Source: Planctomycetaceae bacterium (GTDB lineage Bacteria > Planctomycetota > Planctomycetia > Planctomycetales > Planctomycetaceae). From it: a stretch of 64,000 nucleotides of DNA. Below the pieces are notes generated by a model. The model ran no database searches, was not told the DNA's origin, and saw only the letters and a program-made list of their open reading frames with translations. The stretch lies in the NCBI GenBank assembly GCA_024742875.1, contig JANSXP010000001.1, positions 496,001 to 560,000 of the forward strand. Direction: 5' to 3'. Of this stretch, positions 1 through 64,000 are shown piece by piece (position 1 is the stretch's first letter; each line of letters starts with the position of its first letter). The translations under genes and the position numbers were made by a program.

Positions 1-162
1 GCACGCGTGGCCGACCTGGCTGACGAAGTGATGTACCAAACCCAGCGGACCGGGCAGGTTGACACATCCGAACTGGATTTGCTGGCCAGGCAACTCAGCT
101 ACAGCGAACTATGCAAACTTCGCAGCCGTGCTGCTGCGAATGAATCCACTCATGCCGCGTAG
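1..162 (+). CDS. C-terminal end of an unidentified protein (cut by window start)
   Basis: An open frame runs from base 1 to a TAG at 160-162 and gives 53 residues without any family motif I recognise. The composition is coding-like and the stop lies 14 bases before the MoxR start, so it is probably the tail of an upstream gene in the same operon. Genes beside MoxR ATPases often encode DUF58, transglutaminase or membrane proteins, but nothing visible here identifies one. Confidence 0.5.
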   Translation, partial: ARVADLADEVMYQTQRTGQVDTSELDLLARQLSYSELCKLRSRAAANESTHAA

Positions 163-176
163 ATAACAGACACACA

Positions 177-1154
177 ATGACGACCTCAGAACTTCAGAAA
201 CAACCCTCCGCTGAATCCGACCTGCAGGCGGTGGATGGCATCCGTCAGCGGCTGAACGCATCGCTGAAAGGCAAAGCGGATGTGATCGAAATGGTGCTGG
301 TCTGCCTGCTGTCGCGGGGGCACCTGCTGCTGGAAGACAAGCCCGGGCTGGGCAAGACGACACTTGCCAAAGCGCTGGCGGAATCCATCGGTGGTCACTT
401 CGCCCGGGCCCAGTGCACGCCCGACCTTCTGCCCAGCGACATTACGGGCTTTAACATCTTCAATCAGAAGACCCACGAATTTGAATTCCGAAAAGGCCCC
501 GTGTTTTCGGAAGTGCTGCTGGCGGATGAAATCAATCGCGCCACACCGCGGACCCAGAGTGCACTGCTGGAAGCCATGGCCGAGCGTCAGGTCACCGTCG
601 ATACGCAGCGATATGATCTGAGCGATGCGTTCTTTGTGATTGCCACCCAGAATCCAGTGGACCAGCATGGCACCTATCCTCTGCCGGAAGCGCAGCTGGA
701 CCGTTTCGCCATGAAGCTCAGTGTGGGCTACCCGGCAATGGATGATGAGATCCGGATGCTGGCCGAAGCGGTGGTCGATGGCCGTCAGCCGACAGTCAGT
801 TCGGACGCCTGTCTACAGGCCGGTCAGTTGCAGGCCCTGCAGGCACGCGTGGCCGCCATTTCTGTGGCGACACCCGTGCAGGACTATCTGGTTCGTATCG
901 CCACAGAAACCCGCAGCCATATGAGCATCGCGCTGGGCCTGAGTCCCCGCGGGCTGCTGACGCTGCAACGTGCCTCTCAGGCCCGCGCTTTTCTGGCCGG
1001 GCGCGATTTTGTGACGCCGGATGACGTACTGGACGTCATCTTTCCCGTTCTGGGCGTACGCCTTGGGCTGGAAGTGCGTGAAGCTGCTCGTGTGACGCAG
1101 GAAGTCCTTGACGCTGTGACTGTCCCTGCCTACTCAGAGAAATCACCATCATGA
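177..1154 (+). CDS. MoxR-family AAA+ ATPase
   Basis: This 325-residue protein has the MoxR layout. Walker A KPGLGKT lies at about residues 55-61, Walker B LLADEINRA at 114-122, sensor 1 ATQNP at 156-160 and a sensor-2-like SPRG at 266-269; the last third is the helical lid domain. MoxR ATPases act as cytoplasmic chaperones that help mature or insert metal cofactors, usually with DUF58 or VWA partners. No such partner follows here. Instead the stop codon overlaps the start of a His-rich lipoprotein by four bases (ATGA), which suggests translational coupling. The family call is firm; the client is unknown. Confidence 0.93.
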   Translation: MTTSELQKQPSAESDLQAVDGIRQRLNASLKGKADVIEMVLVCLLSRGHLLLEDKPGLGKTTLAKALAESIGGHFARAQCTPDLLPSDITGFNIFNQKTHEFEFRKGPVFSEVLLADEINRATPRTQSALLEAMAERQVTVDTQRYDLSDAFFVIATQNPVDQHGTYPLPEAQLDRFAMKLSVGYPAMDDEIRMLAEAVVDGRQPTVSSDACLQAGQLQALQARVAAISVATPVQDYLVRIATETRSHMSIALGLSPRGLLTLQRASQARAFLAGRDFVTPDDVLDVIFPVLGVRLGLEVREAARVTQEVLDAVTVPAYSEKSPS

Positions 1155-1876
1155 AACTGACGCTCCCCACGATTGCTTTGCTGTCCGCCCTGTTGCTGAG
1201 TCTGGCTGGCTGTTCCGACGGTGAAGGCCCCCTCACCACGGACATGCAGGAAGACTTCACTCACGATCATCAGCATCAGCATGGCACCGGCGACGGACAT
1301 GAACACGAGCACGACAATGATTTTGAAGGCTCGCATTCACACGGTCACCAGCATGGTCATCGCCATGGTAAGCCACTGCACGGCGGCCGCGTCCTGTCTG
1401 TCGGCCACACCCATCACAAGGGCGGTGCCACCCACTTTCACGTGGAGTTGATGCCAATGACCGATGACAGCATTCGCTTCTTTCTGCAAACAGAAGATGC
1501 GCACGGTGAGGCCATGGACTGCGCCATTGAGGATGCAGAAATTGAAGCGTTGATCAGTGTTCGCGGGATGGAGGCGGCCAGTAAGGAAGTTCGGTTTGAG
1601 GCCGTTGCCGGTGGAAACGGGTCCGAATTTGTCCTGCAGCTGCCAGAGGACCTGGTTTCCGGCAAAGAGTTTTCGGTCATCGTGCCGAAACTGAAGCTCG
1701 GTGGCCAGCGACAGAATTTCAGCTTCAAAATCAGCCGTGAAGCCGATTCCGGCACACAAGCAGACGTGCCCGCTGTGACCGAACCGACCGAGGGCGACGG
1801 CGTGAAGGCAAGTGAAGCTCCGGCTGCAGATGCTGACAGCCAGCCTTCATCCGAGGAGTCAGCAGACAGTGAATGA
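1151..1876 (+). CDS. His-rich secreted lipoprotein, probable metal binder
   Basis: The 241-residue product starts with a lipoprotein signal peptide ending in LAGC, with Cys21 as the likely lipidated residue. Residues of roughly 36-75 hold a dense His cluster made of HxH and HxHxH repeats mixed with Asp, Glu and Gly, as in periplasmic zinc, nickel or copper binding stretches. The middle of the protein is a beta-rich domain of unknown family, and the tail is acidic and low in complexity, as in a flexible linker. It is coupled to the MoxR gene upstream and overlaps the permease downstream, so a role in presenting a metal or substrate to that permease is plausible but unproven. Confidence 0.8.
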   Translation: MKLTLPTIALLSALLLSLAGCSDGEGPLTTDMQEDFTHDHQHQHGTGDGHEHEHDNDFEGSHSHGHQHGHRHGKPLHGGRVLSVGHTHHKGGATHFHVELMPMTDDSIRFFLQTEDAHGEAMDCAIEDAEIEALISVRGMEAASKEVRFEAVAGGNGSEFVLQLPEDLVSGKEFSVIVPKLKLGGQRQNFSFKISREADSGTQADVPAVTEPTEGDGVKASEAPAADADSQPSSEESADSE

Positions 1877-3503
1877 GATCCTGCTGGCAGATGGGGTTGG
1901 CTACACGGGCCTGTTTGCTGATTTCAATACGACGTTCTGGAGTGGCATGCTGCGCATCGCCTATGCGATGGTGGCCGCAGCCCCGTTTCTGGTGGCGGGA
2001 GTGCTGGCCGCCGGGATGTTGCGGGGCATGGTGGGCGCTTCACGTGTGCGAAAGATCCTCGGGGTCGGGCACTGGAGTGGACCATTTCGTGCGTGGGGGC
2101 TGGGAGTGCTGCTGCCGATCTGCTCTTTGGGCGCACTGCCGGTCGCCAGAGAACTGCGCCGTGCCGGGATTCCCAGCGGGACCGTACTGAGCTTTGTCCT
2201 GGTCGCCCCGGTTTTGAATCCCGTGTCGATCATCTACGGGCTGAGCCATATTGAGCCCGTGACTTTGATTTACTTTGCCGTGGGCACGTTTGTGGTGTCC
2301 ACCGGCATCGGCATGATCTGGAACTGGTGTGTTTCCAGTGAGCAGGATGGGGATCCCGAAACATTCGAACAGGCACCGCGACACAGCATTCATCGCGTGG
2401 CTGTGGTGGGTGATACGGCCGCTCGCTCGCTCGTCGGCCCAGCCATGGTGGACTACGGGCTGGCACTCCTGGCGGTCGGATTTCTGGGCGCCTTTCTGCC
2501 ACACGGCGTGTTGCAGACCGGCATGACGCGGGACAACGTACTTGCCCCCGTCATCATGGGCCTTGTGGCCATTCCCGTCTATGTCACGCCCACCGATGTG
2601 ATGATGCACTTTGGGCACATCGTCCGCGACGGCTATTCACTGGGCGCTGCTTTCGCTCTGATTGTTCTGGGAGCGGGCGCCAACGTGGGCGTGGCCAACT
2701 GGCTGCGTCGCGATTACGGCTTCAAACCCCTGCTGCTGTTTGTCGGCCTGCTGATTGGTTCCACCCTTGTCATCGGATTCACGGCCGATCGGACCATCGT
2801 GCATGGCAATGCGACCAAAGAAGATCACACCCACGCCTTTGACGCGTTCACGCGTCTGGCGGAAGTTTCTGCTGACGAAGCGGGTCCCGCCTGGGTGGTC
2901 CGTGAAGTTCGCGCCTCGATTGAGCAGCATGAAGCGTCCGGAATGGCGGAAATTGTGGGACTGTGCCTGCTGGGACTGATTTTCGTCGTGGGGGCGATCC
3001 TGAGGCTGACCGGAGATCGCTTCAGTGTGGATCATCTGCTGAAGTCCGGCGGCGAAGATGAAGAACTGACGGCGCCCGCCTGGGATCCGACGTTAAGTCC
3101 ACGTCAGCTGGTTGCGATTAGCGCGGTTGGTGTCATCGTGTTGGCAGGCATCGGATTGTTCGTCTTTTACCCGGATCCCGCCAACCTCATGGACGAGATG
3201 CGGATCATTCGCGTGGAAGCGTACGATGCCATACGCGCGGGTGATGTTGAGGAATTCCAGCGTCGTACGGCCCAGTGGCGCCGACAGGCGGAAAAGCTGC
3301 CGACCAGCAGCATGATTCGCGGAATCGAGGTGTCGGAAGATGCGAGAGAAGGCCTGGCCGAATTTCTCTACGGTCTGAAGACTCTGGAAGGCCATATGGC
3401 CACCGGGCAGTTCGACGATGCCCGCATGATGAAGTCGTACGTGGATCGTCTGTATCGCAGCTGTTGCGAGGAGTTTCGGTCGACATGGGATGTCGCAAAC
3501 TAG
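1869..3503 (+). CDS. ArsP_1/DUF318-like permease with extra C-terminal soluble domain
   Basis: About 544 residues. The start chosen is GTG at 1869, which has GAGGA at 1853-1857 about 11 bases upstream and overlaps the lipoprotein stop by eight bases; an ATG at 1812 would lie deep inside the lipoprotein gene. The protein has two blocks of hydrophobic helices with the family signature [11 protein letters not shown], followed by LNPVSI, as in ArsP/DUF318 permeases. The Cys-Gly of the usual PxCSCGxxP motif reads Leu-Gly here. After the last helix, about 105 residues of charged helical sequence containing an SCCEEF motif extend outside the membrane. The transported substrate is unknown; the His-rich partner hints at a metal. 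Confidence 0.82.
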
Positions 3504-3552
3504 TTCTTGTGGAAGCCGGGCCGGCAACCCACAGAAATCTCTGGAGACACAA

Positions 3553-4488
<936 letters not shown>

Positions 4489-4581
4489 GGCCTGCTGACC
4501 GTTTCTTCAGAGCCGTTATTCCGCGGATAATCCGTTCAGTCGTGCTGACTGCTGTTTTGTGTCAATGAGCACCAGATTCCC

Positions 4582-4612
4582 GGCGAGTGGGCCTCCACTC
4601 GCCCTTTTTTTT
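4582..4612 (+). terminator. Rho-independent terminator after the first DUF1559 gene
   Basis: A perfect 8-bp stem, GGCGAGTG (4582-4589) with CACTCGCC (4596-4603), closes a 6-base loop and is followed by eight T residues (4605-4612). It lies about 95 bases after the DUF1559 stop and ends the MoxR-permease-DUF1559 unit. The next gene therefore needs its own promoter within 4613-4721, where no convincing -35/-10 pair was seen. Confidence 0.9.
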
Positions 4613-4721
4613 GTCGATGTGGGACAGTGGGAAAGCATCCTCTTGCAGTAGGGGTGGCTCGGCCACCACACTGTTTCCTGCGAGAATCCGGCAACCAGAC
4701 AGTACTGAATAAGGGCTTACA

Positions 4722-5801
4722 ATGCGGGTCGCTCAGCGCCGTCAGGCGCCAAATCGCCGGCGAGGATTCACGCTCGTCGAGTTGCTCGTGGTGATTGCGA
4801 TTATCGCCGTCCTGATTGCTCTGCTGCTGCCTGCCGTGCAGCACGCACGGGAGGCAGCACGGACCACCCAGTGCAAAAACAACCTCAAGCAGATTGCCCT
4901 GGCGCTGCACGGTTTTCATGACACCAATGGCGCGTTTCCACCTGCCCGGCTGATGCTGCCGACACCGATTCCTGAGAACGACGAGGCGACGATACTGGGT
5001 GCTGACGAGCCATCCTGGCTGGTGCACCTGTTCCCGTATCTCGAACGTGACAACGAGTACCAGCTGTTTGATGTTTACACACCGTTTGGCGCTCACTCGG
5101 TGGCCGCTCGATCGGCGGCTGTACCAGTGTTCCTGTGTCCTTCGCGGCATTCGATGTCGAACGCGGTCACCAGAGACAGTGTGGTTCAAAACACCTTCTT
5201 GTGAGGCTGCGTCGGACGGGTTCAGTTGATCCCGGGAGGTGCAGTGACAGATTACGCGGCGTGCATGGGTGACACATCGCCTGGAGCGTCGGGCAGCGAA
5301 AATGACTTTTACTGGCCTGGCAAAGGCACGGGGGTACTGATTGCTGCTCGCCCGCTGAAAATTGATTCGGGCAAACCGCTGCCCACGTATCGCAGTGTGC
5401 CGCGATTCGTCGAGTCCCGCGGCTTTGTCCCTGCACAGGTCTGGAACAGCTGGGACCTGCAGATTGGCATGACGGACGTGACCGATGGAACTTCGAACAC
5501 CATCATGGTCGGAGAGTCGCATGTGCCATCCGGGCAGCTCAATACGTCTCCGGCGAATGGTCCAGCCTATTTCGGTCGCCACTTCACGCATTTCGCCCGC
5601 ATTGCAGGACCTGGTGTCCCGCTGGCCAGCGGCCCTCAGGACGAACGCGCGGGAGCATATTCGTTTGGATCCAGTCATGCGGGAGGCGTGCAGTTTGCTT
5701 TCGTGGACGGCAGTGTGAAAATGGTGTCCACGTCGATCAGCAGCAAAGTCGCCGGCCATCTGGCCACGCGGGCTGAGGGAGTCAGCGCCAGTGGTTTTTG
5801 A
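4722..5801 (+). CDS. DUF1559 pseudopilin-like protein with an in-frame TGA (selenocysteine candidate)
   Basis: The gene reads as one frame from ATG 4722 (AAGGG at 4711-4715 upstream) to 5801, broken only by TGA at 5202-5204, codon 161. The first half has the prepilin signature [10 protein letters not shown] and the CPSR motif; the second half has the family's [13 protein letters not shown] motif and the C-terminal H-X9-DG element, so both parts belong to one DUF1559 protein of about 359 residues. The reading around the stop is TFL-stop-GCVGR, giving a possible Sec-Gly-Cys. A hairpin fitting the bacterial SECIS pattern follows at 5217-5234. The alternatives are a nonsense mutation or a sequencing error. 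No selenium machinery lies in this window. Confidence 0.8.
5205..5234 (+). promoter_or_regulatory. SECIS-like hairpin directly after the in-frame TGA
   Basis: After TGA 5202-5204, bases 5217-5223 (CGGGTTC) pair with 5228-5234 (GATCCCG), giving six Watson-Crick pairs and one T-T mismatch, and close a four-base loop AGTT (5224-5227). The loop begins 20 bases after the TGA and has G as its second base. Bacterial SECIS elements typically need a small apical loop 16-37 bases past the UGA with G among the first two loop bases, as in E. coli fdhF. The structure fits by eye; no folding energy was computed. Confidence 0.5.
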
Positions 5802-5828
5802 TGCCCCGGCTGAAACGAGTTGAGAACG

Positions 5829-6248
5829 ATGAACGACCGTCTGATGCCAGTGTCAATTCTTCTTTGCGTGCTCGGCGCCGGCTGTGGGTCTGATCAGTTA
5901 CCCACGGTACCGGCCGGGGGCAAAGTGGTGATTGCCGGTGGTGAACCAGTTCGGCTGGGAACCATCGAGTTTGAAAGTGTGGAGCACGGAATCACAGCAT
6001 CGGGCCGAATTCAGCAGGACGGCAGCTTTACACTGGGAACTTATGGGTCGAGCGACGGTGCCGTGCCGGGCGAGCATCGCGTGATTATACTGCAGATGGT
6101 CATCAACGACGGGCGTGTTGACCACACGCTGGATCACGGCAAACCTGTGGACCCTCGCTACGCCAATTATGGAACGTCCAGCCTGACAGCGACTGTCTCT
6201 GAGACGGGAGACACCGGACTGCGGATTGAAGTGCAGGCTGCAAAGTAA
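5829..6248 (+). CDS. Small secreted (lipo)protein of the planctomycete DUF1559-partner type
   Basis: The 139-residue product has an N-terminal hydrophobic signal ending in GAGC, a weak lipobox, followed by a compact beta-rich domain. The pattern GGKVVIAGGEPVRLGTIEF, then DGSFTLGTYGSSDGAVPGEHRVII, is typical of small planctomycete lipoproteins with a carboxypeptidase-regulatory or transthyretin-like fold, which commonly follow DUF1559 genes. It starts 27 bases after the upstream stop and is probably cotranscribed with it. I prefer ATG 5829 over TTG 5820. The molecular role is unknown. Confidence 0.78.
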   Translation: MNDRLMPVSILLCVLGAGCGSDQLPTVPAGGKVVIAGGEPVRLGTIEFESVEHGITASGRIQQDGSFTLGTYGSSDGAVPGEHRVIILQMVINDGRVDHTLDHGKPVDPRYANYGTSSLTATVSETGDTGLRIEVQAAK

Positions 6249-6493
6249 CGGGTTCTGGCGACGACAGGTCGTGTGGGGCGGCTCACAAAGATGCCGCAGG
6301 CAACATCGTCTGTGAGAGACGACTCACGGACCGCGTCAGTGAATGTTTGACGGCCGACAGTTCCTCCCCCACGTCGCTGTGTCCTGAGACAAATCTCTTT
6401 CCAGGGGTAAGAACGTTTGGCGATGCGGCATCCAGATGTCGTGCCGGCGACGCCGGTTTTCATCCGCACTGCCTGCCAGAATAGAAACACGCC

Positions 6494-7474
6494 ATGAACG
6501 TCTCCCAAACCACCACCCGCCTTCTCAAATCGATGGCGGCCGCCGCCCTTGTTGTTGCTGCCACTGATGTCACGCTGGCCCAGAGCGGCGCACGTCAGAC
6601 CCAGTCCCGCACCATGATGAAAAAAAGTCAGATGGCCGGATCTGACAAACGCATGATGACGGCCAAAGTGGGCCTGGATGGCTATTGTCCGGTCTGCATC
6701 GTTGACGCCCGCAAATGGGAAAAAGGCAACCCTCGCATCAGCTCCACATTTGACGGACTGACCTACTACTTCCCATCGACCGGGCTGAAAACAAAGTTCG
6801 ATCGCAATCCCCAGCGGTATGTGCCAGCTCTCAATGGCGACTGCATCGTGTGCCTGGAGAAAGCGGACAAGCGAGTCCCCGGCAGCATTTATCATGCGGC
6901 TTTGCACAACAATCGCCTGTATCTGTTCCCCAGCGAAAAAGAGAAGCAGGCCTTCAGTCGATCGCCCGAAGCGTTTGAGAAAACGGACCTGGCGGCCAAT
7001 GGCGAGTGCATTGTGTGTCTTGCCAAAATGAACAAGCACGTACCGGGATCTCACGAACACACAGTTGTGCACAAAGGCCTGCGTTACCTGTTCCCTTCGG
7101 CCAAAGAAGCGGACATGTTCCGCAAAGACCCCGCGCAATTTGTGTCTGCTGCCATGAAGATGCAGGGCGATAAAGGGCAGATGATCAAAACGGGTCTGCC
7201 CGAAATGAAGGCCGGCATGGTCACCGTCAGTGGCCTCAGTGGCTGTGCGGCCTGTGAGTTTGGCGTGTCTCCGCTGAACGACCCCGAAGAACTTGGACTG
7301 GCCATTGTCAGCGATGATGGCCGCATCACGGTTGTGGAAGGGGCCCACCAGACGCACCCGCAGATCTACAACAGCCGCTTCAAGGAACTGCAGCTCGTTG
7401 CTCAGGGCGAAGTTCTGAAGCAGGAAGGCAAAGTCACCTGGCTGAAGGCCGCTTCACTGCAGCAGACGAATTGA
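6494..7474 (+). CDS. Secreted protein with three YHS-like Cys repeats and a C-terminal CxxC domain
   Basis: A signal peptide (about residues 1-30, ending near TLAQ) is followed by three related units of 52-55 residues. Each begins with a Cys pair (C65/C68, C117/C120, C172/C175) and contains an aromatic-rich YYFPS, YLFPS or YLFPS segment and a short helix ending DPxxF-like. This resembles YHS domains, which are found in heavy-metal-linked proteins. A fourth Cys pair at C251/C254 starts a separate C-terminal beta domain. Periplasmic metal or haem handling is a reasonable guess but not shown. The gene stands alone and ends at its own terminator. Confidence 0.75.
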   Translation: MNVSQTTTRLLKSMAAAALVVAATDVTLAQSGARQTQSRTMMKKSQMAGSDKRMMTAKVGLDGYCPVCIVDARKWEKGNPRISSTFDGLTYYFPSTGLKTKFDRNPQRYVPALNGDCIVCLEKADKRVPGSIYHAALHNNRLYLFPSEKEKQAFSRSPEAFEKTDLAANGECIVCLAKMNKHVPGSHEHTVVHKGLRYLFPSAKEADMFRKDPAQFVSAAMKMQGDKGQMIKTGLPEMKAGMVTVSGLSGCAACEFGVSPLNDPEELGLAIVSDDGRITVVEGAHQTHPQIYNSRFKELQLVAQGEVLKQEGKVTWLKAASLQQTN

Positions 7475-7564
7475 GCGGAGCGTCGCCCACAGCGGGGCGT
7501 CGTCTAAGGCGGAGCATCGAGCTCAACCTGACGCGGCACAACCGCAGCGGAAGAACACCTCGCA

Positions 7565-7592
7565 GGGGTCACGAATTATCGTGGCCCTTTTT
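7565..7592 (+). terminator. Rho-independent terminator
   Basis: GGGTCACGA (7566-7574) pairs with TCGTGGCCC (7579-7587) over nine positions, one of them a T-G wobble. It closes the loop ATTA and is followed by five T residues (7588-7592). It lies 92 bases after the YHS-like gene and before the first sulfatase. Confidence 0.75.
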
Positions 7593-7721
7593 GCTGCGCG
7601 GTTCACGGCTTCGCAATGCGTGCGCTGCCCCCGCCACTCTACATGTGTCCCGTGTTTTTTGTATGCTGTCAGAATCGGGTGGCACCGTCCGCCGCCCATA
7701 TTCGTTTGTGGTGAGAACTCT

Positions 7722-9194
7722 ATGCTCTGTCGCAACCTGCTGCTGGTTCTGGCGTTTGTTTTGTGCTGTGAACCGACTCTGGCGGATCCTTCGCCACGGC
7801 CCGATAAGCCCAACGTGCTGTTTCTGATGGCCGACGATCTGAATACTGCCCTGAGCGGATTCGGACACCCGCAGTGTCACACGCCGAATCTGGACAGGCT
7901 GGCAGAGCGGGGCGTGAAATTTGAGAACATGCATTGCCAGTACCCCGTTTGTGGGGCCAGTCGGGCGTCACTCATGGCTGGCCTGTATCCCTACACAACG
8001 CTCACGCTGGCCAACGAAGGCACACTGCGGGGCAGCATGCCGGACGTGGTGACGCTGTCGCAGACGTTTCGTCTCCACGGTTATCATGCTGTGCGGATCG
8101 GCAAGATCTATCACATGCGGATTCCGTTTGAGGTCATTGACGGCACGGCCGAATCAGACGATCCGCGATCGTGGAACGAGACCTTCAACATGCGCGCTCC
8201 GGAACAGAACGCAGTCGGAATCTCCACCAACTGGTCGCCCAAAGACAAGGGCTCGCAGAGTTTTACGGGCGTGGTTGCAGAGGGGGACGACAGCCTGCAT
8301 GCCGATGGCATGGCGGCTGATCGTGCCATTCGCGTTCTGCGGGAGGTCAAAGATCGTCCGTTCTTTCTGGCGGTCGGATTTGTGCGTCCGCACGTTCCTC
8401 TGGTGGCACCCCGGAAGTATTTCGACCTGTACGATCGCGCGGCCATGGTGGCTCCCGTGGTACCCAGCGATGACCTGGCAGATGTGCCGGCCATTATCCG
8501 CGGCTACAAAAATAACATGACCACGTATGGCGTGACTCCAGAGCTGCACAAAGGACTGCTGCAGGCCTACTACGCCAGCGTTTCTTATATGGATGCGCAG
8601 GTCGGTCGTGTGCTGGATGCATTGGAAGAGAACGGACTGGCAGACAACACGATTGTGGTCTTCACCAGCGATCACGGCTATATGCTGGGCCAGCATCACA
8701 AGTTTCAAAAGCAGCACCTGTTTGAAGAGTCCACGCGGGTGCCGTTTATCGTCAGTGTGCCGTGGCTGTCAGAACAGCATGGTCGTGGGACGCAGCACAT
8801 CACCGAGCTGGTCGACCTGTATCCCACGCTAACGGATCTGGCGAAACTGCCAGCGCCCGCCGCACTGCAGGGAGACAGTCTGGTCCCGCTGCTGCAGGTT
8901 ACGAAGTCGACGACGTGGGCAAAGGACAGCGCCTTCACCATCAGTCGCAGTGGTGGAGAGTCACTGCGAACCGAGGGTTTCCGTTACACACAGTGGGGTT
9001 TTGGGGGGCGTGGTCAGGAGCTGTACGACCTGAACAACGACCCGGGAGAGTTCACCAACCTGGCGAAGAATCCGGATTATGCAAACGTTCTGCGGACGAT
9101 GAAGAAGCGACTGCTGGCTCGACGGGCGGCCGCGGGATTCGCCGCCAACGAAGGTGCGATTCGGAAAGCCGTAAAGCTGAAGAAGAAAAAATAG
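7722..9194 (+). CDS. Secreted sulfatase, iduronate-2-sulfatase-like
   Basis: The 490-residue product starts with a signal peptide (ATG 7722 gives MLCRNLLLVLAF and a cleavable region to about residue 22). The metal-binding DD lies at 38-39 and the sulfatase signature CGASR at 77-81, with Cys77 as the predicted formylglycine. HHKFQKQH and a DLYPTLTDLA region complete the S1-family layout. Family members hydrolyse sulfate esters on polysaccharides in the periplasm or outside. It is convergent with the next sulfatase, with 43 bases between stops. The substrate cannot be read from sequence. Confidence 0.92.
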   Translation: MLCRNLLLVLAFVLCCEPTLADPSPRPDKPNVLFLMADDLNTALSGFGHPQCHTPNLDRLAERGVKFENMHCQYPVCGASRASLMAGLYPYTTLTLANEGTLRGSMPDVVTLSQTFRLHGYHAVRIGKIYHMRIPFEVIDGTAESDDPRSWNETFNMRAPEQNAVGISTNWSPKDKGSQSFTGVVAEGDDSLHADGMAADRAIRVLREVKDRPFFLAVGFVRPHVPLVAPRKYFDLYDRAAMVAPVVPSDDLADVPAIIRGYKNNMTTYGVTPELHKGLLQAYYASVSYMDAQVGRVLDALEENGLADNTIVVFTSDHGYMLGQHHKFQKQHLFEESTRVPFIVSVPWLSEQHGRGTQHITELVDLYPTLTDLAKLPAPAALQGDSLVPLLQVTKSTTWAKDSAFTISRSGGESLRTEGFRYTQWGFGGRGQELYDLNNDPGEFTNLAKNPDYANVLRTMKKRLLARRAAAGFAANEGAIRKAVKLKKKK

Positions 9195-9237
9195 GCGACG
9201 CTCCGGCAGCTGCGTGAAATCGTCTTTACGAAGACTG

Positions 9238-11028
9238 CTACTGGTTCTTTGTCGGCGGTGGGTCGAACTGCGCTCGATAGGTTTTGTATTCCGACCACGT
9301 CAGTTTGCCATCGCCGTTCGTGTCAGCTTCCGGGTGTTTGCGAAAGTAAGCGTCTTTCCACTGTTCAGCATCCGGTTTCGTCTTGTTGGGCTGCCAGGCG
9401 GGTTGTGGCGGGATGGCGTCGGCCTTGGGCAGGCGGGACAGCAGGCGCTGCCGCAGTTCCGTGAGCTGCTGCTGGTGCTCCGGCTGCCCCGCGAGGTTGG
9501 TCCACTCGTGGGGATCTTCGGTCGTGTCGTAAAGTTCTTCTTTGCCGTTTTCGTAGCGGATATACCGCCATGATTTTGCCCGCAGGGAGTAGCTTTCCGC
9601 CGCGGGCACATAGCTCATGCGCCACTTGTACAGCGCGGTCAGCGCTTCGTTCGGCCCCGTCCAGGTGCCACTTGCCGGATCAGCCAGGAGAGGCTTCAGG
9701 CTGTGGCCATCCAGTGCGTGGCCCTGGGCGTTCTTTTTCGTTTCGCCCGTCAGCTCACACAGATCGATTAGTGTCGGGTACAGATCAATCAATGACACGG
9801 GCGTGTCGCAGTCTGCGTTGGTGGCCATCCCGGGAGCCCGGATAATCAGCGGCACCTGTGTGCTCTCCTGCCACAGTGAATTCTTATAGAGATAGTCCTT
9901 CTCGCCCATGCCCCACCCGTGGTCGCTGGTGAGGATGACGATGGTGTTGTCGGCCAGCGGTGTGGCGTCCACAGTATCCAGAATGCGTCCGATCTGCTCA
10001 TCCACTGAGGCCACGCTGGCCAGGTAAGCCTGAATGAACCGTCGCAGGCCTTCTTCCCGTGTGGGGTAGGAGGTGACCAGAGCGCGAAACAGCCGAGTGC
10101 CCATGTCCTCGGAGCGGGGAGACTCCGGCTCACGACCATTGGGCAGGCCGCGGACGGAACTGGCAAAGGTATCGTCCACATCGTGGGGGCGAATGACGGG
10201 CAGGTCGATGTCTTCCAGCGGGAACAGGTCAAAGAATCGCTGCGGCACAATGAGTGGTGTGTGGGGGCGAATGAAGCCGACGCTCAGGAAAAACGGCTGT
10301 TGACTGGTGCCGTCTGCCAGTCGCCTGATGTTCTCCACGGCCCAGTCGCCATTGCGTTCGTCGGGTGTTTGATCCCGGTCGGACTGGGAGTCCACTCGCA
10401 GCGGCTGGGCAAAGTTTCCCCAGCCGCCGTTCTGCCATCGCACCGACTGGCCGTCAGGCGTGGTCCGATTGCTCAGGTTGACGAACGGGCCAAACGAGCC
10501 GTCGATGGCGCCGATGTCGCGAAACGGAGCCGGGACATCCGGGTGGGCCACTTTTTCACCGTTGGCGAATGCGAATGGGCCATAGTCCGCACGATTTCCA
10601 AACTGCTGCCATTCCTGTCGTACCATGTGGTGCATCAGCTTGCCGGTCCCCAGCGTGCGATAGCCGTTGGCACGGAAGTGATCCATCAGCGTGCGGGAGT
10701 TCTTCAGCACCGGATACGTGTCCCATTTGGTGAACCCGTAGCAGCCGGAGTGGTGCGGAGAGACGCCCGTGAACAGCGCAGCGCGAGAAGGTCCGCAGAT
10801 GGGAATCGCGCAGTGCGCCTGCGTGAAGCGGACACCGCTGCGGGCCAGTCGCGCCATGTGGGGCGTGATGGCGTCCGGATGTCCGCCGTAGCCTTCGACG
10901 TAGTCATTCAGGTCATCGCAGATGATAAAAATGACGTTGGGCCGCTCGTTGGCCACTGCTGGAGCCACGACGGACAGGAGTGCCAGGCAAAGTCCCGCAG
11001 TGCGGACAACCGTGTTAATGAGAGGCAT
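9238..11028 (-). CDS. Secreted sulfatase with a C-terminal EF-hand loop
   Basis: The 596-residue protein begins with a signal peptide (MPLINTVVRTAGLCLALL) when the ATG at 11028 is used; this start overlaps the upstream sulfatase stop by 14 bases. Metal-site CDDL lies near residue 37 and the sulfatase signature CGPSR at 78-82. After the sulfatase fold, residues of about 569-580 read DTNGDGKLTWSE, a full 12-residue EF-hand calcium loop, an unusual addition that may help stability or attachment. It is cotranscribed with the sulfatase upstream, probably acting on the same sulfated glycan. Confidence 0.9.
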   Translation of the reverse strand: MPLINTVVRTAGLCLALLSVVAPAVANERPNVIFIICDDLNDYVEGYGGHPDAITPHMARLARSGVRFTQAHCAIPICGPSRAALFTGVSPHHSGCYGFTKWDTYPVLKNSRTLMDHFRANGYRTLGTGKLMHHMVRQEWQQFGNRADYGPFAFANGEKVAHPDVPAPFRDIGAIDGSFGPFVNLSNRTTPDGQSVRWQNGGWGNFAQPLRVDSQSDRDQTPDERNGDWAVENIRRLADGTSQQPFFLSVGFIRPHTPLIVPQRFFDLFPLEDIDLPVIRPHDVDDTFASSVRGLPNGREPESPRSEDMGTRLFRALVTSYPTREEGLRRFIQAYLASVASVDEQIGRILDTVDATPLADNTIVILTSDHGWGMGEKDYLYKNSLWQESTQVPLIIRAPGMATNADCDTPVSLIDLYPTLIDLCELTGETKKNAQGHALDGHSLKPLLADPASGTWTGPNEALTALYKWRMSYVPAAESYSLRAKSWRYIRYENGKEELYDTTEDPHEWTNLAGQPEHQQQLTELRQRLLSRLPKADAIPPQPAWQPNKTKPDAEQWKDAYFRKHPEADTNGDGKLTWSEYKTYRAQFDPPPTKNQ

Positions 11029-12361
11029 GGCGTTTCCAGTTGGTGATTGACTGCTTAAGTTGCTGCACGATCTCGGGCTTGTCGGCCGCCACGTCGTGCT
11101 GTTCGTGCGGGTCCGACTGCACGTCATACAGGCGGGTGGGCGCCGTATCCCAGGCGTGCACATTTTTGTATTTGGTGGTGTCACGACCTTCAAAACGCTG
11201 GATGAGCTTCCACCGCGCGCCGACGCACCACAGATATTTCTGCGTGTCGTCGGGATTGCCGAGCGTCATGTTGTGAATGGCGTGGGTCACACCAAACACC
11301 TGCTGACGATCGCGGCGAACGTCTTGATTCATCAGGTTAATGCCCGGCAGGTCGGCGGGAGCATCCACGCCGGTGGCAGCGACAATCGTGGGGAACAGGT
11401 CAATGGCGTGGGCCAGATCCTCGCACTGTTCAGGCTTCACGCGTGCGGGCCAGGACACCATGATGGGTGTGCGAATGCCGTTTTCATACGGGCTCCCCTT
11501 GGAACGCAGAGCAAAGCCTTTCCACGTTTTCTGCTGAGGATCTTCTGCATTGGTGCTGGTGGCCGCCCAGCCGTTGTCGCAGATGAACAGCACGAGCGTG
11601 TTGTTTGCGACGCCCTTCGCGTCCAGGTGATCCAGCAGCTGGCCGCACGTTTCATCAAACCACTCACACATGGCGTAGTATTTGGCCACGTCGGTCGCGC
11701 GACCGTCTTTCGTGTACTTTTTGAGCAGCCTTTCGGGAGGGTTGTGGGGCGTGTGGGGCAGGAAGGGCGCGTACCACACGAAGAAGGGCTTGTCAGCCGC
11801 CACGGCGTCATCGATGAATTGCGTGACGGGTCGCATGCCTTTGCGGCCGATGCTTAACCCCGCATCACCGTGGCGTCCGCCCCGCTGAGGATCGCCGTGT
11901 GTCATGCCGTGCGTGAAGCCGCCGTCAGCAAACGAACCTTCCCACCATTTTCCCGACTGGTGGGCCAGATAGCCGTTGTCCGTCAGCAGGCGAATGAAGC
12001 TGGGCTGAGTGTGAAACTGCTGTCGCAGCGGCACGTCCAGCGCGGCGCGGTTGTTGCGACCATCCACATCGTTGCCCGTGACACCATGCTGAAACGGATA
12101 ACGTCCGGTGATCATCGACGCCAGCGAAGGACGACACAGCGGCGAAGCCACATAACCGCGGGGGAACACCAGACTGCGGGCTGCCAGTTTGTCCAGATGG
12201 GGCGTCTGGATGTCTGGATGTCCCATGAATCCGTAATCGGACCAGGCCTGGTCATCACCGAGAATGAGCACCACGTTGGGACGTTCGGCCAGGCAGTCCG
12301 CACGAAGACTGAAAATTGTCAGCAGCAGAATGGGTATTCTGGAGATCAGTGATATTTTCAT
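11015..12361 (-). CDS. Secreted sulfatase-family protein with CRPSL in place of CxPSR
   Basis: The 448-residue product starts at ATG 12361, with AGGTGGG just upstream, and has a signal peptide (MKISLISRIPILLLTIF). The metal-site GDDQ lies near residue 36. The modification motif reads C76-R-P-S-L80: the Arg that formylglycine-generating enzyme normally requires is Leu. The rest of the fold, including FICDNGWAA and DLFPTIVAATGVD, is intact. Variants of this kind occur among planctomycete sulfatases, so the protein may still be active, or may use Cys or another hydrolytic chemistry. It is the first gene of a two-sulfatase unit. Confidence 0.88.
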   Translation of the reverse strand: MKISLISRIPILLLTIFSLRADCLAERPNVVLILGDDQAWSDYGFMGHPDIQTPHLDKLAARSLVFPRGYVASPLCRPSLASMITGRYPFQHGVTGNDVDGRNNRAALDVPLRQQFHTQPSFIRLLTDNGYLAHQSGKWWEGSFADGGFTHGMTHGDPQRGGRHGDAGLSIGRKGMRPVTQFIDDAVAADKPFFVWYAPFLPHTPHNPPERLLKKYTKDGRATDVAKYYAMCEWFDETCGQLLDHLDAKGVANNTLVLFICDNGWAATSTNAEDPQQKTWKGFALRSKGSPYENGIRTPIMVSWPARVKPEQCEDLAHAIDLFPTIVAATGVDAPADLPGINLMNQDVRRDRQQVFGVTHAIHNMTLGNPDDTQKYLWCVGARWKLIQRFEGRDTTKYKNVHAWDTAPTRLYDVQSDPHEQHDVAADKPEIVQQLKQSITNWKRHASH

Positions 12362-12589
12362 GGGGCCCACCTGTTGGAAGAATGCAACACACACATCCCA
12401 CCATAGCAGGGCGCCGGGCCGAGCGGCCAGTTCAGCGGACCAATTGCCAGCGATCCGGGGATTCGTGACCGCACCTGTTTTAACGACCCTGGGGGGCAGT
12501 ACAATTGGTTCCCGTGTTGATGAGCAATCTGGTGCTTCGTCCGCCGTCCAGGCTTTCCGTGGCATCCGCCGTGTTTCAGGAGTGATGAG

Positions 12590-15500
12590 TTGGATTTCGT
12601 CCGCAGATTTGTCAATCAGTTTCGCACGTTTCGTCAGGTCGCCTCCCGTCGTTCGCGCCGTCGTCTGCTGCAAATTTCGCCCGAACAGCTGGAGTGCCGC
12701 GCGCTGCTGGCGGCCGTCACGGATGCGGGCAACACGCTGCGGATCGAACTGGAAGCGGGAGAGCAGCTGGACATTCAGTCCAACGGCAGTTCGTACACCT
12801 TCGGCTCCAGCAATGCTGTGTTTACCGATGGTGGCGTTTTCGACGCGGGCGATTTCACGGGCTTCGGCTCTGACAATCTGACGCTCGTGCAACCGCCGCA
12901 GTACGTCACAATTCAGATTGTGGATGCAGCGGCAGGCGCTTCCGTGGAATTTGTGGCCCCCGGGGCCGGTATCTTCCAGCACGAATTTGACATTGTGCTG
13001 GATGACCTTGCAGCACCGGAGGCTTTGATATTCACGGGCGGTGCGTCCTTTGGCAGCTACCCTGTGAATGCCACGGTTGATGGAGCCATTGTGATCGGCA
13101 ATGGCGCACAGTTGTGGACCAGCGACGGTGGAATATCGCTCACCGCCGTTAACCAGACAGATGGGGCTGTTGTGAAACGCGGCATCACGGTGACCGGGGG
13201 TGAGATCACCACAACCGGCTCTGGTGATATCGTGCTCAATGGCACAGCGTCTGGTGGAACTCAGTTAGATAACCTTGATGGAGTGGCGATCTCTGCGACA
13301 TCAACGGTCCAGTCCACTTCCTCCGACACAGATGCCGGCGAGATTCGTATTACAGGCCTCTCTGGTGGTGGAGACGACTTTGAAACGGGCGTGTGGATCG
13401 CAGATTCCACGGTGACCAGTGTGGTCGGAGCAGTCGCCATTGATGGCACGGGGGCCGATGGTTCGGGGACGGACCATTTTGGTGTGAGTATCAGTTCCTC
13501 TGTGATCTCATCGACGGGCACCGGCAGTAGCGCCGCATCAATTGCCATTCATGGTGCGGGCGGTGCGGGTACTGACTTCGGAGTGGGCGTGGGCCTGCTG
13601 AATGGCTCTCGCCTGAGCACAGTCCTCGGTGACATCACGCTGGATGGTCGCGGAGGTGATGGCACAGGACACAGTAACAATGGTTTTCGTATCAGCGATT
13701 CAGTCGTGGAATCAACGGGTGTTGGGGCAGACGCCGGCGACATTCGACTGACTGGTAACGGCGGAGGAGGCACGTCGTTCGGCACCGGTGGAATCATTGA
13801 GGGGAACGCCACGCAGATCAGCGCCGTGGATGGCAATATCGAGATTTCAGGAGATGCAGGCTCAGCCGTCTCTGGTGAGAGTAATCGTGGTGTGTCCATC
13901 GGATCCGGCATCCATGCGACTGGCACGGGCTTCATTTCGGTTACCGGAATCGGTCGCAGTGGAACCGACTTCAGCCACGGAGTCGACATCTTCACCGGTG
14001 CCGAGTTCAGCACGCAAACCGGCACCATTTCCATCACCGGTACCGGAGGCAGTGGTGCGGAATGGAATTACGGTGTGTCGATCCGAGACACCCATATCCA
14101 GTCTGTGGAAGGTAATTTGGTGATCACGGGGAACGGCGGTCAGGGAACCGAGGAGAGCAATCGCGGGATTGATCTTTCCGGCGACTACCGGCTGGAATCG
14201 ACGGGCACCGGGCCAGATGCGGCCGATATTCTGCTGAATGGAACGTCCGGCACCGGGACAAACTTCAACATCGGCGTCGTCTCGTTCAACCCGGACACTC
14301 CCAACGACGGCATTTACAGCGTCGATGGCGATGTTGTTATTGTCGGTTCTGCGGTGGCGGGAGCCACCGGGCACAATAATCCCGGAGTCACATTGCTGGG
14401 AAGCGTGTCGGTCACGGGGATCGGCAACGTGTCCATCGATGGTACGTCGGCTGGCGGAGCGCATCTGAATCGAGGCGTGCGCATCAACGCCGACTCTCGA
14501 GTCTCGACAAACTCCGGCAGCCTGAGTGTGATCGGCCGTGGCTCGCAGCTGAGCGGCGGCAATGAAAACGAAGGGGTTGTGGTGGTCAATGGCGGCGCCG
14601 TGGAATCGACGTCGGGCGACATTCTGGTGCACGGCATTTCCGGCAGCAACAACAGCCACGGCGTGGAGCTGTTCGGCACTCAGGCGGCTGGTGGTCGCGT
14701 GTATTCGCAGTCGGGCGATATTGAAATCATCGCCGAAGGGCAGGGCAGTGGCGAAAAGGATGATTTCAAACTGTACGCCAACAGCACTGTCGGTGGTCGT
14801 GATGCCAGCGGCGACATCACGATCCGCACAGATACGATTGATCTGGACGCAACCAGCTGGATTCATTCCCAGGGGCCGTTGACGATTCAGCCTCGCACAG
14901 CGGGGACCGCCGATCAGCGGATCACGCTGGGGGCGGCCGACACCGACAGTCGCACAGACCTGAATCTTACGCAGCAGGAACTGATGCGGCTTAGCCCCGG
15001 CTTTCAGTCCATCACATTCGGCACGCCGCAACTGGCCGACAATCGCAACTACGTGACCGTCGACGCACTGCCTTTGACCCTGCCTGTGGTTCTGCATGGC
15101 GGGACGATCACGGGCGCCGACGTTCCCGGGGCTGATCTGAATGATGTCACATTCCATGGGCAGGTGACGTTGCCCCGCGGGGGCCTGTCGTCGGCAGCCG
15201 ACGTGACGCTGGCATCCGGTTCTTTGCAACTGAACTTCGCCGGAGACCAGCCGGGCATGGCACCCCTTGGCTTTGATCAGCTGAAGACGACAGGATCCGT
15301 CGACATTTCCGGCGGTGTAGAACTGCTGCCCGTGTGGGAACCTGCCTGGCGACCGAAGGGCGGTGAGAGTCTGACCATCGTGCAGCGCACAGGAGGTGTC
15401 GGCACATTTGCCGGCCTGGCGGAAGGCGCGACCCTGACGTCGTTTTTTAACGCCACCATTTCTTACGTGGGCGGCGATGGTGATGACATTGTGCTGACGC

Positions 15501-18500
15501 TGCCCGCCAGTGTGAATGTGCCAAAGTACGCCCAACTGGATCAGTTTGCCTCCACGGGTATCACGCTCTTTGGTGAAGACCCGGAAGGTACAGCTGGCCA
15601 TTCGGTCAGTGCGGCTGGAGATGTTAACGGTGATGGCCAGCCCGATTTTCTGGTGTCTGCAAACTTTGCACAGGGACCAGGGGACGCACCCGAGAGCAGC
15701 GGATTGGTGTATCTGATTTACGGACGTCCCGATCTGCCATCGCAGATTGATCTGGCCGACATCGACCAGTACGGCGTGTTGTTTGTGGGGGCAGGTTCAT
15801 ACGACACCACAGGTCACTTTGTGGATGCGTCCGACTTCAATCAGGACGGCTATGACGATGTGCTGATTGGCGCTTTTCGTCGTGAAGGAATCAACAATGA
15901 ACACGACGCGGGCGGTGGCTATGTGATTTGGGGCGGAGCCAGTCTGCCGAGTGTGATTGATTTGGCCGCACTGGGGAGTCTGGGAGTGACGATCTACGGG
16001 CCGGATCCCGATGATCTGGTCGGCAACCCGGTGGCACATGTCGGTGACCTCAACGACGATGGCTATCCGGACTTCGGACTGGGAGCCATCTGGGCGGACG
16101 GTGAAGACAACACGGGCGAACGTGTGGGAGAAGCGTACATCGTCTATGGAGGCGCCACACTGCCCGAACAAATCGACCTGGCGACGGTGACGTCGGGAGT
16201 AACGCGGATCTATGGCCATCAGTCCGACGATGAAACGGGTGTTTCCGTGGAGCGACTCGGCGACGTGAATGGTGACGACATCGATGACCTGTTGATCGGA
16301 GCCCGGTATGCCGACGGGCCCGGCGACGCTGCGTTTCGTGCGGGCGAGAGCTATATCATCTACGGATCGGCCACGATCCCGGAAGTCATACGTCTGGGGA
16401 GCGACGCAGATGTCACGATTTACGGTACGGACGCCTATGACTTCAGCGGCTGGAGGGCGGATCCCGGCGGTGACGTGAACGCAGATGGCTACAACGATAT
16501 TCTCATCGGCGCCCTGGGCGCGGATTCCGTGAATAATGCGAGGATCAACGCTGGTGAGGTGTATCTGATTTTTGGTGGTCCCGCTCTGCCGGCTGAGATC
16601 CACACCAACAATCTGGGTCACCAGGGGGTCACGATCTTCGGCGCTGACACCAACGATACGGCCGGCCGATCGGTGGACATCGTGGGCGACCTGAACGCGG
16701 ACGGCTACGATGACATCGCGATCGGTGCTGACAACTCCAGCGGGCTGAACGATGCCGTGGGTCTTGCTGGTGAAGTGTCAATTTTCCTCGGGCGCGGGAG
16801 CTGGCCGTCCTCCTTCGATTTGAACGTGGCGGATACAGCCGACTTTACTCTGTACGGCATCGATGCCGGAGATGGGGCCGGCATTCATGTGAGGGGGGTC
16901 GGTGACCTCAACAATGATGGCATCGATGACTTGATGGTGGGCGCCCATAAGGCGGACTCCTGGAACAACTCCCGACCCGACGCAGGCGAAGCCTACATCA
17001 TTTCCGGTCAAAGCCTGTTTGTCCCCGTCAACCCCGTGGTGTATTCCCCATCCGGAACGTCTCGGGAAACACGGCCCACCATCGAGTGGTACGCATCGAC
17101 AGAGGCTGAGTCCTACGAGCTGTGGCTGGAGCACATTGGTGGTGATGCCAATCCAGTGATTAATCCCACGGTGGCAGGAACCAGCTATACGCTGCTGCAG
17201 GATCTGGACATCGGTCGCTATCGCGCGTGGGTGCGGGCCAATAAAGAGGGGGGATCGAAGTCTGTGTGGACTTCCGTCACATTCACCGTGACCGTGCCGG
17301 CCACCATTGTGCCACTGACGTTCACGGGCGATCTCACACCCACCATCGACTGGTCCGACGTACCAGGGGCTGTCGATTATCGCGTGTACATTCAAAATAC
17401 CACCACGCTGGAAACCGTACTGGATGAGCGGGTGTCCGTCAGTCAACTGGACATCACGACCGATCTGGCGTTCGGACGGCATCGCATTTGGGTCCAGGCG
17501 ACCGGTATCAATGGCTTCACGGCCGAGTGGTCGGATTCGGTCGATTATCAGGTACAGCCGCAGCAGCTGGGGCCGTTTGAGCCGACTCTCAACGTGCGTC
17601 CCACATTCTCCTGGACGCAAATGGAGGGAGTCGAATCTGTGCAGCTGTGGGTGCAGCGGGGCAGTACGGTGGTGATCAATGAGACGGGCCTCACGGGCAC
17701 GTCTTACACGCCGTCGGAAGATCTGGCATTTGGTCTGTATCGCTGGTGGATCCGTCCGGTGGCGGCCAACGGTCGCTCCGCTGGCTGGTCACCGCTGGGC
17801 GAATTCAATGTGGGCGGTCAGACCACGATCACCGCGCCGTCCGGCCCAGTTGACAACGGGCTGGCTGTGATCGAATGGCTGCCGGTCGATGGTGCCGTGT
17901 CTTATGAAGTGTATCTGGCGACCACCAGCGGGCAGCTGATTCGGTATGTCGAAGGGCTGACGGGAACCACCTTCGACAGTCCGCCGCTGCAGGATGATTC
18001 CTATGTGGTCTGGGTGCGGTCTCACGCGGACGGGACGCCTGGTCTGTGGAGTCGACCGCTGGGATTTGATGTGGTGTCGGCCGCCGGCCTGACAGCGCAG
18101 CCAGCGGATTCGCAGCGTACGACGTTCGCTTTGAGGCCAACGCTGCAATGGACTGGTTCCAGCGCCGCCACATACAACGTCTATATTACCGGAGGCGCCA
18201 CCACGATATTACAGCAGAGCATCGAAGGTACGCAGTGGACCGTGACGACGGACCTGCCGGAAGGCCTCTGGACGTGGTACGTGCAGGCAGCAAACGAGGG
18301 CGGCCAGACGGGCGAGTGGAGCGATCCGGCCACGATCGACACCTCGGGGCGAGCGATCGTGCTGGCTCCGACCGGAGCGCAATCGGCCCTGCGACCGACG
18401 TTCACCTGGGGCGTCGTGGAAGGTGCAGTCGAGTATATCCTGTATGTGGAAAATCGGGACACGGGCATGCAGGTGCTCAACGAAACGGGGCTGACGGGAA

Positions 18501-18616
18501 CTGAGTTCACGCCGGACTTTGATTTTGACCGAGCTTCGTTCCGCGTCTGGGTGCGGGCGGTCAGCCTGTCCAAAGCGGGGCCGTGGAGTCTGTTTGTCGA
18601 TTTCCAGCTCGTGTAA
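12590..18616 (+). CDS. Giant secreted protein: LEPR-XLL-like N-terminus, beta-helix region, FG-GAP propeller, Fn3-like repeats
   Basis: 2008 residues. The only in-frame start near the beginning is TTG 12590, supported by CAGGAG at 12577-12582. The Arg-rich N-terminus leads to LECRALLAA (about 35-43), matching the LEPR-XLL motif of planctomycete surface proteins. Residues of about 130-780 are Gly/Thr/Asp-rich repeats (STGTGxxAGDIxLxG type) expected to form a parallel beta helix. From about 985 to 1480 there are seven FG-GAP repeats with DxNxDGxxD calcium loops about 72 residues apart, a complete integrin-like propeller. About 1482-2008 hold six Fn3-like repeats with RPTFxW and W-S-x motifs. 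It is probably a cell-surface adhesin or matrix protein. Confidence 0.88.
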   Translation: MDFVRRFVNQFRTFRQVASRRSRRRLLQISPEQLECRALLAAVTDAGNTLRIELEAGEQLDIQSNGSSYTFGSSNAVFTDGGVFDAGDFTGFGSDNLTLVQPPQYVTIQIVDAAAGASVEFVAPGAGIFQHEFDIVLDDLAAPEALIFTGGASFGSYPVNATVDGAIVIGNGAQLWTSDGGISLTAVNQTDGAVVKRGITVTGGEITTTGSGDIVLNGTASGGTQLDNLDGVAISATSTVQSTSSDTDAGEIRITGLSGGGDDFETGVWIADSTVTSVVGAVAIDGTGADGSGTDHFGVSISSSVISSTGTGSSAASIAIHGAGGAGTDFGVGVGLLNGSRLSTVLGDITLDGRGGDGTGHSNNGFRISDSVVESTGVGADAGDIRLTGNGGGGTSFGTGGIIEGNATQISAVDGNIEISGDAGSAVSGESNRGVSIGSGIHATGTGFISVTGIGRSGTDFSHGVDIFTGAEFSTQTGTISITGTGGSGAEWNYGVSIRDTHIQSVEGNLVITGNGGQGTEESNRGIDLSGDYRLESTGTGPDAADILLNGTSGTGTNFNIGVVSFNPDTPNDGIYSVDGDVVIVGSAVAGATGHNNPGVTLLGSVSVTGIGNVSIDGTSAGGAHLNRGVRINADSRVSTNSGSLSVIGRGSQLSGGNENEGVVVVNGGAVESTSGDILVHGISGSNNSHGVELFGTQAAGGRVYSQSGDIEIIAEGQGSGEKDDFKLYANSTVGGRDASGDITIRTDTIDLDATSWIHSQGPLTIQPRTAGTADQRITLGAADTDSRTDLNLTQQELMRLSPGFQSITFGTPQLADNRNYVTVDALPLTLPVVLHGGTITGADVPGADLNDVTFHGQVTLPRGGLSSAADVTLASGSLQLNFAGDQPGMAPLGFDQLKTTGSVDISGGVELLPVWEPAWRPKGGESLTIVQRTGGVGTFAGLAEGATLTSFFNATISYVGGDGDDIVLTLPASVNVPKYAQLDQFASTGITLFGEDPEGTAGHSVSAAGDVNGDGQPDFLVSANFAQGPGDAPESSGLVYLIYGRPDLPSQIDLADIDQYGVLFVGAGSYDTTGHFVDASDFNQDGYDDVLIGAFRREGINNEHDAGGGYVIWGGASLPSVIDLAALGSLGVTIYGPDPDDLVGNPVAHVGDLNDDGYPDFGLGAIWADGEDNTGERVGEAYIVYGGATLPEQIDLATVTSGVTRIYGHQSDDETGVSVERLGDVNGDDIDDLLIGARYADGPGDAAFRAGESYIIYGSATIPEVIRLGSDADVTIYGTDAYDFSGWRADPGGDVNADGYNDILIGALGADSVNNARINAGEVYLIFGGPALPAEIHTNNLGHQGVTIFGADTNDTAGRSVDIVGDLNADGYDDIAIGADNSSGLNDAVGLAGEVSIFLGRGSWPSSFDLNVADTADFTLYGIDAGDGAGIHVRGVGDLNNDGIDDLMVGAHKADSWNNSRPDAGEAYIISGQSLFVPVNPVVYSPSGTSRETRPTIEWYASTEAESYELWLEHIGGDANPVINPTVAGTSYTLLQDLDIGRYRAWVRANKEGGSKSVWTSVTFTVTVPATIVPLTFTGDLTPTIDWSDVPGAVDYRVYIQNTTTLETVLDERVSVSQLDITTDLAFGRHRIWVQATGINGFTAEWSDSVDYQVQPQQLGPFEPTLNVRPTFSWTQMEGVESVQLWVQRGSTVVINETGLTGTSYTPSEDLAFGLYRWWIRPVAANGRSAGWSPLGEFNVGGQTTITAPSGPVDNGLAVIEWLPVDGAVSYEVYLATTSGQLIRYVEGLTGTTFDSPPLQDDSYVVWVRSHADGTPGLWSRPLGFDVVSAAGLTAQPADSQRTTFALRPTLQWTGSSAATYNVYITGGATTILQQSIEGTQWTVTTDLPEGLWTWYVQAANEGGQTGEWSDPATIDTSGRAIVLAPTGAQSALRPTFTWGVVEGAVEYILYVENRDTGMQVLNETGLTGTEFTPDFDFDRASFRVWVRAVSLSKAGPWSLFVDFQLV

Positions 18617-18624
18617 ATGCAGAA

Positions 18625-18660
18625 AGCTGTACCGCGACACGGCGGTACAGCTCAGTTTTT
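18625..18660 (+). terminator. Rho-independent terminator of the giant gene
   Basis: AGCTGTACCGC (18625-18635) pairs perfectly with GCGGTACAGCT (18642-18652) around a six-base loop; five T residues end at 18660. It starts nine bases after the stop codon of the giant gene. Confidence 0.9.
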
Positions 18661-18725
18661 GGAAAGCGTTGACGAAGGCGTTCACAAATCGTTGACTTCG
18701 CAGCGACCAGCCGGGGCGCGGCAGC

Positions 18726-19334
18726 CTAAGCGAACCCGTTGTCGAATTTGACTTCACTCAGTGGCAGCTGCCCGGGTTTGGGCCACGCGTCTTTGGTGCC
18801 CTTGCCGATCGCCACCATGGGACCGATCACGTGGTCGTCCGGCAGGTTGATCAGCGTGGACACTTCATCGAGGTCAAAGCCGATCATGGGGCAGGAATCG
18901 TAGCCCAGCCCCTGAGCGGCCAGCATCAGCGACTGCATGGCCATGCCGATGGATCGCTGGGCTTCATCGCGCTGCAGCGTTTCCCGTCCTTCATGAAACG
19001 GGCCCATCCAGTTGACCAGCAGTTCGGCCACTTCGGTCGGCGCATTGGCCCAGTAGCGGGAGGGCTCTTTCTGCCAGGCCTTGGTGTCAGCCGTGAACAG
19101 CACCAGCAATGAGGCGTCGGTCATTTGCGCCTGGTCATTGCCGAACTCTGTGCGAATCTTCGCCCGCAGCTGAGGATCTCGCAGCACAATGAACCGCCAG
19201 TGCTGAATGTTGAAGCTGGTGGGTGACTGAATCACGGTTTCGAACAGTTTGGTCTCTTCTTCGGCCGTCATCTGATGGTCAGCGTCAAAGTGTTTGACGG
19301 AGCGGCGTTTGTAGATGGCGTCGATAACGTCCAT
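18726..19334 (-). CDS. Nitroreductase-family FMN oxidoreductase
   Basis: The 202-residue product starts at ATG 19334 with AAGGAAA about seven bases upstream. It opens with AIYKRRSVKHFD, the FMN-phosphate binding start of nitroreductases, and has SPTSFNIQHWRFIV near residue 38 and the GLGYDSCPMIGFD segment in its last third. Such enzymes use NAD(P)H to reduce nitro compounds, quinones or enones in the cytoplasm. It converges on the giant gene and has no functional partner nearby, so its substrate is open. Confidence 0.9.
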   Translation of the reverse strand: MDVIDAIYKRRSVKHFDADHQMTAEEETKLFETVIQSPTSFNIQHWRFIVLRDPQLRAKIRTEFGNDQAQMTDASLLVLFTADTKAWQKEPSRYWANAPTEVAELLVNWMGPFHEGRETLQRDEAQRSIGMAMQSLMLAAQGLGYDSCPMIGFDLDEVSTLINLPDDHVIGPMVAIGKGTKDAWPKPGQLPLSEVKFDNGFA

Positions 19335-19678
19335 GGATTGGTTTCCTTGTGCAATAATGGCGGTTCTGTCTAACATCCGAACGGCAGAAGCAGGGACAGG
19401 ATGTTAGCAACTGATCGGAAATTGTGACCGTCTGCCGCGACTTAGCACGGCAACTCGGAGTCCAGCGCGGCATTTGCCGGACAGGACGCTTTCACCGCAG
19501 GCATCCTTACACAGGGTCGTGCGTATTTTCCGCGCGCACGGGCCGCAGCACGTGGGCAACCGTTTGTGACGCATGCCACATAATGGGCGGATGGCTCGGC
19601 AGGATGGGCCGTCTCAGCGTGTGGCGACACGCCCGTTCGCACCACGGCCGCATAACCCGGGCCACTGGACATCCGTCG
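19335..19678. other. Intergenic stretch of 344 bases, no gene supported
   Basis: This gap separates the nitroreductase start from the acyl-CoA dehydrogenase stop. A minus-strand open frame of 76 codons (19442-19672) is rich in Cys, Arg and Ala but has no recognisable motif or good ribosome binding site. No tRNA-like fold or strong terminator was seen. It should hold the nitroreductase promoter. Confidence 0.4.
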
Positions 19679-21766
19679 TTAAATGAAGCGATCGATGAAT
19701 CGCGGATCGAGGGGGATGTCGGACACTTCCATGTCGCCGATGAGGTCTCGGTGCAGCTGCGAATTGCGATCCATCATCCGCCGGCCGATCTGTGCCCAAG
19801 CCGCCTGTAGTTTGGGTGATGTTTCACGGCCCGTCATCCGAATCGTGGCCTCCAGATCGAGCGCTTCGGCCACCAGCCGGTATTCGTGCTGATCTGGTTT
19901 CAAAGACAGCGCGAAACACAGGGACGCCAGGCTGTGGCACAGTTTGTCAAACACGCCCCCTTCATCGCCCAGCAGGAACGACTGGTCCATGAACGACGTC
20001 TGGTAGCGGGCGATAATCGTCAGGATGTCCCGGCCCAGCACACGATTGCGTTTGAAGGCGCGTCGGACAAGACGACGTTTGGCGGGAAACAGGTCCGAGA
20101 TACCGGACAGGTCACCGTGCGATGGCAGCAGCGAACCGATGACTGTTTTTGCGGTGAACCAGCCGAACTTTGCCATTTCGGTCAGCCCCCAGCCACCGCT
20201 CGCCTGAGCCACGCCGATGGGCTGCAGGTATTTACTGCGAATGGCCCGCGTCATGGCATTGGGTGCGCCCACATCCGCCAGGACCGGATTGGGACCTTCG
20301 TACACGGTGGCGATGGTGAACTCGTGCATGTTCTCGCCGATGTAATTCTCAATCAGATGCGCGGGACGAATGGCCGTGCTGGAACCAATGCGAGCTTCCA
20401 GTCGGGCATACTTGCGGCGTTCGTCCGTGTGGACGGAGCGACCACCCTGGATCTGATAGCAGTTGATGGCCGTCTGCAGCAGCGCCTTGGTGGCGTAGAC
20501 TTTGGCGATCATGCCCTGCGTTTCGTCGCGCACACCATTGGCCGCCAGCCGAAAACAGAGGTCCCCCAGCGTCCGTCCGGCCAGTCCCTGTGCCGTGGCG
20601 CGGCCGATCCACGTTTGGATGCGGGGCGCGCTGCCGATGGGTTTGCCAAACGTACTGCGAAACGACGTCCAGCCGCCGCCGTTCGGTTCTCCGGCCGCCG
20701 CGTTCAGCACGGGACTTTGGGGATCGTCTCGCTGCAGCTCCGGATCGAGGATAATCTGAGCCAGCAGTTTAAACGTCTTTGCCGCGCTGTTGACGCCAAT
20801 GCCGCCGCGACCTTTCGCCAGTGAGCTGAATGCCTGAGCCAGACCTTTTCCGGGAGGTCCCAGCAGGTTGCTTTGCGGCACCGGGCAGTCGGTCAGGCGA
20901 AAGCGGGCGTTCCACAGATAGTCGAATGCCGTAAGGTCATTTCGTTTCATGCGGAACGTGTCGGTGTCCGTGCGGGGCACTTCGTAGATGAGCATGCCCG
21001 AATCACGACCAGGCTTCAGATCGTGGCCCACGAGTTTCACAATCAGCACGCAGATGCCGCCGTAGATCACGTTGGTGATGGGCCACTTGACGCCGTTCAC
21101 AATGTACTGACCGTCCTCGAGGCGAGCTGTCATCGACAGCTTGCTGGGATCAGCTCCGACGCCCGGCTCCGTGAGCGCGAACGAGCCCAGCAATTCTCCG
21201 GCCGCCATTTTGGGCAGGTAATACTGCTTTTGTTCTTCGGTGCCGAAATCCAGAATGGGCGTCACGGGGCCCAGAAAGTTGTGGACTTCAAACATAACCG
21301 CCAGGTCCGGATGCACGAACGTCAGGGCCCGCAGCAGAGGGCCCAGGTCACCCAGTCGGGCGCCGCTGCCGCCGTACTGTTCCGGAATGGCGAGGCCGAA
21401 AAAACCACGCTCGGCCAGTCCCCTGATGACGTTCTTTTCAAACAGCATGCACTTGTTGTTCAGCAGCGTGCCCGCCTTTTTGCGCTGCAGCAGAAAGTCG
21501 ACGGAATCGCCCATGACTTTGGCCACTTTGGGCGAGGGCGAAAATCGTCCCGCGTCAAACTCCCGCGCCCGACCGGTGCCAAACAGCGAGGCAATGGTGG
21601 GCGCTTCGCCGCTGAACTGCGTTTCGGCCGACTGGTCAGCGTCGTCGAGGGTCGTCAGGGCGGCAATTTCTTCGGCCGACTTGCCGGCCTGCTGCAGAAT
21701 CAGGGCCACTGCTTCATCATCTGTGCGGCGATCCCGACTGGGGGGCGTCAGTGTGGTGTTGCTCAT
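19679..21766 (-). CDS. Acyl-CoA dehydrogenase, large form
   Basis: 695 residues from ATG 21766. The central part has the FAD-family signature FALTEPGVGADPSKLSM and the substrate-domain YIVNGVKWPITN, followed by the C-terminal helical flavin domain with YQIQGGRSVHTDERR. Ordinary acyl-CoA dehydrogenases have about 380 residues; the extra N-terminal and C-terminal helical parts resemble long bacterial forms. It introduces an alpha-beta double bond into acyl-CoA with electron transfer to ETF. As the last gene of the ten-gene minus-strand cluster, 90 bases after the PrpD-like gene, it probably oxidises a branched-chain or short acyl-CoA made by the E1/E2 complex. Confidence 0.9.
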   Translation of the reverse strand: MSNTTLTPPSRDRRTDDEAVALILQQAGKSAEEIAALTTLDDADQSAETQFSGEAPTIASLFGTGRAREFDAGRFSPSPKVAKVMGDSVDFLLQRKKAGTLLNNKCMLFEKNVIRGLAERGFFGLAIPEQYGGSGARLGDLGPLLRALTFVHPDLAVMFEVHNFLGPVTPILDFGTEEQKQYYLPKMAAGELLGSFALTEPGVGADPSKLSMTARLEDGQYIVNGVKWPITNVIYGGICVLIVKLVGHDLKPGRDSGMLIYEVPRTDTDTFRMKRNDLTAFDYLWNARFRLTDCPVPQSNLLGPPGKGLAQAFSSLAKGRGGIGVNSAAKTFKLLAQIILDPELQRDDPQSPVLNAAAGEPNGGGWTSFRSTFGKPIGSAPRIQTWIGRATAQGLAGRTLGDLCFRLAANGVRDETQGMIAKVYATKALLQTAINCYQIQGGRSVHTDERRKYARLEARIGSSTAIRPAHLIENYIGENMHEFTIATVYEGPNPVLADVGAPNAMTRAIRSKYLQPIGVAQASGGWGLTEMAKFGWFTAKTVIGSLLPSHGDLSGISDLFPAKRRLVRRAFKRNRVLGRDILTIIARYQTSFMDQSFLLGDEGGVFDKLCHSLASLCFALSLKPDQHEYRLVAEALDLEATIRMTGRETSPKLQAAWAQIGRRMMDRNSQLHRDLIGDMEVSDIPLDPRFIDRFI

Positions 21767-21856
21767 GTCTGGCTTTCTGTGAATGCGACCAGTGGAGTGC
21801 AATGTGTCTCGAGATGCGGGCGGTGTGAACGGGTGAGTCGGACGAGCCTCGTGTTG

Positions 21857-23338
21857 TCAGGTGTCAGCCTCGTGGTGCCACAGTTCGACAAACTCGTGAA
21901 CCGGCATGTCGTCGAAACAGGTGGGTTCGGTCATCCAGCGACTCAGGTTGTCGCACTGCCCAGACGGCAGATGACGGGCCACGTTCCGGGAAAATTTCTG
22001 CTCGATCACAGACCTCGCCTCGTCACGGCGGCGACAATGACCGAGCGGATACTCGACTTCTATGCGTGGGGTGGAGGATCCATCCTGAAAGTGAACCTGC
22101 ACGGCATTCGCAATGGAGCGGCGATCAGGATCCAGGTAGTCGCGTGAGAAGGCTTCGTTTTCTGTGACGTGCATTCGGTCGCGGAGCTGATCGACGCGTG
22201 GATCTGCCGCGATATCGTCTTCATAGTCAGCGGCCGTCAGATCACCTTTCAGCAGCGCAATGGCCACCATGTACTGCAGGCAGTGATCTCGATCCGCGGG
22301 GTTATGCAGTGGTCCGCTTTTGCTGATAATTCGTATGGCCGACTCCTGAGTGTGCAGCTCGATGCGGTCGATCTGGTCCAGACGATTGACAATCATCGGA
22401 TGCAGCTGCACGGCCGCTTCCACGGCTGTCTTCGCGTGAAACTCGGCCGGATAAGAAACTTTGAACAGAATGTTGTCCATAACGTAGCTGTCCAGCGGCC
22501 GCGCCAGGGTGATATCAGCGGAGCCAAACAGCGTGTCCTGGAAGCCCCAGCGGGGTGCCGACAGCACCGTGCGATATTCCATCTCACCGCGTGCGGCCAT
22601 CATTGCCAGCCACAGCCCGCGGCGGGTCGCATCTCCGGCCGCCCAGCTCTTACGGGAGCCTGTGTTGGGTGCATGGCGATAGGTCCGCAGGGCGCCGCCA
22701 TCGGCAAACGCGTTGGTCACCGCACTGATGACGTGCTGCCGCTGACCGCTGAGCATGGCGGACGTGACTGCGGCGGTGGCCACACGGACCAGCAGCACAT
22801 GATCCAGTCCGACACGATTGAACGCGTTGTCGAGTGCCAGCACGCCCTGAACTTCGTAGGCGCGCACAAACATCTCCAGCAACTGACGAAATGTCACAGG
22901 GCGGGGCACGATGCCGGCGCCCGCTGCGGCCTGTCTGCTGTGTTGCCGCGACAGCCAGGCAGCGGCTGGCAGAAGTCCGCCCAGGTTGTCGGACGGATGG
23001 CCCCATTCGGCCGCCAGCCAGGTGTCGTTGAAATCCAGCCACCGCACCATAGCGCCCACATTGAAGGCGGCCTGCAGGGGATCCAGTCGCCAGTTGGTGC
23101 CCGGCACCAGGCAGCCGTCCGCCATGGCGGCTCCGGGTACGATCGGTCCCAGAACGCGGCGACACTTCGGATCCGTGAGCGCCAGCATCCCGCACCCCAG
23201 CGCGTCCAGCAGGCACAGGCGGGCCGTCGCGAGGCTCTCGTCAGAAAATGCCTGGTCGGCCCGTACATACTCTGCGATGTCGGTGATGACAGCGTCCACG
23301 GGAAGCTGCGTGTTGTTGTCAGCAATGTTGGCAGTCAT
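21857..23338 (-). CDS. MmgE/PrpD-family protein, probable 2-methylcitrate dehydratase
   Basis: The 493-residue protein follows the MmgE/PrpD fold: a long N-terminal helical domain with DALGCGMLAL near residue 49, the WLDFNDTWLAAEWGHPSDN motif near 120-140, and the later FKVSYPAEFHAKTAVEAA region. PrpD dehydrates 2-methylcitrate in the methylcitrate cycle without an iron-sulfur cluster. The two genes upstream encode PrpC-like and PrpB-like enzymes, so the three would convert propionyl-CoA and oxaloacetate to pyruvate and succinate, given an aconitase elsewhere. The reaction is inferred from family and context. Confidence 0.9.
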   Translation of the reverse strand: MTANIADNNTQLPVDAVITDIAEYVRADQAFSDESLATARLCLLDALGCGMLALTDPKCRRVLGPIVPGAAMADGCLVPGTNWRLDPLQAAFNVGAMVRWLDFNDTWLAAEWGHPSDNLGGLLPAAAWLSRQHSRQAAAGAGIVPRPVTFRQLLEMFVRAYEVQGVLALDNAFNRVGLDHVLLVRVATAAVTSAMLSGQRQHVISAVTNAFADGGALRTYRHAPNTGSRKSWAAGDATRRGLWLAMMAARGEMEYRTVLSAPRWGFQDTLFGSADITLARPLDSYVMDNILFKVSYPAEFHAKTAVEAAVQLHPMIVNRLDQIDRIELHTQESAIRIISKSGPLHNPADRDHCLQYMVAIALLKGDLTAADYEDDIAADPRVDQLRDRMHVTENEAFSRDYLDPDRRSIANAVQVHFQDGSSTPRIEVEYPLGHCRRRDEARSVIEQKFSRNVARHLPSGQCDNLSRWMTEPTCFDDMPVHEFVELWHHEADT

Positions 23339-23401
23339 GAATCTGTTGGAAGGAGCCGCGGGTCGTTGATGAATTGGTTGGGGCGGTGCCCCTGGAGCGT
23401 G

Positions 23402-24517
23402 TTAGCGAAGTTCGACGGGCGTGTAGTCGCGCGGCTCAGGACCGATGTACTCGGAGCCAGGGCGAATCAATCGGTTGTCCGCTCGCTGCTCGATGATGTG
23501 GGCCGCCCAGCCGGACGTGCGACTGATGACGAAAATTGGCGTGAACATGGCCGTGGGAATTCCCAGGAAGTGGTACAGCGAGGCCGCATAGAAATCGAGA
23601 TTGGGGAACAGGCGTTTCTCGCGTCGCATGACGGCTTCGATCCGCTCCGAAACCGCATACAGACGGCCGTCCGTGCCGGCACTCAGTCGGTGAGCCCACT
23701 GCTGAATGATGTCGCTGCGGGGATCGTTGATGCGGTACACCCGATGTCCAAAACCCATGATTTTCGATTTCGCCGCCAGCATCCGCAGCACGCCCTGCTC
23801 AGCCGCGTCGGGATCAGCAAACCGGTCGATGAGGTCCATCGCGGCTTCATTCGCACCGCCGTGCAGCGGGCCGCGCAGCGTGCCAATGGCGCTGGTAATG
23901 GCCGAATAGAAATCCGACAGTGTCGACGACGTTATGCGACCCGCAAATGTGGACGCGTTGAATTCGTGCTCGGCATACAGCATCAGCGATACGTCCAGCG
24001 CCCGCTCGTGTTCGGCGGTGGGGGGCGTGCCGTGCAGCAGGCTTAAAAAATGGGCGGCCGTGCTGGCCGCATCTGATTCCACCGAGATGCGCTGTCCGGA
24101 TGTGTGGAAATGGTGCCAGTACATCAGCATGGCGGGAAAAGCGGCGATCAGTCGATCGGCCACATCGTGCTGACTGCGAACGTTGTCCTCTTCCGGTTCC
24201 AGAGTTCCCAGCATACTGCAGCCGGTTCGCAGTACGTCCATCGGGTGCGCAGTGGCCGGCAGACGTTCGAGGACGTCTTTCAGTTCCTGGGGCAGGCTCC
24301 GCAGGGACTGCAGTCGAGCGCGGTAGGCCGACAGCTCTGCCGCGGTGGGCAGTGTTCCGTACATCAGCAGCCAGGCGACTTCCTCAAAAGAGGAATGCGC
24401 ACACAAATCGGCAATCGCATAACCGCGATAGGTGAGCCCCACACCCTGCTGTCCTACAGTACACAGGGCCGTCTGTCCGGCAATCACTCCGGCGAGTCCT
24501 CGAGTATCTGTTGTCAT
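23402..24517 (-). CDS. Citrate synthase family, probable 2-methylcitrate synthase
   Basis: 371 residues using the second of two adjacent ATG codons, which sits five bases after GGAGG. It has the short type-I-like citrate synthase form with GVGLTYRGYAIADL near the N-terminus and the active-site stretches LHGGANEAA and MGFGHRVY in the middle, followed by a catalytic-Asp-type region (NLDFYAASLYHFLGIP). Neighbouring PrpB- and PrpD-like genes argue for propionyl-CoA as substrate rather than acetyl-CoA, but sequence alone does not exclude citrate synthesis. Confidence 0.9.
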   Translation of the reverse strand: MTTDTRGLAGVIAGQTALCTVGQQGVGLTYRGYAIADLCAHSSFEEVAWLLMYGTLPTAAELSAYRARLQSLRSLPQELKDVLERLPATAHPMDVLRTGCSMLGTLEPEEDNVRSQHDVADRLIAAFPAMLMYWHHFHTSGQRISVESDAASTAAHFLSLLHGTPPTAEHERALDVSLMLYAEHEFNASTFAGRITSSTLSDFYSAITSAIGTLRGPLHGGANEAAMDLIDRFADPDAAEQGVLRMLAAKSKIMGFGHRVYRINDPRSDIIQQWAHRLSAGTDGRLYAVSERIEAVMRREKRLFPNLDFYAASLYHFLGIPTAMFTPIFVISRTSGWAAHIIEQRADNRLIRPGSEYIGPEPRDYTPVELR

Positions 24518-24558
24518 CATGGCCTCCCACAGATCGAACGAAACACAGGGTGGTGGAT

Positions 24559-25458
24559 TCAGTTTCCGTCTGACGGCTGTCTGGCTTCGGCCAGCAGCTG
24601 ATCGATACGCTGTTCCTGCTGCTCGTAGTTGAGCACCTCGTACAGTTGTTCACGGGTTTGCATCTGCCCCAGCATCGCCTGCTGTGAGCCGTCGGACAAA
24701 ATGGCCCGGTAAACACTTTCCGCCGCCTGGCTCATGGCACGAAACGCCGACAGCGGATACAGCGCCAGACTGACGCCAGCGTCCTGAAGCTGCGGGCGAG
24801 GCATCAAAGGCGTGACGCCAAACTCCGTGATGTTGGCCAGTACGGGCACGCTCACAGTGCTGCAAAAGGTGCGATATTCCTCGCGGTTCTGCATGGCTTC
24901 GGCAAAGATCATGTCGGCTCCCGCCTCGACGTACTGCTGTGCGCGGGCGATGGCGGCGTCCAGCCCTTCCACGCTGTAGGCGTCGGTTCGTGCCATGATG
25001 ACGAACGTCGTATCACGGCGACCCTCGACGGCGGCGGCGATTCGGTCGCGGGCGGCGTTCGCCGACACAAGCTGCTTGCCCGCGCGATGTCCGCAGCGTT
25101 TGCGGGGGATCTGATCTTCCAGATGGCAGCCAGCTGCTTTGACATCGCTCAGCTGACGAATGGTCTCCCCAATGCCGCCCGGTTCATCCTCCCAGCCGGT
25201 GTCCGCATCCACCAGCAGGGGCAGAGGCACGGCGGACGTGATCCGTCGCGCCGTCTCGACCACGTCGGCCCGACTGGTGAGTCCCAGATCCGGCAGGCCG
25301 AAGTCCGCGTTGGCCACGCCGGCACCAGACAGATACAGGGCCGTGAAGCCTGCACGCTGAGCCAGCAGAGCGCAGTACGCGTTGATGGTGCCGGCGATCG
25401 GCAGAGGCTGACTGCCGACCGACAAGTCGCGCAGCTGTGTTCCAGGAGTGGCCGTCAT
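24559..25458 (-). CDS. Isocitrate lyase/PEP mutase superfamily, probable 2-methylisocitrate lyase
   Basis: The 299-residue product is a PrpB-type TIM barrel: GAGVANADFGLPDLG near residue 45, the metal-binding VDADTGW at about 92, LEDQIPRKRCGHRAGK near 115-130 containing the KRCGH active-site loop, and ARTDA. This length and loop fit 2-methylisocitrate lyase, which makes pyruvate and succinate. Its ATG overlaps the upstream hydratase stop by four bases. A broader role as lyase for another 2-hydroxy or 3-hydroxy acid from the carboxylase branch is possible. Confidence 0.9.
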   Translation of the reverse strand: MTATPGTQLRDLSVGSQPLPIAGTINAYCALLAQRAGFTALYLSGAGVANADFGLPDLGLTSRADVVETARRITSAVPLPLLVDADTGWEDEPGGIGETIRQLSDVKAAGCHLEDQIPRKRCGHRAGKQLVSANAARDRIAAAVEGRRDTTFVIMARTDAYSVEGLDAAIARAQQYVEAGADMIFAEAMQNREEYRTFCSTVSVPVLANITEFGVTPLMPRPQLQDAGVSLALYPLSAFRAMSQAAESVYRAILSDGSQQAMLGQMQTREQLYEVLNYEQQEQRIDQLLAEARQPSDGN

Positions 25459-26264
25459 GATGATGGCTCCGAATTCCTGGGGACCGTAGTCGCTGCCGGC
25501 ACCTGCCAGGCGGGCGGGCGTTTCTCAAAGAACGCGGCAAAACCTTCGTTCGCCTCTTCGGAGTCACGGGCTGCCAGATGACCGTCCAGCGCTCGCGAAA
25601 GCTGAGCACGAAAGTCGTCTCCGGTGAACTGATTGACAGCCTGCTTGGACAGACGCACAGCCTGGGGGCCCCCCAGCAACACCTGATCGGCCAGTTCGTC
25701 GGCACGCTCTAAGGTGGTGCCGCTGTCACACACTCGATTGATCAACCCTATGTGGGCAGCGCGATCGGCGTCAAAAATTTCTCCCAAAAGCAGCATTTCC
25801 CGCGCGGTGCGGCGCGGTACCTGAGTGCACAGCAGGCCCAGGACCAGGGCGGCCACCAGTCCGCGGTGAACTTCCGGGTAGCCGATTTTGGTACCCGCTT
25901 CGGCCAGCACAAAATCGCAGGCCGACATCAGTCCTGCACCACCCGCGATGGCGGCGCCCTGCACGGCTGCAATGGTGATCAGTCGCGTGTCATACACCGT
26001 GTGGAGCATTTCACCGACCAGCTGGGCCGACTGCTGAGCGTTGTCCGTATCGGCTGCTTCCTGCAGGTCGAGTCCAGCACAAAAAACGCTGCCCGCTCCT
26101 CGCAGGATCAGGACGCGATGGCTGTCGTCCTCTTCGAGCGCACGAACGGCATCACACAACTGCCGCAGCAGCGCACTGGACAGGGCGTTGCGTTTGTCGC
26201 CGCGATTGAGAGTCAGTCGGCAAACGCCTGGACGCAGAGTTTCTGTGAGGACAAGACTCGTCAT
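25455..26264 (-). CDS. Enoyl-CoA hydratase/isomerase family, 3-methylglutaconyl-CoA hydratase-like
   Basis: The 269-residue crotonase has the oxyanion-hole segment FCAGLDL and the second catalytic Glu in GYPEVHRGL. The first catalytic Glu of classical hydratases (GGGxEL) is absent: the segment reads AGGAGLMSACD, as in LiuC/AtuE-type enzymes acting on branched glutaconyl-CoA. Position between the AtuA pair and the lyase, and nearness to an acyl-CoA carboxylase, support hydration of a carboxylated branched enoyl-CoA, as in leucine or terpene breakdown. Both ends overlap neighbours by four bases. Confidence 0.88.
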   Translation of the reverse strand: MTSLVLTETLRPGVCRLTLNRGDKRNALSSALLRQLCDAVRALEEDDSHRVLILRGAGSVFCAGLDLQEAADTDNAQQSAQLVGEMLHTVYDTRLITIAAVQGAAIAGGAGLMSACDFVLAEAGTKIGYPEVHRGLVAALVLGLLCTQVPRRTAREMLLLGEIFDADRAAHIGLINRVCDSGTTLERADELADQVLLGGPQAVRLSKQAVNQFTGDDFRAQLSRALDGHLAARDSEEANEGFAAFFEKRPPAWQVPAATTVPRNSEPSS

Positions 26265-26614
26265 GCTGTGACCTCCGCTCGAGCCGGAGCGAGTTCGGTT
26301 TCCGTGATTTCCAGGGGCATCATCAGCAGCGCCTGCCCCAGCGCTTTTCCCTGGGCGTCGCTGGCCAGAGACTGGCTGCCTCCTTTGCCCAGCACGTTGT
26401 GCAGCACAAAATTGAGTGCCCCCAGATTGGGCAGTTCATACCGCACCACGTCTGTCACGGGCAGCGCCTCAAAATAGGCGTGCACACGCTCGGCCGTGAT
26501 GTGCTGCTGCAAAAACGCATAGCCAGCGTCTGTGTGTGCAATCAGGCCGATGTTGGCGTGCCGCCCTTTGTCGCCACTGCGGGCGTAAGCGATGTCTTTG
26601 AGTGTGTGGTTCAT
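26261..26614 (-). CDS. AtuA-like ferredoxin-fold domain as a separate small protein
   Basis: 117 residues from ATG 26614, which overlaps the stop of the AtuA main gene by four bases. The N-terminal IAYARSGDKGRHANIGLIA is the hallmark of the domain that ends many AtuA proteins, and GALNFVLHNVLGKGG is its second conserved piece. Here it is an independent gene, translationally coupled to the main AtuA part and to the hydratase downstream. It probably forms a complex with the AtuA protein. Biochemical activity of this family is unknown. Confidence 0.85.
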   Translation of the reverse strand: MNHTLKDIAYARSGDKGRHANIGLIAHTDAGYAFLQQHITAERVHAYFEALPVTDVVRYELPNLGALNFVLHNVLGKGGSQSLASDAQGKALGQALLMMPLEITETELAPARAEVTA

Positions 26615-27999
26615 GACAGCACCTCTATCTCCATAGACACACGATCCGCGGCCACCAGACACGGCCAGTAGGCGAATGTTTCAGACACACGCGGACGTCC
26701 GGCCGCGTAGCCGGTGGTGCCCTGGGGCCCGCTGCACACCAGTGACGTCCAGTCACGGGCGAACTGCGCGACGGGTGCCCGCTGGGCATCAGCGACGGAG
26801 ACCCGCAGCACGACTTCCGTCAGGTCATCGCGCTGCAAGTGGGGCAGGGGGACCGTACTGCCGCCGCCCAGACATTCAATACGGGATTCGTCGGGTGCCA
26901 GTCCCTGGGACTGCAGGCGATTGAGCACGGCGGCTCCTGCGCGGCGACCTTTTTCCGCCGCCCGTTCGCCAAAGATCACCAGGCTGCCTGAGCTTTGGAA
27001 GCCGGCCGGAAAAGTGGCACTGACTTTAAGAGTGGCCGGAGGGGACGATCCCCTGGCCCCGCGAACGGCCACCCGGTCCGGTCCGATTTGCGCGACCGAC
27101 AGCGAAAGAAAAGAGACGGTGCAGTCAGGGCTGAGATAACTGTCGGGATTTCCCAGTTCGTACAGCAACTGTTCCTTCACAGTGCGAACGTTGACTGCAC
27201 CGCCTGTTTCTTTCGGTTTGGTGACCACGCATCCGCCGCCCGCGTCAACCTCCACAATCGGGTAGCCGATCTGGCAGACGTCCTCAAGGTCCATCCACTG
27301 TGTGCTGATGCCGCCGGTCACATGCGTGCCACATTCGATCAGATGCCCGGCAATGGTCGCGCCGGCGAGGCGATCGTAGTCGTCATCTGCCCAGCCGAAT
27401 GCATACTGACATGGAGCCACCACCATGCTGGGATCGGCCACCCGTCCGGTGATGATCAGATCACAGTCCGCCTGCAGCGCCTCGACAATGGCGGCGGCCC
27501 CCACATAAGCACTGGCCGTGATCAGCTGCTGCGCGCGATCGCCCAGCTGTTCGCCCGTGTCCAGATTGCGAGACAGCTCACTGTGGGGCTCGGCCTGCAG
27601 CACACACAGCACATCGTCACCGGTCACCACGCCGATTTTTCTGCCCGGGCATCCGGCTTCCCGCAGGATCACCTGACAGGCCAGTGCACACTGGCGTGGT
27701 GCCAGACCACCCGCGTTGGCGATGACCTTCACCCGGCTGCCCTGATTCCAGAAGGGAGCGATGGATCGCACCACGTCCAGAAAATCGGCCGCGTAGCCAC
27801 GATCCGGCTGCCGCCGTTGCTGCTTGGCCAGAATCGACATCGAGACTTCCGCCAGATAATCCAGCGTCAAAAAATCGATGTCCGGCTCCTGTCGCAGCAA
27901 ATCGGCGGCCGCCTGGGAGTAGTCGCCCCAGAATGCCTGGACGTTGGCAATGCGGATGGTGTCCGATCGACCCGTGTTTTTAAGACTGGTGTCTGTCAT
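26611..27999 (-). CDS. AtuA family protein (acyclic terpene utilization, DUF1446)
   Basis: 462 residues. The N-terminal IANVQAFWGDYSQAAADLL, the early LTLDYLAEVSMSILA, and VIANAGGLAPRQCA identify the AtuA/DUF1446 family. AtuA is required for growth on citronellol-type terpenes in Pseudomonas, and family members accompany acyl-CoA carboxylases, but no reaction is established. This copy lacks the usual C-terminal ferredoxin-fold domain, which is encoded by the next gene. It overlaps the carboxylase stop by four bases, so the carboxylase, AtuA and hydratase are made as a unit. Confidence 0.9.
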   Translation of the reverse strand: MTDTSLKNTGRSDTIRIANVQAFWGDYSQAAADLLRQEPDIDFLTLDYLAEVSMSILAKQQRRQPDRGYAADFLDVVRSIAPFWNQGSRVKVIANAGGLAPRQCALACQVILREAGCPGRKIGVVTGDDVLCVLQAEPHSELSRNLDTGEQLGDRAQQLITASAYVGAAAIVEALQADCDLIITGRVADPSMVVAPCQYAFGWADDDYDRLAGATIAGHLIECGTHVTGGISTQWMDLEDVCQIGYPIVEVDAGGGCVVTKPKETGGAVNVRTVKEQLLYELGNPDSYLSPDCTVSFLSLSVAQIGPDRVAVRGARGSSPPATLKVSATFPAGFQSSGSLVIFGERAAEKGRRAGAAVLNRLQSQGLAPDESRIECLGGGSTVPLPHLQRDDLTEVVLRVSVADAQRAPVAQFARDWTSLVCSGPQGTTGYAAGRPRVSETFAYWPCLVAADRVSMEIEVLS

Positions 28000-29615
28000 A
28001 CCTGAAACACTCCCGTATGGAAGTGGGCTTCGGGTGGCTGGCGGGTGGCCAGCGCCAGCGTTTCGATGAGCACGTCGCGTGTCGTTTCCGGCGCAATGAT
28101 GCAGTCGATCCAGCCGCGAGCCGCGCCGTAGCGAATGTCTGTTTGACGTTCGTAAGCGGCCGTGGTTCGCTGCTGCAGGTCTTCCAGCTGGTGGTCTGTG
28201 AGCGGCTCACCACCGCGTTCGGCCTGACGTTTTTCGAGTGCGACCAGTGTGTTAGCCGCCTGAGCGCCCCCCATGACCGCGTAGCGTGCTCCCGGCCAGG
28301 CAAATACAAAGTGAGGATCAAACGCTTTACCGCACAGGGCGTAGTGCCCGGCCCCAAAAGAACCACCAAGGATGATGGTGATGCGGGGGACCGTGGAGTT
28401 GGCAATGGCGCTGACCATTTTGGCACCACTGCGAATGATGCCCGACTGCTCGGCCGCGCGACCGACCATAAATCCTGTCACATCCTGCAGGAAGACGAGC
28501 GGTGTCTGTGTCTGGTTGCAGTCCATCACAAAGCGGGCCGCCTTGTCGGCTGCCTCAGCATAGATCACACCACCCACCTGAATGCCGGCTTCGGTGCGAA
28601 TGTTCTGTCGCTGGCTGCCAATGATGCCCACTGTGCGCCCGCCGATGCGCGCATAGCACGTGACCAGCGTCTGACCGTAGTATTGCTTGTATTCGTTCAG
28701 TGAGTCCGCATCAACAATCGATTGCAGCACGTCCCGCAGATCGTAGGCCCTGCGGCCATCAGGACTGACGAGTGAATACAGCGCGTCCGCATCCACCATG
28801 GGGCCGTGGCTGCCCGCCTCCGGTCGTTCCTCATAGCGCTCGGGATCGAGACCTGCCACCAGTGAACGCGTCTTCGCCAGGCACGATTCGTCGTTCGGTT
28901 CGTAGAAATCCACCGTCCCGCTGACCTGCGCGTGCATCATCGCACCGCCCAGTTCTTCGTCGCTGACCACCTGCCCAATGGCGGCTTTCACCAAAGACGG
29001 GCCCGCCAGATACAGCGCGCTGCCTTCGGTCATCAGAATCTTGTCGCACAGCACGGGCAGGTAAGCGCCTCCTGCCACGCAGTTACCCATGATGGCGGCA
29101 AACTGCGGCAGACCGGCGGCGGACAGCACGGCGTTGTTACGAAAGATACGTCCAAAGTCGTCCTCGTCCGGGAAGACCTCATCCTGCATCGGCAGAAATA
29201 CGCCTGCCGAATCCACCAGATAGATGATTGGAAGAGCACAGCGGAACGCGATTCGCTGCGCGCGGAGCACTTTCTTGATCGTCTGCGGAAAGAAGGCACC
29301 AGCTTTCACGGTGGCGTCGTTGGCGATGATCATGCAGGGCCGATTGTGGATGGAGCCGATGCCCGTAATGACGCCGGCGGCAGGAACTGCTCCCCAGCGG
29401 TCATACATACCGTGTGCGGCCCACAGATTCAGCTCCAGTAGTTCGGCGCCTTTATCGAGCAACCGTTCGATGCGATCCCGCGCTGTAAGTCGGCCCAGCT
29501 TTTGCTGCCGCGCGCGTCCTTTCTCGCCGGTGCCCGTACGGATCACGCGTTCTTCGGCCAGAAGCTGCGACGTCACAGACTTCAGGCTGCCTGCCGTTTG
29601 GGTGGATTCAGTCAT
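27996..29615 (-). CDS. Acyl-CoA carboxylase beta subunit (carboxyltransferase)
   Basis: The 539-residue product starts at ATG 29615 with GAGGAGT upstream. It contains two crotonase-like carboxyltransferase halves: IIYLVDSAGVFLPMQDEVFPD and AAIMGNCVAGGAYLP in the first, and the FLQDVTGFMVG and GGSFGAGHYALCGKAF segments in the second. The layout matches methylcrotonyl-CoA and geranyl-CoA carboxylase beta subunits more than propionyl-CoA ones. The biotin carboxylase/carrier alpha subunit is absent from the cluster and must come from elsewhere. It probably carboxylates a branched enoyl-CoA such as 3-methylcrotonyl-CoA. Confidence 0.92.
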   Translation of the reverse strand: MTESTQTAGSLKSVTSQLLAEERVIRTGTGEKGRARQQKLGRLTARDRIERLLDKGAELLELNLWAAHGMYDRWGAVPAAGVITGIGSIHNRPCMIIANDATVKAGAFFPQTIKKVLRAQRIAFRCALPIIYLVDSAGVFLPMQDEVFPDEDDFGRIFRNNAVLSAAGLPQFAAIMGNCVAGGAYLPVLCDKILMTEGSALYLAGPSLVKAAIGQVVSDEELGGAMMHAQVSGTVDFYEPNDESCLAKTRSLVAGLDPERYEERPEAGSHGPMVDADALYSLVSPDGRRAYDLRDVLQSIVDADSLNEYKQYYGQTLVTCYARIGGRTVGIIGSQRQNIRTEAGIQVGGVIYAEAADKAARFVMDCNQTQTPLVFLQDVTGFMVGRAAEQSGIIRSGAKMVSAIANSTVPRITIILGGSFGAGHYALCGKAFDPHFVFAWPGARYAVMGGAQAANTLVALEKRQAERGGEPLTDHQLEDLQQRTTAAYERQTDIRYGAARGWIDCIIAPETTRDVLIETLALATRQPPEAHFHTGVFQV

Positions 29616-29652
29616 GATGGGACTCCTCAAAGAGCGATCGGCCAGTCGTGAT

Positions 29653-31011
29653 TCAGACGGTTTCCGTCAGACGGAATTCGGCCGCGCGTTTGCGAATCGC
29701 ATTCAAAAACTCGGCGGCACCCACACCGTTGACCAGACGATGATCAAAGCTCATTGTCAGAGACACCATCTTGCGAAACTCGAAACCTCGATCGAGTGGA
29801 ACCGGCTCATCACGCACCGCGCCCACAGCCAGTGTGGCCACCGCCGGCGTGACGACGACCGGAATACCAACCCGCATCCCCACACGACCGATGTTCGACA
29901 GGCTGACAGTGGTGGTGGCGTCAATTTGATCAATGCCGTTGCGGGCATCAGAGATGCGGTCGACCATTTCGTCAAAGAAGGCCGCACGGTTCAGGGTGTC
30001 GGCGTGGCGGATGACGGCCGTGTTGAGCAGGTCATCTTCCAGTGAGACGGCGATGCCCAGGTTGACGTGTTTGTAGGTTCTCAGCGTGTTGCCATCGGGC
30101 GTCAGCGAGCTGCGAAACTGCGGGAAATCGGCCAGCGTGCGGGCCACGCACCAGGACAGCATGGCGAATCCGGTTGGTCCTCCGGATTCCCGCGTTTGCT
30201 GTCGCGCCTCGTGGATGGCCGTCCAGTCCACATCCGTTTCCAGTGTGGCCGGCAGCACCAGTTGGGCGCCCCGCGCCATGCGAAAGTTGAGCGTTCTTTC
30301 CTGCGAATTCAGCGGCCGCTCGCTGTATTCTTCTTTGGCGACCGTCGCCCCGTGGGTTGCGTTCCGATTTGTTGACTCGGTCAGGATGACACTGGTCGGC
30401 GTTTGCTGTTTGGCCAGAAATGCGTCTACATCTTCCGGCGACAGACGCTTGCCGGTGGCAGGGATTTCCGTGGCCAGATGGGCGATGCCTTTTTCTCGCA
30501 GCAGCCGCCTGACCCGCGGAGGGATGGGGATGCCGTTGGCCGCTGTGTGGGCTGGCGAAAACGGAATGGACAGCGGTGCGGCCGCGGGGCGTGGCGGGAC
30601 AGCGACAGCCACAGGGGCACCACCGGCCAGCGCAGGCTCTGTGGAGACGACAGCAGGCGCCGATGGCGGGGCAGCCGCTTCCGCGACAGCCGATTCTTCC
30701 CGCGCTGATTCCAGCGGAGCGGACGCCACAGCTGGTGATCCGTGACCATCTCCCATTTCCGGCGTCCCGTCTGCGACTTCCATCGTGGCGATGTCAGCCC
30801 CAATGGGCAGCACCGAGTCCACTTCGGCCACCCAGGCGATGAGCGTTCCGTCATAGGGCGATTCGATTTCCGTGATCGCCTTGTCGGTTTCGATCTCGTA
30901 AATCGGCTCGTCTTTCCTGATGACGTCGCCAGGCTGCTTCAGAAATTCCACCAGGCGGGCTTCCTGCAGCCCTTCCCCCAGTTGTGGGATCTTGACGGAT
31001 ACCTGTTCCAT
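29653..31011 (-). CDS. 2-oxoacid dehydrogenase E2 (dihydrolipoyl acyltransferase)
   Basis: 452 residues in the standard order: lipoyl domain (1-78, lipoyl Lys44 in ETDKAITE), an Ala/Pro-rich linker, the E1/E3-binding domain (about 165-205), another linker, and the catalytic acyltransferase domain. The catalytic motif is H424-R-L-V-N428-G, with Asn where HxxxDG normally has Asp. It transfers acyl groups from E1 to CoA. The next gene upstream encodes a fused E1, so together they make most of a branched-chain 2-oxoacid or pyruvate-type complex; E3 is not in the window. Confidence 0.93.
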   Translation of the reverse strand: MEQVSVKIPQLGEGLQEARLVEFLKQPGDVIRKDEPIYEIETDKAITEIESPYDGTLIAWVAEVDSVLPIGADIATMEVADGTPEMGDGHGSPAVASAPLESAREESAVAEAAAPPSAPAVVSTEPALAGGAPVAVAVPPRPAAAPLSIPFSPAHTAANGIPIPPRVRRLLREKGIAHLATEIPATGKRLSPEDVDAFLAKQQTPTSVILTESTNRNATHGATVAKEEYSERPLNSQERTLNFRMARGAQLVLPATLETDVDWTAIHEARQQTRESGGPTGFAMLSWCVARTLADFPQFRSSLTPDGNTLRTYKHVNLGIAVSLEDDLLNTAVIRHADTLNRAAFFDEMVDRISDARNGIDQIDATTTVSLSNIGRVGMRVGIPVVVTPAVATLAVGAVRDEPVPLDRGFEFRKMVSLTMSFDHRLVNGVGAAEFLNAIRKRAAEFRLTETV

Positions 31012-31072
31012 CGTTTCGCCTTTCCGACTCTGACTGTGATCGTGTGACCCGGGTGACTCGACTTCTCGCTGT

Positions 31073-33070
31073 CTAGTTGTCCATCACGGAACGAATGGCG
31101 GCCGTCACATCATCGACAGACGGCAGCGCGGCGTATTCGTAGACGGGGTTGTAGCCGATGTGCACATCCGGTCTTGAAACCAGTCGGGGCGCACTAAGCA
31201 GGCTGTAGAAGCTGTCGTCACGGGACGTCAGTTCGGAAATGAACATCTGGCCCGCGCTGCAGGACTCCGCATCTTCCTGCACGACCACCAGCCGTCCGGT
31301 TTTGGCCAGCGAAGCCGTCACGGTGTCGCGGTCCCACGGCTGCAGTGAACGCAGGTCGATGACTTCCACCGAAACCTCACCGGACAGATCGGCGGCCACC
31401 TGCATTGACAGTTCCACGCAGTTGGCCCACGTGACCAGCGTGACATCACTGCCCGACTGTCGAATGCGCGCTTTGCCAAATGGTACTGGTGGGATGTTGC
31501 GGTCCACGTGCACCTGCTGACGGATCAGGTGCTTGGGGAGCAGCACAATGGTCGGGTCGTCGGCCGCCATGGCCGTCCACATTAGCCCTGCTGCGTCTTC
31601 CGGCGTGGACGGAATTACAACACGCAGTCCTGGAGTGTGCATGAACCAGGCTTCATTGGACTGACTGTGCCACAGCGATCCGCCCGGCAGATAGGCGCCG
31701 TAGGGTGCGTAGAAAACGACTGGGCACGTCCAGTCGCCGTTGCTGCGCCAACGCAGGGTGGCCAGGTTCTGCGAAATCTGATTCCATGCCGGGCCCACAA
31801 AATCCACGAACTGCAGTTCGAATACAGGTCGCATGCCGACGCTTGCCATGCCACACGCCACGCCGGCGATGGTGGCTTCAGCCAGTGGAGAATTGAACAC
31901 GCGATTGGGGAACTGCGTGCTCAGGCCCTCGGTCAGCTTGAAGACACCGCCTTTGGGATCTTCGATGTCTTCGCCAAACATGACGCGGAAGGAGTCTTCT
32001 GCCAGTCCGGCTTTCAGCGTCCTGTTGACGGCGTCCACCATACGCATGGTCTGGCCACCGATGAGAGGGGGCGCTGTGGTTCGTGGTTCTTCGCCCAGCA
32101 GTTCGTGGCGCAGCTGGGTGGCGTGTGGATCAGCTGCGGATTCCGCCTGTTCGTAGTCCCAGTCCACGCTGGCAGCAATTTCGACTTTGGCCGCTTCCCA
32201 CTGTTCGTTCGTCAACTGGCCTTCGCTGATCAGTTCTGCGGCCAGCAGCGTGATCGGATCACGATCCTGCATTTCACTGATTTCTTCTGTCGAACGATAG
32301 GAGCGGTGATCGTCGCTGCTGGTGTGACTGCACAGGCGATCGATTTCGCACACCAGAACAGAGGGGCCGCCGCCTGATCGTGCTCGGGCGATCGCCGCAC
32401 GGCCGGCGGCTTCCACATCCGCCACTCGGCGGCCGTTCACGTGCTGAATGCCAATGGCATCCGCAAACACGCCCAGCTTGAAAGGATTGAAGGCGTCCGT
32501 GCAGGTGCTGATGCCATAGCGGTTGTCTTCGACCACAAAGATGACGGGCAACTGTCGCTCGACAGCAAACGCGATGGCCTCATAAAACTCGCCCTGCCGC
32601 GAGGCGGCATCGCCGATGGTGGCAATGACCACGCTCGACTCGTTTTGCAACTGCTGTGACCACGCCACGCCGCAGGCCGGCAGCAGATTGGCGCCCGTTG
32701 GTGTGGGCACACTCCAGATGTTTTTCTCGTAGCTGGAGTAATGGCCGGGCATCTGGCGCCCGCCGCTGCTGCTGCCCGCCTTGGCAAAGTAAGCCAGGGC
32801 CAGATCGTAGCTGGTCAGCCCGCGTGCGAGCACCATCGCGCGATCGCGATAATAGGGGAACAGATAGTCGTTATCGCGCAGCAGGACACCGAGAACTCCC
32901 AGTGCCTCGTGCCCCATGCCGGACACCTGAAACCAGCCTTTGCTTTGCCGCAACAGCATCCCTTCGCGTCGATCCCCATGACGGCTGGCGTACATCAACT
33001 TCAGGAACTCGAGGCGATCGATGAGTTCCGTTCCCTCTGCGACTGGCAGTTCGTGATGGGTGCTCGACAT
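31073..33070 (-). CDS. 2-oxoacid dehydrogenase E1, alpha and beta fused (2-oxoisovalerate dehydrogenase-like)
   Basis: The 665-residue protein joins an E1-alpha part (about 1-330), with the ThDP segment IGDAASRQGEFYEAIAFA and VVEDNRYGIST, to an E1-beta part (about 345-665) with FGEDIEDPKGGVF, FELQFVDFVGPAWNQ and PYGAYLPGG. GDA replaces the usual GDG of the ThDP motif. Fused E1 proteins of this size are common for branched-chain 2-oxoacid dehydrogenases. ATG 33070 is preferred because GGAG lies a few bases upstream. It is the first gene of the minus-strand cluster and is divergent from an Lrp-type regulator. Confidence 0.92.
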   Translation of the reverse strand: MSSTHHELPVAEGTELIDRLEFLKLMYASRHGDRREGMLLRQSKGWFQVSGMGHEALGVLGVLLRDNDYLFPYYRDRAMVLARGLTSYDLALAYFAKAGSSSGGRQMPGHYSSYEKNIWSVPTPTGANLLPACGVAWSQQLQNESSVVIATIGDAASRQGEFYEAIAFAVERQLPVIFVVEDNRYGISTCTDAFNPFKLGVFADAIGIQHVNGRRVADVEAAGRAAIARARSGGGPSVLVCEIDRLCSHTSSDDHRSYRSTEEISEMQDRDPITLLAAELISEGQLTNEQWEAAKVEIAASVDWDYEQAESAADPHATQLRHELLGEEPRTTAPPLIGGQTMRMVDAVNRTLKAGLAEDSFRVMFGEDIEDPKGGVFKLTEGLSTQFPNRVFNSPLAEATIAGVACGMASVGMRPVFELQFVDFVGPAWNQISQNLATLRWRSNGDWTCPVVFYAPYGAYLPGGSLWHSQSNEAWFMHTPGLRVVIPSTPEDAAGLMWTAMAADDPTIVLLPKHLIRQQVHVDRNIPPVPFGKARIRQSGSDVTLVTWANCVELSMQVAADLSGEVSVEVIDLRSLQPWDRDTVTASLAKTGRLVVVQEDAESCSAGQMFISELTSRDDSFYSLLSAPRLVSRPDVHIGYNPVYEYAALPSVDDVTAAIRSVMDN

Positions 33071-33199
33071 GACAGGCTCCATGGCGTGGGATCGAATTGT
33101 GAAAGGCGGTGGTGTCTACATCTGCGGTTTCAACGGCACAGTGGTGGGTGAGGAACGGCCGTTGCGATTCTTTCTATGGGGATTAAGTCTGCGACGAAC

Positions 33200-33221
33200 T
33201 GGCAATTCTGGCCGATTGCCA
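33200..33221. promoter_or_regulatory. Inverted repeat, candidate Lrp-type operator
   Basis: TGGCAAT (33200-33206) and ATTGCCA (33215-33221) form a perfect 7-bp inverted repeat with an 8-base spacer. It lies between the divergent E1 gene (start 33070) and the Lrp-type regulator (start 33344). An AT-rich stretch at 33236-33300 next to it probably holds the regulator's promoter. The site is well placed for autoregulation and for control of the catabolic cluster. Confidence 0.45.
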
Positions 33222-33343
33222 ATTGGCGTCTCTTCGAAAATTGTATAAGTTTATTCGTCTTTGTTCTATGTGTATGTCGACAATCTGTTTTATATTCTTT
33301 ATTGGGTGTGTGAGCCGAATATTGTTCAAATCTGGAGGCTGGC

Positions 33344-33811
33344 GTGAAGCTGGACCGAATCGACTTCGAAATCCTGAGCATGCTGCAGAATGATGCGCGA
33401 ATTTCGAACAAAGAACTGGCCCAGGCCAATGGCATCTCGCCGTCGACCTGCCTGGAACGTGTGCGACGACTGAAAAACGCGGGTGTGATTCAGGGCTATC
33501 ATGCGACCGTCCGGGCACAGGCGCTGGGTATCGCCGTGCAGGCCATGATTTCGATTCGCCTGCGGCAGCATGCCTCCATCGATTTTGAAGCGCTGATGCG
33601 GGAAATGTCAGAAACGCGCGAAGTGGTCAACTGCTACCTGCTGTCCGGTGGCAATGACTTCCTGGTGCATGTTGCCGTGCGAGATGTCGAACATCTGCGG
33701 ACTCTTGTTGTCGACCGTTTCACCGCGCGGCACGAAGTGGCCCACATTGAAACGGCACTGATCTTTGAATACGTGAAGGGTTCTGTGCTGCCCAACTATG
33801 TGGAATCGTAA
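33344..33811 (+). CDS. Lrp/AsnC-family transcriptional regulator
   Basis: The 155-residue product starts at GTG 33344 with TGGAGG six bases upstream. Residues 1-60 form the AsnC-type helix-turn-helix (LDRIDFEILSMLQ, then ISPSTCLERVRRL), and about 65-150 form the RAM ligand domain (VVNCYLLSGGNDFLVHVAV). Lrp-like proteins sense amino acids and work as octamers or dimers. Placed divergent from a branched-chain 2-oxoacid dehydrogenase cluster and ahead of beta-oxidation genes, it most likely controls both sides in response to an amino acid, such as a branched-chain one. Confidence 0.93.
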   Translation: MKLDRIDFEILSMLQNDARISNKELAQANGISPSTCLERVRRLKNAGVIQGYHATVRAQALGIAVQAMISIRLRQHASIDFEALMREMSETREVVNCYLLSGGNDFLVHVAVRDVEHLRTLVVDRFTARHEVAHIETALIFEYVKGSVLPNYVES

Positions 33812-33914
33812 ATCCTAAAAGTCGCAGGTTGGGACGATCAAAGCTCGTCGTCAGTATGGACGGCGGGAAGACTCCCGGACGGCGACGGACCTTATCCCCA
33901 GCGGGAGCCTGTTG

Positions 33915-35096
33915 ATGAATGACGCAGTGATTTGTTCGGCCGTTCGCACGCCCATTGGCAGCTTTCAGGGATCGTTGTCCTCCGTTTCCGCCGTCGACCT
34001 TGGCGCGATCGCCATTCGCAGTGCGGTGGAGCGAGCCCACGTCATGCCGGCTGATGTCAACGAGACGATCATGGGAATGGTGCTGTCGGCGGGAGTCGGC
34101 CAGGCACCGGCGCGACAGGCGTCCATCGGCGCCGGTGTGCCGGAGTCGGTCCCCTGCACAACAGTGAACAAGGTGTGTGGCTCCGGGCTGAAGTCGGTCA
34201 TGCTGGCGCAGCACTGCATCACGGTTGGCGACTGCCAGATGGTGGTCGCCGGTGGAATGGAAAACATGAGTCAGGCGCCCTATCTGCTTCCGCAGGCTCG
34301 TGGCGGTTACCGTATGGGGCCAGGTGAGGTAGTCGATGCGATGATCCACGATGGCCTGTGGGACCCCTTTGGCAAATCCGGCATGGGTGCCTACGGCGAT
34401 TTGTGCGCGCAGGAGAGGGGATTCTCACGCGAATCGCAGGATGCATACGCGATTCGCAGTTACGAACGCGCTCGTGCTGCGCAGGTGGACGGGGCTTTTG
34501 AGGCGGAAATCGCTGCAGTGGACGTGGTGACTCGCAAAGCGACAAACACAATTGCGGCCGACGAAGAACCGTCGCGCTTTTTGCCGGAAAAGATACCGCA
34601 GCTGCGTCCAGCGTTTTCTGCAGAGGGCACAGTGACGGCGGCCAATGCCTCCAAGATCTCGGATGGTGCGGCGGCCGTTGTGGTGATGGATCAGAAGGCT
34701 GCCGCAGAGCGCCAGTCGCCCGTGCTGGCCCGGATCATCTCGAGCGCTTCGTTTGCCCATCAGCCACAGTGGTTTACGACGGCCCCCGCTTTTGCCATCC
34801 GTCGTGTGCTGGACAGGGCGGGCCTGTCCGTTGAGCAGATTGACCTGTTTGAAATCAACGAAGCGTTCGCTGTCGTGGCGATGGCCGCCATTTCCGAGCT
34901 GAGTCTGAACGCGGATCGTGTGAACGTGAATGGCGGCGCCATTAGTCTGGGGCATCCGATCGGCTGTTCGGGAACGCGCGTGCTGGTGACGCTTATTCAT
35001 GCGCTTCGACGACAGAACAAACGTTACGGCTGTGCGTCACTGTGTATCGGCGGGGGAGAAGCGGTGGCCATGATTGTGGAGAATCCGGAAGTCTGA
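33915..35096 (+). CDS. Thiolase (acetyl-CoA acetyltransferase)
   Basis: 393 residues from ATG 33915 with GGGAG seven bases upstream. The acyl-accepting Cys88 lies in NKVCGSGLKS, the NEAFA motif is near residue 316, and GHPIGCSG near the C-terminus carries the second active Cys. This is the biosynthetic/degradative thiolase II family that interconverts acetoacetyl-CoA and two acetyl-CoA, or cleaves 3-oxoacyl-CoA. It heads a group with 3-hydroxyacyl-CoA dehydrogenase and enoyl-CoA hydratase, and could also take acetoacetyl-CoA from the tyrosine pathway nearby. Confidence 0.94.
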   Translation: MNDAVICSAVRTPIGSFQGSLSSVSAVDLGAIAIRSAVERAHVMPADVNETIMGMVLSAGVGQAPARQASIGAGVPESVPCTTVNKVCGSGLKSVMLAQHCITVGDCQMVVAGGMENMSQAPYLLPQARGGYRMGPGEVVDAMIHDGLWDPFGKSGMGAYGDLCAQERGFSRESQDAYAIRSYERARAAQVDGAFEAEIAAVDVVTRKATNTIAADEEPSRFLPEKIPQLRPAFSAEGTVTAANASKISDGAAAVVVMDQKAAAERQSPVLARIISSASFAHQPQWFTTAPAFAIRRVLDRAGLSVEQIDLFEINEAFAVVAMAAISELSLNADRVNVNGGAISLGHPIGCSGTRVLVTLIHALRRQNKRYGCASLCIGGGEAVAMIVENPEV

Positions 35097-35112
35097 GGCA
35101 GCGGGAACCGGC

Positions 35113-35946
35113 ATGAGAGTCGCACTGGAGCAACGCGTCGAAGACCACTACCGGCAGGCAGGCCTGCTGCAGTCGGTGCTGGATCACGCCGCGCAGCGTG
35201 CCTCAGAGGAAGGTCTGCCCCAACAGCCACTGACTGCGGATGCGCTGGCTGTTGCTGACGAATTTCATACCGGGGGAGCGCAGGCGACCGACGAATTGCT
35301 GGACCGACTTTCCCTGTCTGCTGCTTCCCGAGTGCTGGATGCGGGATGTGGGATTGGCGGCACCGCGCGACGTGTGGCACAGCGGTTCGACTGTCAGGTG
35401 ACGGGCATCGACCTGACAGCGGACTACATTCGCGTGGCCACACAGCTGACGGAGAAACAGAATCTGCTGTCACAGTGCTCTTTTCAAACGGGCAGTGTGC
35501 TCGATCTGCCGTTTACGGCAGCGTCTTTTGATGTGTGTCTGTCGCTGCATGTGGCCATGAATATCCGCCAACGCGCGGCCTTTTATGACCAAATCAACCG
35601 TGTTCTGGCGGCCGACGGAGTCTTCGCCAGCTACGACATTGTGTGTTCGGGGGCCACCGGCGAATTGCGTTTCCCGCTGCCGTGGAGTGCATCGTCTGAC
35701 ACCAGTTTTCTGTCGACCGTTGAACAGACCGAACGCCTGCTTGGGGAAGCGGGTTTTGAAATGGTCCTGTCTGTCGGCCGGTCGTTCTCCGCGCCACCAG
35801 CGCCGACGGCAGCCGGCAGTGATACGCCAAAGTCGGCCAATGTGCTGCTGGGGGACCAGGCAGCAGAGAAAGTGGCCAACCATCGGCTGGCACTGCAGTC
35901 GGGTCTTATCGCCGCACATACGTTTGTGGCTCGTAAAGTGGTTTGA
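35113..35946 (+). CDS. SAM-dependent methyltransferase (class I)
   Basis: The 277-residue product has the Rossmann motif I VLDAGCGIGGTARRVA near residue 79, the acidic motif II at VTGIDLT, and DVCLSLHVAMNI as a motif IV-like segment. It resembles the small-molecule UbiE/sterol/tocopherol-type methyltransferases. It starts 16 bases after the thiolase stop and is followed 29 bases later by the 3-hydroxyacyl-CoA dehydrogenase, so it is in the same transcript although no methylation step belongs to beta-oxidation. The substrate is unknown. Confidence 0.85.
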   Translation: MRVALEQRVEDHYRQAGLLQSVLDHAAQRASEEGLPQQPLTADALAVADEFHTGGAQATDELLDRLSLSAASRVLDAGCGIGGTARRVAQRFDCQVTGIDLTADYIRVATQLTEKQNLLSQCSFQTGSVLDLPFTAASFDVCLSLHVAMNIRQRAAFYDQINRVLAADGVFASYDIVCSGATGELRFPLPWSASSDTSFLSTVEQTERLLGEAGFEMVLSVGRSFSAPPAPTAAGSDTPKSANVLLGDQAAEKVANHRLALQSGLIAAHTFVARKVV

Positions 35947-35975
35947 GCAATTCGCGATTGATCAGGAGTGGTTCT

Positions 35976-36830
35976 ATGAGCGAGCAGCGTCTGGGAGTGA
36001 TTGGGGCCGGTCAGATGGGGGCCGGAATTGCTCAGGTGGCCGCACAGGCCGGATTGTCTGTCAGCGTGACGGATGTGAATGACGAACGACTCAGCAGTGG
36101 TCGGACGGCGATTGCCGGGTCTCTGGCCCGGCTGGTGAAAAAGCAGCAGCTGACGGCCGAGCAGGCGGATGAAGTGCAGTCACGTCTGACGTGGAGCACG
36201 CAAACTGATGCCCATCAGGACTGCCCTTTTATTGTGGAAGCGGTGCCCGAAAACGAAGAGCTCAAGGCCGGCATCCTGACGGCCGTGGAACGTGTGTGTG
36301 GTGCCCACACGATTCTTGCCAGCAACACGTCGTCCATTTCCATCACCCGTTTGGCCGCGCATCTGCAGCGGCCCGAGCAGTTCATTGGCATGCATTTCAT
36401 GAATCCGGTGCCCGTGATGGAACTGGTGGAGGTCATACGCGGCGCGGCGACCTCCGATGAGGTCTGTGAGACCACACTGAAGCTGGCACGGCAACTGGGC
36501 AAGCAAACGACGGTTGCCAGCGATTATCCCGGCTTCCTGTCAAATCGCATTCTGATGCCCATGATCAATGAGGCGTTCTTTACCCTGATGGAGGGGGTCG
36601 GCACGGCTGAGGATATCGATCGCACGATGACTCTCGGCATGCGGCATCCACTGGGACCGCTTGCTCTGGCCGATCTGATCGGCCTGGAGACCTGCCTGTC
36701 CATCATGGAAATCCTTCACACTCAGCTGGGTGATTCCAAATATCGTCCCTGTCCACTGCTGCGTCGCTACGTGGCGGCCGGCTGGCTGGGCAGAAAATCG
36801 GGACGCGGTGTCTTCACATACGGAGAGTAG
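35976..36830 (+). CDS. 3-hydroxyacyl-CoA (3-hydroxybutyryl-CoA) dehydrogenase
   Basis: 284 residues from ATG 35976 with CAGGAG about seven bases upstream. The N-terminus has the NAD-binding GxGxxG at 10-15 (VIGAGQMGAGI), the catalytic His lies in FIGMHFMNPVPVMELVEV, and the C-terminal helical domain contains MRHPLGPLALADLIGLETCL. This is the short PaaH/Hbd type, which oxidises 3-hydroxyacyl-CoA with NAD. Together with the thiolase and the hydratase that follows by two bases, it makes a full short-chain beta-oxidation set. Confidence 0.94.
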   Translation: MSEQRLGVIGAGQMGAGIAQVAAQAGLSVSVTDVNDERLSSGRTAIAGSLARLVKKQQLTAEQADEVQSRLTWSTQTDAHQDCPFIVEAVPENEELKAGILTAVERVCGAHTILASNTSSISITRLAAHLQRPEQFIGMHFMNPVPVMELVEVIRGAATSDEVCETTLKLARQLGKQTTVASDYPGFLSNRILMPMINEAFFTLMEGVGTAEDIDRTMTLGMRHPLGPLALADLIGLETCLSIMEILHTQLGDSKYRPCPLLRRYVAAGWLGRKSGRGVFTYGE

Positions 36831-36832
36831 CC

Positions 36833-37633
36833 ATGCAAGACGTTGTTCTGGCGGCGGATGAAGGCCGAGTGCGTACGCTGACAATCAATCGCCCTGAGCA
36901 GTTGAACGCCCTGAATCATGCCGTGCTGGCACGGCTGCATCAGGAAGTGGGACGGCTGCAGGAACAGACCGCGGTCACGTCGGACGGCTCCAGCGCAGTG
37001 CGGGCTGTGATAATCACCGGCGCCGGCGAACGAGCATTCGTCGCGGGGGCAGATATCAAAGAGTTGCAGTCACTCACGCCCGCCGCAGCGGCAGAGCAAA
37101 GCGGGCGTGTGCAGGCACTGTTTCAGCAACTGCGCGATCTTCCGGTACCCGTCATCGCAGCAGTCAACGGCTATGCGCTGGGGGGCGGACTGGAACTGGC
37201 GCTTGCCTGTGATTTCATTTTCGCTGCCAGCACGGCCGTGCTGGGACTGGTGGAGGCGGACCTGGGATTGATTCCCGGATATGCGGGTGTGAGTCGACTG
37301 GTGGATCGCATTGGCGAAAGTCGGGCCCGCGAAGCGCTCTACACGAGTCAGAAATTCTCCGCCGCTGACGCGCTGGCGGCCGGGCTGGTGAATCGGGTGA
37401 CGGAGCCTGCCGACCTGCTGCTGCAGTGTCGTCAGACCGCAGAGGCGATCGCCGGCAAGGGGCGGCATTCCATTGCTCGGCTGAAGCAGCTTATCGAGGC
37501 CACACGCATGGCTGACGTCGCGCAGCGTCGTCAGCTGGAACAGTCGGCGTTCGGGCTGACGTTTGCGGATGCCGATGCTGCCGAAGGCATCGCCGCATTT
37601 GTGGAAAAACGACCGCCGCAGTTTGAAGAGTAG
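36833..37633 (+). CDS. Enoyl-CoA hydratase
   Basis: The 266-residue crotonase has both catalytic Glu residues in their usual segments (GGGLELALACDF and GLVEADLGLIPG), and the oxyanion loop AFVAGADIKEL. It therefore looks like a true 2-enoyl-CoA hydratase, unlike the crotonase at 25455-26264 that lacks the first Glu. The IPGFGGTQRL segment of the family reads IPGYAGVSRL. It follows the dehydrogenase by two bases and ends the plus-strand beta-oxidation group. Confidence 0.93.
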   Translation: MQDVVLAADEGRVRTLTINRPEQLNALNHAVLARLHQEVGRLQEQTAVTSDGSSAVRAVIITGAGERAFVAGADIKELQSLTPAAAAEQSGRVQALFQQLRDLPVPVIAAVNGYALGGGLELALACDFIFAASTAVLGLVEADLGLIPGYAGVSRLVDRIGESRAREALYTSQKFSAADALAAGLVNRVTEPADLLLQCRQTAEAIAGKGRHSIARLKQLIEATRMADVAQRRQLEQSAFGLTFADADAAEGIAAFVEKRPPQFEE

Positions 37634-37716
37634 CGGGCGACCAACACACGTCGGTGGTTTCCTGACGTTCTTTCGTGCTCATGTGGTGAAAGAAGCGGCC
37701 ACGCGCGGGGCACGCC

Positions 37717-38058
37717 TCAGGGTAACGCAACGGCGTCGATCTTTGCTGCCATGGCGAGATCCTGTTCCGTGACGCCGCCGAGCGAGTGCGTTGACAGTTC
37801 CACGGTGACGCTGCGGTAGCCGACAAGGTGCAGGTCGGGATGATGGTTGTCCGCTTCCGCGACTTCGGCGATGCGGTCGAACCAGGCCAGCGATTGCAGA
37901 AAATTCTTCATGCGAATCTTCCGCACAATGGCCGTGCCATCAGCGGACGCTGCCCAGTTGGGCAGGGCGCTCAGTCGCTCATTGAGACTGGCGGCAGAAA
38001 GCACACCAGGGCTCGCCGGCTGCCGTGTTTCGGGGGGCTTTGAGGCGGATTGGGGCAT
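37717..38058 (-). CDS. phhB: Pterin-4a-carbinolamine dehydratase
   Basis: 113 residues from ATG 38058. After a short Pro/Ser-rich leader, the domain shows LPNWAASADG, the MKNFLQSLAWFDRIAEVAE helix, and the active-site pattern EADNHHPDLHLVGYRSVTVELSTHS-like His cluster followed by LGGVTEQD. PCD regenerates tetrahydropterin used by aromatic amino-acid hydroxylases. It is divergent from phenylalanine hydroxylase across 213 bases, a typical phh arrangement. Confidence 0.93.
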   Translation of the reverse strand: MPQSASKPPETRQPASPGVLSAASLNERLSALPNWAASADGTAIVRKIRMKNFLQSLAWFDRIAEVAEADNHHPDLHLVGYRSVTVELSTHSLGGVTEQDLAMAAKIDAVALP

Positions 38059-38117
38059 CGGCTGTCTCGCAGTAGGGGTGCTGGCAACAAAACGCCACAA
38101 TACGGCCGCATCGCAGT

Positions 38118-38162
38118 AAGTGCATGCACTTTTGTGGTCAAAAGGTCGATAATTGCTATAAT
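38118..38162 (+). promoter_or_regulatory. phhA promoter with extended -10 and overlapping palindrome
   Basis: TATAAT at 38157-38162, preceded by TG at 38154-38155, forms a perfect extended -10 pointing at phhA. The -35 region is weak (TTGTGG at 38132-38137, spacer 19). A perfect 14-bp palindrome AAGTGCATGCACTT (38118-38131) abuts the -35, and three AATGCA copies lie downstream at 38173, 38185 and 38194. The arrangement suggests a regulator binding TGCA-containing sites on both sides of the promoter. Confidence 0.65.
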
Positions 38163-38271
38163 CCGGCATTGAAATGCAGTAATGAATGCATTTAATGCAA
38201 GTCTGGCCGGGACACAAACAGTGGTACCGGCCTGCGGATCGAGTCCATTTCACCGGTGGCGAGGGGAAACG

Positions 38272-39153
38272 ATGGCATCGACGAGCTACGACGCACTGAT
38301 GACGGACCAGCGATGGGACGACTACAGCAGCACAGAGCATCAAACCTGGCGGCAACTGTACGAACGACAGATGAAGATTCTGCGGCCCCGCGCTTGTCAG
38401 CAGTATCTGGACGCTTTGGAGATTCTTGGTTTCACGGCGGACCACATCCCCAATTTTGCACGCGTCAACGAGCGACTGTGTGAACGCACCGGCTGGGAGG
38501 TTGTGGCTACGGACGGACTCATCAAGTCCCGCGCATTCTTCGACATGCTGACCGATCGCAAGTTTCCTTCAGGCCGCTTCATCCGCACGCCCGAACAACT
38601 GGACTACCTCGAAGAGCCGGACATCTTTCACGATTTGTTTGGTCACATCCCTCTGCTGACCGAACCCGCTTATGCAGACTATATGCACGAGTACGGCAAG
38701 GGGGGAGCGCGGGCTCTGGAATATAAAACAACGCGACACCTGGCGCGGCTCAACTGGTGGACGATTGAGTTCGGACTGATCCGCTCGCCGGAGGGATTGA
38801 AGATCTACGGCGCCGGTCTGCTGTCGTCTTTCAGTGAAGGGCAGTACTGTCTGGACGATGATTCCGCTCATCACATTCAGTTCCACCTGGAGCGCTGCAT
38901 GAGAACACGCGTTTACATCAATGACATGCAGCCGTGCTATTTTGTGATTGACAGTTTTGAAGACCTGTTTAAGCAGGCTGTCGAGACCGATTTCAGTCCA
39001 ATGTACGCCCGCTTTAAAGGCTTAAACGGTATGGACAAAGCGGAAGAGTTTCTGCCGTTCGATCTGCAGACTTCTGACACTGTGCTGCGAACCGGTACGC
39101 AGACCTACATCAAACCGCGGCGTGCGGAACTGGAAGAAGCCATTAGTCTTTAG
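38272..39153 (+). CDS. phhA: Phenylalanine-4-hydroxylase
   Basis: 293 residues from ATG 38272 with GAGGGG five bases upstream. The non-haem iron ligands are visible: H120 and H125 in FHDLFGH and E166 in WWTIEFGL. The pterin-binding and catalytic core matches the bacterial monomeric hydroxylases without the regulatory ACT domain of animal enzymes. It converts phenylalanine to tyrosine using tetrahydropterin and oxygen. It heads the tyrosine-degradation group and is divergent from the pterin dehydratase that recycles its cofactor. Confidence 0.95.
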   Translation: MASTSYDALMTDQRWDDYSSTEHQTWRQLYERQMKILRPRACQQYLDALEILGFTADHIPNFARVNERLCERTGWEVVATDGLIKSRAFFDMLTDRKFPSGRFIRTPEQLDYLEEPDIFHDLFGHIPLLTEPAYADYMHEYGKGGARALEYKTTRHLARLNWWTIEFGLIRSPEGLKIYGAGLLSSFSEGQYCLDDDSAHHIQFHLERCMRTRVYINDMQPCYFVIDSFEDLFKQAVETDFSPMYARFKGLNGMDKAEEFLPFDLQTSDTVLRTGTQTYIKPRRAELEEAISL

Positions 39154-39162
39154 TGAGTTGTT

Positions 39163-39843
39163 ATGTCGTCTTTGTCGTCCATTCTGGAAACCGCGTCGGA
39201 GCAGTCGGGGTCAAGTGTTGACCTTGCCTACGATGAGATTCTGCGCCGCATTGTCAGCGGAGAACTGCGGGAAGGGGAGCCCATCAAGGGCGCCCTCATT
39301 TCCAGAGAAATGGGGGTGAGTCGAACGCCCGTCGTGCAGGCCATCGCGCGACTGACGGCCGAAGGGGTCCTCAATCAGGAACTGAACCGCCGGGCGATTG
39401 TTGCGGCCGGCGCGGAACGCTGGTTTGTCAGTCTGCATGAAGTCCGTATATTGCTGGAACCCGCTGCCGCGGCGGCGGCCGCCGGGAAACTCAGCCGGCA
39501 GACGCTGGAGGAACTCAACGAGGTGGCCCGCCAGTATGAAGCAGAGTCTGACTGGCAGGCGCGACGAGAGACGGCCTATCGGCTCGACTTCGCGCTGCAT
39601 ACGGCCATCGCGGAAAAATCGGGCAATCTGATGATCCGCTCGATCATTGCCAAATGCATGAGTTTCAAACGCTTTGCCTATCGCATTCCCAATGATCTGC
39701 CCGAGCGGCTGGATCGATCGCATCGCGAACATCTGGAAATCCTTCAGGCCGTGCAGGCTGGCGATGCGGACACGGCCCACGCGGCCATGCTGTTTCATTT
39801 AAGAAGTACGTTTCGCGACCTGCCCAATGACCATGTGGTCTGA
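39163..39843 (+). CDS. GntR-family (FCD-type) transcriptional regulator
   Basis: The 226-residue product has an N-terminal winged helix (about 20-85; GELREGEPIKGALISREMG and SRTPVVQAIARL) and a helical FCD ligand domain (about 95-220) with the metal-binding pattern FALHTAIAEKSGN and RSHREHLEIL. FCD regulators respond to organic acids. It begins nine bases after the phhA stop and precedes HPPD by 62 bases, so it probably regulates the tyrosine genes, perhaps in response to an aromatic intermediate. Confidence 0.92.
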   Translation: MSSLSSILETASEQSGSSVDLAYDEILRRIVSGELREGEPIKGALISREMGVSRTPVVQAIARLTAEGVLNQELNRRAIVAAGAERWFVSLHEVRILLEPAAAAAAAGKLSRQTLEELNEVARQYEAESDWQARRETAYRLDFALHTAIAEKSGNLMIRSIIAKCMSFKRFAYRIPNDLPERLDRSHREHLEILQAVQAGDADTAHAAMLFHLRSTFRDLPNDHVV

Positions 39844-39905
39844 AGATCGGGCGGGCCCCTGTTGCCACCCTGTCGGTTTCACCTTTTTCCGTCGGAAAGC
39901 CAGTC

Positions 39906-41009
39906 ATGAGTGTCGAAGACCAGTTTCCTATCAAGCGTGTGGATCACATTGAATTTTATGTGGGCAATGCCAAGCAGTCGGCTGCTTACTACCGTGACGG
40001 ATTCGGTTTTCTGAAGACCGCCTATCGGGGCATGGAGACAGGCGACCGCGAAGTGGCCTCCTATGTGATGGAGCAGGGGCATGTGCGATTTGTGGTTTCT
40101 GCGGCCACAGTCCGCGATCACGAGATCGCCCATCACGCGCACAAACACGGCGACGGCGTGGCCGTTATTGCCATGGAAGTTCCGGATGCCGATTACGCTT
40201 ATCGCTTCACGACAGAACGTGGTGCCGAAGGCGTGACTCCGCTGCAGTGCCTGACAGACGATCACGGTGAATATCGCTATTCGATCATTCAGGGCTATGG
40301 CGACACGCTGTTCAAGTTTGTGGACCGATCTGACTACAACGGTGCGTTCGCGCCGGGCTACGAGCAGCGGGAAGTGATTGAAGGTAAGACGCATCCGGGC
40401 ATTGGCCTGGCGTCTGTTGATCACATTGTGGGTAACGTGGAACTTGGTGGCATGGACAAGTGGGTCAGGTTCTTTGAAGAAGTCATGGGCTTTTCCATGT
40501 TGACTCATTTTGATGATGACGACATCTCAACCGAGTATTCCGCGCTGATGTCGAAAGTCGTGCAGGATGGCACCGGCAAGATCAAATTCCCCATCAACGA
40601 ACCGGCCGAAGGCCGCCGCAAGTCGCAGATTCAGGAGTACCTGGATTACTACGGCGGTCCTGGCGTGCAGCATATTGCCATCATCACGGGTGACATCATC
40701 AGCACGGTGGCCGCGATGCGGCAGCGGGGCATTGAATTCCTGCAGGTGCCTCCCACCTACTATGAAAACCTGACCGAGCGTGTGGGCGACATCAAAGAAG
40801 ACATTGATCGCATCGCGGATCTCAATATTCTGGTGGACCGCGACGAAGAAGGATATCTGCTGCAGATCTTCACCAAGCCCATTGAAGATATCCCCACGAT
40901 CTTCTTCGAAATCATTCAGCGACACGGATCACGAGGATTTGGTGTGGGCAATTTCAAGGCACTGTTCGAAGCCATTGAGCAGGAGCAGGCGCTGCGAGGA
41001 AATCTGTAA
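39906..41009 (+). CDS. hppD: 4-hydroxyphenylpyruvate dioxygenase
   Basis: 367 residues with two vicinal-oxygen-chelate halves. The first begins VDHIEFYVGNAKQSA. The second carries the iron ligands: His in SVDHIVGN, His in GVQHIAIIT, and Glu in TIFFEIIQRHGSRGFG, the C-terminal HPPD signature. The enzyme turns 4-hydroxyphenylpyruvate into homogentisate. It is followed directly by homogentisate dioxygenase with a one-base overlap (TAATG), so the product passes to the next enzyme of the operon. Confidence 0.96.
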   Translation: MSVEDQFPIKRVDHIEFYVGNAKQSAAYYRDGFGFLKTAYRGMETGDREVASYVMEQGHVRFVVSAATVRDHEIAHHAHKHGDGVAVIAMEVPDADYAYRFTTERGAEGVTPLQCLTDDHGEYRYSIIQGYGDTLFKFVDRSDYNGAFAPGYEQREVIEGKTHPGIGLASVDHIVGNVELGGMDKWVRFFEEVMGFSMLTHFDDDDISTEYSALMSKVVQDGTGKIKFPINEPAEGRRKSQIQEYLDYYGGPGVQHIAIITGDIISTVAAMRQRGIEFLQVPPTYYENLTERVGDIKEDIDRIADLNILVDRDEEGYLLQIFTKPIEDIPTIFFEIIQRHGSRGFGVGNFKALFEAIEQEQALRGNL

Positions 41010-42163
41010 TGCCGTTCTACCATCGACTCGGCCGCATTCCGCACAAGCGGCACACGCAGTTTCGGTCGGCCAGTGGCGATCTGTACCACGAAGAACTGAT
41101 GGGCATCCATGGCTTCGCCGGAATCCAGTCGCTGCTGTACCACCTGCGGCCGCCGACGGCTGTGGCCGATGTCAGTGTGGTGCGGTCGACAGCACTGGAG
41201 TACGAAGAGCCAGGCCCGCTGAAGCATCGCCTGCTGAATACGCTGGATTGTCCGGCTGGGGGAAATGCGATCGATGGACGCCTGCCACTGATGGGCAATT
41301 CAGACTGCCTCATTTCTGTCGTGCGTCCCACTGAGCCGATGCCGTACTGGTACCGTTTTGCCCATGGCGATGAACTGCATTTTGTGCATGAAGGCACGGG
41401 CGTGCTGGATTCGCAGTTTGGTCTGCTGGCCTATCGACCGGGCGATTATCTGGTGATTCCCACCGGGGTCATCTGGCGAATTCTACCCGATGATGGGCCG
41501 CAGCGGATGCTGGTCACAGAAGCGAACGGGCACATCGTGCCCCCCAAAAGGTATCTGAATAACTACGGTCAGTTTCTGGAACACTCCCCCTATTGCGAAC
41601 GAGACATTCGCCCGCCCGAACAGCTGGAACCACGGGACGAAGCGGGAGAGTTTGAAGTCCGCGTCAATGCGCGCGGCGTGATCAGTGCCTATCGCTACGC
41701 GCATCATCCGCTCGACGTTGTGGGCTGGGACGGGCACCTGTGGCCGTACGCTTTCAATATTGAAGACTTTGAGCCGATCACCGGACGCATTCATCAGCCA
41801 CCACCCGTGCATCAGACGTTTGACGGGCCCGGATTTGTGGTGTGCTCTTTTGTGCCGCGACTGTTCGACTATCACCCGGATGGCATCCCCGCGCCGTACA
41901 ATCACTCCAATGTCGACTCGGATGAAGTTCTGTACTACGTGGAAGGTAACTTCATGTCACGCAAAGGCATTGATCGCGCCGCGCTGACCATTCATCCCAA
42001 CGGCATTCCTCATGGTCCGCACCCTGGCACTTATGAGGGATCGATTGGCAAAGAGGCGACCGACGAACTGGCCGTGATGGTGGATACCTTCCGACCGCTG
42101 CGGCTGACCAAAGCGGCGGCCACGTTCGAGAATCCGGACTACTTCCAGAGTTGGCAGGTGTGA
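41009..42163 (+). CDS. hmgA: Homogentisate 1,2-dioxygenase
   Basis: The 384-residue protein has the family's jelly-roll core with NVDSDEVLYYVEGNFMSRKG and HPNGIPHGPHPG, which carry the iron-binding His and Glu residues. It is of the shorter bacterial form (about 385 residues rather than about 430). It opens the ring of homogentisate to 4-maleylacetoacetate. The start overlaps the HPPD stop by one base. The next gene is an unknown protein rather than the expected maleylacetoacetate isomerase. Confidence 0.95.
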   Translation: MPFYHRLGRIPHKRHTQFRSASGDLYHEELMGIHGFAGIQSLLYHLRPPTAVADVSVVRSTALEYEEPGPLKHRLLNTLDCPAGGNAIDGRLPLMGNSDCLISVVRPTEPMPYWYRFAHGDELHFVHEGTGVLDSQFGLLAYRPGDYLVIPTGVIWRILPDDGPQRMLVTEANGHIVPPKRYLNNYGQFLEHSPYCERDIRPPEQLEPRDEAGEFEVRVNARGVISAYRYAHHPLDVVGWDGHLWPYAFNIEDFEPITGRIHQPPPVHQTFDGPGFVVCSFVPRLFDYHPDGIPAPYNHSNVDSDEVLYYVEGNFMSRKGIDRAALTIHPNGIPHGPHPGTYEGSIGKEATDELAVMVDTFRPLRLTKAAATFENPDYFQSWQV

Positions 42164-42165
42164 TC

Positions 42166-42987
42166 ATGGGACTGCTGACAGAATCCGCTCTGCTGACGGG
42201 GCTGTTTGACTACGCGGGCCTGTTTCCGCCGGCTGGACTGCCCATGGCCGATGCGGTGGCCGGTTTTGAGCGTTATCGGGCGGGGAAGCATTGCAGGATG
42301 CTTAATGCGTTTGTGATTCCCGCGGCGCGTCTGGTGGAGTTGAAATCTGAGGTCACTTCAGCGGCAGGCAGCCCGTGGCGTTTGAGTGTGCTCAGTGGCG
42401 ACTGGCCCGCTGATCGCGAGTGCATTGAGCAGTTTCGGCAGCAGACGGCGGGTTTCCAGATTGTTTCTGTGGAAACGCGGCAGCTGTCGGCAGCGGCCGA
42501 GATTCGCCACACTTTTCCCGTTTACATCGAGCTGCCGCTGGATGACGGACTGTCCGACAGTGTGGCTTCACTGTCACAGGTCGGGGCCTGCGCCAAGATC
42601 CGCACGGGCGGACTGACGACGGATGCCTTCCCGACCTGTGAGGCGGTGGCCCGGTTTCTGACCGTCTGCTGTCAGGCCGGGGTGCCATTCAAAGCAACGG
42701 CCGGGCTGCACCATCCGCTGCGTTCTCTGCGACGTACCACTGCCGCAGCAGACGCGCCGCTGGCGATGATGCACGGGTTTGTCAATGTGCTGGGCGCGGT
42801 GGCAGCGGCCACCAATGGTGCAACCATCGAGCAGGTGACGGCCGTGCTGGACAACACTCAGGCTGCACCGTTTGTTGAGCGTCTGACCACTCGACCAAAC
42901 CCTGCGCTGCGTCACCTGTTTCATTCCATCGGTTCATGTTCCTTCGAAGAGCCGGTGGCTGATCTGCAGGAACTGTCGTGGCTGTGA
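42166..42987 (+). CDS. Conserved protein of unknown function in the tyrosine operon
   Basis: 273 residues from ATG 42166, two bases after the homogentisate dioxygenase stop. I recognise the conserved-looking start LFDYAGLFPPAGLPM and a later stretch KIRTGG, FPTCEAVARFL, VPFKATAGLHHPLR, which alternates strands and helices as in a TIM barrel. No signal peptide or membrane segment is present, so it is cytoplasmic. No GST-like or zinc-dependent isomerase motif is visible. It sits where maleylacetoacetate isomerase would be expected, between hmgA and fahA, and such an enzyme is otherwise missing in the window. Function is not established. Confidence 0.8.
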   Translation: MGLLTESALLTGLFDYAGLFPPAGLPMADAVAGFERYRAGKHCRMLNAFVIPAARLVELKSEVTSAAGSPWRLSVLSGDWPADRECIEQFRQQTAGFQIVSVETRQLSAAAEIRHTFPVYIELPLDDGLSDSVASLSQVGACAKIRTGGLTTDAFPTCEAVARFLTVCCQAGVPFKATAGLHHPLRSLRRTTAAADAPLAMMHGFVNVLGAVAAATNGATIEQVTAVLDNTQAAPFVERLTTRPNPALRHLFHSIGSCSFEEPVADLQELSWL

Positions 42988-43051
42988 GGCACAACACGCC
43001 TCTGCTGTCTCATCACGGTATTTTTGATTCTGACTTTCTTCGATCTGCAAA

Positions 43052-44326
43052 ATGACCAATCCCACCAACGACCCCTCCCGCCGCAGTTTTGTGGAAGTTG
43101 CTCCGGACTCGCACTTTCCGATTCAGAATCTGCCGTATGGCGTGTGTCGACCTCGCGCTGGAGGAAGTGCCCGCTGCTGCACGGCGATTGGCGATCGGAT
43201 TGTCGATCTGGCGGCCCTGGAGTCGCTGGGGCTGTTGCCCGACATCAGCGAACAGCCCGTTTTTTCCGTCAGCTCGCTGAACGCCTTCGCAGCTTTGGGC
43301 AGAACGGCATGGTCGGCCGTCCGCCGTGCTGTGAGCGATCTGCTGGATGTCGACAACAGTGTGCTGCGAGACAATGCCGAATGGCAGCAGCAGGTCTTCT
43401 CTGAACAGTCCGCGGTGGACATGCTGCTGCCGATGGAGGTGGGCGATTACACCGACTTCTACTCGTCGAAAGAACATGCGACCAACGTCGGTATCATGTT
43501 TCGCGGGGTGGATAATGCCCTGCAGCCGAATTGGCTGCATCTGCCGGTGGGCTATCACGGACGCGCCAGTTCGGTGGTGGTCAGCGGGCATCCGATCAGA
43601 CGTCCATCCGGTCAAAAGATGCCGCCCGACGCAGACACGCCCGTGTTTGGTCCTTCCCAGGCGATGGACTTTGAACTGGAAATGGGTTTTTACATTGGGC
43701 CCGGGACCGAAGTGGGCCAGGCGGTGGCTGCCGACACGGCCGAAGATCGTATCTTTGGCATGTCGCTGGTGAATGACTGGAGCGCGCGGGACATTCAGCG
43801 GTGGGAGTACGTGCCGCTGGGGCCATTTTTGGGCAAGAACTTTGCGACATCGGTCGCACCGTGGATTGTCTCACTGGAGGCTCTCGAACCATTCCGCTGC
43901 GATGGACCAGAGCAATCGCCCGCCCCATTGTCATATCTTGGCGGCAACGCGCGGCACGCGTTTGATGTGCAGCTGGAGGTGGCGCTGACGACCGCACAGA
44001 TGCCAGCGCGGCACGTCCTGAGCCGTTCCAATTTTCGCTATCTGTACTGGAGCATGACTCAACAGCTGGCGCACCACACGTGCAACGGCTGCAACGTGAA
44101 TCCTGGTGATCTGCTGGCGTCTGGTACGATCAGCGGAAGCACGGCCGACTCACTGGGCAGCATGCTGGAACTGGCCTGGAAGGGCGAACGACCCGTGGCA
44201 CTGCCCAGCGGCGAATCACGAAAGATGCTGCAGGACGGCGATACGGTCATCATGAGCGGCTTTGCTCAGGGAGACGGCTATCGCATTGGCTTTGGTGAGG
44301 TGACCGGTGAAATTACGTCCGCGTGA
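43052..44326 (+). CDS. fahA: Fumarylacetoacetase
   Basis: 424 residues with an SH3-like N-terminal domain (PDSHFPIQNLPYGVC) and the FAH catalytic barrel: YTDFYSSKEHATNVG, GYHGRASSVVVSG, MDFELEMGFYIGPG, and MSLVNDWSARDIQRWEY with the metal-binding Glu and Asp residues. It hydrolyses fumarylacetoacetate to fumarate and acetoacetate, the last step of tyrosine breakdown. The end overlaps the downstream ligase start by 20 bases, which points to translational coupling. Confidence 0.95.
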   Translation: MTNPTNDPSRRSFVEVAPDSHFPIQNLPYGVCRPRAGGSARCCTAIGDRIVDLAALESLGLLPDISEQPVFSVSSLNAFAALGRTAWSAVRRAVSDLLDVDNSVLRDNAEWQQQVFSEQSAVDMLLPMEVGDYTDFYSSKEHATNVGIMFRGVDNALQPNWLHLPVGYHGRASSVVVSGHPIRRPSGQKMPPDADTPVFGPSQAMDFELEMGFYIGPGTEVGQAVAADTAEDRIFGMSLVNDWSARDIQRWEYVPLGPFLGKNFATSVAPWIVSLEALEPFRCDGPEQSPAPLSYLGGNARHAFDVQLEVALTTAQMPARHVLSRSNFRYLYWSMTQQLAHHTCNGCNVNPGDLLASGTISGSTADSLGSMLELAWKGERPVALPSGESRKMLQDGDTVIMSGFAQGDGYRIGFGEVTGEITSA

Positions 44327-46367
44327 TCTGCTGCAGCAGCCTGTCACGGCCTCTGAATTGCAGCAACTGGGTCTGACGACTGCCAGAGCGACTGATCTGG
44401 CCGACCGCGTGGCGGTGGCGATGCAGCAGTCGACACCTCAGAACTGCTGGCAGGCGATTAGCAGCGCGCTGCAGCCAGCCGATGCGTTTGCCGTACATCA
44501 GTGGCTGTACGCCAGCGTCTACCGGGACGGTAAAGTTCCCGGAGCCGCCTGGATTCCGCAACCGGACGATATCGCGTCGGCTCACGTCACCCGGCTGGCG
44601 GCGTCGCTGGGACTGCCCGATTATCCGGCGCTCTACGAGTGGTCGATCGCTCATCGTGCCGCGTACTGGCAGGCGGTTGTCAGCGAGCTGGCAATCCGCT
44701 TTTCTGATCAGCCGGCGCAGAACACTTATCCCGCGGACGATCCGCACGCATGGCTGCCGTCCAGACGGTTCAATATTGTTGACAGTTGTTTTTCTGCGGC
44801 CGCCGACAGGCCGGCCATTGTCTGTCGTGAGGAATCCGGACACCAGACGGTGACGACCTATGGCGAGCTTCTGCAGCGGGTCAATCGCGTAGCCGGCGGG
44901 TTGCGGGAGGCGGGACTGGTCCCCGGAGATCGCGTGGGCATGATGCTGCCGATGACGACCGAGGCGGTGGCCGCCTATCTGGGGACGATCAAAGCCGGAT
45001 GTGTTCCGGTCTCCATTGCCGAGAGTTTTGCGGCTCCGGAAATTGCCGTTCGTCTGCGTCTTTCCGAAGCCAAAGCCATATTCCTAGTGGATGTGGTGCG
45101 GCGGGCCGGACGGCAGCTGCCCTGTTACGACAAGTTTCTGGCCTCCGAACATCGGGCGACGGCCATCGTGCTGCCGGCCACGTCAGACACCGCAGAGTTG
45201 CGTGATGGGGACGTGTCATGGTCGCAGTTCTTATCGACTGTCACAGACTTCACGTCAGTTGTCGGCGAGGCGACCGACGAAGTCAACATTCTGTTCTCCT
45301 CCGGCACTACCGGAGAGCCCAAGGCGATTCCGTGGTCGCACTCCACACCACTCAAGTGCGCAGCGGACGCTCGCTACCACCACAATATCGGGACGGACAG
45401 CGTTGTCGCCTGGCCAACGAGTCTGGGCTGGATGATGGGGCCATGGCTCATTTTTGCCACGCTCCTCAATCGGGGCACCATGGCCCTGTTTGACGGTGCG
45501 CCCAACAGTCCTGCCTTTTGCCGCTTCGTGGAGCAGGCCGGGGTGACGATGCTGGGCGTGATTCCCAGTCTCGTGCGGGCGTGGCGTACCGGTGACATGC
45601 TGTCAGGCGTGAACTGGACGGGCATCGACGCCTTCAGTTCCACGGGCGAATGCTCCAGTGAGGAGGATATGCTGTATCTGATGGCGCAGGCTGGTTACCG
45701 ACCCGTGATTGAATATTGCGGCGGTACAGAAATTGGCGGGGGATACATCACGAGCACGATCGTTCAGGCCAACCGCCCATCGTGCTTCTCGACGCCCGCT
45801 CTGGGGATCGACCTGGTGCTGCTGGATCAGGGTCGGGTGGCCAGGCAGGGGGAAGTGTTTCTCGCAGGCCCGTCCATCGGCCTTTCGCAGCGACTGCTCA
45901 ACGCGGATCACGAACAGATTTACTTTGCCGACACGCCGGATCTGCCTGGGCTTTCGCGGCTGCGACGTCACGGTGACGAGATGGAGCAACCGGCGGCCGA
46001 CGTCTATCGAGCCGGCGGTCGCACGGATGATTCCATGAATCTGGGGGGCATCAAAGTCAGTGCGGTGGAGCTGGAACGCTGCCTGAATCAGTTAAACGGC
46101 GTACGGGAATGTGCGGCCGTTGCGTGTGCGACCGACGGCGGACCCTCCGAACTGGTGATCTGTGTGGTTCCCGAAGAGGGGCCGGTGACGCGTGCGGACA
46201 TCTCGCCTGAACGGCTGCAGCCGCTGATGCAGCAGGCCATCAGCAGTCAGATCAACCCCCTGTTTCGCGTGCGAAAAGTGCTGCTGCTGGATCAGCTGCC
46301 CCGCACAGCCTCCAACAAAGTGATGAGAAGACAGCTGCGAGACACGGTATCCGCCGCGCATCGCTGA
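44307..46367 (+). CDS. AMP-forming acyl-CoA synthetase, possible acetoacetate-CoA ligase
   Basis: 686 residues from GTG 44307, inside the fahA end, with GAGGTGA upstream. The AMP-binding core shows the P-loop-like FSSGTTGEPKAIPWSH, the adenine/acid-site SSTGECSSEED and YCGGTEIGGGY, and the C-terminal NxxGxK-type hinge region (DDSMNLGGIKVSAVE). A roughly 160-residue N-terminal helical part resembles long acetyl- or acetoacetyl-CoA synthetases and plant AAE17/18-like enzymes. Its coupling to fumarylacetoacetase suggests that it activates the acetoacetate released there, feeding the thiolase at 33915. Substrate is inferred from context only. Confidence 0.85.
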   Translation: MKLRPRDLLQQPVTASELQQLGLTTARATDLADRVAVAMQQSTPQNCWQAISSALQPADAFAVHQWLYASVYRDGKVPGAAWIPQPDDIASAHVTRLAASLGLPDYPALYEWSIAHRAAYWQAVVSELAIRFSDQPAQNTYPADDPHAWLPSRRFNIVDSCFSAAADRPAIVCREESGHQTVTTYGELLQRVNRVAGGLREAGLVPGDRVGMMLPMTTEAVAAYLGTIKAGCVPVSIAESFAAPEIAVRLRLSEAKAIFLVDVVRRAGRQLPCYDKFLASEHRATAIVLPATSDTAELRDGDVSWSQFLSTVTDFTSVVGEATDEVNILFSSGTTGEPKAIPWSHSTPLKCAADARYHHNIGTDSVVAWPTSLGWMMGPWLIFATLLNRGTMALFDGAPNSPAFCRFVEQAGVTMLGVIPSLVRAWRTGDMLSGVNWTGIDAFSSTGECSSEEDMLYLMAQAGYRPVIEYCGGTEIGGGYITSTIVQANRPSCFSTPALGIDLVLLDQGRVARQGEVFLAGPSIGLSQRLLNADHEQIYFADTPDLPGLSRLRRHGDEMEQPAADVYRAGGRTDDSMNLGGIKVSAVELERCLNQLNGVRECAAVACATDGGPSELVICVVPEEGPVTRADISPERLQPLMQQAISSQINPLFRVRKVLLLDQLPRTASNKVMRRQLRDTVSAAHR

Positions 46368-46414
46368 AGCGGTCCGCAGCGTTCGCGTTGAGTGAGCGCG
46401 GCGGGCGGTGACCG

Positions 46415-47242
46415 TCATTCCGGCGCAAGCAGCAGCTGCATCTGTCGCGCATACCGCTCTCCCAGCAGCAACTGGCTGCGGGCATCAAAGTGCGTGCCGC
46501 TGTCCCAGGTGGTGGTGTCTTTGGCAGAAACAAAACCCACTGTCGAGTCGGCGGCCGCTACCTCCTGTGTGGCTGTTCGGACGCTGTCGCGTTTGCCGTT
46601 GTCAAACACCTCGCCGGTGACGATCGGCAAATCTGCGATGCCCACGTCTTCACGGATTCGTGCCACGAACGTTGTCAGCTGAGTGCGGTATGTCTGCCGC
46701 GTCTGTTTGGCGTCGGACTCCCCCTGATGCCACAGCAGCCCGCGAACTTGGAAAGAGTGCCCCTGCTGCTCCAGTTGCTCTGTGGCCAATCGAATCGTCT
46801 CGATCAAGTCGCGGTACTGGCGGCCCTGGGTTTCCGGCTTTCCCCTGACGCCCGGATTCCAGTCGGCACGCAGGCTGGTTCCCCCCTTTGAGCCTTTAAT
46901 GAGGGCCAGCGCCTGGCCGGGAAATCGGGCCCTCATTGTGCGTGCGAAACCGATCTCGGGGCCGAATTTTGGCGAAGGCAGCCGGTCTTTGAAACGCGGA
47001 GGCACACTGAACCCCGGGCTCAGCGGCTTCCACGTTTCACTGGAGGCGAGGGCGTTACGATAAAAGATAATGCACTGGTCGACCGGCTGCTGCTGTTCGG
47101 CGGGCAGGTCGGCCGTGAGCCCACGGCCATCCATGTTGGACTGACCTGCCAGCAGATACACATGATACTCTGTGGCAGGCAGGGGGGCTGGCTGGTGGGC
47201 AAACAGAAACAGTGTTGAAGCGATGGCAAAAAACGACTTCAC
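46415..47242 (-). CDS. Secreted SASA-family esterase (sialate O-acetylesterase-like)
   Basis: 275 residues from GTG 47242, the start that leaves a clean signal peptide (KSFFAIASTLFLFAHQ, cleavage near residue 24). The SGNH-type GQSNMDG gives Ser35 as nucleophile, WHQGESD carries the block-III-like Gly-Glu, and the C-terminal DSGTHFD supplies the Asp/His pair. Family members remove O-acetyl groups from sialate or plant glycans. It converges with the ligase gene, 47 bases apart, and fits the sulfatase-rich polysaccharide setting. Confidence 0.88.
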   Translation of the reverse strand: MKSFFAIASTLFLFAHQPAPLPATEYHVYLLAGQSNMDGRGLTADLPAEQQQPVDQCIIFYRNALASSETWKPLSPGFSVPPRFKDRLPSPKFGPEIGFARTMRARFPGQALALIKGSKGGTSLRADWNPGVRGKPETQGRQYRDLIETIRLATEQLEQQGHSFQVRGLLWHQGESDAKQTRQTYRTQLTTFVARIREDVGIADLPIVTGEVFDNGKRDSVRTATQEVAAADSTVGFVSAKDTTTWDSGTHFDARSQLLLGERYARQMQLLLAPE

Positions 47243-47354
47243 AGGATCATCTCTCAGGGGTCGGGAGTGTCGCGGCGTGACGGGCTGCCGGGCGAGCAAG
47301 CGTAACGGAAATCAGGTTCACCTGCCCGCCCTCGCCATCGAATTCAGAGCCGCC

Positions 47355-48569
47355 TCACATTCGCAGTCCGCCAAATCCGTTTCCATAGCGCTGCTGCAGC
47401 CCGCGCAGTTCGTCTCTCTGCAGGTCGTTCCCAGCCAGCAGCACCTCTGTCCGCTCATTATGTGCGGAGGCGAGCGCTTCGGCGCCTTCGTTCCGGATGG
47501 CATTGCAGGACAGGTCAAGGCGTCGCAGTTGTTGATAGACGGGGTGTTCCGCCAGCCAGGTCGCACCAGCACACTGGAGTTTGTTGTCACTTAGCTCAAG
47601 AACTTCCAGCTGCGGGTAGCCGTCCACAATGGCCGGCAGGTGTTCGTCGGTCAATGAGGTGCGCAGCCTGAGCCAGCTCAGAGATGGCGGCCGTTCGACC
47701 ATAAAGGCGTCGCGGGAAAGCTGACTGTTATTCAGGCACAGTTTGACCAGCTGCTGCGAGCACGCGTGCTGCTGGAAGGCGGCCAGCGCAGCACCACTGA
47801 ACCGTCCGGTCAGGCTCAGGGACCTCAGCTGGCTGACGGTCTGTTGTTCCGAGAGTGCGGCCAGGCTGCCGTCGCCCAAAAACGTTTCCCCGGTATCCAG
47901 TGAACGCAGTGCCGGAAACGACACGTCCTGCAGAAGATCCAGCAGTGTCGGCGCACGCAGATCACCTTCACTGATGATCAACTGCTGCAGAGAGTCTGTT
48001 CTGAGGGATCGCAGGGCCGCACTCACCAGATCGTTCACAACGGCAGTCTGCCGGGGGCGAAACCGCAGCTCAAGTGTTTCCAGATGCTGCAGGTGAGCAC
48101 TGGAGAAAAAACGAACATACTCGGGAATGCTGCTTTCGACACAAAACGTCAGGTGACGAATCTGATTCCACTCTTGCGCACGGGCGAGTGCTTCCAGTCG
48201 CGTAGCTCGCCCTTCGATCGCCAGCGACGTGATGGGGGCGGTGCGAAACAGTGACGAACGACATTTGAGAAAAGCCGAGATAGACAGGGAGACGCCTGAG
48301 TAAAAGCCGCCCTCAGAGCACAACGGCGGGCATCCGTCCGGCAACCGCCCGAAGAAAGCGAAGTCCGCTACACGCTGAGCCTGTCGTTCCCGCCAGGCCA
48401 GTTCAATTCGCAGTGGATCCCAGACCGGCACGCGTTCGCGGTCCAGCTGGGCCCGGATCAACTCAGCACGAGCGTCTTCGCGTTCTTCCAGATAGTCGGC
48501 AAACACCATTCGCAACCCCTCGTCGTGGGGCTGGTTAATGATTTCCTTTGTGAATGTGGGGATGTCCAC
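47355..48569 (-). CDS. TIGR02996-domain leucine-rich-repeat protein
   Basis: 404 residues from GTG 48569, with AGGAG six bases upstream. The first 45 residues match the repeat-companion domain TIGR02996 (DEGLRMVFADYLEEREDARAE). The remainder contains leucine-rich repeats, clearest near residues 310-380 (LEVLELSDNKL, LRRLDLSCNAIRNEGAEALA), in the ribonuclease-inhibitor style. Such proteins are expanded in planctomycetes and myxobacteria and are thought to bind partner proteins; no partner is known. It follows the sulfatase by 24 bases. Confidence 0.85.
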   Translation of the reverse strand: MDIPTFTKEIINQPHDEGLRMVFADYLEEREDARAELIRAQLDRERVPVWDPLRIELAWRERQAQRVADFAFFGRLPDGCPPLCSEGGFYSGVSLSISAFLKCRSSLFRTAPITSLAIEGRATRLEALARAQEWNQIRHLTFCVESSIPEYVRFFSSAHLQHLETLELRFRPRQTAVVNDLVSAALRSLRTDSLQQLIISEGDLRAPTLLDLLQDVSFPALRSLDTGETFLGDGSLAALSEQQTVSQLRSLSLTGRFSGAALAAFQQHACSQQLVKLCLNNSQLSRDAFMVERPPSLSWLRLRTSLTDEHLPAIVDGYPQLEVLELSDNKLQCAGATWLAEHPVYQQLRRLDLSCNAIRNEGAEALASAHNERTEVLLAGNDLQRDELRGLQQRYGNGFGGLRM

Positions 48570-48593
48570 GCAAGGCTCCTGCGCAACAGCTGG

Positions 48594-50150
48594 CTAGCGA
48601 CGCGCGGGAAACGGGGGAGCTTCGAACTCAGTTCGCAGTCGCAGGAACTCCGCCTCGAGCTCGGCTCTGGTCTGTCGGTAGTCGACCGATGCATGCACAC
48701 TTTGCAGTTCCTGCGGATCCCGCTGCAGGTCAAACAGATTCCATTCGTCGGTGAGAGGAAAGTAGATCAGCTTGTGCCGATCGGTCCGCACGCCAAAGTG
48801 CTGCGGCACGGCGTGCTCTCCCAGTTCGTAGTACGCGTAGTACAGTGACGATCTCCAGTGGGAATCGTCGCCCTTCATGAGGGGGACCAGCGATCGTCCC
48901 TGGACGTCGTCGGGGCAGGGCAGGCCGGCGATCTGCAGAAAAGTGGGCGCGTAGTCGATGTTCTGAATCAAACCCGAGGGGCGGGAACCGGGACGAATGT
49001 GGCCCGGCCAGCGGGCCAGAAAGGGCATACGAAAGGACTCTTCAAACATCCATCGTTTGTCATACCAGCCGTGCTCTCCGAGAAAGAACCCCTGGTCTGA
49101 GGAGTAGATCACGATGGTGTTGTCGGTCAGATCGTGCCGGTCCAGATAGTCGAGCATGCGGCCCACGCTTTCATCCACGGCGCGGACCGTACTCAGGTAG
49201 TTTTTGATGTACCGCTGGTACTTCCAGCGAACCACGTCTTCGTCACTCAGTTTTCCGGCTGCAAAGTCGGCGAGAAACAGCTTGTTGCGAGGACCAAAGT
49301 AGGCATCCCACTTTGCCTTCTGGCTGTCGGTCATGCGGTTGTATTCCGGAGTGCCGTAGCGATCCGGTTTGGGGAGCTGCACGCTGCCGCGTTCGTCTTT
49401 GCGAACCTTGGCGTCGTAGGCCCAGTCGAAGTGGCGATCAATCTCCATCTCATTGCCCCGCAGTGTGCTGCTGCGGTTGGCGTAATCATCGAACAGCGTC
49501 GCGGGCTCGGGTATGGTCACGTCATCAAGAACGCCCAGGTGTCGCAGCGCGGGAGAAAACGTGCGATGGGGCGCCTTGTGCTGGCACATCAGAAAAAAGG
49601 GCTTTGTCGGATCCCGCTGCTCAAGCCAGCTGATCGCTTTGTCTGTGGTCAGATCGGTGGCGTATCCTTCGAACTTTTTGCGGCTGCCATCCATTTGGAT
49701 GAACACCGGGTTGTAGTAGTTGCCCTGGCCGGGAAACACTTCCCAGTGGTCGAAGCCCTCGGGACTGGACTTCAGGTGCCATTTGCCAATGACGGCCGTG
49801 CTGTACCCGCCCTGCTGAAGTTCTTTGGCGACCGTCCATTGCGTGGCATCAAAATTGTTACCGTTGCGCATGAAACCATTCTTGTGACTGTGTTTGCCCG
49901 TAAGAATCGTGGCGCGTGACGGCCCGCAGATGGAGTTGGCGCAGAACGAATTCAGAAACACGCTGCCTTCTTTGGCGATGCGGTCGATATGGGGTGTGGG
50001 CGCCACGTCGGCCAGTGGTCCGCCGTAAGCGGAAATCGCGTTGATGGCATGGTCGTCAGAAAACAGAAACAGAATGTTCGGACGATCGGCGGCCGTTGCG
50101 TTTGCCGCCAGCAGCAGTACGACCGTCAGACGAAAGAGCAGAAGACGCAT
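48594..50150 (-). CDS. Secreted sulfatase, heparan N-sulfatase/arylsulfatase-like
   Basis: 518 residues from ATG 50150 (AGGGAA upstream) with a signal peptide MRLLLFRLTVVLLLAA. The metal-site SDDH lies at 31-34, the CGPSR signature at 75-79 with Cys75 as predicted formylglycine, and GKWHLKSSPEGFDHW and SSDQGFFLGEHGWYDKR give the distal metal ligands. The last pattern is typical of S1 sulfatases on glycosaminoglycan-like or algal substrates. It is cotranscribed with the LRR gene downstream and divergent from PhoD. Confidence 0.92.
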   Translation of the reverse strand: MRLLLFRLTVVLLLAANATAADRPNILFLFSDDHAINAISAYGGPLADVAPTPHIDRIAKEGSVFLNSFCANSICGPSRATILTGKHSHKNGFMRNGNNFDATQWTVAKELQQGGYSTAVIGKWHLKSSPEGFDHWEVFPGQGNYYNPVFIQMDGSRKKFEGYATDLTTDKAISWLEQRDPTKPFFLMCQHKAPHRTFSPALRHLGVLDDVTIPEPATLFDDYANRSSTLRGNEMEIDRHFDWAYDAKVRKDERGSVQLPKPDRYGTPEYNRMTDSQKAKWDAYFGPRNKLFLADFAAGKLSDEDVVRWKYQRYIKNYLSTVRAVDESVGRMLDYLDRHDLTDNTIVIYSSDQGFFLGEHGWYDKRWMFEESFRMPFLARWPGHIRPGSRPSGLIQNIDYAPTFLQIAGLPCPDDVQGRSLVPLMKGDDSHWRSSLYYAYYELGEHAVPQHFGVRTDRHKLIYFPLTDEWNLFDLQRDPQELQSVHASVDYRQTRAELEAEFLRLRTEFEAPPFPARR

Positions 50151-50394
50151 AAGATTTCCCTGAATGCTTTGAACCCCGGCGAGGCTGACAGAAGTGACGG
50201 CTCCCAACACATACCCGTCTCTCAACAGACGACAGCTGTCGCCCTGTCATGGTTTCACAGCATAGCCATTCCCGCTCTTCACACCAGTACACGAAAGCCG
50301 GATCGCTGGCAGCAGATTGAGCGAGGCGGTACTCTCATTGGCCGCTCGTGTGTTCTGCGGGCAGATTCCTTTGGTCGTTTGGAAGGCTGTTGTC

Positions 50395-51921
50395 ATGAAG
50401 CGTCGTCCTTTTCTGCTGTCTCTGGGCGCCCTGATGTCACCTCTGACTCGGCTGTTGGCAGGCAGCTTCACACGGCCGGCCACTGCGGAAGCGATTGCCC
50501 CGAAGTTTCGCGTCACCCTTCCGGAAGCTCACAAAGGCACGCTGGCCATCGACACGAAACTGCTGGACAGCTACGGCCCGCCACCGGAGCCTCTGCGGCA
50601 GTACTATCTTGATGCGCGAGCCGCGTTTTTTGAGAACGCACAGGCTGGCTTTCAGGACGCGGCCATTGTGGATCTGGCGCAAAGTCATCAGGTACCCTTC
50701 ATGGGAGGGCCGATGCTCGGTGACCTGACAGGCGAAGGGGTCACCGTCTGGCTGCGACCCGCTTCCCGTGCTCCGATCACTGTGCGAGCGGGAGGTCAGA
50801 GTGTGGAACTCCGTCAGCCGGTGCCTGGAGAAGACTCCCGACTTCGGCTCAGGGGACTCCAGCCGGCCACCCGCTATTCCTACCAGGTGGAACTGGGCGG
50901 CACAGAGGTGGCGCAGGGGCAGTTCACGACTGCACCACAGGAGCAGTCGCCGGAAAAATTTCGCGTGGCCTTTGGTTCCTGCTGCCACAAGATCGGCGTG
51001 CACAACCCCAATCTGTTCAGCCAGATCGTGCAGCGGCAGCCGCACGTGATGATGCTGCTGGGCGACATTGCCGTCGATGATCGCAATAACGAAATCAACA
51101 TGCACTGCGCCGACTATCAGCTGCGTGATGTGTCCACTGCCTGGCGTCACCTTGCCTCTCACGTGCCACTGTATGCCTCCTGGGATGATCACGATTATTT
51201 TGACAACGACCTGAGCGGCATCCCGAAGCGGTACACGGCCGAAGACCGCGATCGCGTGCGGGCGGTTTGGAAGCAGAACTGGAACAATCCGACTGTCCCC
51301 AATGGCCGCAAAGGCATCTACTTCAATTCCCGGGTGGGGCCGGTCGAGATCATCATGCTGGATACGCGGTCGTATCGCAGCGGCAAACAGCGGCGGCAGT
51401 ACGGCTCTTATCTGGGGGATCGACAGCTGGAGTGGCTGAAACAGACGCTGAAGGACTCGACTGCGCCGTTTAAGATCATCAGCAGTGGCACGATGTGGAG
51501 TGACTATGTCAGTCGGGCCAAAGACTCGTGGGGCAGCTGGGACACTCAGGCGCGTGAGGAAATATTCGGACTGATCGAACAGGAGAACATTGGTGGCGTG
51601 CTGCTGGTCAGCGGAGATCGTCACGGTGCCCGCGCTTTTCGCATCCCCCGGGAATCCGGTCATACGTTCTATGAGTTTGAGCCGGCGACGCTGGGAGGAG
51701 TTTCCGGTCCGGCCGGCCTGGTGAAGGATTGCCCGGAACAGCTGTTTGGCTACAGTGGCCAGGATGCCGCCGGTCAGAACTTTGTGGCGTGTGGCGAGTT
51801 TACATTTGACATGGCGACGAAAGATCCGCAGGTCACTTTCCGACTGATCACCGAGCACGGACACGTCAAAGAGCAGATCGCGCTGTCGCTGAGTGACCTG
51901 ACGCCCGCTCAGGGGATCTGA
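50395..51921 (+). CDS. PhoD-like metallophosphatase (alkaline phosphatase D family)
   Basis: 508 residues from ATG 50395 with GGAAGG upstream. The N-terminus MKRRPFLLSLGALM looks like a Tat signal, as usual for PhoD. After an Fn3-like N-terminal domain (LRGLQPATRYSYQVELGG), the metallophosphatase domain shows FGSCCHK, LLGDIAVDD, SWDDHDYFDND and LVSGDRHGARAF, which bind the catalytic metals. Family enzymes hydrolyse phosphate mono- or diesters outside the cytoplasm and are often induced by phosphate starvation. The stop overlaps the next gene by one base. Confidence 0.92.
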   Translation: MKRRPFLLSLGALMSPLTRLLAGSFTRPATAEAIAPKFRVTLPEAHKGTLAIDTKLLDSYGPPPEPLRQYYLDARAAFFENAQAGFQDAAIVDLAQSHQVPFMGGPMLGDLTGEGVTVWLRPASRAPITVRAGGQSVELRQPVPGEDSRLRLRGLQPATRYSYQVELGGTEVAQGQFTTAPQEQSPEKFRVAFGSCCHKIGVHNPNLFSQIVQRQPHVMMLLGDIAVDDRNNEINMHCADYQLRDVSTAWRHLASHVPLYASWDDHDYFDNDLSGIPKRYTAEDRDRVRAVWKQNWNNPTVPNGRKGIYFNSRVGPVEIIMLDTRSYRSGKQRRQYGSYLGDRQLEWLKQTLKDSTAPFKIISSGTMWSDYVSRAKDSWGSWDTQAREEIFGLIEQENIGGVLLVSGDRHGARAFRIPRESGHTFYEFEPATLGGVSGPAGLVKDCPEQLFGYSGQDAAGQNFVACGEFTFDMATKDPQVTFRLITEHGHVKEQIALSLSDLTPAQGI

Positions 51922-52238
51922 TGTCTCGTCCGGATCGTCAGCAGCGTCGAGAACGGCTTCGTCAGTTGAAGCGCGAACAAATGAACGCGGCATTTGCCGC
52001 GTTGCCGGCAACGGACGAGCAACTGCAGCAGTTCTTTGATGGTGTGTTGCTCAGCCTGCAGCAATCTGGCTGTGATCACACGCGGCGGTTTGCCATCGAG
52101 CAGATTCACCACATCGGGCTGAACGAATCGCGAGTGCTGGGCTGGCTGGACGATAACAGCGGCTTTTGTGACTGCGAGATTCAGGCGAACGCTCGACAGG
52201 CGTGGGAAGTCTGTCGGGATGGTCGTTCGGTCCTTTAG
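51921..52238 (+). CDS. Small DUF2695-like protein
   Basis: The 105-residue product has a basic N-terminal helix followed by a domain with CDHTRRFAIEQI and the C-terminal GWLDDNSGFCDCEIQANA, which matches the DUF2695 pattern (CDHT followed by GxCDCEV) as I recall it. Three Cys and one His could bind a metal. It overlaps the PhoD stop by one base (TGATG). Function is unknown. Confidence 0.7.
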   Translation: MSRPDRQQRRERLRQLKREQMNAAFAALPATDEQLQQFFDGVLLSLQQSGCDHTRRFAIEQIHHIGLNESRVLGWLDDNSGFCDCEIQANARQAWEVCRDGRSVL

Positions 52239-52254
52239 CGTTCGGTCCTTTAGC
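52225..52254 (+). repeat. 15-bp tandem duplication at the 3' end of the DUF2695-like gene
   Basis: GTTCGGTCCTTTAGC occurs twice head to tail (52225-52239 and 52240-52254). The first copy contains the stop codon TAG at 52236-52238. It looks like a recent slippage or duplication event with no effect on the reading frame. Confidence 0.9.
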
Positions 52255-52348
52255 GTTTGGCCTCCTGCCGTCGAACTTTTTATGGCGGCCTGATTTCGTT
52301 AAGCCGTCTCGTGCAGGAAGGCCGACTGACGAATGCTGACCACCTCCC

Positions 52349-53302
52349 TCAGGAAGTCACGGCCAGCTTTTCGGCCACGAGTGTTTCCAGTTTTCGCTGG
52401 TCGGCAGCAAAGCGGCGTATTCCATCGCTCAGCTTGTCGGTGGCCATGGCGTCTTCGTTCATCAACCATCGAAAAGTGGTCTCATCAACGTCTGTCAGCG
52501 TGACAGCAGGAGCCGCCTTTGCGCTTTCGACCGACAGTTTGATGGGCAGCTCGCCGGTGGTTTCACCCAGTTCCTGCAGCAGGGCAGGAGAAATGGTGAG
52601 CAGATCGCAGCCTGCCAGCTCTGTGATCTGGCCCGTGTTTCGAAAACTGGCTCCCATCACTTCGGTGGCGATGCCCCGCTGCTTGAAGCTGTGATAGATC
52701 TCGGTCACAGAGGCGACGCCCGGATCGCTGGCTGCAGTGAACGGCTGGTCGGTGCTGGCCTTGTACCAGTCCAGAATACGACCGACAAATGGCGAAATCA
52801 GTGTTGCCCCGCCTTCGCCGCAGGCCACTGCCTGGGCCAGTGAAAACAGCAGCGTCATGTTGCAGTGAATGCCCTCTTTTTCCAGCTGGATGCCAGCCTG
52901 AATGCCTTCCCATGTGGACGCCAGTTTGATCAGAATACGTTCCCGCGCAACTCCCTCCGCTTCGTACAGTTGGATCAGCCGCCGACCTTTGGCCACGCTG
53001 GCAGCCGTGTCAAAGGACAGACGCGCGTCGACCTCTGTGGAGACGCGACCGGGCACCACCTGCAGAATTTCCAGGCCAAAACGTACGGCGATGCGGTCCA
53101 GCGCGTCCTCCACGTCTGCGACGCCGCCACTGAGAGTCGCGTCAATCAGCGGCTCGTATTCGGCCTGGGTGGCGGCTTTGAGAATCAGCGACGGATTGGT
53201 CGTCGCATCGATCGGCGCAAATTCTTTGATCGACTGAAAATCGCCGGAGTCGGCCACGACTGTGGTGACGGACTTCAGCTGGTCAAGAACAGAGGCGGAC
53301 AT
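52349..53302 (-). CDS. tal: Transaldolase
   Basis: 317 residues from ATG 53302. The family start is [30 protein letters not shown]-like, and the Schiff-base Lys126 lies in [11 protein letters not shown]. Further matches are [25 protein letters not shown] and [11 protein letters not shown]. It is the classical TalB-length form (about 317 residues) of the non-oxidative pentose phosphate pathway, moving dihydroxyacetone units between sugar phosphates. No pathway partner is adjacent. Confidence 0.96.
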
Positions 53303-53462
53303 CTGGATTCCTGTGGTGAAGAGTGTAGCGAACAGCCAGTCGGTCGATCCTGTGGTCACGGCAGGCGATTGTCAATCGGCCGGTCCAGCATTGCCGTGCA
53401 GATGAGGGCAGACCTCCATCCCTTCCGGCGCCGCCTGACAGACAGGCTTAGCGGACCTGTGC

Positions 53463-54488
53463 TCAGGCGTCCATTCCGCTGATGTTCGCCTCCATGATGG
53501 CGGCCGCCCATGTCAGCCACTCGACGAGCTGACGTTCGTCGACATGCAGGGGAAGCCGCGCCACACCGAGGATGCGGCGAATCACTTCAGCGGCCGCGAA
53601 CTGTCGTGTCAGTCCGAGGGAGAAACCCGGCGGCGGACCGTAGGACGCCAGCAGATCGGAGATCTCCGTCTGTTCAAATCCGGCGAACGTCAGATGGGCG
53701 CAGAAGACTCCCACGTCAAATTCCGGTGCGCCGCAGAAGCAGAATTCCGGATCGATCACCATCACACGATCGCTGGAGTCCCGCACCCAGCTGCCGGGAT
53801 AGAAATCGCCATGCAGCAGCTGCCGTCCGCTGTCCGCCTCTGCACGCCCCAGGTAGATGTCGCCCAGTCGTGTGATCGCGCTGCGCAGACTTTCGTTTTG
53901 CTGCAGAGCGTCTGCCGTCTCGGCCACAGGCTCCGAATATTCCAGCCCGTTCTCAGGTCGCCAGGGAAGGTCGAAGATGTGTTCGTGATTCAGCTGCCGC
54001 ATTTGCTCATTGCTCAGCCTGGACTCGTTGCCTGCATGGACCGGTACCGCATGCAGCCGGCTAAGCCACTGCAGCAGCGTGACAAGGGTCGGTCGCAGAG
54101 TGTCGAAATCGGTCTGCTGCTGATACACGAACAGGTAGTCGGCTGCCGGGCCCAGGTCGCTCATGCACAGAATGTGTGAGTCGGCATCGAAACCGAGGAT
54201 GTGGGGCGTCGATTCGACCAGTGCGGGAATCGATCGGATTGTTTCGTAAAACAGGGCCTCTGACTGCAGGCGCTCGACGGGAGCGGCGATCTGCGGATAC
54301 CGCGCCACGAACGGCAGTGACTGCTTGAAGATCAGACTGCCGCCATTTGACAGTCGTCCGCGGAGCACGATGTTCATGTTACCCTCACCCGCACTGCTGA
54401 GTGACATGATGGTCGTGTCGGGCGTAATCCAGCGGCTGCGGTGGGCCAGTTCGTTCAAAGCCGTCTGTTCGTCAGGGGCAAGCTTCAT
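53463..54488 (-). CDS. APH-family kinase, methylthioribose-kinase-like
   Basis: The 341-residue product has the APH/choline-kinase fold: the nucleotide loop LSSAGEGNMNIVLRG near residue 32, an ATP-binding Lys in LIFKQSLPF, the catalytic LLHGDFYPGSW (the HGD of the Brenner motif) and the metal-binding VIDPEFCFCG. The GEGNMN start and the FxxRYP segment resemble 5-methylthioribose kinase, which works in methionine salvage, but no other salvage gene lies nearby. Another small hydroxylated substrate is equally possible. Confidence 0.8.
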   Translation of the reverse strand: MKLAPDEQTALNELAHRSRWITPDTTIMSLSSAGEGNMNIVLRGRLSNGGSLIFKQSLPFVARYPQIAAPVERLQSEALFYETIRSIPALVESTPHILGFDADSHILCMSDLGPAADYLFVYQQQTDFDTLRPTLVTLLQWLSRLHAVPVHAGNESRLSNEQMRQLNHEHIFDLPWRPENGLEYSEPVAETADALQQNESLRSAITRLGDIYLGRAEADSGRQLLHGDFYPGSWVRDSSDRVMVIDPEFCFCGAPEFDVGVFCAHLTFAGFEQTEISDLLASYGPPPGFSLGLTRQFAAAEVIRRILGVARLPLHVDERQLVEWLTWAAAIMEANISGMDA

Positions 54489-54537
54489 GGTGGTTGATCT
54501 GCGTGGTGGTTGACTCGGGCAGTGGAGGAGTCTGTTT

Positions 54538-54569
54538 GATGGAGCATCCTCGGTGATGGCGCATCCTCG
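54538..54569. repeat. Short imperfect direct repeat
   Basis: GATGGAGCATCCTCG (54538-54552) and GATGGCGCATCCTCG (54555-54569) differ by one base and are offset by 17. They lie in the 147-base gap between the kinase start and the GNAT stop. No function is apparent. Confidence 0.7.
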
Positions 54570-54635
54570 TGGTGGCCGGGTGCGTCGGTGATCACGGCTG
54601 CAAATGACAAGGTCGCCTGTCGAGGACAGGGGAGA

Positions 54636-55103
54636 TCAGCTTTCTGGCTGCTGCACGCGAATCATCCAGTGCGCTCGCTCATCATAGACTTCGAATCCCC
54701 ACTGCTGATAGAAGGAAAACAGGTCCGGGTCACAGGCGAGGTAAATCAGACTGACGGCCTGCAGACGAGGGTGGGAGCAGAGCGAGTCCAGGAGTTGCCG
54801 ACCAAATCCACGCTGCTGAAACTCTGTGTCGACCATCACATCGTAAATCGTGGCGCGGAATACAAAATCTGTCAGCGTCCGTGCAAAGCCCACGATGCGG
54901 CCCGTGTTTTGTTCGGCAAGGGCGATCGTGAGGCTGCTGTGAGCCACCATGGTTCTCACCTGATCGAGAGTCCGCCGGCGGCCCCACCACTGCTGTCGCA
55001 TGAGGCGGTAGACGTCTTCGATCTGCCGGTCGTTCAGTTGTTCGACCATCGTGCAGGCGGCTGCGTGGTTGTCGGGGCCGTCGTGGGGGGCGGGAGAAGG
55101 CAT
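54636..55103 (-). CDS. GNAT-family N-acetyltransferase
   Basis: About 155 residues from ATG 55103; ATG 55049 is a possible alternative, since neither start has a strong ribosome binding site. The GNAT core is clear: VGFARTLTD as strand beta4 and the acetyl-CoA loop VDTEFQQRGFGRQLLDSL (Q/RxxGxG), followed by YLACDPDLFSFYQQWGFEVY. Similar small acetyltransferases act on amines of unknown identity. It lies between the kinase gene and the divergent DUF1552 gene. Confidence 0.88.
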   Translation of the reverse strand: MPSPAPHDGPDNHAAACTMVEQLNDRQIEDVYRLMRQQWWGRRRTLDQVRTMVAHSSLTIALAEQNTGRIVGFARTLTDFVFRATIYDVMVDTEFQQRGFGRQLLDSLCSHPRLQAVSLIYLACDPDLFSFYQQWGFEVYDERAHWMIRVQQPES

Positions 55104-55296
55104 GACGAGATCTACTGTGACAGAGCAATCGGGCCGCAGAAAACGAGCAGAACCCGCGAAAGAGTTACGAAACGTCGTAGCATCATCAGAATCTGCGCGG
55201 AAAAGTGAATGATCAGGCTCACACTGGCAGTCAGTTATGCGACATCCTGTGACGTAACGCACGGCATTGAGTGACACCTGTTTGGAAAGACGGCCC

Positions 55297-56550
55297 ATGA
55301 AAGCGACACGACGTACTGTTCTCCAGGGGATCGGGGGCGCCCTTTCGCTGCCACTGCTGGAGGCTTCCGCTGGTGATGCCGCGCTTTCGTCCGGACCGCC
55401 CATGAGGTTTCTGGTGGTCGGCAATCCATACGGCGCCCATCCGGACCATTTTTTTCCGCGTGACTTCGGCACGGACTTTCGAATTTCGCCCACGCTGCGT
55501 TCGCTCGACTGGCTGAAGGACCGCATGACAATTCTGTCGCACACGGACCACAATATGGTCAGTGGTCACGGGCGCGAGATTTCGTTTCTCAGTGGCGTAC
55601 TGCCAGCCGACTCTCAGGCCTTTGCAGAAAAGAACATGTCGCTGGATCAGCTGTTTGCCCGGCATGTGGGCAGTCAGGTCCGCTACCCCTCCGTGGGCGC
55701 TTCACTGGAGGCTGGCATCCGTATGAGCTGGACGGCCAACGGCGTGGAGAAGCTGCCCATCACCGATCCGCAGGACTTGTTCGACCATCTGTTTCTCAAT
55801 CTCACGCCCGAGCAGAAGGCCGTCCGTCGTCGGATGCTGGAACGCAACGGCAGTATTCTCGATACGGTGGGCAGCCAGTTTGAGCGTGCACTGAAACAGG
55901 CCAGTCGATCGGACCGACAGCGAGCCGATCAGTTTCAGACATCTGTGCGTGAGCTGGAGCAGACGCTCGCGGATCGCACCACCTGGCTGGAGAAGAAAAA
56001 GCCATCATTTGATATTTCCGAACACTTCACCAGTCAGGTCACGATCGCCAATCGCTATGACGCGATTTTTGACATGATTGCCTATGCGTTTCAGACCGAT
56101 CTGACGCGTGTGGCCAGCGTGGAGTTTCCCGCCGCCCTGAAATACACCGACATCGACGGGGTGAATCGCAGCTATCATGGCTGCACGCACAATGGTCGCA
56201 AAGAAGACCTTGTCAGTGAGCTGGTGGCCATCGAATCGTTTCAGGTGGAGCGTCTGGCGCGATGTCTGAAGACGCTCGACGCAATCGCTGAGCCGGGAGG
56301 CGAAGGCAGTCTGCTGGATCACACGATTGTTCTGTTTGGCAGCGGCATGGGGTACGGCGGCACGCATTCCAATCGGGATCTGCCCATCATGGTCGCTGGC
56401 GGTGGTTTTGCCCATCGCGGTCATGTGGACGCGCGTGACAACAGTGGTCGCAATATGCCGCTTTGCAATCTGTTTGTGGCGCTGCTGCAGCGGTTCGGTG
56501 TGGAGCGTGATCGCTTCAATACGAGCACCGGACGATTTGACCTTGCCTGA
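55297..56550 (+). CDS. DUF1552-family secreted protein
   Basis: 417 residues from ATG 55297 with GGAAAGA upstream. The N-terminus TRRTVLQGIGG is a twin-arginine signal. The body contains FLVVGNPYGAHPDHFFP, TILSHTDHN, GHGREISFLSGVLP and a C-terminal VLFGSGMGYGGTHSNRDLPI, which match DUF1552 and recall the alkaline-phosphatase-like DUF1501 group. These proteins are very common in planctomycetes and Verrucomicrobia beside DUF1592/DUF1588 cytochromes, as here. Function is unknown. Confidence 0.92.
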   Translation: MKATRRTVLQGIGGALSLPLLEASAGDAALSSGPPMRFLVVGNPYGAHPDHFFPRDFGTDFRISPTLRSLDWLKDRMTILSHTDHNMVSGHGREISFLSGVLPADSQAFAEKNMSLDQLFARHVGSQVRYPSVGASLEAGIRMSWTANGVEKLPITDPQDLFDHLFLNLTPEQKAVRRRMLERNGSILDTVGSQFERALKQASRSDRQRADQFQTSVRELEQTLADRTTWLEKKKPSFDISEHFTSQVTIANRYDAIFDMIAYAFQTDLTRVASVEFPAALKYTDIDGVNRSYHGCTHNGRKEDLVSELVAIESFQVERLARCLKTLDAIAEPGGEGSLLDHTIVLFGSGMGYGGTHSNRDLPIMVAGGGFAHRGHVDARDNSGRNMPLCNLFVALLQRFGVERDRFNTSTGRFDLA

Positions 56551-56607
56551 TCGAGCGTGTCCGTTTCGCGTCTGACTTTCTTCCCTGCTGTCCCCGCTGG
56601 AATCATC

Positions 56608-59031
56608 ATGCGTTGTGCCATTCTGATGATCATCTGCCTGTCAGCACTGCCAGCTGCTGCTGATACGGCCCTGTTGAAAGCTCACTGTTCCCGCTGTCAC
56701 AGTGGCGATGAGCCGGAAGGTGACTTTGCCGTGTCCACCCTTGCCGCGGCGGTGACAGCGGATACGGTCGGACTCTGGGAAAGCAGTCTCGACTATGTGC
56801 GGGCCGGGGAAATGCCGCCGGCTGACGAAAGTCGTTTGCTGCCAGCGCAGCGCGAAGAGATAGTGCAGTTTCTGGAAGCGGGTCTGCGGGCCTACAACCG
56901 GCAGCAGACGGTGCAGCGGGTTCCTGTACGGCGGCTGAACAATCGGGAATTTGAAAACAGCATCCGTGATGTGCTGTTGATTGAGGATGTCGGCACGCAT
57001 CTGCCCACGGCCAACCTCATCGGAGATTCGCTGCACCACGGATTCGACACCCACGGCGATACGCTGGGATTCAGCAAGTTCCATCTCGAACAGTATCTGG
57101 AGTCCACGCGACGCATTGTCGATGCCACGATTCTGTCCACGCCTCGCCCGCCGTCCCAAACGTATCGCATCACGCCGCGGCAGATCGCGGAGGCGCATAC
57201 CAGTCAGAACACCACGCGTCCGGAACGTCGGGGAACACGTGACCGCTTCGATTTTCTGGATCCTCTGAAGGCCGCCTACTTTGAGCCCTTTGAAGTTGTC
57301 CCGGAGACCGGATGGTACCGCATCCGGATTCGCTGCACGGGTCGCGACCGTGGTCGGTATCCGTCGGAGGAAACCGGCATGTACGACGCGGACCCCATTC
57401 AGCTGACCGTCCAGATGGGCGGTCGCAGCAAAACGTTTGATCTGCCGGATGATGATGTGGTGGAACTGGAGCTGAAGGAATGGCTGGCGGCAGGAACCCG
57501 CCTGCGTTTGCGGCATCCCACAGACGGTTTACGGATGCGGGGCAACGGCAATTTCAAGTTTCAAAATGCGATCACCGGACACTATCTGGAACAGCACAAC
57601 CCGGACCTGTTCCAGTCCGTTCTGGCGTCCGCCAGACCTGCGCGGAACGGTCGAAAACGATCGGCCTATGACTGGCACCACTGGGTTGATCACTGGATGG
57701 GGCCGCGGCCGCAGATCCTCAGTGCCGAGGTAGTCGGGCCGACATTTGAGCAGTGGCCCCCGCAGCGGCAAACGCGTTTGCTGGGCTCACAGCCGGAACT
57801 GGACCAGGCGACTCGAATTTTACTGCCGATCGCCCGTCGCGCGTGGCGACGGGAGGTGCTGCCTGAGGAACTCGATCCGATTGTCACACTGGTCCGGGAG
57901 AAAGCGAAGTCACTGGGTGTCGTCGAAGCCCTCAAAGAAGGCGTGGTCGCCATTCTGGTCTCGCCCCCGTTTTTGCTTGTCGATCAGCCGCAACTGAGTG
58001 ATGACGAGCGGTTCGCCGCCAGGCTGAGCCGCTTCTTCCACAGCACCGGGCCATCCGATCGCCTCCGTCGTGACGCGGCCGGCTGGACAAACTACGAGGA
58101 TGTTCGACGTGCCGTGGCGTCAGAAATCGCGGACAGTGAGGAACTGCCGTTTCTAACCGCGTTTCCCACCGCGTGGCTGGAGTTGAACGACATTAACTTT
58201 ATGGCGCCCGATCCGGACACCTATCGACACTATCATCGCAAACGAGTGAGCGAGGACATGGTCCGCGAAGTCCTCACGTTCTTCCGCCATGTGGTAAAAG
58301 AAAATCGTCCTGTCCCCGAACTGCTTACCGCCGATTACAGTTTCGTAAATGCCGATCTGGCGGTGGTTTACGGCCTGTCCGACGTGCCCGCCGATTCCAC
58401 GCTCAGACGGTATCAGTTCTCCGACGGCCGCCGTGGCGGGCTGCTGGGCATGGGCGCGTTTCTGACCATCACGGCCGACAGTCTGGGCACGTCTCCCATC
58501 CATCGCGCCGTCTACGTGATGGAGAACTTTCTGGGCCTGCATCCGGATCCTCCGCCGGCGGATGTGGAAATTCAGGAACCGGACGTCCGATCCGCGCGGA
58601 CGATTCGTGAGGTTCTCGCCGCGCATCGGTCCGACAAGTCATGTGCGGCCTGTCACCGCAGTATTGATCCCTGGGGCTATGCGTTTGAGAATTTTGACCC
58701 GGTGGGTGGCTGGCGTGATGTCTATCAGAATCCGGAACAGAAACAGGGGCCGTCCAAAGGCGGGATCCCTGTCGATGCATCGGCCGAATTTCGCAGCGGC
58801 ACCCGTTATCGCGATATTGTCCAGTTTCGTGAGGTGATGCGGCAACCAGCCAGCCGCAATCGATTCGTACGCTGTTTTGTGGTGAAGCTGCTGATGTATG
58901 CCAACGGTGTGGAGCCAACGGACTTCACAGAAGTGGATCGCATTGTGTCTGTGTCGGCTGCCCACGAGTACCGCATGATCGACACGATCGCCGCCGTCAT
59001 TGACAGCCCCCTGTTTCGCGAGGCGAACTGA
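56608..59031 (+). CDS. Secreted DUF1587/DUF1592/DUF1588/DUF1585-type cytochrome-like protein
   Basis: 807 residues from ATG 56608 with a signal peptide ending near AAADT. A haem c motif CSRCH lies at 27-31. The following regions match the planctomycete multi-domain layout: DUF1587 (RLNNREFENSIRDVL), a carbohydrate-binding-like beta domain (about 225-300), DUF1595/DUF1592 (LSRFFHSTGPSD, then LELNDINFMAPD), DUF1588 with a second CAACH at 679-683, and C-terminal DUF1585. It pairs with the DUF1552 gene 57 bases upstream. A secreted redox role on complex organic matter is proposed for such pairs but not proven. Confidence 0.9.
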   Translation: MRCAILMIICLSALPAAADTALLKAHCSRCHSGDEPEGDFAVSTLAAAVTADTVGLWESSLDYVRAGEMPPADESRLLPAQREEIVQFLEAGLRAYNRQQTVQRVPVRRLNNREFENSIRDVLLIEDVGTHLPTANLIGDSLHHGFDTHGDTLGFSKFHLEQYLESTRRIVDATILSTPRPPSQTYRITPRQIAEAHTSQNTTRPERRGTRDRFDFLDPLKAAYFEPFEVVPETGWYRIRIRCTGRDRGRYPSEETGMYDADPIQLTVQMGGRSKTFDLPDDDVVELELKEWLAAGTRLRLRHPTDGLRMRGNGNFKFQNAITGHYLEQHNPDLFQSVLASARPARNGRKRSAYDWHHWVDHWMGPRPQILSAEVVGPTFEQWPPQRQTRLLGSQPELDQATRILLPIARRAWRREVLPEELDPIVTLVREKAKSLGVVEALKEGVVAILVSPPFLLVDQPQLSDDERFAARLSRFFHSTGPSDRLRRDAAGWTNYEDVRRAVASEIADSEELPFLTAFPTAWLELNDINFMAPDPDTYRHYHRKRVSEDMVREVLTFFRHVVKENRPVPELLTADYSFVNADLAVVYGLSDVPADSTLRRYQFSDGRRGGLLGMGAFLTITADSLGTSPIHRAVYVMENFLGLHPDPPPADVEIQEPDVRSARTIREVLAAHRSDKSCAACHRSIDPWGYAFENFDPVGGWRDVYQNPEQKQGPSKGGIPVDASAEFRSGTRYRDIVQFREVMRQPASRNRFVRCFVVKLLMYANGVEPTDFTEVDRIVSVSAAHEYRMIDTIAAVIDSPLFREAN

Positions 59032-59297
59032 CGAAGCGAAATGACGAAACGGGCCATCCGCGCCTTACAGACTGTTCGGCCGGTTGGCGAAAATTTCCCG
59101 ACAAATCCACCGTCTGCGAGCTGCTGAATCCGATGCTCGCTCGTCGGACAACATTTGCCACAGCGGCCCTTGACTTGTGAGGGGAGGCTGTGAGGATGCC
59201 TCGTCGGGCCGCCCGCAGGCCAACCCTCGTGCGGCTCGGATTCTGTCGACACGCGCTGTGTCGATTCACTTCTGTCGCCCGTTTGAGCGTGAGTTAT

Positions 59298-61718
59298 ATG
59301 TTGCCTCGTTTGCTTCGCGGTGTTGTCTGTGTCGCTGGTGCTGTTGTCTTTTGTTTGTCGGCGGTTGCTGATGACTGGCCGTCGCTGCGGGGCCCCCGCT
59401 TCGATGGTTCTGCCGCTGTGGGCGACGCCGCTTTGTCGTCGGGACCGCTGCAGCTGAAGGTTGTCTGGAAAAAGCCGCTGGGCAGTGGGTATTCGGGAGT
59501 GGTCAAAGTGGGTGATGTGCTGGTGACAGCCATGGCCGATGTGGATGCCGACAAAGAGTACCTGATCGCGCTAACGGCAGCGACCGGGAAAACGCTGTGG
59601 AAGACAGAGACCGGCCGTGTGATGAAAGGCGAAAACGGGTCTTTTGACGGCCCCGTGGCGACGCCCGCCGTTGATTCGCAGCGCGCCTATCACCTGTCTC
59701 CTTTTGGCGATTTTTTCGCCTGCTCGCTGACGGACGGCTCCGTCGTCTGGTCCCACAACTTTGTCGAGGACTTCGCTGCGGAACCCAACTTCTACGGCTT
59801 TGGCGCCTCGCCCATTGTTCACGAGGGTGTCGTGATTGTGGCGGTGAGTGCGAAAGACGCCGCTTATATGGGATTCGATCCGGTGAGTGGTAAAGTGCTG
59901 TGGAAAGCCGGGCAGGACGGAGCCGCGTTTCAGGCGGCGGTGCCGGTGGAAGTTGGCGGTCGCTCGGCCGTTGTTGCTGCAGGCAATACGATGCTGTACG
60001 CCATTGAGGCCAAGACAGGAACTGTCATCTGGTCGCAGCCACACGGTGGCAGTCAGGGCATGCCTGCCTGGTCGGTCGTGCCCGTACCACTGCCCGGTGG
60101 TGGCGTGTTTGTCAGTGACGGGCGTGAATCCACGACGGCGCTGAATTTGACATCCGCTGCCGCAACACCGCGGTGGGCCGGTCGTGAAATTCGCAACAGT
60201 TACTGCGTGCCCGTGATGTCGGGCGGTCTGCTGTGCTCTTACTCATCACGCTTTCTGGTCGCCGTGGATCCGGTGACCGGCAAGCGCGTGTTTCGCAGTC
60301 GAAAGCCGGGCAACGGGTTTTTGGCCACGCTGGCCGATCGACTTGTGGTGGCCACACTCGATGGGTCGCTGCACATTGGCGATGTTTCAGCGGACGGATT
60401 CTCCGAAGTGGTGTCCACACAGGTGTTTGACAGCTCGGCCGGCAGCCCTGATGGCTTGATGTGGGCCCTGCCAGGTGTGGCGGGACGATCCATCTATCTG
60501 CGCAGCCTGGGCGCCATCGCGCGCATTGACGTGCAGTCCGGCCAGGCATCAACGCTGGCCGAATCTGAATCTGTCACAGGCCCCAAACTGGCGGCGCTGC
60601 TCCAGCAGGTGGAATCGTCGGACGACAGGCAGGCGGTGGTCGACCGGTTTATGGACGGCCTGCGGACGCCTCTGGTCGAAGGCGATGTCGTGCAGTTTCT
60701 GCTGCAGGGGGATTACGACGATGTGGCTGTGGCCAGTGAACTGGTGGGCATTCGACAGGAGCGTTCCATGCGTCGTGTCGCTGGAACTGACCTTTTCTAC
60801 TACGGACTGCGTGTCCCCGGCAATACGCGGGCTGCCTATGCGTTCTACGCGGATTACCAGCCAATGCTGGATCCTCGCAATAAACGGAAAGTGGTCAGCT
60901 CCACGCTGGTGGGAGAAATGGAGCCCAATTTTCTGGGTCCCGGCAAACCGCTTCCGTTCTCCTGGTTCGACAAGGGACGCCCTGCCATGCGTCTGCCACC
61001 AGGCACAGATTCGTCCGCCGGGACCACCCGCGGTAAGGTCGAAGAGTTTGTGCTGGACAGTCAGCACATGAAAGAGAAGATTCCGATCTCCGTCTACCTG
61101 CCACCTGGCTATGAGCAAAGTGATGAGCGTTACCCGGTCGTGTTTGTGCATGAGGGGCGCGTGGCGATGGACAGCGGCAACCAGCTGCTGATTGTGGACA
61201 GCCTCATCGCTGCCGGGAAAATTCGCCCGGCGATCGCAGTTTTTATTCAGCGGAAGTTCTACCCGATGATGGGGGCCAACGGATATCCACAGATGTTCGG
61301 CGGCGAACTGCTGCCCAAAGTGGCGGGCGATTATCGTATTTCATTTGAGCGGAAGGATCGCGCCAGTCTGAGTGGAGGTTTTGGGGCCACGCTGGCCCTG
61401 ATGGGCACGCTGCCGGCCAGCGACCAGATTGGTCGGATCGGCTGTCATTCTCCGTTTGCGTTCGAGATGCTGCACCCGGCGATCAAACAGCTGTCCTCGA
61501 TCCCCAACGACCGGTGTGACGTTCTTATTCAGTGGGGCACCTACGAGTTTCGCAATCCCTCGGAGAACTGGGACATGACCGACCAGGCAAAAGCCATCGC
61601 CGCGATGCTCAAACAGGGTGGGCACAGGGTGACGACCGAGCAGACCCCGGTTGGCAGCGACTGGGTCTGCTGGCGCACACAGTCGGCCCGTATGTGGGAG
61701 TTTCTGGTCGGGCAGTAA
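59298..61718 (+). CDS. Secreted PQQ-like propeller fused to an enterochelin-esterase-like domain
   Basis: 806 residues from ATG 59298 with a signal peptide to about residue 25. Residues of about 30-430 form a PQQ-like beta propeller (DWPSLRGPRFDG, LIALTAATGKTLWKTE, WSQPHGGSQGMPAWS). About 450-575 resemble the N-terminal domain of enterochelin esterases (VVQFLLQGDYDDVAV, MRRVAGTDLFYYGL), and 580-806 are an esterase-D/Fes-type hydrolase domain (ISVYLPPGYEQSDERYPVVFVHEG). At the expected nucleophile the sequence reads S692-G-G694-F-G, with Gly where Ser is normal. The esterase part may be inactive or use another Ser. Role unknown. Confidence 0.85.
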   Translation: MLPRLLRGVVCVAGAVVFCLSAVADDWPSLRGPRFDGSAAVGDAALSSGPLQLKVVWKKPLGSGYSGVVKVGDVLVTAMADVDADKEYLIALTAATGKTLWKTETGRVMKGENGSFDGPVATPAVDSQRAYHLSPFGDFFACSLTDGSVVWSHNFVEDFAAEPNFYGFGASPIVHEGVVIVAVSAKDAAYMGFDPVSGKVLWKAGQDGAAFQAAVPVEVGGRSAVVAAGNTMLYAIEAKTGTVIWSQPHGGSQGMPAWSVVPVPLPGGGVFVSDGRESTTALNLTSAAATPRWAGREIRNSYCVPVMSGGLLCSYSSRFLVAVDPVTGKRVFRSRKPGNGFLATLADRLVVATLDGSLHIGDVSADGFSEVVSTQVFDSSAGSPDGLMWALPGVAGRSIYLRSLGAIARIDVQSGQASTLAESESVTGPKLAALLQQVESSDDRQAVVDRFMDGLRTPLVEGDVVQFLLQGDYDDVAVASELVGIRQERSMRRVAGTDLFYYGLRVPGNTRAAYAFYADYQPMLDPRNKRKVVSSTLVGEMEPNFLGPGKPLPFSWFDKGRPAMRLPPGTDSSAGTTRGKVEEFVLDSQHMKEKIPISVYLPPGYEQSDERYPVVFVHEGRVAMDSGNQLLIVDSLIAAGKIRPAIAVFIQRKFYPMMGANGYPQMFGGELLPKVAGDYRISFERKDRASLSGGFGATLALMGTLPASDQIGRIGCHSPFAFEMLHPAIKQLSSIPNDRCDVLIQWGTYEFRNPSENWDMTDQAKAIAAMLKQGGHRVTTEQTPVGSDWVCWRTQSARMWEFLVGQ

Positions 61719-61794
61719 GAGAACGAGTGCTGGTTGGCGTGCGACCAACCTCCCCGCCAGGGGACGGTCGGGCCGATGTCCTCCGCCGGCCTTC

Positions 61795-62526
61795 TCACGA
61801 CATCGGCACCGTTGCCCGTTGCACCACGTCCAGCACCCTGTTCGGGTCGCAGCCGTATATTCCCGATCCCCACGCGCTGTTGGCCTCCACAACGGCCCAC
61901 TCACCGGTACTGAGCCGTCCCACATCGATCACAATCGCTCGTGGTGTCGCCACCTCAGCGTGATGCAGGACCTGCGTTGCCAGACCAATGGCCTGTTGAA
62001 GTTCGTCTTCGCTGGCCGCATAGTCGCTGCGTCGGGCGTGCACGCCGTCACGCAGATAGGGTGACACCGCTCTGACACGCTGATCGAGGCAGAAGCACCG
62101 CAATTCGACCGACCAGACAACCGGATCGGCCGTGAGGACTGGCAGGTCGTCTTCAAAGTCGGCCGGCAGATCGTCGCCGCTGGCGAATACGCGGGCCGTA
62201 AACAGCTTGTCATTTGGGGGCTTTACGAATTGCGGCTCGGTCGAATACCGCAGCGCTCCCAGGGTGGTGAGCCGAATGCTGCGTCGTGTGAACACATCAG
62301 GCAGTGACGGCAGCCAGTCTTCCGCCGGCGACAGCAGTTGGTGCCTCAGGTTTGCGGCGATTGTTGGTGCTAACAATGCCTCCACATACAGCACGACATC
62401 CTCGTCATCCAGCGGCGGTACCGTGAGCCCGCGCAGGCGAACCACTTTCCACTGCCGCTGGATGGCGGCTCGCCAGAGAGCCTGATTGTCTTCGGAGTGT
62501 CGGGCCGAAAGTATGAGAGTAGTCAT
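61795..62526 (-). CDS. ATP-grasp protein, R2K-clade-like
   Basis: 243 residues. The C-terminal half has FVKPPNDKLFTARVF, WSVELRCFCLDQRVRAVSPY, and AIVIDVGRLSTGEWAVVEANSAWGSGIY-like order, giving the ATP-grasp pattern of Lys, Glu-Arg and the metal-binding E-N pair near the end. This order and size fit the R2K clade of ATP-grasp enzymes, which are predicted to join peptides or modify proteins. It stands between the quinoprotein fusion and DUF1501 without a clear partner. Confidence 0.75.
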   Translation of the reverse strand: MTTLILSARHSEDNQALWRAAIQRQWKVVRLRGLTVPPLDDEDVVLYVEALLAPTIAANLRHQLLSPAEDWLPSLPDVFTRRSIRLTTLGALRYSTEPQFVKPPNDKLFTARVFASGDDLPADFEDDLPVLTADPVVWSVELRCFCLDQRVRAVSPYLRDGVHARRSDYAASEDELQQAIGLATQVLHHAEVATPRAIVIDVGRLSTGEWAVVEANSAWGSGIYGCDPNRVLDVVQRATVPMS

Positions 62527-62598
62527 GAGCGCGTCCAGAGGGCCATTGTTTCGTCAGAGACAGGCCACTTGGTCCTTTGGTTCGCACGAGGAACACCA

Positions 62599-64000
62599 TC
62601 AGGCAATCAGGGACTCGATGGCGTGGCCAAAGTCCTGCTCCAGCCGCTTGTGGCCGGGAATCTGCATCTGTTCCGGCTGGAGTCCCAGTTGCCGCAGAAT
62701 AGTGGCGTGGACGTCTGTGACATAGTGCGGCCTGTCGACAGCGTGGAAGCCGATTTCGTCCGTCGCTCCTTCCACAACACCGCCTTTGAGTCCGCCACCC
62801 GCCATCCAGATGCTGAATCCATAGGGATGGTGGTCGCGGCCGTCGCTTCCCTGAGAGCCGGGCGTGCGGCCAAATTCGGTGGCGAACACCACCAGTGTGC
62901 GATCCAGCAGACCGCGCTGTTTCAGATCCGTCAGCAGCCCGGCCACAGGTTGATCCACCTGGCGGGCCAGTCGGGAGTGCCCCGCTTTCAGGCCGGAATG
63001 CTGGTCCCATGCGCCGGCAGCGCCTGCGCCGTGCTGGATCTGGATAAATCTCACACCCCGTTCGACCAGTCGTCTGGCCGCCAGCAACTGCTGGCCAAAG
63101 GGACGTGTTTCCTGCTGATCAAAACCGTAAAGCCGCTGCATGTCCTGCGTTTCCGTGGCAAAGTCCATCGCCTCTGGCACAGCCGTCTGCATACGAAAGG
63201 CCAGTTCGTACGACTTCATTCGTGCCATCAGTTCCGCGTCGTGCGGATACTCCTGCGCCGACAGCTGATTGAGTCGGCGGATCAGATCAAACGACAAACG
63301 CTGCTCTTCCCGCTCCAGCGTCAGCTCCGGTTTGGCATAGTCCAGCGGATTGGCGGGGTCGACTTTCAGCGGCACGCTGTCGTACGCTGGTCCCAGGTAA
63401 TGACCGTCCCGGCGATCAAAAAACCGCGGCCCCATGGCAATGAACTGAGGCAGATTCTCGTTAAGTGTCCCCAGGCCCCAGGTGACCCACGCTCCGAGTG
63501 TCGGGACGCGGGGGTCCAGCATGTGCCGGCCGGAATGAAACTGCACCTGAGCCCCGTGGTTATCATCGGTCGTCCACATGGAACGCACCACGGCCAGATC
63601 ATCCACACAGCCGCCGATGTGAGGAAACCAGTTGCTGACCGGCAGGCCGCTTTGTCCGTAACGACGGAAGCCGACCTGCAGAGGATATAGCCGATTGCGC
63701 TGCTGACCGTTGGCATCATTCACCACAACAACGCGCACACGCTTCAGTCGCTCCGGATCCTGCACATCGGCAAACGGGCTTTCGTTGATCGTCAGCCCGG
63801 CGTACCGGTTGAGCGCGGGTTTGGGATCAAAACTCTCCATGTGGCTCAGTCCACCCCGCATGAACAGCCAGATGACGTTCGTCGCTTTGGGGGTGGTCTG
63901 TGGTCGGTTGTCCGCTGTCGGCGGGGCACCAGACGTTCCTTCTGCACGCAGCAGTGCGTGCAGCGCCACCGAGCCAAAGCCCAGGCCGGACGTCAGCCAT
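62599..64000 (-). CDS. DUF1501-family secreted protein (5' end outside the window)
   Basis: The frame stays open to the window edge and reads [18 protein letters not shown] near the cut, the usual start region after the Tat signal, so the true start is beyond 64000. Inside the window there are about 467 residues, with [53 protein letters not shown] and the final [17 protein letters not shown]1501 proteins are alkaline-phosphatase-like secreted proteins that usually follow a DUF1553-type cytochrome gene, which may lie just outside. Function is unknown. Confidence 0.92.

Follow-up and report, generated by a model that had tools for sequence, protein, structure and literature searches.

A previously unnamed protein family encoded beside fumarylacetoacetase is a candidate non-homologous maleylacetoacetate isomerase

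We describe a widespread and previously unnamed protein family, here called UNK, that is probably a maleylacetoacetate isomerase non-homologous to the known enzyme; we infer its catalytic activity from its association with the homogentisate pathway, in which the maleylacetoacetate isomerase step needs glutathione (GSH) in its known form. The assignment is based on gene order, on co-occurrence with fumarylacetoacetase (FahA) in two phyla, on the lack of over-cut-off matches to the GST-type isomerase (MaiA) where UNK is present, and on a predicted fold and a set of invariant residues. An earlier model-made note on the DNA (the sequence-only reading) had suggested that the protein may be a non-homologous isomerase, and the association with FahA together with the absence of MaiA supports this suggestion.

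Results

The window, by which we mean the whole 64,000-nucleotide stretch of DNA that was analyzed, contains a run of + strand genes that begins with phenylalanine 4-monooxygenase (PAH, 38182..39153; TIGR01267, 315.5 bits against a cut-off of 264.75) and a GntR/FCD-type regulator (39163..39843; Pfam profile match), both of which stand 5' of hppD and go beyond what had been noted before. The run continues with hppD, encoding 4-hydroxyphenylpyruvate dioxygenase (39906..41009; TIGR01263, 438 bits, cut-off 277), hmgA, encoding a homogentisate 1,2-dioxygenase of the short type (41009..42163; 384 aa; Pfam HgmA_N), UNK (42166..42987), fahA, encoding a 424-aa FahA (43052..44326; TIGR01266, 588 bits, cut-off 375), and an AMP-binding acyl-CoA ligase-like gene that overlaps the 3' end of fahA (44307..46367; Pfam AMP-binding). 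UNK itself, the proposed maleylacetoacetate isomerase and predicted (beta/alpha)8 barrel, is defined by its open frame, family alignments and AlphaFold models; the frame has an ATG start, 273 codons and a TGA stop. The hmgA stop ends at 42163, leaving a 2-base gap before UNK, and 64 bases separate the UNK stop from the fahA start. The sequence-only reading had claimed the operon order hppD-hmgA-UNK-fahA-ligase, a position for UNK two bases past hmgA and an open frame of 273 residues; profile matches to the neighbors bore out the first, and the coordinates above bear out the other two. Both neighbors of UNK, HmgA and FahA, are known enzymes, and isomerization is the sole unfilled reaction between them. 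The genome from which the window comes is 8.18 Mb in size and 98.1% complete, and UNK is present in it as a single copy.

HmgA passed only one model, Pfam HgmA_N (32.1 bits against a cut-off of 20.2), and since its score of 56 bits against TIGR01015 is far under that model's cut-off of 510.75, we regard it as a short, divergent type. The hmgA genes near UNK elsewhere are 45-73% identical to the HmgA of the window, except for that of a Fibrobacteres MAG (23%). Among NCBIfam models the AMP-binding ligase scored highest against acetoacetate--CoA ligase, where its 242 bits fell short of the cut-off of 639. Promoter and terminator scans gave 3 (2.6 expected) and 10 (6.8 expected), respectively, and played no part in the interpretation. 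Past the operon, on the - strand, lie genes for a sialic acid-specific acetylesterase-type protein (SASA; 46415-47299) and a leucine-rich-repeat protein (47355-48569).

UNK had been called unrecognised and free of any GST-like motif, and both descriptions held: among Pfam and NCBIfam it matched 0 families at E <= 1, which covers the GST families of Pfam, the MaiA profile TIGR01262, the MDMPI_N/DinB-like domain and the DeoC profiles, and it has no credible relative in the PDB, where the top sequence match had an E value of 1.9. Use of more family members changed little, with a top PDB match at E 0.16 for a profile of 13 members and, for the same 13 against Pfam, three stray families matched by one member each (best E 0.035). 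No relatives were found in viral contigs. A deoxyribose-phosphate aldolase (DERA) family assignment was considered and dropped, as hhalign comparison with 14 DeoC sequences gave a probability of at most 2.3%. On plasmids UNK is annotated as “hypothetical protein” in 22 of 24 cases and is unannotated in the other two, and a literature search whose coverage lay mostly outside subscription journals found no published gene for the family. UNK is a previously unnamed family, and it is widespread.

UNK was found by profile in 11 of 199 genomes sampled from the window's phylum (Planctomycetota), and it was found in 13 of 221 genomes sampled from the phylum of an Anaerolineae MAG, which we take to be Chloroflexota; that MAG is among the 13. 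A search of contigs had yielded three more relatives, in MAGs labelled Fibrobacteres, Krumholzibacteriota and Anaerolineae, and 24 further copies are on plasmids from Streptomyces (11), Priestia (6), Pseudonocardia (2), Rhodococcus (2), Kovacikia (1), Nonomuraea (1) and Tsukamurella (1), hosts that span Actinomycetota, Bacillota and Cyanobacteriota. Nine of the 12 new UNK genomes of the second phylum were fetched, and in the other three (G235, G303 and G311) match coordinates place UNK immediately upstream of fahA. Two matches from this phylum (G351 and G308) have one in-frame TGA each in the reported stretch. The profile did not support a weak match in G039 (E 2.9e-4, with five stops), which was left uncounted.

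The sequence-only reading had suggested a survey of whether homologs lie beside hmgA or fahA; in 36 of 43 loci UNK adjoins fahA on its 5' side and on the same strand, and in the other seven fahA is elsewhere. Gaps between UNK and fahA in the 36 loci, from match coordinates, range from -4 to 120 bases, with one locus at 413. The seven exceptions comprise four loci from one genus (L020-L023, in G095, G034, G172 and G002), one at a contig end where UNK adjoins hmgA and hppD with no fahA beside it (L024, in G134), and two in which fahA sits on a different contig from UNK (L078 and L079, in G219 and G281); a true fahA is still present in all seven genomes. Near UNK in one locus of that genus (L022, 12773-14248) is a gene whose start, by eye, resembles kynurenine 3-monooxygenase. 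On plasmids, several of which are near-duplicates, UNK is directly upstream of fahA in 24 of 24 records (18 by annotation, two, L040 and L041, by tblastn, and four from Priestia by coordinates).

The position of hmgA is more variable. The order hmgA-UNK-fahA occurs on the Tsukamurella plasmid, on both Pseudonocardia and both Rhodococcus plasmids and on three Streptomyces plasmids; Priestia has hppD-UNK-fahA-hisC-hmgA and the Anaerolineae MAG has UNK-fahA-hmgA, and on 8 Streptomyces plasmids UNK-fahA is present with hmgA absent from the stretch read. The genomic link of UNK with FahA is therefore closer than that with HmgA, which is what one would expect of an enzyme that makes the substrate of FahA.

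The 36 loci in which UNK adjoins fahA would also be consistent with a non-catalytic role for UNK, as a partner that helps FahA or HmgA by assembly, channelling or protection of an intermediate. The seven loci with fahA elsewhere argue against such a role, which we consider very unlikely. Operons do acquire hitchhikers, yet the idea that UNK is an unrelated gene carried with this operon is extremely improbable: record labels place UNK beside fahA in seven groups at the level of phyla (the window's phylum, Fibrobacteres, Krumholzibacteriota, Anaerolineae, Actinomycetota, Bacillota and Cyanobacteriota) and in varying gene orders, and its co-occurrence with FahA in both samples strongly contradicts such hitchhiking.

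In the window's phylum, FahA scored over cut-off in 12 of 199 genomes and UNK in 11, with both in 11; a true FahA is thus present in 11/11 UNK genomes and in 1/188 others (Fisher 3e-17). The second phylum gave FahA in 20 and UNK in 13 of 221 genomes, with both in 13, or FahA in 13/13 UNK genomes against 7/208 others (Fisher 2e-16); both p values are overstated, as related genomes are not independent. Nine genomes from the same taxonomic family as the window's genome (G024, G048, G069, G087, G105, G137, G152, G181 and G194) have neither UNK nor FahA over cut-off, so the UNK operon may have arrived by transfer or have been widely lost.

The sequence-only reading had proposed that a GST-type MaiA elsewhere in the window's genome, together with UNK in genomes that lack the pathway, would speak against an isomerase. 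Such a MaiA was looked for and was absent, with no match to TIGR01262 in the 8.18-Mb genome, and neither sample contained UNK in a genome without FahA. MaiA scored over cut-off in 0 of the 11 UNK genomes of the window's phylum, of which G071 alone had sub-cut-off matches (seven), and in 0 of the 20 FahA genomes of the second phylum, including the 13 with UNK. These counts cover the 24 UNK genomes of the two phylum samples. The only FahA genome without UNK in the window's phylum, G107, does have MaiA (235 bits against a cut-off of 171, with nine matches); it is a single case, from an assembly that is 86% complete and 5% contaminated, which makes its lack of UNK less certain. With G107 set aside, MaiA was over cut-off in 0 of 31 FahA genomes. 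G071, with UNK, and G107, with GST-type MaiA (L034), belong to the same family and both have FahA, a pattern that resembles replacement.

The plasmid collection contains 119 records with FahA at E <= 1e-50. Among the 60 FahA plasmids listed, 10 are UNK records (Priestia 6, Pseudonocardia 2, Kovacikia 1 and Tsukamurella 1) and the remaining 50 include no member of the set of 24 UNK plasmids; at least two of these 50 carry maiA in the cluster of fahA, adjoining it in one and two genes off in the other. Among the MaiA matches listed (60 of 210 plasmids), none is an UNK record.

UNK does not close the MaiA gap in every FahA genome. Seven of the 20 FahA genomes of the second phylum (L086-L092, in G335, G319, G329, G287, G253, G407 and G301) have neither UNK nor MaiA, and the step can therefore be met otherwise or omitted; these genomes may rely on yet another isomerase or do without one. 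In five of the seven, hmgA is at most 2 kb from fahA, and these five also lack an MDMPI_N match. Besides fahA and hmgA, two families recurred near fahA in at least three of the seven loci, one of M20 peptidases and one of CAAX-protease-like proteins, in a search that used simple ORF calling (at least 90 aa, within 6 kb) and in which rarer neighbors were checked in part.

These seven genomes are in keeping with a different activity for UNK, in which it would repair, detoxify or aldol-cleave maleylacetoacetate, fumarylacetoacetate or their breakdown products while isomerization proceeded spontaneously or with another thiol. We think this unlikely, as it leaves unexplained both the presence of MaiA in the one genome of the window's phylum with FahA and no UNK (G107, a single case) and the absence of over-cut-off GST-type MaiA from genomes with UNK (0/24).

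The FahA genomes also bear on a mycothiol-dependent maleylpyruvate isomerase (MDMPI), which, in bacteria that lack glutathione, carries out the cis-trans isomerization of the corresponding intermediate of gentisate breakdown and has a fold unlike a (beta/alpha)8 barrel, the fold predicted for UNK. A mycothiol- or bacillithiol-dependent isomerase of the DinB/MDMPI type, encoded elsewhere, could perform the step with UNK as an accessory. MDMPI_N (PF11716) is over cut-off in 18 of 32 FahA genomes, although it is a large, mixed family whose matches tell little, and on two Streptomyces plasmids UNK is preceded, at distances of ~1.0 and 3.3 kb, by an MDMPI_N gene. PF11716 is, in contrast, absent from the window's genome and from 5 of the 10 other UNK genomes in the sample of its phylum, and we judge this explanation to be quite improbable, even though the tyrosine-metabolism genes of Streptomyces albidoflavus, in the excerpt of PMC11012174, include an MDMPI-family gene. 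MDMPI_N-domain genes were seen 5' of UNK-fahA in L039 (1985-2641) and L048 (1346-2002), with hmgA absent from the stretch read; these Streptomyces plasmids possibly deal with a different ring-cleavage product.

Structure prediction, which the sequence-only reading had proposed as a check, gave a (beta/alpha)8 barrel in two AlphaFold models that were both built from one set of four sequences (the window protein and three homologs). The model of the window's UNK has a mean pLDDT of 66 and a pTM of 0.71, with low-confidence stretches at 180-203, 227-249 and 259-273, and that of the Fibrobacteres homolog has a pLDDT of 80 and a pTM of 0.83, with a low-confidence stretch at 192-209; the low-confidence parts of both include the segment that follows beta7. 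In VIA-align comparisons, class I deoxyribose-phosphate aldolases ranked first for both the window model (Z 12.6, rmsd 3.7, 203 aligned residues) and the Fibrobacteres model (Z 13.2, rmsd 3.6, 215 aligned). Pyruvate kinases reached Z 12.0 against the Fibrobacteres model, and other TIM barrels were within ~1.5 Z of DERA. Because pyruvate kinases score nearly as high, the comparison gives a fold class and not a family; profile-profile comparison with DeoC lends it no support from sequence, and TIM barrels are functionally diverse. The best Foldseek match of the window model was a weak one to dihydropteroate synthase (E 6.5e-4) and the Fibrobacteres model had none at 1e-3 or below; since these matches are weak, we state the predicted fold just as a (beta/alpha)8 barrel. 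The rank of class I aldolases as closest in fold, and the conservation of a lysine on each of beta6 and beta7 throughout the family, would also fit the aldol cleavage considered above.

Invariant positions were determined from 38 of the 39 distinct sequences in the 43 loci, with L024 left out as its contig ends inside the gene; one family alignment (A4) contains 22 of 28 full-length sequences, near-duplicates having been removed. Twenty-two positions never vary among the 38: D15, A17, P21, P22, E103, E122, K144, R146, G148, G149, K176, T178, A179, G180, L181, H182, G204, N207, G256, C258, S259 and P263. Twenty of these are in a predicted barrel strand or at most six residues past one, a limit chosen after the alignment was seen, compared with 89 of 273 positions overall, and the charged or nucleophilic invariants are on or past strands 1, 4, 5, 6, 7 and 8. 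In the window, the codon for Asp15 in strand beta1 is at 42208..42210 (+ strand, as for all that follow; invariant in 38/38) and that for Glu122 at the end of beta5 is at 42529..42531 (38/38). Lys144-Ile-Arg146 in beta6, part of a KxRxGG motif, is encoded at 42595..42603 (Lys and Arg 38/38), the KxTAGLHH motif of beta7 and after (codons 176-183) at 42691..42714 (Lys176 and His182 38/38, His183 36/38), and the GSCSFxEP motif of beta8 and after (codons 256-263) at 42931..42954 (Cys258 38/38). Judged from the alignment and models, the anatomy of UNK looks like that of an enzyme: invariant Lys, Arg, Glu, Asp, His and Cys residues at predicted barrel strand ends resemble the catalysts of this fold, which is a further argument against a non-catalytic role for UNK.

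Discussion

As a candidate isomerase, UNK would share its reaction and its place between HmgA and FahA with the zeta-class GST-type MaiA (EC 5.2.1.2, TIGR01262). The two have no sequence match, differ in length (211 model positions for MaiA, 273 aa for UNK) and differ in fold, which is thioredoxin/GST for MaiA and a predicted (beta/alpha)8 barrel for UNK. The best structural neighbor of both UNK models, class I DeoC/DERA, acts in a different pathway. In DERA-type class I aldolases, the active site has a pair of lysines on beta6 and beta7; in UNK, the lysines on beta6 and beta7 stand in K-x-x-x-G steps, and the DeoC sequences have KTSTG and K-x-x-G-G stretches, a likeness at the level of strands rather than of register superposed in space. 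UNK also has an invariant Cys motif on beta8 that is additional to the features of DeoC.

In GST-type MaiA, glutathione makes the double bond of maleylacetoacetate transiently single. We infer that UNK catalyzes the same conversion, with roles for one Cys and two Lys, and that it may do so independently of a thiol cofactor. In the proposed mechanism, UNK would take the maleylacetoacetate that HmgA makes and turn it into fumarylacetoacetate, on which FahA acts, using catalytic groups of its own and borrowing no glutathione thiol. The diketo acid would sit in the mouth of the (beta/alpha)8 barrel, where Arg146 and nearby basic residues could hold its carboxylates, and Lys144 (beta6) or Lys176 (beta7) would polarize, or form an iminium with, the carbonyl beside the cis double bond. 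Cys258 (beta8) would then add to the double bond as glutathione does, the single bond so formed would rotate, and departure of the thiolate would give the trans product; catalysis by lysine alone, or acid-base catalysis, are alternatives. The DERA entries found by VIA-align include, by their titles, one re-engineered for Michael additions and one in a Schiff-base complex with a cinnamaldehyde, and a DERA fold can therefore possibly activate a conjugated double bond through an iminium. Tentatively, and with some doubt, we propose a family of maleylacetoacetate isomerases free of thiol cofactors, built on an aldolase-like TIM barrel, in which a Lys iminium or polarized carbonyl and a built-in Cys may replace glutathione. 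Counting against the isomerase reading are the seven FahA genomes with neither UNK nor MaiA, the seven loci with fahA elsewhere, the eight Streptomyces plasmids with hmgA absent from the stretch read, and the fact that one of the UNK hosts, Kovacikia, is a cyanobacterium, since Cyanobacteria make glutathione.

MaiA-type isomerization requires GSH according to the excerpt of PMC10950700, and in that of PMC9338888 a GSH-dependent isomerase is the rule, with a possible non-enzymatic GSH bypass and one exception in Bacillus. The exception is a glutathione-independent conversion of maleylacetoacetate with no named gene in the same excerpt (Crawford 1976, via PMC9338888), which adds that Crawford's strain formed maleate. 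The bypass and this maleate-forming activity could be counted in favor of UNK having another function, such as repair or detoxification. The Bacillus activity is one without a gene in a Gram-positive organism, and UNK is carried by Priestia. In B. thuringiensis, the operon described in the excerpt of PMC6193087 contains hppD, fahA and hmgA only, and the 2018 authors state there that isomerization genes were not directly identifiable from the genome. Because maleate was formed and the B. thuringiensis operon is without UNK, the Bacillus activity may be another solution to the same step. For Rhodococcus, a genome paper (PMC4591350) gives AII08874 as the accession of hmgA and AII08876 as that of fahA, and its “mai” is an enoyl-CoA hydratase-isomerase; from this numbering and the arrangement on the two Rhodococcus plasmids, the accession between AII08874 and AII08876 may be the UNK gene.

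Probable as an isomerase on the evidence of its association with FahA, UNK offers one testable gene family for much of the missing-isomerase gap. If the assignment is true, UNK would fill the MaiA gap in some bacteria of the window's phylum, of Actinomycetota, Bacillota, Chloroflexota and Cyanobacteriota, and of other groups. Confirmation would allow pathway predictions to be corrected across several phyla and would provide a clear case of unrelated enzymes that catalyze one reaction.
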